From positions 1-44,139 of the forward strand of contig SBBG01000068.1 of NCBI GenBank assembly GCA_005240065.1: a DNA stretch of 44,139 bases. Direction: 5' to 3'. Of the stretch, positions 1-44,139 are shown one piece after another (position 1 is the first letter of the stretch; every line of letters starts with the position of its first letter). Origin of the DNA: Gammaproteobacteria bacterium (GTDB taxonomy: Bacteria > Pseudomonadota > Gammaproteobacteria > Ga0077554 > Ga007554). The notes beneath the pieces were generated by a model. It was given only the letters and a program-made list of their open reading frames with translations, was not told the origin of the DNA and made no database searches. Both the position numbers and the translations under genes were made by a program.

Positions 1-88
1 AAAGCGGCGGCCCGCGCGAGCGCGCGGGGTGGGCGGCGTAGGGGGCGATATCCGGTTCCAGTTTTCGGTTTTCGAGTTTCGCGGCCAT
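1..88 (-). CDS. dgt: dGTPase-like deoxyguanosinetriphosphate triphosphohydrolase, N-terminus only (runs off window start)
   Basis: Minus-strand reading from ATG at 88: MAAKLENRKLEPDIAPYAAHPARSRGPP..., resembling the dGTPase N-terminus (APYA..p..SRGR). It directly follows aroB, a common order. Confidence 0.6.
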   Translation of the reverse strand, partial: MAAKLENRKLEPDIAPYAAHPARSRGPPL

Positions 89-104
89 GGCTTATCCTCT
101 GTCA

Positions 105-155
105 CTGGCGGGCGCATCTCACGCACCAACCAATGGTGCGCATGGCGCACCCTAC
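105..155. repeat. REP-like palindromic repeat, partial copy
   Basis: GGCGCATCTCACGCACCAACCAATGGTGCGCATGGCGCACCCTAC; shares CACGCACCA...ATGGTGCGCAyGGCGCACCCTAC with 18926-18982. Supplies the aroB stop codon. Confidence 0.7.
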
Positions 156-1243
156 GTTTCCTTGCACTCCTCGATCACCTCGCGCAGCAGACCGGGCGGG
201 AAATCGTCGGTCACCACCGACTCGCCGATGGCTTTGAGCAGCACCAGGCGGATCTTGCCATCCTGCACCTTCTTGTCCACCCCCATCAATTCGATGAAGC
301 GCGCGGTGTCGAGCGCACGCGGGGCACGGATGGGCAGGCGGGCCTGTTTGACCAGCGCCTCGGCGCGAGTCGCGTCGGCGTCGCTCAGCCAGCCCAGGCG
401 GGTAGACATCCGTGCCGCCATGACCATTCCGCAACCCACCCCCTCGCCATGCAGCCACGCGCCATAGCCCATGCCGGTCTCGATGGCATGACCAAAGGTA
501 TGGCCCAGATTGAGCGTGGCACGCACGCCGCCTTCGCGCTCATCGGCGGCCACCACCTCGGCCTTGTTGGCGCAGGAGCGCTCGATGGCATAGGCCAGCG
601 CGTCGTTGTCACGCGCCAGCAGTCTGTTTATGTTCGCCTCCAGCCAGGAGAAAAACGCCGGGTCACGGATCAGGCCGTATTTGATCACTTCGGCAAGACC
701 TGCGCTCAGCTCGCGGCCGGGCAGGGTGTCTAGCGTGGCGGTGTCGGCGATCACGCAGCGCGGCTGGTGAAAGGCGCCGATCATATTTTTGCCCAGCGGA
801 TGGTTGACGCCGGTCTTACCGCCCACCGAGGAGTCCACCTGCGACAGCAGGGTGGTGGGGATCTGGATGAAATCCACACCGCGCTGATAGCAAGCCGCGG
901 CGAAGCCGGCCATGTCGCCGATCACCCCGCCGCCCAAGGCCACCAGCGTGACGCGGCGGTCGAATTGCTTGCCCAGCAGGGCATCGAAGATGCGGCTCAG
1001 CACCTCCAGGGTCTTGTACTGCTCGCCGTCGGGCAAGATCACCGCCTCGCACTGCCAGGCACCCAGGGCGGTGCGCACCTGGTCCAGATACAGCGGCGCG
1101 ACGGTGTCGTTGGTGACGATCATCACCTGCTTGCCGCGGATGTGTGGCTGATAAAGATCGGAACACCCGAGCAGCCCATGACCGATGTAAATCGGATAGC
1201 CGCGCTCGCCGAGTTCCACACGCAAGGTTTTCATGTCGTTCAT
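152..1243 (-). CDS. aroB: 3-dehydroquinate synthase
   Basis: [21 protein letters not shown]..., [71 protein letters not shown]. Start chosen at MNDMKTL inside ORF 152..1282. Confidence 0.95.
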
Positions 1244-1782
1244 CCGATGTGTTTCTCGTGCTCCGCCACCTGGCCCAACCACTCCTCTATCGACCTCACC
1301 GTGGCGCGGACGCTGCTGTTGTCAGTCTCAATGATCAGATCGGCGATTTCACGGTACAATGGATCACGCACCTTCATGATATCGGCGAGGCGCGCGCGCG
1401 GATCGGCGGTTTGCAACAAGGGGCGATTGCGATCTTTCGCAGTACGCTTGAGGAGATGGTCGATCGAGGCATGGAGATAAATCACACAGCCACGCGCCGC
1501 AAGATGGGCGCGGTTGGCGGGATCGAGCACCGCACCGCCGCCCGTGGCGAGCACGACGCCGCCACGGCGCGTCAGATCGTCGATCGCCTCGCGCTCGCGC
1601 CGGCGGAAACCCTCCTCGCCCTCGATCTCGAAGATCAGCGGAATGCCCGCCCCGGTACGGTGCTCGATCTCGTGATCGCTGTCGAGAAATGCCAGACCCA
1701 GGTCGCGGGCGAGCTGCCGGCCGATGGTTGTCTTGCCGGCGCCCATCGGGCCGATGAGGAAGATGTTGTTGGGTTTGGACAT
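1240..1782 (-). CDS. aroK: Shikimate kinase
   Basis: Walker [31 protein letters not shown]. Overlaps the aroB start. Confidence 0.95.
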
Positions 1783-1854
1783 GGGACCGATTTTATCCTA
1801 AAACCGGGCGGGGAGGGCCAGTTTTGGGATGGCAACAACAGGGAACGATAAAGA

Positions 1855-1878
1855 ACAGGGCGCTTTTCAGCGCCCTGT
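1855..1878 (-). terminator. Hairpin terminator candidate downstream of the Big_1-like lipoprotein gene
   Basis: ACAGGGCGC-TTTTCA-GCGCCCTGT, perfect 9-bp stem, followed on the minus strand by TTCTTT. Lies between the lipoprotein stop (1907) and the aroK start. Confidence 0.5.
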
Positions 1879-1906
1879 CGTTGTTGGTATTCGACACTGA
1901 AGAACT

Positions 1907-3529
1907 TCAGTCCTGGACAGTTATCGACGCAGACGTTTTTTCTCCGCTCGGCGCGGTCACTATTACCGTCAGCGTACCACTACTTGATGCTCCATCAGTG
2001 ACAACGTTTATAGTATAGACCAGCGGTCCATTGGAGTTTATATTGCCCACCGTATAGCTTGTCGACCCGGACAATTTGCCGTTATCCGTAACGATGGCGA
2101 TGGTCGTGCCTCTCGGCATGGGCTGGTTATGCGCCAAATCTCCCACCGCAATCGTCACGGTCTGCGGCGCAGTCGCGACATTGATATTAGAGGGAGTGAT
2201 AACGATGTTGGCTTGTGTATCCGACATCACCAACACCGTGGAAGCGCGCACATTCAGCGTCTTTGTCGAGCCGCACAGCGTGCTGTGCGAGCACAGGATG
2301 CCGTTAAACTTTCCATCTGCGGCATCATGAAGATAGTTTTTGTTGAAATCCACGGAGAACTCGCCAGCATCCCACATACCGTTTTCGTTGTCGTCACGAA
2401 AGGCTTCCGGCAAGTCATTGATAGCCGGAAAACTGTCTCCATCGCTGAAATAACCATCGTTGTTGACGTCACCAAAGCTTTCTTCGCCAACGGCTGTCGC
2501 CAAGATCGTCACCCGGCCATTGGAAGGCCGTGGATTTTGACTCACCCAATCCACGGAACAGGCACCCTTCATGGTAGTGCACGACCCCCCGATCGATCCC
2601 CCCTCTGTCGTGAAGGTGACGGCGGTTCCGTCCGGCACAGGATTGTTAAACCGGTCGCCAAGCCGGGCGGTGATTTTCACCGTCACCCCATCGATATCCC
2701 AAGCCTCCGGATTCAAGGTTTCCGCGCTGAGAGAAGTGCTGTCCTGATCTGGTATACCGGTGGTGATCGCCAGTTGATCCGACTGCGTGCTGATAACAGG
2801 GGAAGTACCAACGATGATCGCCGTCACGCGTACTGGCGTGGGAATGGTTCCTGCTTGCACGACGGTCTGTGCCTGGCCGTTGGCGTCAGTTTTGGCCGCA
2901 AGCGGGGAAAGGTTCAACCCTCCCACATCGGTATCCAGCGAAAAGGTCACATCCTTGTTCGGCACCACACCCCCAACCGAATTTAATACTTTAAAGACAA
3001 TGGTGGAGGTTTCTGACAAACCCGCGCCACCCGTCCCTTTCAAGGCGATGCTGGATGGAGTAGCGGATACGAACTGGATGGAACCCAGAACCGCAGGCTG
3101 GACATTGATAACGCCGGTCGCGGTGAGTACATTGCTATTTATAGTGGCTGTAGCTGTAATGGTGTCGGTACCCTCACATCCCTTGGCAACATAATCGCTT
3201 ATGGCGACGCCGTTCACCGATTTGACAGGCGAGATCAGCGTGGCGGCTTGGGTACCCGCGCAACCCGAGGTAAAAGTGACCTCGGTTTCGGTGGTATAGG
3301 GCGCCCCTGTGGAGGCATCCGTCAATTTGGCGGTAACGCTCGCCTTCCCCCCGGCAGAAAGCGTCGTCACACCTATCGTCAGCGACATCTGAACCGTCGA
3401 GGTACTGGTTCCCGTACCAGTACCCGTACCCGTTCCAGGCGATGTAGTCCCCGCCCCCTTGAACGCGTCATCCCCACCACCACAGCCCGCCAGCGCGGCG
3501 ACCAGCAAAAAGGCGCTCAGTCTCTTCAT
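1907..3529 (-). CDS. Secreted lipoprotein with Ig-like (Big_1/invasin-type) repeats and an EF-hand/dockerin-like acidic segment
   Basis: Lipobox LLVAALAGCGGG, repeated Ig-like modules (SLTIGVTTLSAGGKASVTAKLTDAS; VKITARLGDRFNNPVPDGTAVTFTTEGG), and Asp-rich GDVNNDGYFSDGD / DDNENGMWDAGE / DFNKNYLHDAADG. Confidence 0.75.
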   Translation of the reverse strand: MKRLSAFLLVAALAGCGGGDDAFKGAGTTSPGTGTGTGTGTSTSTVQMSLTIGVTTLSAGGKASVTAKLTDASTGAPYTTETEVTFTSGCAGTQAATLISPVKSVNGVAISDYVAKGCEGTDTITATATINSNVLTATGVINVQPAVLGSIQFVSATPSSIALKGTGGAGLSETSTIVFKVLNSVGGVVPNKDVTFSLDTDVGGLNLSPLAAKTDANGQAQTVVQAGTIPTPVRVTAIIVGTSPVISTQSDQLAITTGIPDQDSTSLSAETLNPEAWDIDGVTVKITARLGDRFNNPVPDGTAVTFTTEGGSIGGSCTTMKGACSVDWVSQNPRPSNGRVTILATAVGEESFGDVNNDGYFSDGDSFPAINDLPEAFRDDNENGMWDAGEFSVDFNKNYLHDAADGKFNGILCSHSTLCGSTKTLNVRASTVLVMSDTQANIVITPSNINVATAPQTVTIAVGDLAHNQPMPRGTTIAIVTDNGKLSGSTSYTVGNINSNGPLVYTINVVTDGASSSGTLTVIVTAPSGEKTSASITVQD

Positions 3530-3688
3530 GATGTTATACATGCTTCTCTTTCTCCATGGATTCTTGCGGCACCACCCCGCCAGGCTGGCAACGGGGTTTC
3601 CGTGTGAGGAGTATCGGCAGAAGACAGGGAAGCTTTAATAGGAGGATCATCCCGTGCGTGGACAAGAACAAAACCAGTTGCACCCACT

Positions 3689-3707
3689 AATGATAATCAT
3701 TATCATT
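3689..3707. promoter_or_regulatory. Fur box
   Basis: AATGATAATCATTATCATT contains the canonical 7-1-7 motif TGATAAT-C-ATTATCA. It is ~50 bp upstream of the Fe(III)-binding protein start. Confidence 0.9.
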
Positions 3708-3756
3708 AACACTTAGCATAACCATGCCCCTAAAAGGGATTTCCTGGAGAATAACG

Positions 3757-4776
3757 ATGCCCAGAATCAAGCACCCCCCTCTTTTCGCTACCCTCGCGGC
3801 CATTGCCTGCCTGACCTTGCTGCCCGCGGCGGCGCAGGCCGCCGAGGAATTGGTGGTCTATTCCGCGCGGATCGAGAAGCTGATAAAACCTTTGCTCGAT
3901 ACCTACAAAAAAGAAACCGGCACATCCATCAAGCTGCTGACCGGCAAGGAAGGGCCGTTGCTGGAGCGCCTCAAGGCGGAAGGGCCGAGAACACCCGCCG
4001 ATGTGTTGATCACGGTGGATGCCGGCAATCTCTGGCAGGCGGGACAAAGCGGGCTGCTGGCGAAGATCGATTCGAAGACCCTCACCGACAATGTGCCGGC
4101 CCATCTGCGCGACCCGGACGGCCAGTGGTACGGCTTGTCGATCCGCGCCCGCACCATCGTTTACAACACCAAAAAAGTGAAGCCCGCCGACCTTTCCACT
4201 TACGAGGCGCTGGGAGAGGCCAAATGGAAAGGGCGGCTGTGCCTGCGCTCGTCAAAGAAGGTCTACAACCAGTCGCTGGTGGCGATGATGATCGCCGAAC
4301 TGGGCGAGACCAAGACCGAGGAAGTCGTCAAATCCTGGGTGAAAAACCTCGCCACTCCGCCGTTCTCCGATGACGAAAACCTGCTGGATGCCTTGGCGGC
4401 GGGCCAGTGCGACGTGGGAATCGTCAACAGCTATTACGTTGGCCGTCTCCAGCGGTCGCACCCCAGCGCACCAGTCGCTATTTTCTGGCCCAACCAGGGT
4501 GATCGTGGCGTGCACGTCAACGTGTCCGGCGCGGGTGTCACCAAACATGCCAAGCATCGCGACGCGGCGGTGAAATTCGTCGAATGGTTGTCGTCGGAAA
4601 AGGCACAGAAGCTGTTCGCCGACGCCAATCTGGAATTTCCGGTCAATCCCAAGGTCAAACCCGACCCGCTGGTCGCAGCTTGGGGGACGTTCAAGCAAGA
4701 CACCATCAACGTCTCGGAGGCCGGCAAGTTGCAGGCCAAGGCGGTGATGCTGATGGATCGGGCCGGGTATAAATGA
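3757..4776 (+). CDS. Fe(III) ABC transporter, periplasmic iron-binding protein (FbpA/FutA family)
   Basis: Signal peptide then AEELVVYSARIEKLIKPLLDTYKKETGTSIKLLTGKEGPLLERLKAEG...PADVLITVDAGNLW, ...NSYYVGRL. Preceded by a Fur box and SD GGAG. Confidence 0.92.
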   Translation: MPRIKHPPLFATLAAIACLTLLPAAAQAAEELVVYSARIEKLIKPLLDTYKKETGTSIKLLTGKEGPLLERLKAEGPRTPADVLITVDAGNLWQAGQSGLLAKIDSKTLTDNVPAHLRDPDGQWYGLSIRARTIVYNTKKVKPADLSTYEALGEAKWKGRLCLRSSKKVYNQSLVAMMIAELGETKTEEVVKSWVKNLATPPFSDDENLLDALAAGQCDVGIVNSYYVGRLQRSHPSAPVAIFWPNQGDRGVHVNVSGAGVTKHAKHRDAAVKFVEWLSSEKAQKLFADANLEFPVNPKVKPDPLVAAWGTFKQDTINVSEAGKLQAKAVMLMDRAGYK

Positions 4777-6440
4777 CGACGCAGGCACCGGCCGGATACG
4801 TGCGCATGGCTCATGCCGCGATGCCGGGGCGATTTGTATCCAGTGGCGCGGGCTGGCGGTTGGCCAGCCTGCTCGCCGCCCTGCTGGTAGCGGCCCCCAT
4901 CCTGATGCTGCTGCCCGCCTGGCTGACGGCGGAGAATGAGGTATGGCGTCATCTCGTCGATACCGTCCTGGCCGGATTGTTGCGCAACACCGCCGTGCTG
5001 ACGCTGGGCGTGGGCGCGGGCGTGCTGACGCTGGGCGTGGGACTGGCATGGCTGACAGCGATGTGTGAATTTCCGGGCCGGCGCCTGTTCGACTGGGCAT
5101 TGATGTTGCCTCTGGGCATCCCCACCTATGTGCTGGCTTTCGTCGCGGTGGGTCTGCTCGATTTCAGCGGGCCGGCGCAAAGTGCTCTGCGCGAGATGTT
5201 TCCCGGCGGCTACTGGTTTCCGCAGGTCCGTTCCGAAGGCGGAGTGATCATAGTGTTCACCTTGGCGCTCTACCCCTATGTCTACATGCTGGCGCGCGCC
5301 GCTTTTCTCGGCCAGGGGCGCAACCTGCTGGAAAGTGGCCGCATTCTGGGACTGTCTCCACGTCAGGTGTTCTGGCGCGTGTCGCTGCCGATGGCGCGTC
5401 CGGCCATTGCTGCCGGTGTGGCGCTGGCGCTGATGGAGACCTTGGCCGACTTCGGCGCGGTCGCCATCTTCAACTATGACACTTTCACCACCGCCATCTA
5501 CAAGACTTGGTTCGGCTTCTTCGACATCAACGCCGCCGCACAGCTTTCCACCCTGTTGTTGCTGTTCGTCGCCCTGGCGATGTACGGCGAACGCCGTTTC
5601 CGCGGGCGGGCGCGGTTCCACACCGGCGGCAAGCGCGCCGGCCAATACCGCTACCGGCTGCAAGGGACGCGCGCCCTGCTTGCCACTGCGGCGGCCGGAG
5701 CAGTGCTGTTGCTGGCCTTCATCGTTCCTGTGGCGCAACTGGCGGTGTGGACGGTGAACGCAGGATTCACCGATCTGGATGAGCGCTATGCGCAATTCGT
5801 GATTCACACCCTGCTGCTGGGCGGATTCGCCGCGCTGCTGACCACGGCCAGTGCGCTGTTGCTGGCTTATGTCCACAAACTCTGGCCGGACCGCCTGACG
5901 CGCCTGGCCAGCCGTCTGGCGACGCTCGGCTACGCCATGCCGGGCACGGTACTGGCGGTGGGGGTGATGCTATTTTTCAGTTGGCTGGATCGGGGCATCG
6001 ACACGGCGTCCGGGCGCTGGCTGGGCGCTCCGGCAGAGCTGCTGCTCAGCGGCAGCGTGATCGCCTTGCTGTTCGCCTATCTAGTGCGCTTTCTCGCCGT
6101 GGGCCACGGCCCCGTGGAAAGCGGCCTGGAGCGTATCACCCCGTCCATCCAGCAGGCGGCGCGCAGCCTGGGCGCCGGACACCGCGAGGTGCTGTGGCGC
6201 ATCTACCTGCCGATGCTGCGCCCCGGCCTGCTGACCGCGGTGCTGCTGGTATTCGTCGATGTGATGAAAGAGTTGCCCGCCACCTTGCTGCTGCGTCCTT
6301 TCGACTGGGACACGCTGGCGATCCGCATCTTCGAGCTGACCTCGGAAGGCGAGTGGCAACAAGCCGCGCTGCCGGCGCTGACGCTGGTACTGGTAGGTTT
6401 GATTCCGGTGATAATACTGGTACGGCGGTCGGAGCAATAA
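4773..6440 (+). CDS. Fe(III) ABC transporter, fused permease (FbpB family)
   Basis: Hydrophobic two-module permease with EAA-loop-like segments (ESGRILGLSPRQVFWRVSLPMARPAI; QAARSLGAGHREVLWRIYLPMLRPGL). ATGA overlap with the upstream gene. Confidence 0.92.
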   Translation: MTTQAPAGYVRMAHAAMPGRFVSSGAGWRLASLLAALLVAAPILMLLPAWLTAENEVWRHLVDTVLAGLLRNTAVLTLGVGAGVLTLGVGLAWLTAMCEFPGRRLFDWALMLPLGIPTYVLAFVAVGLLDFSGPAQSALREMFPGGYWFPQVRSEGGVIIVFTLALYPYVYMLARAAFLGQGRNLLESGRILGLSPRQVFWRVSLPMARPAIAAGVALALMETLADFGAVAIFNYDTFTTAIYKTWFGFFDINAAAQLSTLLLLFVALAMYGERRFRGRARFHTGGKRAGQYRYRLQGTRALLATAAAGAVLLLAFIVPVAQLAVWTVNAGFTDLDERYAQFVIHTLLLGGFAALLTTASALLLAYVHKLWPDRLTRLASRLATLGYAMPGTVLAVGVMLFFSWLDRGIDTASGRWLGAPAELLLSGSVIALLFAYLVRFLAVGHGPVESGLERITPSIQQAARSLGAGHREVLWRIYLPMLRPGLLTAVLLVFVDVMKELPATLLLRPFDWDTLAIRIFELTSEGEWQQAALPALTLVLVGLIPVIILVRRSEQ

Positions 6441-6444
6441 CGCC

Positions 6445-6855
6445 ATGTCCGCCTGTCCTCTATGTCACCCCCAACAGGAAACCGTGCTGTGGCGCAATGA
6501 GCGCTGCCGCATCATCCTGGTCGATGACCCCGGCTATGCCGGCTTCTGCCGCGTCATCTGGCAGGATCATGTCAAGGAGATGACCGATCTTTCGTCCGCC
6601 GAACGGCAGGAGCTGATGATGGTGGTGTTCGTCGTGGAAGAGGTATTGCGCGAAACGCTGCGACCGGACAAAATCAATCTCGCATCCTTGGGCAATCAGG
6701 CGCCGCACCTGCATTGGCATGTCATCCCGCGCTTCGCCGACGATACGCACTTCCCAGACCCGGTCTGGGCCGCAGCGCGCCGGCCCGGTTGTACCCGCAC
6801 AGTGGATACGCAGCGGCTTGTCCAGGTACTGGCGCAGCGCCTGGCAAGTAACTGA
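6445..6855 (+). CDS. HIT family protein
   Basis: NQAPHLHWHVIPRF matches the HxHxHxx motif; MSACPLCHPQQETVLWRNERCRIILVDDPGYAGFCRVIWQDHVKEMTDL. Confidence 0.9.
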   Translation: MSACPLCHPQQETVLWRNERCRIILVDDPGYAGFCRVIWQDHVKEMTDLSSAERQELMMVVFVVEEVLRETLRPDKINLASLGNQAPHLHWHVIPRFADDTHFPDPVWAAARRPGCTRTVDTQRLVQVLAQRLASN

Positions 6856-6912
6856 ACGCTCGTGTCTTCCGGGATGATCTCAATAGCGGGAGATCTTCAG
6901 AGGAGGGGCCTC

Positions 6913-7014
6913 ATGGAATTCGAACGCCTTGTTGTCTTATTATCTTCCTTCACCGTTTGTCTGGTGCTGCTGAGCAAGGCTTGCGCGCCATTGATACTGT
7001 TGGAATCTGAGTAA
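6913..7014 (+). CDS. Hydrophobic 33-aa microprotein (putative)
   Basis: ATG...TAA encoding MEFERLVVLLSSFTVCLVLLSKACAPLILLESE, preceded at short spacing by a strong SD (AGGAGGGG, 6901-6908). Below the length cutoff of the supplied ORF track. Confidence 0.4.
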   Translation: MEFERLVVLLSSFTVCLVLLSKACAPLILLESE

Positions 7015-7029
7015 TGGGCGTCTCTACTG

Positions 7030-7413
7030 TCAGTGCAATATCCGCGGCACGGCGAGTGTAAACGCGGGAATCTCCGCCTCGAAGCGCGCACCGTCATCGG
7101 CTATCAGCTGATAGCTGCCCTGCATGGTGCCCACCGGCGTTTCGATGACCGCGCCGCTGGTGTATTGAAATGACTCCCCCGGCCGGAGATGCGGCTGCTC
7201 GCCTACCACTCCTTTGCCACGCACTTCCTGAATCTTGCCGTTGGCATCGGTGATGATCCAGTGTCTGGTCAAAAGCTTGGCCGGCACGGCGCCGGCGTTG
7301 CGGATGGTGATGCGGTAGGCGAAAGCGTACTGGTTTTGTTCGGGAACGGACTGTTCAGCAATGAAGAACGCCTCCGCCTCGACGCTTATATTGTAATTGC
7401 TATTCTTGCTCAT
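7030..7413 (-). CDS. apaG: ApaG protein (Co2+/Mg2+ efflux-associated)
   Basis: VRGKGVVGEQPHLRPGESFQYTSGAVIETPVGTMQGSYQLI. Start at MSKNSNYNISVEAE. Confidence 0.93.
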   Translation of the reverse strand: MSKNSNYNISVEAEAFFIAEQSVPEQNQYAFAYRITIRNAGAVPAKLLTRHWIITDANGKIQEVRGKGVVGEQPHLRPGESFQYTSGAVIETPVGTMQGSYQLIADDGARFEAEIPAFTLAVPRILH

Positions 7414-7481
7414 AAACCGTAATTCCTGCTCGCCTGATAGAATAAGATAAGAGTCGCTTCCATACTTCAAGAGTCATCCCC

Positions 7482-7835
7482 ATGCGCGTCGACGTCACTA
7501 TCTATCACAACCCGCATTGTAGCAAATCGCGCGAAACGCTCCAGCTTTTGCGGGATCAGGGCGTCGAACCCGCTGTCATCGAATACTTGAAAAATCCGCC
7601 TGGCAAGAGGCAACTGAAGAAGATCCTTTCCCTGCTCGGCATGTCACCGCGCGAGCTGATGCGCACCAAAGAAGTGGTCTACAAGGAAGCTGGGTTGGAT
7701 AATCCCAATCTCAGCCGCGACGCGCTGATCACCACCATGATCGAATACCCCATCCTCATCGAACGGCCCATCGTCCTTGCCAACGGCAAAGCTGCCCTGG
7801 GCCGGCCGCCGGAACGGATATTGGAAATTCTGTGA
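7482..7835 (+). CDS. arsC: Arsenate reductase, glutaredoxin-type (ArsC/YfgD family)
   Basis: VTIYHNPHCSKSRETLQLL...YLKNPP...MIEYPILIERPIVLANGKAALGRPPE. Confidence 0.88.
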   Translation: MRVDVTIYHNPHCSKSRETLQLLRDQGVEPAVIEYLKNPPGKRQLKKILSLLGMSPRELMRTKEVVYKEAGLDNPNLSRDALITTMIEYPILIERPIVLANGKAALGRPPERILEIL

Positions 7836-7840
7836 CATTG

Positions 7841-9001
7841 ATGAACGACCACCAATACCGACTGCTGCTCGACATCCTCGCCCAACCAACCGCGCCGTTC
7901 CGCGAGGAGCATGTCATCGCCACGGTCAGCCGGGCACTGGAAGAATCGAAGGTGCCGTTTTTCGCCGATCCGATGGGCAACCTCGTGGTGGGTGCCGGCT
8001 CACGCAAGGAATATCTGGATCTGGCACGGGAAAAGAGCGCCGAGCCGTTGCGGATGTTCATCGCCCACATGGATCACCCCGGCTTTCACGGCGTGGAGTG
8101 GCTGGCGGCACGCCGGCTCAAGGTACGGTGGCATGGCGGCGCGCCGGTCAAGCACCTTGCCGGGGCGCGGGTATGGCTTGCCGACGGCAACGGCTGGGCG
8201 GGATCGGGCTTGCTCGCCAACATCAAGCTTACTGCCTCGAAACGTACCATCGCCAGCGCCGAGGTGCGTCTTGACACGCCGCTGGACCTGCCGGCAAAGA
8301 CGCTCTACGGCGGTTTCCAGTTTCGTGCGCCAGTGTGGCGCAGCGGCCGGCGGTTATATACCAAGGCCGCCGACGATCTGGCCGGGGTGTTCGCCATCGT
8401 CGCCACGGCACAGGAATTTTTCCGCCGCCGGCGCACCGCCAAGCCGCCCTTTCTCGGCCTGCTGACGCGCGCCGAAGAAGTGGGTTTTATCGGTGCTATC
8501 GGCCACTTCGAGCTGGGCTGGCTGGATCAAAGCCGGGGGCGGCGACCAGCGGTATGCGTAAGTCTGGAGGCGTCGCGAACGCTGCCGGGCGCGGTGGTCG
8601 GCAAGGGTCCAGTGGTGCGGCTGGGCGACCGGCGTACCGTGTTCCAACCCGGCGGTCTAAAAGTGCTGGCGGATCTCGCTGAACAAATCCTGCCCGGTCG
8701 CCATCAGCGCCGCATCATGGACGGCGGCGCCTGCGAGGCAACGGCGGCGACGGTCTATGGTTTCGATGCCATCGGCCTGTCCGTGCCACTCGGCAACTAT
8801 CACAATCAGGGCTTCGAGGGCGGCCCGGACTGCCCCCGATCCGACGGCCCGGCCCCCGAATTCGTGCATCTGGATGACATCGCGGGCGAGCTGGCACTGT
8901 GCCGAGCGCTGCTCAAACCGGATCTGCCGTGGGTCGATCCGTGGAACAAACAACGCCAGATATTCCGCAAGAGTCTGCGCCATTATCGAAGGCTATTATG
9001 A
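7841..9001 (+). CDS. M20/M28/M42-like zinc aminopeptidase
   Basis: Metal-site-like motifs AHMDHPG, KAADDLAGV, RAEEVGFIGA, DGGACEATAA. ATGA overlap with the next gene. Confidence 0.75.
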   Translation: MNDHQYRLLLDILAQPTAPFREEHVIATVSRALEESKVPFFADPMGNLVVGAGSRKEYLDLAREKSAEPLRMFIAHMDHPGFHGVEWLAARRLKVRWHGGAPVKHLAGARVWLADGNGWAGSGLLANIKLTASKRTIASAEVRLDTPLDLPAKTLYGGFQFRAPVWRSGRRLYTKAADDLAGVFAIVATAQEFFRRRRTAKPPFLGLLTRAEEVGFIGAIGHFELGWLDQSRGRRPAVCVSLEASRTLPGAVVGKGPVVRLGDRRTVFQPGGLKVLADLAEQILPGRHQRRIMDGGACEATAATVYGFDAIGLSVPLGNYHNQGFEGGPDCPRSDGPAPEFVHLDDIAGELALCRALLKPDLPWVDPWNKQRQIFRKSLRHYRRLL

Positions 9002-10296
9002 AAAAATTAGAAAACCCACCCCCCGCGCTCCGTGGCGCGCAATTCCGCCAGGCCGCCGGTCTGCTGGGTCTCATCATGCGCCATAGCGAAAAACCCGCCG
9101 ACAAGCACATGGAAACCTACTTTCGCCAGCAAAAGGCCATGGGCGTGCGTGACCGCGGCTTTGTCGCCGAGACGGTTTATGGCTGTTTGCGGCGCCGGCG
9201 CTTTCTGGAATACCTGGCAGGAGAGAACGCCTCCAGCGATACTTTGGTGGCCGTCTATTTGCTTGCCAGCCAAGGCTGGAGCGCGCGGGCGCTGACGGAC
9301 GCGGGTTTTGCCGGCGATGCCAACGGCCTGGTGGCGAGGACGCGTACCCTGGACAAGACCACCCTGCCTCTCGCGGTGCGCACCGACCTGCCGGACTGGC
9401 TGCTGGAACGACTGCTCGTCCAGCTCGGGGAAAGCGAAACCGTGACTCTGGCCGACGCCCTCAACCAGCCTGCCCCGCTCGATTTGCGCGTCAACACCCT
9501 CAAGGCGGACCGCGAGACGGTGGCACAGCACTTGGCCGGAGAGGGTTTTCCCGCTGAACCGACACCCTGGTCTCCGCTGGGCCTGCGGCGGCGCGAACGC
9601 CTGTCACTGTTCACCAGCGCCACGTTCAAGGCGGGCCTGTTCGAGGTGCAGGACGAGGGCAGCCAACTCCTGGGGCTGTTGCTGGAACCCAAGCGCCGCG
9701 AAATGGTCGTCGATTTCTGCGCCGGCGCCGGCGGCAAGACGCTGCACCTGGGTGCGTTGATGGCCAACAGCGGCACGCTGTACGCCTTAGACATCGCGCA
9801 AAAACGCCTGGAAGAACTCAAACCCCGTCTCAAACGAGCTGGCCTCGACACGGTGCGTGTCGTCGCTATCGCCCACGAGCGCGACGCCCGTGTACAGCGC
9901 CTCCACGGCAAGATCGACCGCGTGCTAGTCGACGCCCCGTGCAGCGGCACCGGTACCTTGCGCCGTAACCCCGACATCAAGTGGCGCACGATCAACCTGG
10001 AAGATATCACCGCCATCCAGCAACGCATTCTCATCGCCGCCGCCGCCCTGGTCAAACCCGGCGGGCGCCTGGTCTACGCCACATGCAGCCTGCTGCGCGA
10101 AGAAAACGAGGACATCGTACATGAATTTCTTGTCCGGCACCCGGCGTTTCGGGTGCTGCCCGCCGAGGAAATCATGGCGCGCCGCCACATCCAGATTCCC
10201 GGCGCCTATAGCGCGGACGGGGCGCTGCGTCTGTATCCACATCGCCATGGCACCGATGGGTTCTATGCCATTGCGCTGCAAAAAACCGCTTCTTGA
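8998..10296 (+). CDS. rRNA cytosine-C5-methyltransferase (RsmB/NOL1/NOP2/Sun family)
   Basis: [50 protein letters not shown]. Confidence 0.9.
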
Positions 10297-10376
10297 AAAA
10301 AATTTCATTAACAAACAATGTATTATAAAAATTCATTTATTTTCAAATAGTTATTTAATAACACGGGTGTGGATAA
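10297..10376. promoter_or_regulatory. AT-rich DNA plus DnaA box upstream of dnaA (candidate part of oriC or autoregulatory site)
   Basis: AT-rich 10297-10362 followed by a perfect inverted DnaA box TGTGGATAA at 10368-10376. Confidence 0.6.
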
Positions 10377-10522
10377 CTTTTCTCAACGGGTATACACTTG
10401 CCGCTCTTCATCGCTTTTCGGCCGGGACCGAATCAGCCCTTTCCTCGTGGGAATATCAGGGAGAAGGGCGCGTTTTTTTCACGCTGCCGGACATAACAAC
10501 GATGCTTTTAGGAGATTGGCCC

Positions 10523-11890
10523 GTGAATGCCTCATTATGGCAAGCCTGCCTGGAACGGCTGGAAAGGGAACTGACCCCGCAACAATTTAACACCTGGATA
10601 CGGCCGCTGCACGTTGTCGAGGAAGAATCATCGCTGCGCCTGCTGGCCCCCAATCAGTTCGTTTTGGACTGGGTGAACAACCGCTTCAGCGGCCAGATTA
10701 CCGATACCCTCGCCAAGTTCGACCAGGGAACGGGGACACCGCGCCTGATTCTGGAAATCGGCAGTTCAAAAACGGCCACGACTAAAACAATGTCCCCCGC
10801 CAGCAAACCCACCGCCCTGAAAAAGAGGCTGCACCCGACACCCAGAGAGGAAGCGGCGGAGATCGACCATGTCAGCAACCTGAAACCCGAATTCACCTTC
10901 GACGCCTTCGTCAACGGCAAATCCAACCAGTTGGCCCACGCTGCAGCATTGCAAGTCGCAGAGAACCCGGGTGGCGCTTATAACCCGTTGTTCATCTACG
11001 GCGGCGTCGGTCTGGGCAAAACCCACTTGATGCACGCCATCGGCAATCTGATCGTCGACAAGAAACCGAACGCCAAAATCGTCTACCTGCACTCGGAACA
11101 ATTCGTCGGCGATATGGTGAAAGCCCTGCAACACAATTCCATCGACGACTTCAAGCGCTATTACCGCTCGGTCGACGCCCTGCTAATCGACGACATCCAG
11201 TTCTTCGCCGGCAAGGATCGCTCCCAGGAAGAATTCTTCCATACCTTCAATTACCTTATGGAAGGCCAGCGGCAGATCATCATGACCTGTGACCGTTATC
11301 CAAAAGAGGTTGATGGCCTGGAGGAACGGCTCAAGTCGCGGTTCGGCTGGGGACTGACGGTCCACATCGAACCCCCGGAACTGGAAACCCGCGTTGCTAT
11401 TCTGATGAACAAGGCCATCCAGTCGGGCTATGAACTGTCCCGGGAGGTCGCTTTTTTCGTCGCCAAACGTATTCGTTCCAATGTCCGCGAGCTGGAAGGC
11501 GCGCTGCGCCGTGTCATCGCCAACGCCCGCTTTACCGGCGAGCCCATCACCCTGGAATTCACCAAGGAGGCGCTCAAAGATCTGCTGGCGGTACAAGAAA
11601 GACTGGTAACCATCGAAAACATTCAAAAAACCGTGGCAGAATACTACAAAGTGCGCGTTTCCGACCTGACCTCACCACGACGCTCACGGTCGGTGGCCCG
11701 CCCCCGCCAACTGGCCATGGCGCTCGCCAAGGAACTGACCAGGCACAGCCTGCCGGAGATCGGCAACGCCTTTGGTGGCCGGGATCATACCACCGTACTG
11801 CATGCCTGCAAGAAAGTAGTGGAATTACGGAGTAATGACAACCACCTCAACGAGGATTATTCAAACCTGTTGAGAACTCTGACAAGTTAA
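10523..11890 (+). CDS. dnaA: Chromosomal replication initiator protein DnaA
   Basis: [29 protein letters not shown]..., [63 protein letters not shown] start with SD AGGAGA at 10510; the supplied longer ORF start is unlikely. Confidence 0.95.
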
Positions 11891-12101
11891 CGTGAGAAAG
11901 CTGTGGATAATTTCGTTAATTTCTCGGAAATCAAAGTTATTCACAATCGTTCCACAGCATCAAAGACCTTTTCCACGGTATTTAATGACATAGTTTTAAT
12001 ATTATTAACATATTGACTATAAATAAAATTTAAGAGTAATTCAGGAAAATACAAGGCCTAGTTATAATAATAACTAGATAATATTCTCTTAGGTAAATAT
12101 T
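11891..12101. promoter_or_regulatory. Candidate oriC: dnaA-dnaN intergenic region with DnaA boxes and AT-rich stretch
   Basis: TGTGGATAA (11902-11910), TTATTCACA (11937-11945), AT-rich 11980-12095 including the palindrome CTAGTTAT-AATA-ATAACTAG (12058-12077). Confidence 0.65.
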
Positions 12102-13202
12102 ATGAAAATCACAATCCAGCGCGAAAACCTGCTCAAACCCCTGCAACTGGTATGTGGTGTCGTGGAACGCAAACAAACACTGCCAATTCTTTCCAATATT
12201 CTGGTTCGGGCAGGCAAACAGGGATTGTCGCTCACGGCAACCGACCTGGAAATCGAAATGGTGACGAACACACCTTTTGACGGTTCGTCCGCCGCTGAAA
12301 CCACCTTGCCCGCCCGCAAATTCCTGGATATCTGCCGCACTTTACCTGAACAGGCGCAAATCGATCTGACGATCGACGGCGAGCGCGCTGTAATTCGTTC
12401 CGGCAAGAGCCGTTTCACCTTGGCAACACTGCCGGCCAGCGATTTCCCCAATATTGGCTCTTTTCAGGAAATCGCCGGGTTTTCCATTGCCCAGAACACG
12501 CTAAAAAGGCTCATAGACCGCACCCACTTTGCGATGGCGCAGCAAGATATCCGTTACTATCTGAACGGCCTGCTGCTGGAACTATCACCAGGCCGGGTGC
12601 GCGCGGTTGCCACCGACGGCCATCGCCTGGCTCTTTGTGACGCTTCGGCCGAAGTTGAAATCAACGAAACCTTGCAAATCATCGTACCGCGCAAAGGCGT
12701 ACACGAACTGACGCGTCTGCTCGAAGACAGCGATCGGCCAGTGCGGATACATCTGGGCTCAAACCACATCCGGCTCTCGTCTCCAGATATGAGTTTCACC
12801 TCCAAGCTGATTGATGGACGTTTTCCCGACTATCAGCGTGTAGTGCCTGAAGGCGGGGACAAGATCGTCATCGCCGACAAGGAAACGCTCAAGCAGGCAC
12901 TGATTCGCGCCTCGATTCTGTCGAACGAGAAATACCGTAGTGTCCGTTTTCTGTTCACCGAAGGAAAACTGCGCATCTTCGCCCACAATCCGGAACAGGA
13001 AGAAGCCGAGGAGGAAGTGGCAGTCGATTACAGTGGCGAAAAACTGGAAATTGGCTTCAACGTTAATTACGTTGTCGATGCGCTTTCCGCCGTGACCACG
13101 CCGCAAGTACGACTGATATTGTCGGATGCCAATAGCTGCTGTCTCATCCAGGCGGCGGATGGAGAAAATTGCAAATATGTCGTGATGCCGATGCGGCTGT
13201 GA
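12102..13202 (+). CDS. dnaN: DNA polymerase III beta subunit (sliding clamp)
   Basis: MKITIQRENLLKPLQLVCGVVERKQTLPILSNIL..., C-terminal YVVMPMRL. Confidence 0.97.
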   Translation: MKITIQRENLLKPLQLVCGVVERKQTLPILSNILVRAGKQGLSLTATDLEIEMVTNTPFDGSSAAETTLPARKFLDICRTLPEQAQIDLTIDGERAVIRSGKSRFTLATLPASDFPNIGSFQEIAGFSIAQNTLKRLIDRTHFAMAQQDIRYYLNGLLLELSPGRVRAVATDGHRLALCDASAEVEINETLQIIVPRKGVHELTRLLEDSDRPVRIHLGSNHIRLSSPDMSFTSKLIDGRFPDYQRVVPEGGDKIVIADKETLKQALIRASILSNEKYRSVRFLFTEGKLRIFAHNPEQEEAEEEVAVDYSGEKLEIGFNVNYVVDALSAVTTPQVRLILSDANSCCLIQAADGENCKYVVMPMRL

Positions 13203-13226
13203 TCCACGACTCACGCCTTTGCCTCT

Positions 13227-14312
13227 ATGGCATTAACTCATCTGCATATACAAAACATCCGCAACATTGCCGAGGCACGGATTGAACTGGCCCCTTACCT
13301 GAATGTCATCTGCGGTCTGAATGCCAGCGGTAAAACTAGTCTGCTGGAAGCCATTTATCTGTTGGGACGAGCAAAGTCCTTTCGTTCCGCCCAACTCCAG
13401 AAAGTGATCAGCCGGGGCGCCAGCGGTTTGACGGTTTTTGGTCAGATTGCGGGCGAGAAAGAGCAGTGTATCCCGGTGGGAATCGCGTGGTCGGCAGACA
13501 AGATACGCATGAAGGTGGCAGGACAGCCTGTTACCCGTACTTCTGACCTTGCCGGTCATCTACCCCTATTGTTAATTACTCCCGATAGCCACAAGATACT
13601 CAGCCTTGCTCCAAGGCTGCGCCGCCGTTTCATGGATTGGGGAGTGTTCCACGTGGAACATGATTTCATGGCGGTATGGAGCCGATATTGCCGCGCACTA
13701 CGACAACGCAATGCCTCGTTACGTTTGGCGGCCCGCCAGATGCCGGAAAATGTGTGGGATAAGGTACTGGCGGAAAACGCACAACAGATAGATCAGTTTC
13801 GACGCAATTATCTGCGCGGTTTCTTGCCCCTGTTGGCCGGGTTTGTCGAGAAACTGCTACAAAGAAATGATATTTCGTTGCGTTACCTTCCTGGGTGGGC
13901 ACAAGACGAGGACTACCACGAATCCCTTACCCGTTTGCTGGAGCGGGATCGCTCTCTTGGTTACACCAGTAAAGGGCCTCATCGTGCCGATGTAATTGTC
14001 GAGGTGGACGGTCGACCGGCCCATGAACACACCTCTGGAGGACAACAAAAATTATTGATGTGCGCCATGTACCTGGCTCAGGCCGCGCTGCTGAAGAACC
14101 GTACCTCCCGCCAGTGTCTGATTCTGATTGATGATTTGCCTGCGGAACTGGATACGAGGCATCGCGCCAGGCTGATGGATTTGTTATGCGAGTCCGGTGC
14201 ACAGGTCATCGTTACGGCCACTGACAAGGACTTAATTGAGATTCCGCAAGCAGCCGGGTACAGATTGTTCCACGTGGAACAGGGCGTATTTAACGAGCAA
14301 GAATATCTTTAA
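13227..14312 (+). CDS. recF: DNA replication and repair protein RecF
   Basis: MALTHLHIQNIRNIAEARIELAPYLNVICGLNASGKTSLLEAIYLLGRAKSFR; TSGGQQKLLMCAMYLAQA; LILIDDLPAELD. Confidence 0.96.
   Translation: MALTHLHIQNIRNIAEARIELAPYLNVICGLNASGKTSLLEAIYLLGRAKSFRSAQLQKVISRGASGLTVFGQIAGEKEQCIPVGIAWSADKIRMKVAGQPVTRTSDLAGHLPLLLITPDSHKILSLAPRLRRRFMDWGVFHVEHDFMAVWSRYCRALRQRNASLRLAARQMPENVWDKVLAENAQQIDQFRRNYLRGFLPLLAGFVEKLLQRNDISLRYLPGWAQDEDYHESLTRLLERDRSLGYTSKGPHRADVIVEVDGRPAHEHTSGGQQKLLMCAMYLAQAALLKNRTSRQCLILIDDLPAELDTRHRARLMDLLCESGAQVIVTATDKDLIEIPQAAGYRLFHVEQGVFNEQEYL
13645..13660. promoter_or_regulatory. parS-type ParB site 1 (intragenic, recF)
   Basis: TGTTCCACGTGGAACA, perfect 16-bp palindrome of the chromosomal parS type. 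Confidence 0.85.
14266..14281. promoter_or_regulatory. parS-type ParB site 2 (intragenic, recF)
   Basis: TGTTCCACGTGGAACA, identical to site 1. Confidence 0.85.
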
Positions 14313-14322
14313 ATTCCAATAA

Positions 14323-16782
<2,460 letters not shown>

Positions 16783-16828
16783 GGAAAAACTATATATTAT
16801 TATTTTTTAAATAAATAATATTAAATCA

Positions 16829-16851
16829 TCGTCTAATGGACGAGGTTTTTT
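16829..16851 (+). terminator. gyrB intrinsic terminator
   Basis: TCGTC-TAATG-GACGA followed by GGTTTTTT, 47 nt after the gyrB stop. Confidence 0.65.
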
Positions 16852-16910
16852 CGCGTCAATTTTTTGAATTTTCCTTGAACTTTTGCAAGAACACCCCATC
16901 TAATTGAAAG

Positions 16911-17038
16911 AGTGCGATCATGTTGCACTTTGTCCGTCCCACCCCCTCCCGGGACGGCAACCCCTGTACCCGGTTTCCCCAAGCCGGGTATTCTTGACCC
17001 CGGTCTCTCTCCCCCCTTTTTGAGACCGGGGTTTTTTT
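16911..17038 (+). ncRNA. Candidate structured small RNA between gyrB and engB
   Basis: Possible promoter TTGAAC(16875)-18 nt-TCTAAT(16899). Hairpins AGTGC/GCACT (16911-16929), CCGTCCC/GGGACGG (16934-16957), TACCCGG/CCGGGTA (16967-16990), then terminator stem CCCCGGTCTC/GAGACCGGGG plus T7. Lies downstream of a separate gyrB terminator. Confidence 0.5.
16998..17038 (+). terminator. Strong intrinsic terminator with C-rich loop
   Basis: CCCCGGTCTC (16998-17007) / GAGACCGGGG (17022-17031) perfect 10-bp stem followed by TTTTTTT on the + strand. Confidence 0.9.
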
Positions 17039-17055
17039 ATCCCAAAAACAGTAAG

Positions 17056-17670
17056 CTATACCAGCCACTCGTCGAGCTTGGCATGGGCCTCTTCGATGCC
17101 CTTTCCTTGCAGCGCTGAAAAGAGTTGCACGGTAGGCGGTACAGCCTGCTGTTCCGTATAGATCTTGTTCAAGGCATGACGGACTTGTTGCAGAGTTGCA
17201 GCAGCGGCGCTCTTGCTCAGTTTATCGGCCTTGGTCAGGAGGAGGTGAGCAGGCAAACCGGCGTTGCGGCACAGTTCCAGCGTTTGCCAGTCGAAATCGG
17301 TGAGAGGATGGCGGATGTCCATCACGATAACTAAGCCTTTCAATGCTTGGCGATGGCGAAGATAGCGTTCCATGACATGCTGCCAATGCTGCCTCATGCT
17401 GTGCGCCACCTTGGCATAGCCATAGCCGGGTAGATCCACCAGGCGGCGCTGTTCATCGAGGGTGAAGAAATTGATTTGCTGGGTGCGGCCTGGAATCTTG
17501 CTGACGCGGGCCAGCGAGGACTGGCCAGTAATCTTGTTGATGGCGCTGGATTTGCCGGCATTGGAGCGGCCAGCAAAGGCGACTTCCTGGCCGGTGTCGG
17601 GGGGGAACTGGGACGGGGCATGCGCGCCCAGGGCGAAAACTGCACGCCGGTAGAGAGGATTTAAAACCAC
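17056..17670 (-). CDS. engB: Ribosome biogenesis GTP-binding protein YihA/YsxC/EngB
   Basis: GQEVAFAGRSNAGKSSAINKIT, GRTQQINFF, RLVDLPGYGYAKV, LLTKADKLS. Confidence 0.95.
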   Translation of the reverse strand: MVLNPLYRRAVFALGAHAPSQFPPDTGQEVAFAGRSNAGKSSAINKITGQSSLARVSKIPGRTQQINFFTLDEQRRLVDLPGYGYAKVAHSMRQHWQHVMERYLRHRQALKGLVIVMDIRHPLTDFDWQTLELCRNAGLPAHLLLTKADKLSKSAAAATLQQVRHALNKIYTEQQAVPPTVQLFSALQGKGIEEAHAKLDEWLV

Positions 17671-17682
17671 TTGGAGATATTC

Positions 17683-18174
17683 TTATTTTTTTCCCGGTCC
17701 GAAGATATAACGCGATAGGGTAGCCTCCGTCTCACTGACACGGCGTACCAGGTGGTCCAGGCTGATGATGGCGTGTTCCAGCAGGTTTACCGCGATGTAG
17801 GGATGCTCGACGCGCAGGCGCTGATACTTCCGGCGCGGCAGTTTGAGAAGCTGGGTATCGTCGGTGGTGGCGACGATGCGTAGTAGGCGCGGCAGGCGAT
17901 CGAAAAACGACATCTCGCCCATCAGCTCGCCCTCAGTCATGCGTCCGACCTCGACCACCTGGGTGCCGTCGTCATGAAGCAGGGCGACCTCGCCCTTGAC
18001 GACGAAGTACAGCGCCTCGCCGACCTCGCCGATATTGGCGATCACGGCATCCTTTTCATAGCTGACGTGCTCGGTGTAGTCGAGCAGCGTTTCCACCTCT
18101 TTGATGGTGAGTGACTCGCACAGGTATTGCTGGTTGAGGAATTGGGTGAGATTGATCTTTTCTTTCGGGGACAT
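17683..18174 (-). CDS. Cyclic nucleotide-binding domain protein (Crp/PKA-R-like sensor, no HTH)
   Basis: EKDAVIANIGEVGEALYFVVKGEVALLHDDGTQVVEVGRMTEGELMGEMSFFDRLPRLLRIVATTDDTQLLKL. Confidence 0.85.
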   Translation of the reverse strand: MSPKEKINLTQFLNQQYLCESLTIKEVETLLDYTEHVSYEKDAVIANIGEVGEALYFVVKGEVALLHDDGTQVVEVGRMTEGELMGEMSFFDRLPRLLRIVATTDDTQLLKLPRRKYQRLRVEHPYIAVNLLEHAIISLDHLVRRVSETEATLSRYIFGPGKK

Positions 18175-18277
18175 GGTAAACACTCCTTGAGCAGTATGGT
18201 CTATAGCATAGCAAGTATTGCTTTACCGCGCTAAGTTGCATAGGCTAGGTTTCTTGATGAAAAAGAAAGGAAGTTCT

Positions 18278-18904
18278 ATGAGGTATCTGAAGAAGGTGTT
18301 GTTCCTGCTGCTGATGGCGCCGTTGGTGGCTTCGGCAGGGCTGTTTTCTCCCTCCTTCGAGGAAGGTGTCGCCTATCAGGTGATCATCCCCGAACAACCC
18401 ACCGCCAGCGGCGAAAAAGTGGAGGTGCTGGAGTTGTTTTCCTACGCCTGCCCCCACTGTCACCGTTTCGAGCCGTTTATCGAGCGCTGGCTCAAGACCA
18501 AACCGGAAAACGTCAAATTTGTGCGCCTGCCGGTGATTTTCCGCGATGAGTGGGCAATCTATGCCAAAACTTATTATGCGGCGGAGGCGTTGGGTGTGGT
18601 GGACAGGATCCACGGTCCGTTGTTCAGTGCCATTCACTCGCAAAAGCGCAGATTGTCCGACGAGCCATCAATGGCGGCTTTCTTCGCCGAGCATGGTGTC
18701 AGTAACGCCGATTTCAAAAAGGTTTTCAATTCCTTCGCCGTGGATAGCAAGGTGCGGCGAGCCAAGGAGCTGACGCGACGTTATGGCATCAACTCCACAC
18801 CGTCCATCGTGGTCAACGGTAAATATCGCGTCGATGGTCAGATGGCGGGCGGCCTCAATGACCGGATGCTGCAAATCGTCGATTATCTGGTGGCTAAAAA
18901 CTGA
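18278..18904 (+). CDS. dsbA: Thiol:disulfide interchange protein DsbA
   Basis: Signal peptide (MRYLKKVLFLLLMAPLVASA), active site FSYACPHCHRFEPF, GINSTPSIVVNGKYRVDG. Start could also be 18257. Confidence 0.92.
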   Translation: MRYLKKVLFLLLMAPLVASAGLFSPSFEEGVAYQVIIPEQPTASGEKVEVLELFSYACPHCHRFEPFIERWLKTKPENVKFVRLPVIFRDEWAIYAKTYYAAEALGVVDRIHGPLFSAIHSQKRRLSDEPSMAAFFAEHGVSNADFKKVFNSFAVDSKVRRAKELTRRYGINSTPSIVVNGKYRVDGQMAGGLNDRMLQIVDYLVAKN

Positions 18905-18925
18905 CCGGGTAATGCCGCTATTTTT

Positions 18926-18982
18926 GTAGGGTGCGCCTCACGCACCACATAAAATATGAATGGTGCGCACGGCGCACCCTAC
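18926..18982. repeat. REP-like palindromic repeat (GTAGGGTGCGC...GCGCACCCTAC)
   Basis: GTAGGGTGCGCCTCACGCACCA...TGGTGCGCACGGCGCACCCTAC; a related copy ends at 155. Confidence 0.75.
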
Positions 18983-19009
18983 ATAGTAGGGATAGTACCG
19001 AAAGCCCTA

Positions 19010-20641
19010 ATGAAAGCCGCCGAACTCTTCATAAAATGCCTGGAAAACGAGGGCGTGGAATTCATCTTCGGCATCCCCGGCGAGGAAAATCTGGCGGTGA
19101 TGGATGCCCTGCTGGGTTCATCCATCAACTTCGTCACCACCCGCCACGAGCAGGGCGCGGCGTTCATGGCCGATGTCTATGGGCGTTTGACGCAGCGTGC
19201 CGGAGTATGTCTGTCCACCTTGGGGCCGGGGGCGACGAACCTGATTACCGGCGTGGCGGACGCCAACATGGATCACGCGCCGGTGGTGGCGATTGCGGGG
19301 CAGGCGGGCACCTACCGCCTGCACAAGGAATCGCACCAGGTGCTCGATCTGGAGAATATCTTCGAGCCGATCACCAAATATTCCACGCGGCTACTCACGC
19401 CCAACACCATCCCCGAGGTGGTGCGCAAGGCGTTCAAGCAGGCGCAGATGGAAAAATCCGGCGCGTCGTTCATCGAGTTTCCCGAAAATCTCGCCGAAAT
19501 GCCCATCGAGGCCACGCCGCTGCGTTCGCAATATCCCACCCCGCCCGAACCGCCCGCCGAGCGGGTGCGGCGCGCTGCCGAAATCATTTCCAGCGCGCGT
19601 AACCCGATCATTCTGGCCGGCAATGGCGTGATCCGCGCTCAGGCTTCCGCACAGCTTGCCGCGTTCGCCGGCAAGCTCAACATCCCGGTCACCAACACCT
19701 TCATGGCCAAGGGCGTGATGCCCTTCAAGCATCCCATGGCGCTGGGCAGTGCCGGTTTGCAGGCGCATGATTACGCCAATTTCGGTTTCGACCAGGCCGA
19801 CGTCATCATTTGCGTCGGCTATGATCTGGTCGAGTATCACCCCTACCTGTGGCACCCGACGCGCGACCGTGAGATCATCCATATCGACATGTCGCCCGCC
19901 GAGGTGGATGCCCATTATGTCGTCGAGGCTGGCGTGATCGGCGATATCGGCATCACCCTCGACCGCATCGCGGAACTGGCCGCGCCGCACCAAGGGCACC
20001 GTCTGCGCCCGTTGCGCGATGCGTTGATCGAGGAAATGAACCTGCATCGCGCAGACCAGGGTTTTCCCGTCAAGCCGCAAAAGATCATCTGGGATCTGCG
20101 CACTGCGCTGGGGCTGGAGGATATCGTCATTTGCGATGTCGGCGCGCATAAGATGTGGATGGCGCGCATGTTCCGCTGCGAATATCCCAACACCTGCATC
20201 ATCTCCAACGGCTTCGCCAGCATGGGCATCGCCGTGCCGGGGGCTATCGCCGCCAAGCTCGCCTATCCTGAACGCAAGATCGTGGCGGTGACCGGCGACG
20301 CCGGATTCCTGATGAACTCGCAGGAAATCGAGACCGCGATGCGCATGAACACGCCGATCGTGATCCTGATCTGGAACGATTGCGGCTATGGCCTGATCGA
20401 ATGGAAGCAGATGAAGACCTATGGACGCGCCGCCCACGTCAAATTCAACAACCCGGATTTCGTCAAATACGCCGAATCGTTCGGCGCCAAGGGCTATCGC
20501 GTGGAAAAGGCCGGAGATCTGCTGCCGATCTTGAAAATCGCCATCGCCGACAGTACTGTAAGCATCATCGACTGCCCGGTGGATTACACTGAAAACCTCA
20601 AACTCACCGAAAAACTCGGGGAAATGATTTTTCAACTATGA
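19010..20641 (+). CDS. ThDP-dependent acetolactate-synthase-like enzyme (large/catabolic type)
   Basis: AELFIKCLENEGVEFIFGIPGEENLAVMDALL...RHEQGAAFMADVYGRLTQRAGVCLSTLGPGATNLITGVADANMDHAPVVAIAGQ; VTGDAGFLMNSQEIETAMR. No ilvN/H small subunit adjacent. Confidence 0.88.
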   Translation: MKAAELFIKCLENEGVEFIFGIPGEENLAVMDALLGSSINFVTTRHEQGAAFMADVYGRLTQRAGVCLSTLGPGATNLITGVADANMDHAPVVAIAGQAGTYRLHKESHQVLDLENIFEPITKYSTRLLTPNTIPEVVRKAFKQAQMEKSGASFIEFPENLAEMPIEATPLRSQYPTPPEPPAERVRRAAEIISSARNPIILAGNGVIRAQASAQLAAFAGKLNIPVTNTFMAKGVMPFKHPMALGSAGLQAHDYANFGFDQADVIICVGYDLVEYHPYLWHPTRDREIIHIDMSPAEVDAHYVVEAGVIGDIGITLDRIAELAAPHQGHRLRPLRDALIEEMNLHRADQGFPVKPQKIIWDLRTALGLEDIVICDVGAHKMWMARMFRCEYPNTCIISNGFASMGIAVPGAIAAKLAYPERKIVAVTGDAGFLMNSQEIETAMRMNTPIVILIWNDCGYGLIEWKQMKTYGRAAHVKFNNPDFVKYAESFGAKGYRVEKAGDLLPILKIAIADSTVSIIDCPVDYTENLKLTEKLGEMIFQL

Positions 20642-21462
20642 ATGCCCTTACCCATTGGGTGCACCCCAGCATCCATTCTCGCCATCGCAACGAGCCGGTG
20701 GCGAAGAACCGGTTGCGCTTGCTCAGTTACAATATCCAGGCTGCGGTGGCCTCGACGCGCCCGCACCACTATCTCACCCAGGGCTGGAAGCATGTGCTAC
20801 CGCATCTTGGCAGCTTCGACAATCTGGACCGCATCGCGCATCTGGTGAGCGATTATGATGTGGTTGCACTGCAAGAGGTGGACGCAGGCAGTCTGCGCAG
20901 CTATTTCATCAACCAGGTGGAATATCTGGCCAAACGCGGCCACTTCCCTTTCTGGTACTGTCAGACCAACCGCAAGCTCGGCAAATTCGCCCAGCACAGC
21001 AACGGTCTGTTGAGTCAGATCCAGCCGCACGAAGTGGTCGAGCACAAGCTGCCCGGCCTGATTCCCGGCCGCGGCCTGATGATGGTGCGCTACGGCCATA
21101 GCGACAACCCGCTGGTGGTGCTGCTCGCCCATCTCGCCCTGAGCAAGCGCGCCCGCTTCCAGCAACTGGATTTCATCCGCGAAATCGTCAACCAATACCA
21201 GCATGTGGTATTGATGGGCGACCTCAACTGTCAGCCGCAGAGCGAGGAAATGTACACCTTCCTGGAAAGCACCCACCTCTGCGAACCCCTCGAAGAACTG
21301 CACACCTTCCCCAGTTGGCGTCCCCTGCGCAACATCGACCACATCCTCGTCACCCCCTCGATCAAGGTCAGCAACATCCAAGTGCTGAATCACGCGATAT
21401 CCGATCATCTCCCTATTGCTGTGGAAATCGCCGTGCCGGAGGGGGTTCATCTGGCGGGGTGA
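20638..21462 (+). CDS. Endonuclease/exonuclease/phosphatase family protein
   Basis: LLSYNIQAAV, VALQEVDAG, VVLMGDLNCQP, RNIDHILVTP, AISDHLPIAVEI. Confidence 0.9.
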   Translation: MNALTHWVHPSIHSRHRNEPVAKNRLRLLSYNIQAAVASTRPHHYLTQGWKHVLPHLGSFDNLDRIAHLVSDYDVVALQEVDAGSLRSYFINQVEYLAKRGHFPFWYCQTNRKLGKFAQHSNGLLSQIQPHEVVEHKLPGLIPGRGLMMVRYGHSDNPLVVLLAHLALSKRARFQQLDFIREIVNQYQHVVLMGDLNCQPQSEEMYTFLESTHLCEPLEELHTFPSWRPLRNIDHILVTPSIKVSNIQVLNHAISDHLPIAVEIAVPEGVHLAG

Positions 21463-21477
21463 TGGTATGTATCCCCT

Positions 21478-21512
21478 TCTCCCCGTTCAGCGGAGACGCT
21501 TCTTTTTTCTTC
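21478..21512 (+). terminator. Putative terminator after the EEP gene
   Basis: TCTCCCCGTTCAGCGGAGA hairpin followed by CGCTTCTTTTTT, 16 nt after the stop. Confidence 0.4.
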
Positions 21513-21540
21513 TTTTCCTCTTTTTTCTCTTTCCCCAGGA

Positions 21541-23640
21541 TTAATGCCCATTCCCCTCTTCCTCCACTTCCTCCCCCGCCAGCTTCTTCATCAACGCGGT
21601 CTGGGCGGAAAAGGGTTTTTCGTTTCCAGGTGTGAGTCGCTGGTAATTACCGTCGCTTTGCAGCACCCAGCTTTGAGTATCGTCGGCCAGATAAGTCAGT
21701 AGTGCCTCCTGTACCAGGCGTTTTTTCAGGGTTTTGTTTTCGATGGGGAAGCAGGTTTCCACGCGGCGGAAGAAGTTGCGGTCCATCCAGTCGGCGCTGG
21801 CGCAGAATACTTCGGTATCGCCGTTGTTGTGGAAGTAATAAACGCGAGAGTGTTCGAGGAAGCGGCCGACGGTGGAGCGGACGGCGATATTTTCGGAGAC
21901 ACCCTTGATGCCAGGGCGCAGGCAGCAGATGCCGCGCACGATGAGGTCGATCTTCACGCCGGCCTGTGATGCGCGATACAGGGCGCGGATGATATGAGGC
22001 TCGATCAGCGCGTTCATCTTGGCGATGATGCGTGCCGGACGGCCGCGGCGGGCGTGGCTGGTTTCGCGTTCGATCTTCTCCAGCATTGCCTTGTGCAACG
22101 TGAAGGGGGCTTGGAGCAGCTTGTCGAGCTTGGTGAAGCGGCCCAGGCTGGTGAGCTGAAGGAAGATCTTATGCACGTCCGCGCCGATTGCTTCGTTGCG
22201 CGTAAACAGGCCGATGTCGGTATATTGCCGCGCGGTGCGGGCATGATAGTTGCCGGTGCCGAGGTGGACGTAATGGCGCAGCCCGCCTTCTTCGCGGCGT
22301 ACCACCAGCAGCATCTTGGCGTGGGTCTTGTAGCCGACCACGCCGTACACCACATGGGCGCCAGCCTCCTGCAGCAGGTTTGCCATGTTGATGTTGGTTT
22401 CTTCATCCATGCGCGCCAGCAGCTCGATGACCACGGTGACTTCCTTTCCGGCGCGCGCCGCTTCCAGCAAGGCATCCACCAGCACCGAGTCGCGGCCGGT
22501 GCGGTACAGGGTTTGCTTGATGGCCAGCACATGCGGATCGGCGGCAGCCTGGCGCACGAAATCCACCACTGGTGCGAACGATTCATAGGGATGGTGCAGC
22601 AGTACATCGCCCTGGCGCAGGGTCTGGAAAATATCACTGCTGCGCATGAGCCGCTTCGGCAGGCCGGGAGTGAAGGGTGGATATTTCAGGTCGGCGCGAT
22701 CCACCGCATCCGGGATGGCCATCAGTCGCGCCAGGTTGACCGGACCGTTGACCTGATAGAGGTCGTCCTGACTTAGCTCGAACTGGTCGAGCAGATAAGC
22801 GGTCATCTGCGGCGGACAATTGTCGGCCACCTCCAGCCGCACCGCCTCACCGTAACGCCGTGACGGCAGCTCGCCTTCCACCGCGCGCAGCAGATCGTCG
22901 ATTTCCTCCTTGTCGACGAACAACTCACTGTTGCGTGTGACGCGAAACTGGTAGCAGCCTTCCACCTTCATGCCGGAGAACAGGTCTTTGACGTGGGCGT
23001 GGATGATGGAGGAGAGGAAAACGAAATCGTGCGGTCCCGCCGCGCATTCCTCGGGCATGCGGATCAGGCGCGGCAAGGCGCGCGGCGCTTGCACCAGCGC
23101 CACCTCGCCGGCGCGGCCGAAGGCGTCCTTGCCGGTGAGCGGGACGATGAAATTCAGGCTCTTGTTGAGGATGTTAGGGAAAGGATGGGCAGGGTCGAGA
23201 CCCAGCGGGCTCAACACCGGCAGCAGTTCGCTCTCGAAATAGCGCTTCACCCAGCGTTTCTGTCGGGCATCCCAGTGCGTGCGCCTGACAAAGCGGATGT
23301 TTTCAGCCGCAAGCTGCGGTGTCAGCACCTCATTGAGCAGGCGGTACTGATCTTCCACCAGCGCGCGCACCTCGCCGCAGATCTGTCTCAGCACCTCTTG
23401 CGGACCCAAGCCATCCGGCCCGGTCTGCGGCGACTCCAGCGCCGCCCATTGCTTCAGCCCCGCCACTCTTGTTTCGAAGAGTTCGTCGAGATTGCTGCTG
23501 AAGATGCACAAAAAGCGCAGCCGTTCCAGCAGCGGCACGTTCTCGTCCCGCGCCTGCTCGAGCACGCGCCGATTGAACTGGAGGAGGCTCAGATCGCGGT
23601 TGATGTAGAGATCGGGCTGTTTGAGGTTGGCCTCGTCCAT
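21541..23640 (-). CDS. ppk1: Polyphosphate kinase 1
   Basis: [46 protein letters not shown]-like start; [40 protein letters not shown]. Confidence 0.96.
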   Translation of the reverse strand: [699 protein letters not shown]

Positions 23641-23717
23641 GCGGGGGGATTAGAAATCAGTTTATTTAGTTGTCGGCCGCAGGTTTAACAGCTTTAGTTT
23701 GCATTTTTTTGACAGCG

Positions 23718-24515
23718 CTAGAAAAACGTCCCATCCAGCGGCGACGAGGCTGTGGCATACAGTTTGCGCGCAATGCGCCCGGCGCGATAGGCTTCGCGAC
23801 CGGCCTCGACGGCCTTTTTCATCGCCGAGGCCATCAGCACCGGATCTTTCGCCCCGGCGATGGCGGTATTCATCAGCACGCCGTCGCAGCCCAGCTCCAT
23901 GGCGATCGCCGCATCCGATGCCGTGCCCACTCCCGCGTCGACCAGGATCGGTACCTGGGCGTTCTCAATGATGATGCGGATATTGTACGGATTGCGGATG
24001 CCCAGACCAGAGCCGATCGGCGCGGCCAGCGGCATCACCGCCATGCAGCCCATCTCCTCGAAGCGCTTGGCGGCGATGGGGTCGTCATTGGTGTAGACCA
24101 TGACCTTGAAGCCGTCCTTGATCAGCGCTTCGGCTGCTTTGAAGGTCTGCGCGATGTCGGGGAAGAGAGTTTTGGGGTCGCCCAGTACTTCCAGTTTGAC
24201 CAGATCGTGGCCATTCAGCAGCTCACGCGCCAGGCGGCAGGTGCGGATCGCATCTTCCGCGTTATAGCAGCCAGCGGTGTTGGGCAGCAAGGTGTATTTG
24301 TCCAGTGGCAACACGTCGAGCAAATTGGGTTCCCCCGGTGTCTGGCCGATGTTGGTGCGGCGTACCGCTACGGTGACGATTTGCGCGCCGCTCGCCTCGG
24401 TGGCGCGGCGCGTCTCATCGAGATCACGGTATTTGCCCGTGCCCACCAGCAGACGGGAGTGGTAGGTCTTGCCGGCGATGATCAAGGGGTCGGCGGGAGA
24501 AGTAGGGTGCGACAT
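23718..24515 (-). CDS. thiG: Thiazole synthase ThiG
   Basis: [78 protein letters not shown]. Confidence 0.96.
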
Positions 24516-24578
24516 AGTGAAATCCTGAAAAATGCAGTGATGCAGCGTAGCTGGGCCGTTTCTAGCAATTATAACAGC

Positions 24579-24779
24579 TCAACCGCCACCGATGGCATGC
24601 ACAATCTCCACCCGGTCTCCGGCTTGCAGGCGGCGAGTTTCGTAGGTGCTGCGCGGCACGATGTCGAGATTGATTTCCACGGCGATGCGCCTGCCGGTCA
24701 GGTTCATCGCGGCGACCAGCTCCGCAACGCTGCAATGATCCGGTATCTGGCGCGCCTCGCCATTGACGATGATTTCCAT
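24579..24779 (-). CDS. thiS: Sulfur carrier protein ThiS
   Basis: 66 aa, MEIIVNGEARQIPDHCSVAELV...VEIVHAIGGG with C-terminal GG. Confidence 0.93.
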   Translation of the reverse strand: MEIIVNGEARQIPDHCSVAELVAAMNLTGRRIAVEINLDIVPRSTYETRRLQAGDRVEIVHAIGGG

Positions 24780-24868
24780 GAATTTAATGACCAGTGTGCT
24801 GAGGGTAATACGCTGAAAGCAGGATTGACCAGAATAGCAAAAGACGTGAAAATGGTGAACTACCTCGC

Positions 24869-24942
24869 GCGGGTGTAGTTCAATGGTAGAACCTCAGCTT
24901 CCCAAGCTGATGGCGTGGGTTCGATTCCCATCACCCGCTCCA
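24869..24942 (+). tRNA. tRNA-Gly, anticodon CCC
   Basis: GCGGGTGTAGTTCAATGGTAGAACCTCAGCTTCCCAAGCTGATGGCGTGGGTTCGATTCCCATCACCCGCTCCA: full cloverleaf, loop TTCCCAA, encoded CCA. Confidence 0.97.
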
Positions 24943-24978
24943 GTCTTCGCTAACGGGCGTCAGATGTCCTAATAAATG

Positions 24979-25071
24979 TAGGGCGGGTTGGCGTTTTTGC
25001 GTAACCCGCCAAGCGTGCGAAGCACACACATATTTTTCAATGCGCATCTGTGGCTGGCGGGTTACGGCGCC
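24979..25071. repeat. Palindromic GGCGGGTT/AACCCGCC repeat unit
   Basis: GTAGGGCGGGTT (24979-24990), AACCCGCC (25003-25010), GGCGGGTTACGGCGCC (25056-25071), between the tRNA and the next gene. Confidence 0.65.
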
Positions 25072-25081
25072 AAAAAAGCAG

Positions 25082-25603
25082 CTACACAGGTTCGCCCCGC
25101 TTCTGCCACCCCGCCACCGCATGCCGTTCCGGCACCAGCCCCGCCGCAGCGAGGTTTTCATGCAGTTCGGCAACGCTTAGTTTGGTCATGTCCTTGGCCA
25201 GTTCATGCACGCCGAAGCTCATGTGGGCGGGGATATGCAAGGCGGTGCGCAGATAGCCCAGCAGGCGCGTTTCCGCCACCAGTATCAGATGCGAGGCTTT
25301 TTCCTGTTGCGCCAAGCGCACGGCTTCGTCGGTAATGCGCTGGGCGAAGCGGCGTTCGAACTCGTGTTCGTGGCGCTCACGCTGATCGTCATAACCGTGG
25401 GCCGGGCCGCCGAGCGGGGCGGCGCCACGACCGGATTTGACATCGCTCCACATTTCCTTGCCTGGCACTTCTTTCTCGGTGCTGATCAGATCCTCGTGTT
25501 CCAGCAGGGTGGCGCCGGCTTCGCCCTTGGGCGCGCCTGGCTTCAGAGTGAAGAAGCGGGCGCGCGTTCCGTCCGCGACAACGACAGTATAGTTCTCAGC
25601 CAT
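25082..25603 (-). CDS. Host attachment family protein (AtsE/BaeRF-like domain)
   Basis: MAENYTVVVADGTRARFFTL...FERRFAQRITDEAVRLAQQEKASHLILVAETRLLGYLRTAL. Confidence 0.75.
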   Translation of the reverse strand: MAENYTVVVADGTRARFFTLKPGAPKGEAGATLLEHEDLISTEKEVPGKEMWSDVKSGRGAAPLGGPAHGYDDQRERHEHEFERRFAQRITDEAVRLAQQEKASHLILVAETRLLGYLRTALHIPAHMSFGVHELAKDMTKLSVAELHENLAAAGLVPERHAVAGWQKRGEPV

Positions 25604-25725
25604 GGTTATTTTCCTCCCTTGATTGCTCTTGCGGCCAAAGTATGACCAATAACCACCGTTCTTGCTTTGCGCTAGATCAAATATGAGCGAAAAAAACCAA
25701 GGGGGCTAAATAAATCAGTGCTTCC

Positions 25726-25833
25726 CTAATGCTCAGGACCAATCACGCCAAGGGCGTACAGTCCGGTGAGGACCATGCCGGTGAAGCTCAATATCAGTAC
25801 AATCAGGACAAAAATGGCAAATACGCCACGCAT
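25726..25833 (-). CDS. Small single-TM protein (35 aa)
   Basis: MRGVFAIFVLIVLILSFTGMVLTGLYALGVIGPEH, inside the longer ORF 25726..25986. Confidence 0.4.
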   Translation of the reverse strand: MRGVFAIFVLIVLILSFTGMVLTGLYALGVIGPEH

Positions 25834-25874
25834 ATCAATCAATCTCTCAGGTAAGTGGGCGAATAACAAAGAAT

Positions 25875-26261
25875 TTATTTGGCGACCAGATGCAATGGTG
25901 CGCCGCAAACAGGGCAATACGTCCAGATCGGCAAGCTGTCTTCGGGCTGAATCTTGAGGGTGATGTCTTTTCGGCAAGACGGACACACCCCGGTTACATC
26001 GTTGGCGATGGACAGGCTGCGATACCGCGAATACCCCATGATGGGCCCGGCGATGAAAAGACCCGCCGCCGCCAGAAGATGAACGACGGGAATGAAGGTC
26101 GCTAGCGCCAGTACCGCCAGCACCCAGCAGATGCTCCAGGCCTTTGCCGCTCTGATCAGGCGATCGCGCGGATCATAAGAGGTGAGGGAAAACACTCCTT
26201 GCTCTTGAAGAGCGTCCTCATTACCCTTGATCCAGATGTGCTTTTGCTCAACGATGGCCAC
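25875..26261 (-). CDS. Membrane protein with C-terminal zinc-ribbon-like CxxC...CxxC
   Basis: Two hydrophobic segments followed by CPSCRKDITLKIQPEDSLPIWTYCPVCGAPLHL. Confidence 0.7.
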   Translation of the reverse strand: MAIVEQKHIWIKGNEDALQEQGVFSLTSYDPRDRLIRAAKAWSICWVLAVLALATFIPVVHLLAAAGLFIAGPIMGYSRYRSLSIANDVTGVCPSCRKDITLKIQPEDSLPIWTYCPVCGAPLHLVAK

Positions 26262-26327
26262 AAGCTAAAGAACGAATCATTTTCTTAAAAACACGAGGAT
26301 AGCATACCGTTGTCCTATAATGAATTC

Positions 26328-27386
26328 ATGGACAATATGACCTTCAGCGATCGCCTCCTCGCCTGGTTTGACGATCACGGGCGCAAGGATCTGCCTTGGC
26401 AGCGCCATGCCTCGCCTTACCGTGTCTGGGTCTCCGAGGTGATGCTGCAACAGACCCAGGTTGCCACCGTCATCCCCTATTACCAGCGTTTCATGGAGCA
26501 CTTTCCCGATGTCCTGGCGCTGGCGGATGCGCCGCTCGATGAGGTGTTGCATCTCTGGACGGGGCTGGGCTATTACGCCCGTGCGCGCAACCTGCACCGC
26601 GCGGCGCGGGTGATTCGTGATGAGTATCGTGGCGAGTTTCCGTGCGACATTGCCGCCGTCCAGACCCTGCCAGGCATCGGCCGTTCCACGGCAGCCGCCG
26701 TCCTCGCGCTCGCATCCGGTCAGCGTCATGCCATTCTCGATGGCAACGTCAAGCGGGTGCTGACGCGCTTCCACGCCATCGACGGCTGGCCGGGGCGGAC
26801 GGAGGTTGAGCAACGGCTGTGGGCGTTGGCCGAGCGGCATACGCCCGCGCAGCACGTGGCGAACTATACCCAGGCCATCATGGATCTGGGCGCCACGCTC
26901 TGCACGCGCGCCTCGCCGGGCTGCGGGCGCTGTCCGCTCAGCGAGGATTGCGCCGCCCGCCGGCAAGACCGGGTGGCGGATTTTCCCGCCTCCAAGCCGC
27001 GCAAGACGCTGCCGGTACGGGATACCGTCATGCTCATGCTACGCAATGCCAGCGGCGAGGTGCTGCTGGTGCAGCGTCCGCCGGAGGGGCTATGGGGCGG
27101 GCTGTGGATTTTTCCGGAATGCCCGGTGGATGAGGATGTCGGGCAGTGGTGCGAGCGGCGATTGGCTTGCCACATCTCGCCGCCAGAGATCTGGTCGGCG
27201 TTGCGCCATACCTTCAGCCACTTCCATCTCGATATCACGCCGGTCCATGCCAGAATGGACACCGCCAGCGCCGTTATGGAGGGCGCCAATGCCGTCTGGT
27301 ACAATCTCGCATCACCCCCGGCGCTAGGGCTGGCGGCGCCGGTACAGCGTTTGCTGTTGCAGCTGAAAGAGGAATCAAGAGCATGA
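26328..27386 (+). CDS. mutY: A/G-specific adenine glycosylase
   Basis: [72 protein letters not shown]. Confidence 0.95.
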
Positions 27387-27655
27387 CACGCATGATCCAC
27401 TGCGCTAAGTTGAATAAGGAAGCCGAGGGCCTGGCCACTCCACCCTACCCCGGGGCGTTGGGCAAGCGGATTTATGAGAGTGTCTCGAAAGAGGCGTGGC
27501 AGATGTGGCTCAAGCACCAGACCATGTTGATCAACGAATACCGTCTGGTGCTGGTCGATCCCAAGGCGCGCCAGTTTCTCGAGGGCGAGATGGAAAAATT
27601 CTTCTTCGGTGATGGCTCGGCAATGCCGGGGGGGTATGTGCCGCCCGCCAGGTAG
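27383..27655 (+). CDS. yggX: Probable Fe(2+)-trafficking protein YggX
   Basis: [55 protein letters not shown]. Confidence 0.95.
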
Positions 27656-27665
27656 TTTTCTGTTC

Positions 27666-27694
27666 AGGAACTTCTGAATTGATCAGAGGTTCCT
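27666..27694. repeat. Palindromic element at the yggX/prfA convergent junction (terminator and/or dispersed repeat copy)
   Basis: AGGAACTTCTGA-ATTGA-TCAGAGGTTCCT; its reverse complement nearly matches 33714-33738. Confidence 0.6.
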
Positions 27695-28777
27695 TTACTC
27701 CGCCATCGCCGCCAACAAATCCGCCTGATACTCGCTGCTAAGGGGATTGAGCACCGGGTCAAGGTCGCCCTCGATGATATTGGCAAGCTTGTACAGGGTG
27801 AGGTTGATGCGGTGGTCGGTGAGGCGGCCCTGGGGGAAGTTGTAGGTGCGGATGCGTTCCGAGCGGTCGCCGGTGCCGACCAGCAGGCGGCGTGTCTGGG
27901 CCTGTTCGGCGGCCTGCTTTTCGCGCTGCAGGCTCACCAGCTTCGATTGCAGCAGTGACATGGCGCGGGCGCGGTTTTTGTGCTGCGAGCGCTCGTCCTG
28001 GCATTCTATGACGATGCCGCTGGGCAGGTGAGTGATGCGGATCGCCGAGTCGGTCTTGTTGACGTGCTGGCCGCCCGCACCGGAGGCGCGGAAGGTGTCG
28101 ATCTTGAGATCGGCGGGGTTGATTTCCACTTCGTCGACTTCAGCGATCTCCGGCATCACCGCCACGGTGCAGGTTGAGGTGTGGATACGGCCCTGCGCCT
28201 CGGTTTCGGGGACGCGCTGCACGCGGTGCGCGCCGGATTCGAATTTCAGCCGAGAATAAGCGCCGTGGCCGATGATGCGCGAGATGATTTCCTTGTAACC
28301 GCCGTGTTCACCCGGGCTTTCGCTGATGATTTCCACCTGCCAGCGCTGTTTTTCGGCGTAGCGCGAATACATGCGAAACAAATCGCCGGCGAAGATCGCC
28401 GCCTCGTCGCCGCCCGCCCCGCCGCGGATTTCGAGGAAGATGTTGCTGGCATCATGCGGGTCCTTGGGCAAGAGCAGCTTTTGCAGTTCCAGCTCCAGTG
28501 CATCACGGCGGAGCTGGGCCTGCTTGTACTCCTCTTCCGCCATCTCGCGCAGCTCGGGGTCCGGGTCGCGCATCATGTCCTCGGCGGCGGCGATGTCGGC
28601 CAGCGCCGTCTTGTAGCTTTCAAAGCACGTCACCACCGGCTTGAGTTCGGCATACTCCATCGACAAGGCACGGAAGCGCTCCTGGTTGGCGATGGTCTCG
28701 GCGTCGGCGAGCAGGGCACTGACTTCCTGGAGACGCTCGTGCAGGCTCTCCAGTTTGCCGCGGATGGAAGCTTTCAT
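27695..28777 (-). CDS. prfA: Peptide chain release factor 1
   Basis: [46 protein letters not shown]. Confidence 0.97.
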
Positions 28778-30033
28778 TGGGATTTCTTCAGGTCGAACAA
28801 TTCGCGCGCCGCCTCGAGCAGGTCGAAACGGCCTTGGAAGCCGGCCTGCTTCATCTGCGCGCTGGGGGCGTGGAGCAATTTGTTGGTGAGGGTGCGCGCC
28901 AGTTGTTGCAGCACCTTTTCGGCGGAGGCGCCGCTCGCCAGCAGGCGGCGTGCCTTTTCCAGCTCATCGTCGCGTAGCCGCTCGGCCTGTTCGCGATAGG
29001 CGCGGATGGTGGATACGGCTTCCAGTGATTTCAGCCAGCCCATGAAGTGCGCCACTTGCACGTCGATGATCTCCTCGGCCTGCTTGGCGGCTTCCTGGCG
29101 CGACTTGAGTCCTTCCTGGATGATTTCTTGCAGATCGTCCACAGTATAGAGATACACATCGCGCAGATCCCCGGCTTCGGGCTCGATATCGCGCGGTACG
29201 GCGATGTCCACCATCAGCATTGGGCGATGTTTGCGCGCCTTGATCGCCCGTTCCACCGCGCCCTTACCCAGGATCGGCAGCGGGCTGGCAGTGGAGGAGA
29301 TGACGATATCGGCTTCCGCCAAGTGGGAGGGTATTTCGCCAAGCTCGATGGCATAGCCGTTGAATTCGCTGGCCAGGACATGCGCCTTTTCCAAGGTGCG
29401 GTTGGCGATGATCATACGGCCGATGCCGTTTTCGTGCAGGTGACGCGCTGCCAGCTCGATGGTTTCGCCCGCGCCGATCAGCAGCACCGTATAGCCGGTG
29501 AGTTCGCCGAAAATCTGCTTGGCCAGGCTGACGGCGGCGAAGGCCACCGACACAGGACTGGAGCCGATGGCAGTGTCGGTGCGTACTTGCTTGGCGACGG
29601 AAAACGTGTGCTGGAACAGCCGTCCCAGCGTCGTGCCGACCGTGCCGGCTTGCATCGCCGTCGCATAGGCGGTTTTCATTTGGCCGAGAATCTGCGGTTC
29701 GCCGAGAATCAGCGAATCCAGGCCGCTGGCGACGCGCAACATGTGCCGCACCGCGTCCTGCTCGGGGTACAGATAAACATAAGGGGCCACATCCTCGGAG
29801 CGGAGATGATGGTAATTGCCGAGCCATTCGACAATATTGTCATCGTTGCCCCCTTTGGCGCAGCACACCAGCTCGGTGCGGTTGCAGGTGGACAGGATCG
29901 CTGCTTCGTTGACGCCCGAGCGGGTTTGAAGATCGTGCAGCGCTTCCGGCAGGCGGTCGGGGGCGAACGCCACCCGCTCCCGGATGTCCACGGGCGCTGT
30001 TTTGTGATTGATGCCAACGGCCAGAAGGCGCAT
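28774..30033 (-). CDS. hemA: Glutamyl-tRNA reductase
   Basis: [51 protein letters not shown]. Confidence 0.96.
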
Positions 30034-30228
30034 GGAACTTATTCGCCTGTTATAAAACAAAGTCTTATCGGTTGGCCCAAACCCATCATCATGCGGGATT
30101 CCCCCTGCGGTCCGATAAAGGAACGTAAATTGCTAATATATCAAGCTTTCCTTTGCGGGGGAAAGGGGTGCAGACTTGCGCGCCGTAATATGTGACACTT
30201 GTAACAACTTTTGGTTGCTGGACTACCC

Positions 30229-31941
30229 ATGATGAGAACCTTGCTTTTAATGGCCGCGCTGGGGATTTCCGTGTTGGCGGCGGGTTGCGCCACGGTTCGC
30301 CCGACGGGCGCCGCAGCGCCCAAGCCCAAAGTGGCGCCGGCTCAGCAGATAGCGCCCCTTCCTCCGGCCGCGATCTATCAGGCGCTGGTGGCAGAAACGG
30401 CATTGCAGCGCGGACAGTTCGATATTGCAGCCGACTATTATCAGCGTCTGGCGCGCAGCGTGCCGGATGCAAAGATCGCCGAGCGCGCCACACGCATCGC
30501 CCTTCTGGCGCGCGACGATGCGAATGCCCAGGCATCCGCCAAGCTGTGGCTGGAGCAGGACCCGCACAGCCTGGATGCCCGCCTGCTGCTCGCCGCCAGC
30601 CAGATCCGGCGCGGCCAGATCGACGCCGCCCTGGAACACCTGGAAATCGTGCTGGCGGCACAGGCCCGCACCCCCGATCGTGGCTATGCCGCAGTAATCT
30701 CAGTGTTGTCCAACCTTCCTGACAGCAAAGCGGCGCTCGCCACGATGGAAAAGCTCGTCGCCCGGCACGCCGACGACCCCCACGCCCATTTTGCCTATGC
30801 CCAGCTCGCATTGCGTGCCGAGGCGCTGGATACCGCCCGCACCGCCATCGACATGGCGCTGCGCCTCAAGCCGGGCTGGCCCAGCGCCATGATCGTTCAG
30901 GCGCGCGTCCTGCAATTGAGCGGCGACACGACCAAATCGCTGGAGATTCTGGGTGAGGTGCTTAAACAGCAGCCGCAAGACATGCCATTGCGCCTGATCT
31001 ATGCCCGTGCGCTGGCGGGCGCCAACCGTCACGAGGAGGCGCTGGAGCAGTTCGAGAAACTGCTGAAACAGTACCCCGACAGCCCGGAAGTGCTGCTGGG
31101 CACGGCGTTGCTGTCCCTCGATCTCAAGCGCTTCGACAAGGCCGAAGAATACCTGACCCGGCTGAGCCGCCAGCCCAAGCGCGCCGCCGAAGCCAGTTTC
31201 TACCTCGGCGCCGTCGCGGAGGCCAAAAAGGACCATGCCACGGCGAAAAAATGGTATGCCGCCGTACCAGTGGGCGAGACCAACTATCTCAATGCCCAGA
31301 TCCGCATCGCCGACATACTGGCCAAACAGGGCGACGTGGACGGGGCGCGCAAACATCTGCGCGGCCTTGAGGCCAGCGATCCGGGTCAGAAACTGCGCCT
31401 CTACCTCGCCGAGGGCACGATACTGTTTCAGGCCGGGCAGTATAACCAGGCCATCGCCGTATACGATGCCGCGCTGAGCGAAGTGCCGGACAACACTGAC
31501 CTGCTCTACGGCCGCGCTCTGGCGCGTGCCGAACTGGGTCAGATCGACCTCATGGAACAGGATCTTTCCAGCATCATCAAGCGCGAACCGGACAACGCCG
31601 CTGCGCTCAACACCCTGGGCTATACGCTCGCCGACCGCACCAACCGCTACCAGGAAGCGCTAGGCTACATCAAGCGCGCCTTGGAGCTGCGCCCGCAAGA
31701 CTTCGCCATCATCGACAGCATGGGCTGGCTGCAATTCAAGATGGGTAACAAGGAAGAGGCGATTAAATATCTGCGCCAAGCCTTCGACATGAGCCAGGAT
31801 CCGGAAATTGCCGCCCACCTTGGCGAGGTACTATGGAGCACAGGCGACCAGTCGAGCGCGAAAGAGCTATGGCAACGCGTCATCAAGACCGCGCCCGACC
31901 ATAAACTGCTGAACGAGACCATGCGACGGTTTGGGCAGTGA
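30229..31941 (+). CDS. TPR-repeat lipoprotein
   Basis: Lipobox SVLAAGCAT, many TPR units (e.g. ALEQFEKLLKQYPDSPEVLLGTALLSLDLKRFDKAEEYL). Divergent from hemA, the usual position of a TPR gene upstream of lolB. Confidence 0.88.
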   Translation: MMRTLLLMAALGISVLAAGCATVRPTGAAAPKPKVAPAQQIAPLPPAAIYQALVAETALQRGQFDIAADYYQRLARSVPDAKIAERATRIALLARDDANAQASAKLWLEQDPHSLDARLLLAASQIRRGQIDAALEHLEIVLAAQARTPDRGYAAVISVLSNLPDSKAALATMEKLVARHADDPHAHFAYAQLALRAEALDTARTAIDMALRLKPGWPSAMIVQARVLQLSGDTTKSLEILGEVLKQQPQDMPLRLIYARALAGANRHEEALEQFEKLLKQYPDSPEVLLGTALLSLDLKRFDKAEEYLTRLSRQPKRAAEASFYLGAVAEAKKDHATAKKWYAAVPVGETNYLNAQIRIADILAKQGDVDGARKHLRGLEASDPGQKLRLYLAEGTILFQAGQYNQAIAVYDAALSEVPDNTDLLYGRALARAELGQIDLMEQDLSSIIKREPDNAAALNTLGYTLADRTNRYQEALGYIKRALELRPQDFAIIDSMGWLQFKMGNKEEAIKYLRQAFDMSQDPEIAAHLGEVLWSTGDQSSAKELWQRVIKTAPDHKLLNETMRRFGQ

Positions 31942-32070
31942 TCCCGGGTTCATGCCCGCGCCGGTAAAAAATCAAATCGCCACAGTGGCAATCGCCCTTT
32001 ACCGGGGTATTTTAATCGTGAGTAAATCGTGAGTAGAGGGTAAAAAGGAGTGAGGGCGCTGTGTCAAGAC

Positions 32071-32101
32071 TTGACCCCATGTTTTGCTTGACCCCATGTT
32101 T
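32071..32101. repeat. Direct repeat TTGACCCCATGTTT x2
   Basis: TTGACCCCATGTTT at 32071-32084 and 32088-32101. Confidence 0.7.
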
Positions 32102-32156
32102 GTGTGGACTTCAGAGTTTGTGTGAAAGATGTTTGTTTTCGTGACCGCCAACTGAT

Positions 32157-32176
32157 ATATTAGTACAATCTAATAT
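32157..32176. promoter_or_regulatory. Operator-like dyad upstream of sqr
   Basis: ATATTAG-TACAAT-CTAATAT, perfect 7-6-7 inverted repeat 48 bp upstream of the sqr ATG. Confidence 0.5.
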
Positions 32177-32223
32177 TGTGGGCGCGGCTTTTTCAGCCCG
32201 ATCGAGCATGGAGGAGCATTATC

Positions 32224-33495
32224 ATGGCACACATCGTTATCATCGGCGCCAGCACCGGCGGGCTACCCGCCGCCTATGAGATCAAGGCAGCCGTGGGGCC
32301 ACAACACCGCGTCACGGTCATCTCCAATACCGACACCTTTCATTTTGTACCCTCCAATCCTTGGGTCGCCGTCGGCTGGCGTTCACGCAAAGACACCTCC
32401 TTCGCGCTGGCGCCGCCACTTCGCAAAAAGGGGATTGAGTTCATTGCCGTGGGGGCACAGGAGATTAAACCCGCCGACAACAAAGTGGTGCTCGCCGATG
32501 GGCAGATTGTTGATTACGACTATCTGGTGATCGCCACGGGGCCGAAACTGGCCTTCGATGAGGTGCCGGGGTTGGGTCCCGGCGGCTTTACACATTCGGT
32601 ATGCACCATTGGTCATGCCGAGGAGGCCTATGAACGCTGGAAGCATTTCCTGGTAGATCCCGGGCCGATTGTAGTGGGTGCGGCACAGGGGGCGTCATGT
32701 TTCGGTCCGGCCTACGAATTTGCATTTATCATCGACACGGAACTGCGGCGCAAAAAGCTGCGCAACCGCGTGCCCATGACCTTCGTCACCTCAGAACCCT
32801 ACATCGGCCATCTTGGCCTGGGTGGTGTCGGTGACTCCAAAGGTCTGCTGGAACACGAGCTGCGCCAGCATGACATTAAATGGATCACCAATGCCAAGAC
32901 CACCAAGGTGGAAGATGGCGTAATGTTTGTTACCGAGCACAACGATAAGGGTGAACCGATCAAGGAACACCAGGTGCCTTTCAAGTTCTCGATGATGCTC
33001 CCCGCCTTCAAGGGCGTGGATGCCGTGGCAGCGCTGGGCGAACAGATGGTCAACCCGCGCGGTTTCGTCAAGGTCGACAAATACCAGCGCAGCCCTGTTT
33101 GGCCGAACATCTATTCCGTAGGCGTCTGCATCGCCATCCCGCCGGTGGAGGCCACCCCCGTACCGACTGGCGCACCCAAGACCGGCTATATGATCGAATC
33201 CATGGTCACCGCCACCGCCCACAATATCAGGGACGCTATCGTGGGTATCGAACCAAGCCACGAAGCCACCTGGAACGCCATCTGCCTGGCCGATATGGGT
33301 GATACAGGCGCCGCCTTCGTCGCCATGCCGCAGATCCCGCCCCGCAACGTCGCATGGATGAAAAAGGGAAAGTGGGTACATCTGGCCAAGGTCGCATTCG
33401 AAAAGTACTTCATCGGCAAAATGAAGAAAGGATCAACGGAGCCGGTTTATGAAAAATATATCCTTAAATTACTGGGAATAGAGAAATTGAAATAA
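32224..33495 (+). CDS. sqr: Sulfide:quinone oxidoreductase (FAD-dependent; similar to the Acidithiobacillus type)
   Basis: MAHIVIIGASTGGLPAAYEIK, FVPSNPWVAVGW, YLVIATGPKLAFDEVPG, GASCFGPAYEFAF, TSEPYIGHLGLGGVGDSKG, IPPVEATPVPTGAPKTGYMIESM. Cys present in HSVCTIGHAEE, GASCFGP and WNAICLADMGD. Confidence 0.93.
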   Translation: MAHIVIIGASTGGLPAAYEIKAAVGPQHRVTVISNTDTFHFVPSNPWVAVGWRSRKDTSFALAPPLRKKGIEFIAVGAQEIKPADNKVVLADGQIVDYDYLVIATGPKLAFDEVPGLGPGGFTHSVCTIGHAEEAYERWKHFLVDPGPIVVGAAQGASCFGPAYEFAFIIDTELRRKKLRNRVPMTFVTSEPYIGHLGLGGVGDSKGLLEHELRQHDIKWITNAKTTKVEDGVMFVTEHNDKGEPIKEHQVPFKFSMMLPAFKGVDAVAALGEQMVNPRGFVKVDKYQRSPVWPNIYSVGVCIAIPPVEATPVPTGAPKTGYMIESMVTATAHNIRDAIVGIEPSHEATWNAICLADMGDTGAAFVAMPQIPPRNVAWMKKGKWVHLAKVAFEKYFIGKMKKGSTEPVYEKYILKLLGIEKLK

Positions 33496-33713
33496 TTCAA
33501 TTTTTTCAAGTAATTACTCACCACCGATCAATTCAATCTAACCCGTGAGGGTCTTTTGAATCGTAACAAGAGGATTATGTCCCTTGTTAGCCATAGTTTG
33601 CAGATGGTTTGATATTTGACAATAAGCCTGGACATATGCAAAGCCATGGGGGTCACAAGCCATCCGGGTGTCGGAGAGACAAAAATTTCCGAGGGGGCGA
33701 AAAGGTTTTTAGT

Positions 33714-33738
33714 AAACCTCTGATCAATTCAGAGGTTC
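33714..33738. repeat. Palindromic element copy B
   Basis: AACCTCTGA-TCAAT-TCAGAGGTT; shared with 27666-27694 on the opposite strand. Confidence 0.65.
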
Positions 33739-33755
33739 TGCGGCACACGGAGGGG

Positions 33756-33796
33756 CTTTCATTTTTCAATCACTCCAAGTGATTGAAAAATGAAAG
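33756..33796. repeat. Perfect 19-bp inverted repeat with 3-nt loop
   Basis: CTTTCATTTTTCAATCACT-CCA-AGTGATTGAAAAATGAAAG. Confidence 0.85.
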
Positions 33797-33930
33797 AAAA
33801 AAATCACATTTTTTCTTTTCGTACTATGAGAACTCCAGTGTGGAATTATTCAGAACTTCCTTAGGGAAACGATAAGTCCCCGCGCGATAAATGTGGTGGA
33901 CCGTATCCTGGCGCTCCCTAGCGCTTCCCC

Positions 33931-33958
33931 AAGGAAAAGATACCCTCTTTTCCTTTTT
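33931..33958 (+). terminator. Terminator-like hairpin in the gltA upstream region
   Basis: AAGGAAAAGA-TACCC-TCTTTTCCTT (10 bp perfect) followed by TTT; 53 nt before the gltA ATG. Confidence 0.45.
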
Positions 33959-34010
33959 CTGTTATATGCTTGTTCTCCCGCATTAATTCAGCATCAAGTC
34001 AAGGTGTGCA

Positions 34011-35171
34011 ATGAGCGAGTATCTGCCCGGTCTGGAAGGTGTTCCGGCGACCAAGTCCAACATTTCCTTTATCGATGGTGAGCGCGGCATACTGGCCTAT
34101 CGTGGTTACCCCATTGATGAACTTGCCGAGCATAGCACCTTTGAGGAAACCACGCTGCTGTTGCTCGACGGCCGTTTGCCCACGCCGAGTGAACTCGCCG
34201 GTTTCGATGAGCAACTGCGCACCAACCGCCGCGTCAAATACAACATCCGCGAGATGATGAAAAATCTGCCGGCCAGTGGCCACCCGATGGAGATGCTCCA
34301 GACGGCGGTGGCGAGCCTGGGCATGTTTTATCCCGGTCCGGCGGGGCTGACTGGCCGTGATATCCGCGAAAACCTCGACTACATCCATAGCATGACGGTG
34401 AAGATCCTGGCGCGCATGGCGACGCTGGTGGCGATGTGGGAGCATATCCGTAACGGCTACGATCCCGTGCTGCCGCGCACCGATTTGACGTATGCGGAGA
34501 ATTTTCTCTATATGTTGACCGGCAAGGAACCTGATCCATTCCACGCCGATATCATGGACACCTGCCTGGTGCTGCACGCCGAACACACCATCAACGCCTC
34601 GACCTTTGCCGCGCTGGTGGCCGGCTCGACTCTGGCGGCGCCCAATGGCGTCATCGCCGCCGCCATCGGCACCCTTTCCGGGCCGCTGCACGGCGGGGCG
34701 AACGAGAAAGTCGTGGAGATGCTGCAAGAGATCGGCAGCCCGGATAACGCCCGCGCCTGGGTGGAGAAACAACTCGCCGTCAAGGCCAAGATCTGGGGCA
34801 TGGGGCATCGTGAATACAAGGTCAAGGACCCGCGCGCCGTGATCCTGGAAAAGCTGGTGGAAAAACTTGCGGCGCACAAGGGCGGTCAGGTGAGTCCGCT
34901 GTTCGAGACCGCTCTGGCGGTGGAAGAAGTCTGCCGCGAGCGGCTGGCGCACAAAGGAGTCTATCCGAATGTCGATTTCTATTCGGGCGTGCTCTACTCG
35001 GAGATGGGCATCCCTACCGACCAGTTCACCTCCATCTTCGCCATCTCGCGCTGCGCGGGGTGGCTGGCCCACTGGCGCGAACAGCTCGCCGACAACCGCA
35101 TCTTCCGGCCTACGCAGGTTTATACCGGCGAAGGAGTCCGGTCTTATGTGCCGTTACGAGAACGCGGATAG
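34011..35171 (+). CDS. gltA: Citrate synthase (type II family)
   Basis: [93 protein letters not shown]. Confidence 0.95.
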
Positions 35172-36272
35172 CGCAGTTTCCGCCTCCGTATAAGGCATCC
35201 TCAGACTCTCCGCCACGGCGCGGCAAGTCAACATGCCGCGATGAGTGTTGAGGCCGGCGCGCAAGGCCGCGTCGCCGCGCAGCGCATCCAGGCCGCTGCC
35301 CGCCAGCTCGATGATATAAGGCAGGGTCTGGTTGACCAGGGCGAAGGTGCTGGTGCGCGGCACGGCGCCGGGCATGTTGGCGACGCAGTAGTGCACCACG
35401 CCATCGACGACATAGGTCGGCGCATGATGCGTGGTGGGATGCGTCGTTTCCACGCAACCGCCCTGATCGACGGAGACATCGACGATCACACTGCCCGGCC
35501 GCATCTGCGCCAGCATGTCGCGCGTTACCAGCCAAGGCGCCTTGCGGCCGGCGATCAACACCGCGCCGATCACCAGATCGGCGTGCAAGACGGCCTCTTC
35601 GATATTCGCCTCATTGCTGGTGCGGGTCTGCACCCGGCCCATGAAAATGTCGTCCAGGTATTGCAGGCGCGCGTGCCGGGTGTCGAGCAGGGTCACCTGC
35701 GCGCCCATGCCCACAGCGATCTTGGCCGCATTGAGCCCCACCACGCCGCCACCGAGGATCGCCACCTGTCCCGGCGGCACGCCCGGCACGCCGCCCAGCA
35801 GCACGCCGCGCCCGCTCAGGTGTTTCTCCAGATACGTCGCGCCGACCTGCGTGGCCATGCGCCCCGCCACCTCGCTCATCGGTGCGAGCAGCGGCAAATG
35901 GCCGTCCGGCGCCGTCACCGTCTCGTAGGCGATGCCAGTCACACCCGAGGCCAGCATGCGCTCCGCCAGCTCGCGGTTGGGCGCCAGGTGCAAATAGGTG
36001 AAGAGCAGCAAATCAGGGCGCAGATAGCCGTACTCGGCGGCGATCGGTTCCTTCACCTTCACCACCATCTGCGCCGCCCATGCCGCCGCAGCATCGGGTA
36101 CGATCTCGCCGCCCGCCGCTTGATATTCGGCGTCGGTGATGCCGCTGCCCATTCCCGCGCCACTCTGCACCAGCACACGATGGCCGCGCCGGATGAGCGC
36201 CTTGACCGCGCCGGGGGTCATGCCGACGCGGTATTCATCATCTTTGGTTTCTTTGGGAAGGCCGATGAGCAT
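35154..36272 (-). CDS. ald: Alanine dehydrogenase
   Basis: [84 protein letters not shown]. Confidence 0.95.
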
Positions 36273-36335
36273 GGGGGTCTCCTTTGCTGTTGAACTACAA
36301 ACCGTAATCCAAAACTGTGCTGGGTGAAGCGCACT

Positions 36336-38117
36336 CTACATCTCTGCAATATGCTCCACAATCAACTGCACGCTACGCCGTCCCTGATATTCATTGACAT
36401 CCAGCTTGTATGCCATGTGGACCTGGGGACCCACCTCACCCGCACCTTGTCCTCTGTTGAACGCGATCGCATCGAGTAATGCCGTGGAACCGGGTATTTT
36501 GAGCACCATCTTGAGGTGCTTTTCGCCGACGATGCGTTGGCTGGCGATTTCGAAGCGGCCGTCGAACACGGGTTCGGGGAAGCCTTGGCCCCAAGGGCCG
36601 GCGTTACGCAGTGTTTCGGCCAACTCCAGGCCGAGGTCGCAGGCGGGTAGTTCGCCGTCGCTGAGAATGGTGGCTTGCGGCGGCTGGTTGCCGAGGAGTG
36701 CGCGTATTTCGTCGTCGAAGGCTTGACGAAAGGCTTCGAAGTGTTCGCGCTTGAGGGTCAGCCCGGCGGCCATGGCGTGGCCGCCGAATTTGCTGAGCAG
36801 ACCCGGATGATGCGCCGCCACGCTGTCGAGTGCGTCGCGGATGTGAACGCCGGGAATGGAGCGCGCCGAGCCTTTGATTTCCTGCGCGTTGGCGGGGGCG
36901 AAGGCAATCACCGGGCGGTGATAGCGATCCTTGATGCGTGAGGCGAGAATGCCGATCACGCCTTGATGCCAGGATTCGTCGAACAGGCAGAGGCTGTAGG
37001 GGAGTAGCGAGAGCTGAGTCGCGGGCGTTAAGTCAGGTCTTTCCTCAGCCCTCGCTACTCGTCCCTCGATACTCGCTACTCCACTCTCAAGCAACGCCAG
37101 TGCCTGTTCCTGCATCTCGTTCTCAATGCCGCGGCGTTCGCGGTTGAGATGATCCAGTTGCCTGGCGATATCGCGCGCCCGGGCATCGTCGTCGGTGAGC
37201 AGGCACTCGATGCCCAGCGTCATGTCGTCGAGACGCCCGGCGGCATTGAGCCTGGGACCGACCGCGAATCCAAGATCGGCTGCGCCGATACGCTCATACC
37301 GCCGGCCCGCCACTTCCAGTAAGGCGCGGATGCCGGCGCAACACGCCCCGGAGCGGATACGCGCCAGACCCTGCGCCACCAGGATGCGATTGACGTGATC
37401 GAGCGGCACCACGTCGGCCACGGTGCCCAGCGCCACCAAGTCCAGCAGTTGCGCGAGGTTGGGTTCGGCGATACCGCGGCGCGTGAACCAGTCCAGTTCG
37501 CGTAGCCGCGCACGCAATGCCAGCATCACGTAAAAGAGCACGCCCACGCCGGCGAGACTCTTGCTGGGGAAGCTGTCGCCGGGTTGGTTGGGGTTGACGA
37601 TGGCATCCGCCCTGGGCAGCGTTGCGCCGGGCAGATGGTGATCGGTAATCAACACTTGCATGCCGCGCGCCTTGGCCGCCGCCACACCGTCGATGCTCGA
37701 AATGCCGTTGTCGACGGTGACGAGCAGCTCAGGCTGGTGTTCGGCGGCCACCGCGACAATCTCGGGCGTCAAGCCGTAGCCGAACTCGAAGCGGTTCGGC
37801 ACCACGAAGCGCACATCGCCGGCGCCGAGCAGACGCAGCGCCCGCACCGCTACCGCGCAACTGGTCGCGCCGTCGGCATCGAAATCCGCCACGATCAATA
37901 TGCGCTTGCTGTCGCGCAGCGCGGTGTACAGCAAGTCACACGCGGCGTCGATGCCCGTGAGCCGCGAGGCGGGCGGTAGGCGCGCCAGCAGGTTTTCCAG
38001 CTCGCCAGCATTCGCCACCCGGCGCGCGGCATAGATGCGGCGCAGCACGGGGTGCAGGCTATCCGGCAGGGCGGTGTTGTCCTCGAAGATGCGCCGGACG
38101 ATCTGTTTTTCTGTCAC
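36336..38117 (-). CDS. recJ: Single-stranded-DNA-specific exonuclease RecJ
   Basis: ILIVADFDADGATSCAVAVRAL, ITDHHLPGATLPRADAIVNPNQPGD, KFGGHAMAAGLTL, WHQGVIGILASRIKDRYHRPVIAFA. Confidence 0.96.
   Translation of the reverse strand: MTEKQIVRRIFEDNTALPDSLHPVLRRIYAARRVANAGELENLLARLPPASRLTGIDAACDLLYTALRDSKRILIVADFDADGATSCAVAVRALRLLGAGDVRFVVPNRFEFGYGLTPEIVAVAAEHQPELLVTVDNGISSIDGVAAAKARGMQVLITDHHLPGATLPRADAIVNPNQPGDSFPSKSLAGVGVLFYVMLALRARLRELDWFTRRGIAEPNLAQLLDLVALGTVADVVPLDHVNRILVAQGLARIRSGACCAGIRALLEVAGRRYERIGAADLGFAVGPRLNAAGRLDDMTLGIECLLTDDDARARDIARQLDHLNRERRGIENEMQEQALALLESGVASIEGRVARAEERPDLTPATQLSLLPYSLCLFDESWHQGVIGILASRIKDRYHRPVIAFAPANAQEIKGSARSIPGVHIRDALDSVAAHHPGLLSKFGGHAMAAGLTLKREHFEAFRQAFDDEIRALLGNQPPQATILSDGELPACDLGLELAETLRNAGPWGQGFPEPVFDGRFEIASQRIVGEKHLKMVLKIPGSTALLDAIAFNRGQGAGEVGPQVHMAYKLDVNEYQGRRSVQLIVEHIAEM
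37002..37081. repeat. Palindromic repeat inserted in frame in recJ (GAGTAGCGAG family)
   Basis: GAGTAGCGAGAGCTGAG (37002-37018) / CTCAGCCCTCGCTACTC (37044-37060), 16/17 complementary, plus CTCGATACTCGCTACTC (37065-37081). Confidence 0.8.
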
Positions 38118-39154
38118 GTATAGGTCTCCAGCGAGCGGCGGCGTTTCCAGAAACGCCGCAATGATGCGGGAGTGATACGGTAAGCACGGCCATCGGCGGC
38201 GAGGATGTCCAGGCTGTCGATGTCACGCCTTTTCAGGGCATCCAGCAGCGGCGCAAACCAGTTTTGCATCAAGGGTTCCATCACCTCGCTCCACGCGCTC
38301 ATGTCGCCATACAGCGCCGCGCTGTGGACGGCATCCAGCACCACCAGTTGTGCGCCGCCGGAACGGTGTTCCAGCACGGTGGCGGCGGAGGCCGGCAGCA
38401 GTGCGGCGGGAACACCGCTCAGCTGCGCCAGCCCTGTCGCCACGGGCTCGCCACTCCATACCTGTGCCCAGTGCGCCGGCACATCACGTGGCGCATAACC
38501 GCCGCCCCACAGCCACACGCTGTTGACGGCAGGTGCATCCCGCGCGCTACGCGCCTGATTCACCACGCTGGAGTGCAACAGCATCTGAATCTCATTGAGC
38601 ACCGCATGCCACCGCTTGCCGCGCGCGCCCGAAGGCAGAAAGCCGTCGATGTGACGCCCCAGCGTCTCGTGCAGGTCATAGGTGCGGATATGCGGATCCT
38701 CCGGCAGGCGCAAATACCAGCGCTCGGGATGCGGAGTTTCGAGGCACCAGCCATCGGCGCCGAACAAGGCGTTGAACTCTTTGGCGATAGTATCCGCTTC
38801 GTGCTGTTGCATGTTCAGTATACGGCCGCCGAACAGCACCAGGCGCGACTGATCGGGACGCAGATGCACCGGGTCTGCGCGCAGCCAGAAATCCTGTGAC
38901 GCTTCGCCGGTGTCGCCTGTCCATGCCACGGCCGCTACCGGCAGATCCCGCGCCGGGTCGCACTGCACGCCGAACAGATGAAACAGCGTCGCCTCCAGAC
39001 CCGCGGCCGGCACGTTCTCCATCACCGCACGCGCCAGCAGGGTTTCCAGGGGTGCAAAGTTGATTCCGGAAAAACCCGTGGCACGCAGTCCTCGCGGGCC
39101 GTAGAGACCGGGGGCGACGAGGGTACAGGAGGAGGGGGGACCCATCAGTTCCAC
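38114..39154 (-). CDS. RpfE-type regulatory / phosphoglycerate-mutase-like protein
   Basis: FGVQCDPARDLPVAAVAWTGDTGEASQDFWLRADPVHLRPDQSRLVLFGG; MLLHSSVVNQARSARDAPAVNSVWLWGGG. Adjacent to recJ. Confidence 0.7.
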   Translation of the reverse strand: MELMGPPSSCTLVAPGLYGPRGLRATGFSGINFAPLETLLARAVMENVPAAGLEATLFHLFGVQCDPARDLPVAAVAWTGDTGEASQDFWLRADPVHLRPDQSRLVLFGGRILNMQQHEADTIAKEFNALFGADGWCLETPHPERWYLRLPEDPHIRTYDLHETLGRHIDGFLPSGARGKRWHAVLNEIQMLLHSSVVNQARSARDAPAVNSVWLWGGGYAPRDVPAHWAQVWSGEPVATGLAQLSGVPAALLPASAATVLEHRSGGAQLVVLDAVHSAALYGDMSAWSEVMEPLMQNWFAPLLDALKRRDIDSLDILAADGRAYRITPASLRRFWKRRRSLETYT

Positions 39155-39727
39155 TCAATTCCCAATCTGAAACCGATAACCCAAACTCACAAAATCAATA
39201 TTCTTTTCGATCACGGTGTATTCAAGCTCAAGCGCTCCCTCGCCGATTTTCCAGCCGCCGCCGAGGCCGTAGGAGCCGTGCCAGTCGGTGGCGCTGGCGG
39301 AAAGGGTATTGCCGCTGGCGCTGATCCGGTCGTACAGGATGCCGGCTTTGGCCTTGGCGTAAAACTTCCCCGGGGTCTGGTAAACGCCATAGAGCGCGGC
39401 GGTGGTGACGCTCCAGACGTTGTCGCCTTGGGGAATCTTCGCGCCATTACGGGAGAAGTCGGCGCGGCCGCGGCCGAAGCTGGTGGTCAGCTCACCTTCG
39501 GCGCCCAGGAAGCCGAGCTTGCCGGTTTTGAATTGATAGCCGCCGATGATGCCGGCGTTCGCCACGGCATCCGGGCTCGACATTCTCACACCATCGTCGA
39601 GGCTCATCTTGTCGGCGAGCATCGCGCCGACCTTGAGCCCGCCATACAGCGGACTTTCCTCGGCCTGCGTGGTGGTCAACAAACCAAGACTGAGCAGCGC
39701 GATTATTGCAGCAATAGCGGTTTTCAT
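39155..39727 (-). CDS. Outer-membrane beta-barrel protein (OmpA-like porin fold)
   Basis: Signal peptide MKTAIAAIIALLSLGLLTTTQA, alternating beta-strand pattern, C-terminal DFVSLGYRFQIGN. Confidence 0.75.
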   Translation of the reverse strand: MKTAIAAIIALLSLGLLTTTQAEESPLYGGLKVGAMLADKMSLDDGVRMSSPDAVANAGIIGGYQFKTGKLGFLGAEGELTTSFGRGRADFSRNGAKIPQGDNVWSVTTAALYGVYQTPGKFYAKAKAGILYDRISASGNTLSASATDWHGSYGLGGGWKIGEGALELEYTVIEKNIDFVSLGYRFQIGN

Positions 39728-39745
39728 TGCATTACCCTCTCTTTG

Positions 39746-41269
39746 TTATTTCCCTGAAATCACCCCTTCCCCCATCACCCCGTGCTCCAGTAACAAATTC
39801 AGTGTAAACCGCACGCCGAAGCCGGTGATATCGGTGGGGATGTGCGCCAGTCCGCCCTTGTTGTTGCCGGCGGAGAGGTCGATGTGCAACCAGGGCACCT
39901 CTTCCTTGACGAAGCGGCTCAGAAAACGCGCCGCGAGAATGTGGTCGGCCTCGCCGGCGAGGATGCACTGCTTGATGTCGGCGATATCGCTTTCCAGCTC
40001 CTTGTCGTAGTCACTATCGGTAGGAAAGGGCCACACCCGCTCACCAGAGGCGCGGCCCGCTGCGATGATGTCGTTGAGCAGCGCGTCGCGGTTGGTGAAC
40101 GCCCCGCTGTAGCGCGTTCCGAGGGCGTAGATGCAGGAGCCCGTCAGCGTGGCGTAGTCGACGAGCAGGCCGGGGCGTTCGGCGCTGGCCATCGCCAGGG
40201 TGTCGGCGAGGATCATGCGGCCCTCGGCGTCGGTGTGCACCACTTCGATGGTCACGCCGTTGCTGGCGGTGACGACGTCGTTCTGCTTATAGGCTTTCGG
40301 GCCGATGTGGTTTTGCGCCAGGGCCAGCCAGCAGTGCACGGAGAGATTCGCCTTGAGCCGGGTCAGCGCCAGCAGCACCCCGAGCGCCACGGCGCTGCCT
40401 TCCATGTCCTCGTGCATGCCGAACATGCTTTTGGCGGGCTTGAGGTTGTTGCCGCCGGTGTCGTAACAGATGCCCTTACCGACCAGCGCCAGCCGCCGCC
40501 CGGTCTTCTTTTCCGTACCGCGCTTGCGGCTGCGGGGCGAATAGCAGAGCTGGACGATGCCCGCATCGTCATCGGCGCTGCCCTGTGCCACGGCGAGAAA
40601 GGCCCCGGCGTTTTGGCGTTTGAGGGTTTTAGTGTCGAAAAAGTGCATGTTCCAGCCGTTTTCCTCGGCCAGTTCGGCGATGCGTTCGCGGTAGCGTGCC
40701 GGGGTGAGCTGGTTGGGTGGCAGCATGGTGAGATAGCGCGCCAGATTGTTGCCCTCGGCCTCGGCAAGGGTGCGCGAAAAATCGAGCGTGGCGTCCAGGC
40801 CGTGGATGTCGATACCGGCCAGCCGCTTTTCGCTGGCTGGTTTGCTTTTCAGGACGGGCATGGTGTGGATGCCCGCCAGCAGTGCCGCAACGCATGCCTC
40901 GGCGACGCGCGCGGCCAGTCCCGGATCCAGCCCCGCCAACAGCAGGGTGACAGCGGCGGGATTTTGTTCCAGGTGCGTGACGCACAGTTTGCGCGCCAGG
41001 GTCAGCAGGTCGAAGGCCGAAATATCCGGCTTGATAGGCGCGAGCGTGACGCGGCTGCCCGTGGCATTGGGCAAGTCGGTGGTCAGCGGCGAGGTGTCGT
41101 CTTTTTCCTTGAGGCGCGCCCAGCGCTGCTTCAACAGGCCGGCGTAGGGAAATATCGGCCAGTCCTTGCCGGACTTGGTCTCGGGAAAGGCGATGAAGAG
41201 GTTGGTCTGGCCATCCGCATACCCCTCGTCCGGCAGGCCGCGATGCTGTTTTATGCTGATTTTAATCAC
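39746..41269 (-). CDS. M17 family leucyl aminopeptidase
   Basis: GKGICYDTGGNNLKPAKSMFGMHEDMEGSA, VVHTDAEGRMILADTLAMA, LTGSCIYALG. Confidence 0.92.
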   Translation of the reverse strand: MIKISIKQHRGLPDEGYADGQTNLFIAFPETKSGKDWPIFPYAGLLKQRWARLKEKDDTSPLTTDLPNATGSRVTLAPIKPDISAFDLLTLARKLCVTHLEQNPAAVTLLLAGLDPGLAARVAEACVAALLAGIHTMPVLKSKPASEKRLAGIDIHGLDATLDFSRTLAEAEGNNLARYLTMLPPNQLTPARYRERIAELAEENGWNMHFFDTKTLKRQNAGAFLAVAQGSADDDAGIVQLCYSPRSRKRGTEKKTGRRLALVGKGICYDTGGNNLKPAKSMFGMHEDMEGSAVALGVLLALTRLKANLSVHCWLALAQNHIGPKAYKQNDVVTASNGVTIEVVHTDAEGRMILADTLAMASAERPGLLVDYATLTGSCIYALGTRYSGAFTNRDALLNDIIAAGRASGERVWPFPTDSDYDKELESDIADIKQCILAGEADHILAARFLSRFVKEEVPWLHIDLSAGNNKGGLAHIPTDITGFGVRFTLNLLLEHGVMGEGVISGK

Positions 41270-41372
41270 TTAAAATCCCTTAAGTAAATCATGGTTTACC
41301 TTGACCTTACGCCGCAAAAAACAGATCATATCCTGCTTGGCGAATTTCAGATACCTCAAACAAAGGAGTCCC

Positions 41373-42365
41373 ATGACCCCTGCTGACAAAAAACGCGTGC
41401 TGCGCGAGATGCTGTTCGCGCGCCGCTTCGAAGAGCGCTGCTATGAAGCCTATGTGGAGCGCAAGATCGGCGGCTTTCTTCACCTCTATCCCGGTCAGGA
41501 AGCCTGCGCCTTCGGTGTGATGGAGGCGGCGCGGCCGGGCCATGATTATGTTATCACCGGCTACCGCGATCATGTCCACGCCATCAAGTGCGGCGCCGAC
41601 CCCAAAGCGGTGATGGCCGAACTGTACGGCAAGGAGACCGGTTCCAGCAAGGGCCGTGGCGGCTCGATGCACATCTTCGACGTGGAACATCACTTCATGG
41701 GCGGCTACGCGCTGGTGGGTGGACCGTTTCCGCTGGCGGCGGGCATCGCCAAGGGTCTGAAAATGAAGGGCTCGGATGCGATTTCGATCTGCTTTCTCGG
41801 TGATGCGGCGAACAATCAGGGCACATTCCACGAGTCGCTGAACATGGCCAAGGTGTGGAACCTGCCCGTCCTGTACGTGTGTGAAAACAACCTCTACGGC
41901 ATCGGTACCCGCATTGATCGCTCCACGGCGGTGATCGACCAGTACAAGCGCGTCAGTGGCTACGACATTCCCGCCGCGCAGACCGATGGCCAGGATATCG
42001 AGAAGGTATATGAGGCGGCCAAAATCGCCGTCGACCATGTCAGGTCCGGCAAAGGCCCGTATTTCCTCGAATTGATGACCTACCGCTACCGCGGCCATTC
42101 CATGTCTGATTCCAACGCCTACCGTCCCAAGGACGAAGAACGCATGTGGAGCAAGCGCGACCCCATCATCATGCTGCGCGACCGGCTGATCGAGGCGAAG
42201 CAGATCACGCTGGACGACTACAAGGCGATGGACACCGCCGTGCTCGAAGAGATCGAAAACGAGATCATCAAATTCGCCGAAGCATCGCCCGAACCCTCGG
42301 TCGATGAACTGGAAAAATATGTATTGGCGGACAATGATCCTTATGTCCGCGGGGGTAAACACTAA
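41373..42365 (+). CDS. pdhA: Pyruvate dehydrogenase E1 component, alpha subunit
   Basis: GGFLHLYPGQEACAFGVMEAARPGHDYVITGYRDHVHAIKCGADP; GRGGSMHIFDVEHHFMGGYALVGGPFPLAAGIA; YRYRGHSMSD. Confidence 0.95.
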   Translation: MTPADKKRVLREMLFARRFEERCYEAYVERKIGGFLHLYPGQEACAFGVMEAARPGHDYVITGYRDHVHAIKCGADPKAVMAELYGKETGSSKGRGGSMHIFDVEHHFMGGYALVGGPFPLAAGIAKGLKMKGSDAISICFLGDAANNQGTFHESLNMAKVWNLPVLYVCENNLYGIGTRIDRSTAVIDQYKRVSGYDIPAAQTDGQDIEKVYEAAKIAVDHVRSGKGPYFLELMTYRYRGHSMSDSNAYRPKDEERMWSKRDPIIMLRDRLIEAKQITLDDYKAMDTAVLEEIENEIIKFAEASPEPSVDELEKYVLADNDPYVRGGKH

Positions 42366-43348
42366 TGGCCGTAATGATGTATTGGGAAGCGATCCGGCGC
42401 GCCCAGGATGAAGAGCTGGCGCGCGATCCGATGGTGATTGTGATGGGCGAGGATGTCGGCGTGGCCGGCGGCACTTATAAGGCCACCAAGGGGCTGTACG
42501 AGAAATACGGCGCCGAGCGCGTCATCGACACGCCGATCTCCGAAAACGGCTTCACGGGTCTTGGCATCGGCGCCTCCTTCATCGGCGTGAGGCCGATCAT
42601 CGAGATCATGTCGGTGAACTTCGCCTGGCTGGCGATGGACCAGATCTTCAACTCCGCCGCCAAGGTGCGTTACATGTCGGGCGGCCAACTTGAAGCGCCG
42701 GTGGTGATCCGCTCTCCGGGTGGCACCGCCCACCAGCTCGGCGCCCAACACTCGGCGCGCATGGAGAAGGTCTTCATGGGCGTGGCCGGGCTGCGCGTGG
42801 TGACCCCCTCCAATCCGAGGCAAGCTTATGGCCTGGTCAAATCCGCCGTGCGCTGCAACGACCCGGTGTTCATCAACGAACACGAGCTGATGTATAACAT
42901 GAAGGGCGAGGTGCCCGACGAGGAATATTTCCATCCCTTGGAAGGCTCCGAAGTGGCGCGCCAGGGCCGCGATGTCACGCTGTTCGGCTATAACATCTCG
43001 GTGCACTGGTGTCTGGAAGCGGCGGAATTTCTCGCCAGCCATCACGGCATCGACTGCGAGGTGGTGGATTTGTATTCCCTCAGCCCGCTCGACCGCGCCG
43101 GCATCAAGGCCTCGGTGAGCAAGACCCATCGCGCGATCATCGCCGAAGAGGCCGAGGCCCCGGTCGGCGTGGGTTCGGAAGTGATGGCGATCATCAACGA
43201 GGAATGCTTCTTCGAACTGGATGCCGCGCCGGTGCGCGTGTCCGCACGGAATGTGCCCATCCCCTACAATCACAGGTTGGAAAAGGCCGCCATCCCCGGC
43301 GCCAAGGATGTGGTCCATGCCGTGTTGAAGATGTTTGGGAAACAATAA
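42365..43348 (+). CDS. pdhB: Pyruvate dehydrogenase E1 component, beta subunit
   Basis: VIVMGEDVGVAGGTYKATKGLYEKYGAERVIDTPISENGFTGLGIGASF; PSNPRQAYGLVKSAVRCNDPVFINEHELMYN. Confidence 0.95.
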   Translation: MAVMMYWEAIRRAQDEELARDPMVIVMGEDVGVAGGTYKATKGLYEKYGAERVIDTPISENGFTGLGIGASFIGVRPIIEIMSVNFAWLAMDQIFNSAAKVRYMSGGQLEAPVVIRSPGGTAHQLGAQHSARMEKVFMGVAGLRVVTPSNPRQAYGLVKSAVRCNDPVFINEHELMYNMKGEVPDEEYFHPLEGSEVARQGRDVTLFGYNISVHWCLEAAEFLASHHGIDCEVVDLYSLSPLDRAGIKASVSKTHRAIIAEEAEAPVGVGSEVMAIINEECFFELDAAPVRVSARNVPIPYNHRLEKAAIPGAKDVVHAVLKMFGKQ

Positions 43349-43351
43349 ACC

Positions 43352-43376
43352 GTAGGATGCGTGCGGCGTATCCTAC
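43352..43376. repeat. REP-like palindrome between pdhB and pdhC
   Basis: GTAGGATGCG-TGCGG-CGTATCCTAC. Confidence 0.65.
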
Positions 43377-43410
43377 GATTCCTTGGATTTAACGCGGAAG
43401 TAGATGAAGA

Positions 43411-44139
43411 ATGTCTGGCTCCTACCCCATCAAAATGCCCCAACTTTCGGACACCATGACCGAGGGCGTGATCGTCAGTTGGGAAAAGAACGTCGGTGAT
43501 AAGGTTGAGCGCGGCGATATCGTCGCCACCGTCGAGACCGACAAGGCGATCATGGATGTCGAGGTGTTCCGTGACGGGTATCTGTCCGGTCCGGTCGCCG
43601 CTGTGGACAGCGTGGTGCCGGTCGGTGAGGCGATTGCCTATATCGTCGCCTCCGCCGAAGAAGTGTCGAGTGGCAAGGATCGAGTGGCGAGTAAAAAGAT
43701 CGAGACGGCCGCCGCCGCACCCGCGACCGAGTCCCGTCACGCATCCGCCCTTGCCACGACAGTGGCGGCGGAAGGTCCGGCGGGGACGATCCACATCATC
43801 AAAATGCCCCAACTCTCCGACACCATGACCGAAGGCATGGTGGTGAGCTGGAGCAAGCAGCCCGGCGACAAGATCAAGCGCGGCGATATCGTGGCGCAAG
43901 TCGAAACCGACAAGGCGATCATGGATGTCGAGGTGTTCCGCGAAGGTTATCTGTCCGGCCCGCTTGCCGCCGTGGACAGCATGGTGCCGGTCGGTGGCGC
44001 GATGGGTTATCTGGTCGAGAAGCCGGAGCAGGTGGTTGATAAAACAGTAGCGAGTAGCGAGCTACGAGTAGCGAGGAAAGAAAAAGAAGAGGCCATGGTC
44101 CGCAAGGAAGCTTTACCAGTCTCCCCCTCGCCCCTCGCC
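43411..44139 (+). CDS. pdhC: Dihydrolipoamide acetyltransferase (E2), N-terminal part with two tandem lipoyl domains (runs off window end)
   Basis: MSGSYPIKMPQLSDTMTEGVIVSWEKNVGDKVERGDIVATVETDKAIMDVEVFRDGYLSGPV... and HIIKMPQLSDTMTEGMVVSWSKQPGDKIKRGDIVAQVETDKAIMDVEVF.... Frame open to window end. Confidence 0.95.
   Translation, partial: MSGSYPIKMPQLSDTMTEGVIVSWEKNVGDKVERGDIVATVETDKAIMDVEVFRDGYLSGPVAAVDSVVPVGEAIAYIVASAEEVSSGKDRVASKKIETAAAAPATESRHASALATTVAAEGPAGTIHIIKMPQLSDTMTEGMVVSWSKQPGDKIKRGDIVAQVETDKAIMDVEVFREGYLSGPLAAVDSMVPVGGAMGYLVEKPEQVVDKTVASSELRVARKEKEEAMVRKEALPVSPSPLA
43663..43698. repeat. GAGTAGCGAG-family repeat, diverged copy in pdhC linker 1
   Basis: GTGTCGAGTGGCAAGGATCGAGTGGCGAGTAAAAAG, about 25/36 aligned to the 44047 copy, in the same frame. 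Confidence 0.5.
44047..44076. repeat. GAGTAGCGAG-family repeat in pdhC linker 2
   Basis: GTAGCGAGTAGCGAGCTACGAGTAGCGAGG, 27/30 identical to the complement of 37050-37079 in recJ. Confidence 0.8.

Follow-up and report, generated by a model that had tools for sequence, protein, structure and literature searches.

Does the region between gyrB and engB in the window, the whole 44,139-nucleotide stretch of DNA analysed here, encode an sRNA of its own, and would such an RNA be a relative of ErsA, which P. aeruginosa encodes in its polA-engB region (PMC8575079), or only its counterpart by position? A structured sRNA between the two genes had been proposed in a first-pass annotation, and re-reading of the sequence showed its letters and coordinates to be right. 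Folding of 16852-17055 as RNA led to a minimum free energy of -68.9 kcal/mol compared to -42.9 +/- 3.8 kcal/mol for dinucleotide shuffles (z = -6.8; 0 of 200 shuffles), and the four-hairpin fold, present between gyrB and engB as described, is far beyond chance. The features of the locus are as follows.

14362-16782, + strand: gyrB, neighbour on the upstream side (Pfam gyrase B domains).
16829-16851, + strand: weak terminator-like hairpin and T-run after gyrB (scan, 6 pairs).
16874-16904, + strand: sigma32-type box, CTTGAA (16874-16879)-N14-CCCCAT (16894-16899) CTAAT (genome-wide patterns).
16877-16903, + strand: sigmaE-type box, GAACTT (16877-16882)-N16-TCTAA (16899-16903), overlapping the sigma32 box (from sequence only).
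16910-17038, + strand: predicted sRNA of about 129 nt (fold z, covariation, and a covariance-model match at 16909-17039 that holds by construction, the window copy being included in the model).
16910-16930, + strand: hairpin 1 (fold; compensatory pairs).
16931-16959, + strand: hairpin 2 with loop ACCCCCUCCC at 16941-16950 (fold; CCUCC in the loop of relatives).
16966-16991, + strand: hairpin 3 with CCCC within the loop (fold; CCC in the loop of relatives).
16996-17038, + strand: hairpin 4 (16996-17033) with C-rich loop UCUCCCCCCUUUUU, then T7 (17032-17038), an intrinsic terminator.
17056-17670, - strand: engB (YihA-type GTPase), convergent neighbour (Pfam MMR_HSR1).

The last hairpin indeed has a perfect stem with a T7 tail, but the stem is slightly longer than the 10 bp first given, with 11 perfect pairs and a closing G-U. 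Likewise, the two C-rich loops noted before are both there, and hairpin 3 adds a third. A terminator of gyrB's own at 16829-16851 is plausible but weak (6 pairs, 3 of them G-C) and not significant by itself, as the scan found 1 terminator-like site compared to an average of 1.0 in shuffles. The stretch from the gyrB stop codon to this hairpin (16783-16828) is very A+T-rich.

A DNA search detected the sequence in 7/7 other genomes of the window's bacterial family, mostly in several copies and often as tandem pairs, and a model search of the own genome gave exactly three copies, namely the window and two on contig C205. The latter (G000:C205:128-249 and 873-991; L010, L166) are extra sRNA copies with sigmaE-like promoters and are convergent with a pseudouridine synthase gene, which adjoins this second sRNA locus; in relatives an RlmL-like methyltransferase gene lies on its other side. 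In a MAFFT alignment of 17 copies the four hairpins are kept, and 18 of 36 pairs changed on both sides, whereas shuffles gave 9.5 and slid controls no more than 9; as this alignment was made without structure, which was imposed only afterwards, it is a fairer covariation test than the class alignment. RNAalifold found 12 of 29 pairs compensated. Hairpin 4 is understated in the MAFFT alignment due to partial misalignment of the terminator stem (71% paired). Class-wide, all 36 pairs change on both sides among 73 distinct copies, in an alignment fitted to the model, whose pair counts lean towards structure. Compensatory changes in related copies, named as a check in the first-pass annotation, were thus seen in all four stems.

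The promoter had been read as TTGAAC (16875-16880) and TCTAAT (16899-16904) with a spacer of 18. Both elements and the spacing are correct, but the sigma70-type reading was replaced by sigma32/sigmaE, with sigma factor identity read from E. coli-type consensus boxes and the genes sharing them. A sigma70 promoter was rejected, as it went unreported by the sigma70 scan and the -10 element CCCCATCTAAT is identical to the -10 before clpB and htpX. The window promoter is a near-perfect sigma32 box (CTTGAA-N14-CCCCATCTAAT), and the strict pattern CTTGAA-N13-15-CCCCAT occurs at 4 sites in the 2.68 Mb genome: one precedes this RNA, and the other three precede genes encoding an HtpX-type protease, ClpB and an RluD-type synthase. 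The reversed control had 0 sites. The related pattern with one mismatch adds dnaK, grpE, the second sRNA copy and three other sites. Membership in the heat-shock regulon is also suggested for the rluD-type pseudouridine synthase gene (L123; G000:C109) by its sigma32-type box.

A strict sigmaE-like pattern, TGAACTTT-N13-15-TCTNA, has 2 sites in the genome, before two of the three sRNA copies. Within the window's bacterial family the engB copy is sigma32-like in 8/8 genomes (the upstream copy where there is a tandem pair), and the other copies have a sigmaE-like box in 9/10 cases and a sigma32 fit in 0/10. Only the window copy fits both in this family; its promoter is perhaps used by both sigma32 and sigmaE, of which one may dominate. 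Of the loci outside the family, 30/44 have a sigmaE-type box in front of the RNA, compared to 0.9% of random stretches, and ErsA also has such a box in its upstream sequence. The two genomes closest by EngB outside the family (G134 and G247; L139, L140) have CTTGAACTTT...GCCGATCTAC promoters, between the sigmaE and sigma32 types.

How far the RNA extends beyond the family was followed with a covariance model, R1, built from the 17 copies of the window's bacterial family only and holding no position information. R1 matched 111/274 genomes of the class (94/222 genera), three of the 111 being from the window's own family; E-values of these models are rough. The match lies within 1 kb downstream of engB in 61/71 matched genomes with a listed engB position, and 58/63 engB-adjacent matches are convergent with engB. 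A second-round model, R2, matched 156/274 class genomes and was engB-adjacent in 76/150 genomes with a listed engB. When the engB loci of named genomes were searched, among them Nitrosomonas, Sulfuricella, Methylococcaceae and Hydrogenophilales, 24/24 matches were beside engB; no match was detected in the engB loci L068-L100, which are almost wholly from other phyla. The cultivable Nitrosomonas europaea is among the carriers of the family (L032). Weak R2 matches outside the class (G457:C23:22641-22742 and G279:C79:5733-5851; L201, L206) could be convergent sRNAs with C-rich loops or distant relatives.

The end of polA was found 56-509 nt upstream of the RNA in 32/52 related loci (three confirmed by Pfam). 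In genome G002 a fructosamine kinase gene takes the place of the upstream neighbour, and gyrB does so in the window's genome only. Since the gene upstream is usually polA, in the sister genome G001 as well (Pfam), gyrB in its place is a local rearrangement within the lineage; gyrB had been taken for the neighbour throughout this lineage, which holds for the window but not for the sister genome. The window RNA shows the traits by which we propose to recognise a polA-engB family, namely a model match, convergent engB, C-rich loops and a sigmaE/sigma32-type promoter. The proposal that the ErsA/Spot 42 position holds a structured sRNA is borne out by homologues beside engB across the class and by compensatory changes, and the term positional analogue is right as to position, but a homologue is more likely in view of mutual matches with the ErsA model and polA as the usual upstream gene.

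A search of the window against Rfam, proposed earlier as a check, gave no family at its gathering score. The sub-threshold matches included several sRNAs with C-rich loops, namely alpha-r14 (38.2 bits), ErsA (31.5), anti-hemB (28.5), CcsR1 (26) and sX13 (23.5), and also Scr3202. The window RNA is the sole match of the ErsA model in its own genome at E <= 0.01, and below its cut-off this model, which is independent of R1, has matches next to engB in 13 genomes that do not belong to the window's bacterial family. Conversely, R1 recovers the genuine ErsA locus of G168 with 24.4 bits and, with 32 bits, two genuine sX13 loci, in G171 and G019. One paralogue in the bacterial family of the window is matched by the sX13 model, and an engB-adjacent relative in G162 exceeds the Rfam cut-off for anti-hemB. 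In G176 (C33:13149-13903; L172) four tandem copies lie between polA and engB, one of which reaches 48.3 bits with the sX13 model and a second one 37.1 bits with the ErsA model.

ErsA (Pseudomon-1, RF01719) shares polA upstream, C-rich loops and mutual model matches with the window family. Its promoter is of the sigmaE/AlgU type (GAACTT-N16-GTCATA), and the window RNA appears to have a sigma22/sigmaE-type box likewise; of the two genes flanking ErsA, engB is at its place here, and polA is replaced by gyrB but present in G001. Differences are hairpin 2, which ErsA lacks, the score of 31.5 bits compared to a gathering score of 50, and the sigma32 box, gyrB upstream and paralogues of the window RNA. 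ErsA depends on sigma22 and is a negative regulator of algC and the porin gene oprD (PMC7565897, PMC8575079). A further trait of ErsA is that it regulates mRNAs, oprD and anr among them, in an Hfq-linked manner. sX13 (RF02232; 152 nt downstream of polA in L177) also has C-rich apical loops on stable stems, as seen for the three C-rich loops here, but it has three stems in the literature (PMC3771888) compared to four hairpins, and the window RNA scores 23.5 bits with a gathering score of 50. anti-hemB (ncS04, RF02837) is tied to the R1 family by the G162 match; the window RNA itself reaches 28.5 bits, below the cut-off of 49.5. In B. cenocepacia, ncS04/anti-hemB is an expressed transcript of 105 nt (PMC5688073).

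Spot 42 (spf) resembles the window family in lying between polA and yihA/engB, convergent with the latter, and the best model match in the E. coli stretch is at spf. With 15.4 bits for R2 and 12.4 for R1, this match is too weak to claim homology. Spot 42 is CRP-controlled and is not known to have a sigmaE promoter. alpha-r14 and CcsR1 (RF02344, RF02791), for which the window RNA is well below the cut-offs, share C-rich loops resembling anti-Shine-Dalgarno sequences; both have been described in Alphaproteobacteria, at other loci. Literature look-ups gave no link to this locus for Bordetella CT_532, Burkholderia NcS25 and Alcanivorax sRNAs.

Such matches to alpha-r14, Scr3202 and CcsR1, together with the weak R2 matches outside the class, would fit a lineage-specific sRNA whose resemblance to ErsA and sX13 arose by convergence, with C-rich loops and GC-rich terminators recurring in unrelated sRNAs. 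We consider this unlikely, because convergence would not yield one common locus, whereas models blind to position land repeatedly beside engB with polA upstream, and a sigmaE-type promoter is common to these loci.

The loops are complementary to Shine-Dalgarno sequences. Hairpin 2 holds CCUCC in its loop in 60/73 distinct copies, and CCC is found in the loop of hairpin 3 in 57/73 and in that of hairpin 4 in 64/73. As C-rich loops are conserved in three hairpins, the earlier idea of pairing with Shine-Dalgarno sequences is supported. A short RNA with several exposed hairpin loops might also be one that titrates a protein such as CsrA instead of pairing with mRNAs. CsrA sites carry GGA, whereas these loops are C-rich with almost no G, and a CsrA sponge was rejected on this account as very improbable. 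Moreover, repression by sX13 requires its C-rich loops and G-rich motifs in the targets (PMC3771888). Also very improbable is a mere terminator region with a bidirectional engB terminator, a gyrB readthrough terminator and no independent RNA: hairpin 4 with its T7 lies just downstream of the convergent engB and could stop engB transcripts too, but hairpins 1-3 show conservation through compensatory changes and follow a promoter box, and the element recurs at a second locus that is not beside engB.

From the fold, the compensatory changes, the class-wide matches beside engB and the promoter, we therefore assign 16910-17038, with a probability of roughly 0.8, to a trans-acting, stress-induced four-hairpin sRNA of a class-wide polA-engB family with ErsA (Pseudomonas), sX13 (Xanthomonas) and anti-hemB (Burkholderia) among its members. 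Transcription would start near 16908-16912, driven by the heat-shock factor sigma32 and perhaps also by the envelope-stress factor sigmaE, and the C-rich loops of hairpins 2-4 would block translation of target mRNAs by pairing with their G-rich Shine-Dalgarno regions, perhaps with Hfq. Synthesis under heat shock and a translation block are likely for the window RNA, judging from its sequence and its relatives, for which expression or this mode of action is documented (PMC3771888, PMC7565897, PMC5688073). sX13 represses mRNAs with G-rich motifs via its C-rich loops and works without Hfq (PMC3771888), and therefore Hfq may not matter for the window RNA; the Hfq gene is present in its genome. The gene is duplicated in this lineage, and its copies appear to be split between heat shock (the engB copy) and envelope stress (the other copies).

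ErsA, sX13 and anti-hemB, so far catalogued as separate sRNAs, look like islands of a single family that spans the class and has a sigmaE-type promoter, linked by the family beside engB. No paper naming both ErsA and sX13 was found among open-access PMC papers, and an earlier unification elsewhere is possible. With slightly better than even odds, an sRNA between polA and engB under an envelope-stress sigma factor was ancestral to Gammaproteobacteria and gave rise to ErsA, sX13, anti-hemB, many unannotated relatives and possibly Spot 42; after duplication in the window's lineage, one copy would have come under the heat-shock sigma factor, and RNAs of the same anti-Shine-Dalgarno type would then respond to cytoplasmic stress through one gene and to envelope stress through others. 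Whether sRNAs are encoded at polA in other bacteria too was a question raised by the authors of the sX13 study (PMC3771888), and our matches suggest that they are in about half of the sampled class genomes. If these RNAs form one family, what is learned on targets and stress in Pseudomonas and Xanthomonas would inform many unstudied bacteria, and the sigma32/sigmaE split between paralogues offers a direct test of how a stress sRNA is rewired in its regulation.
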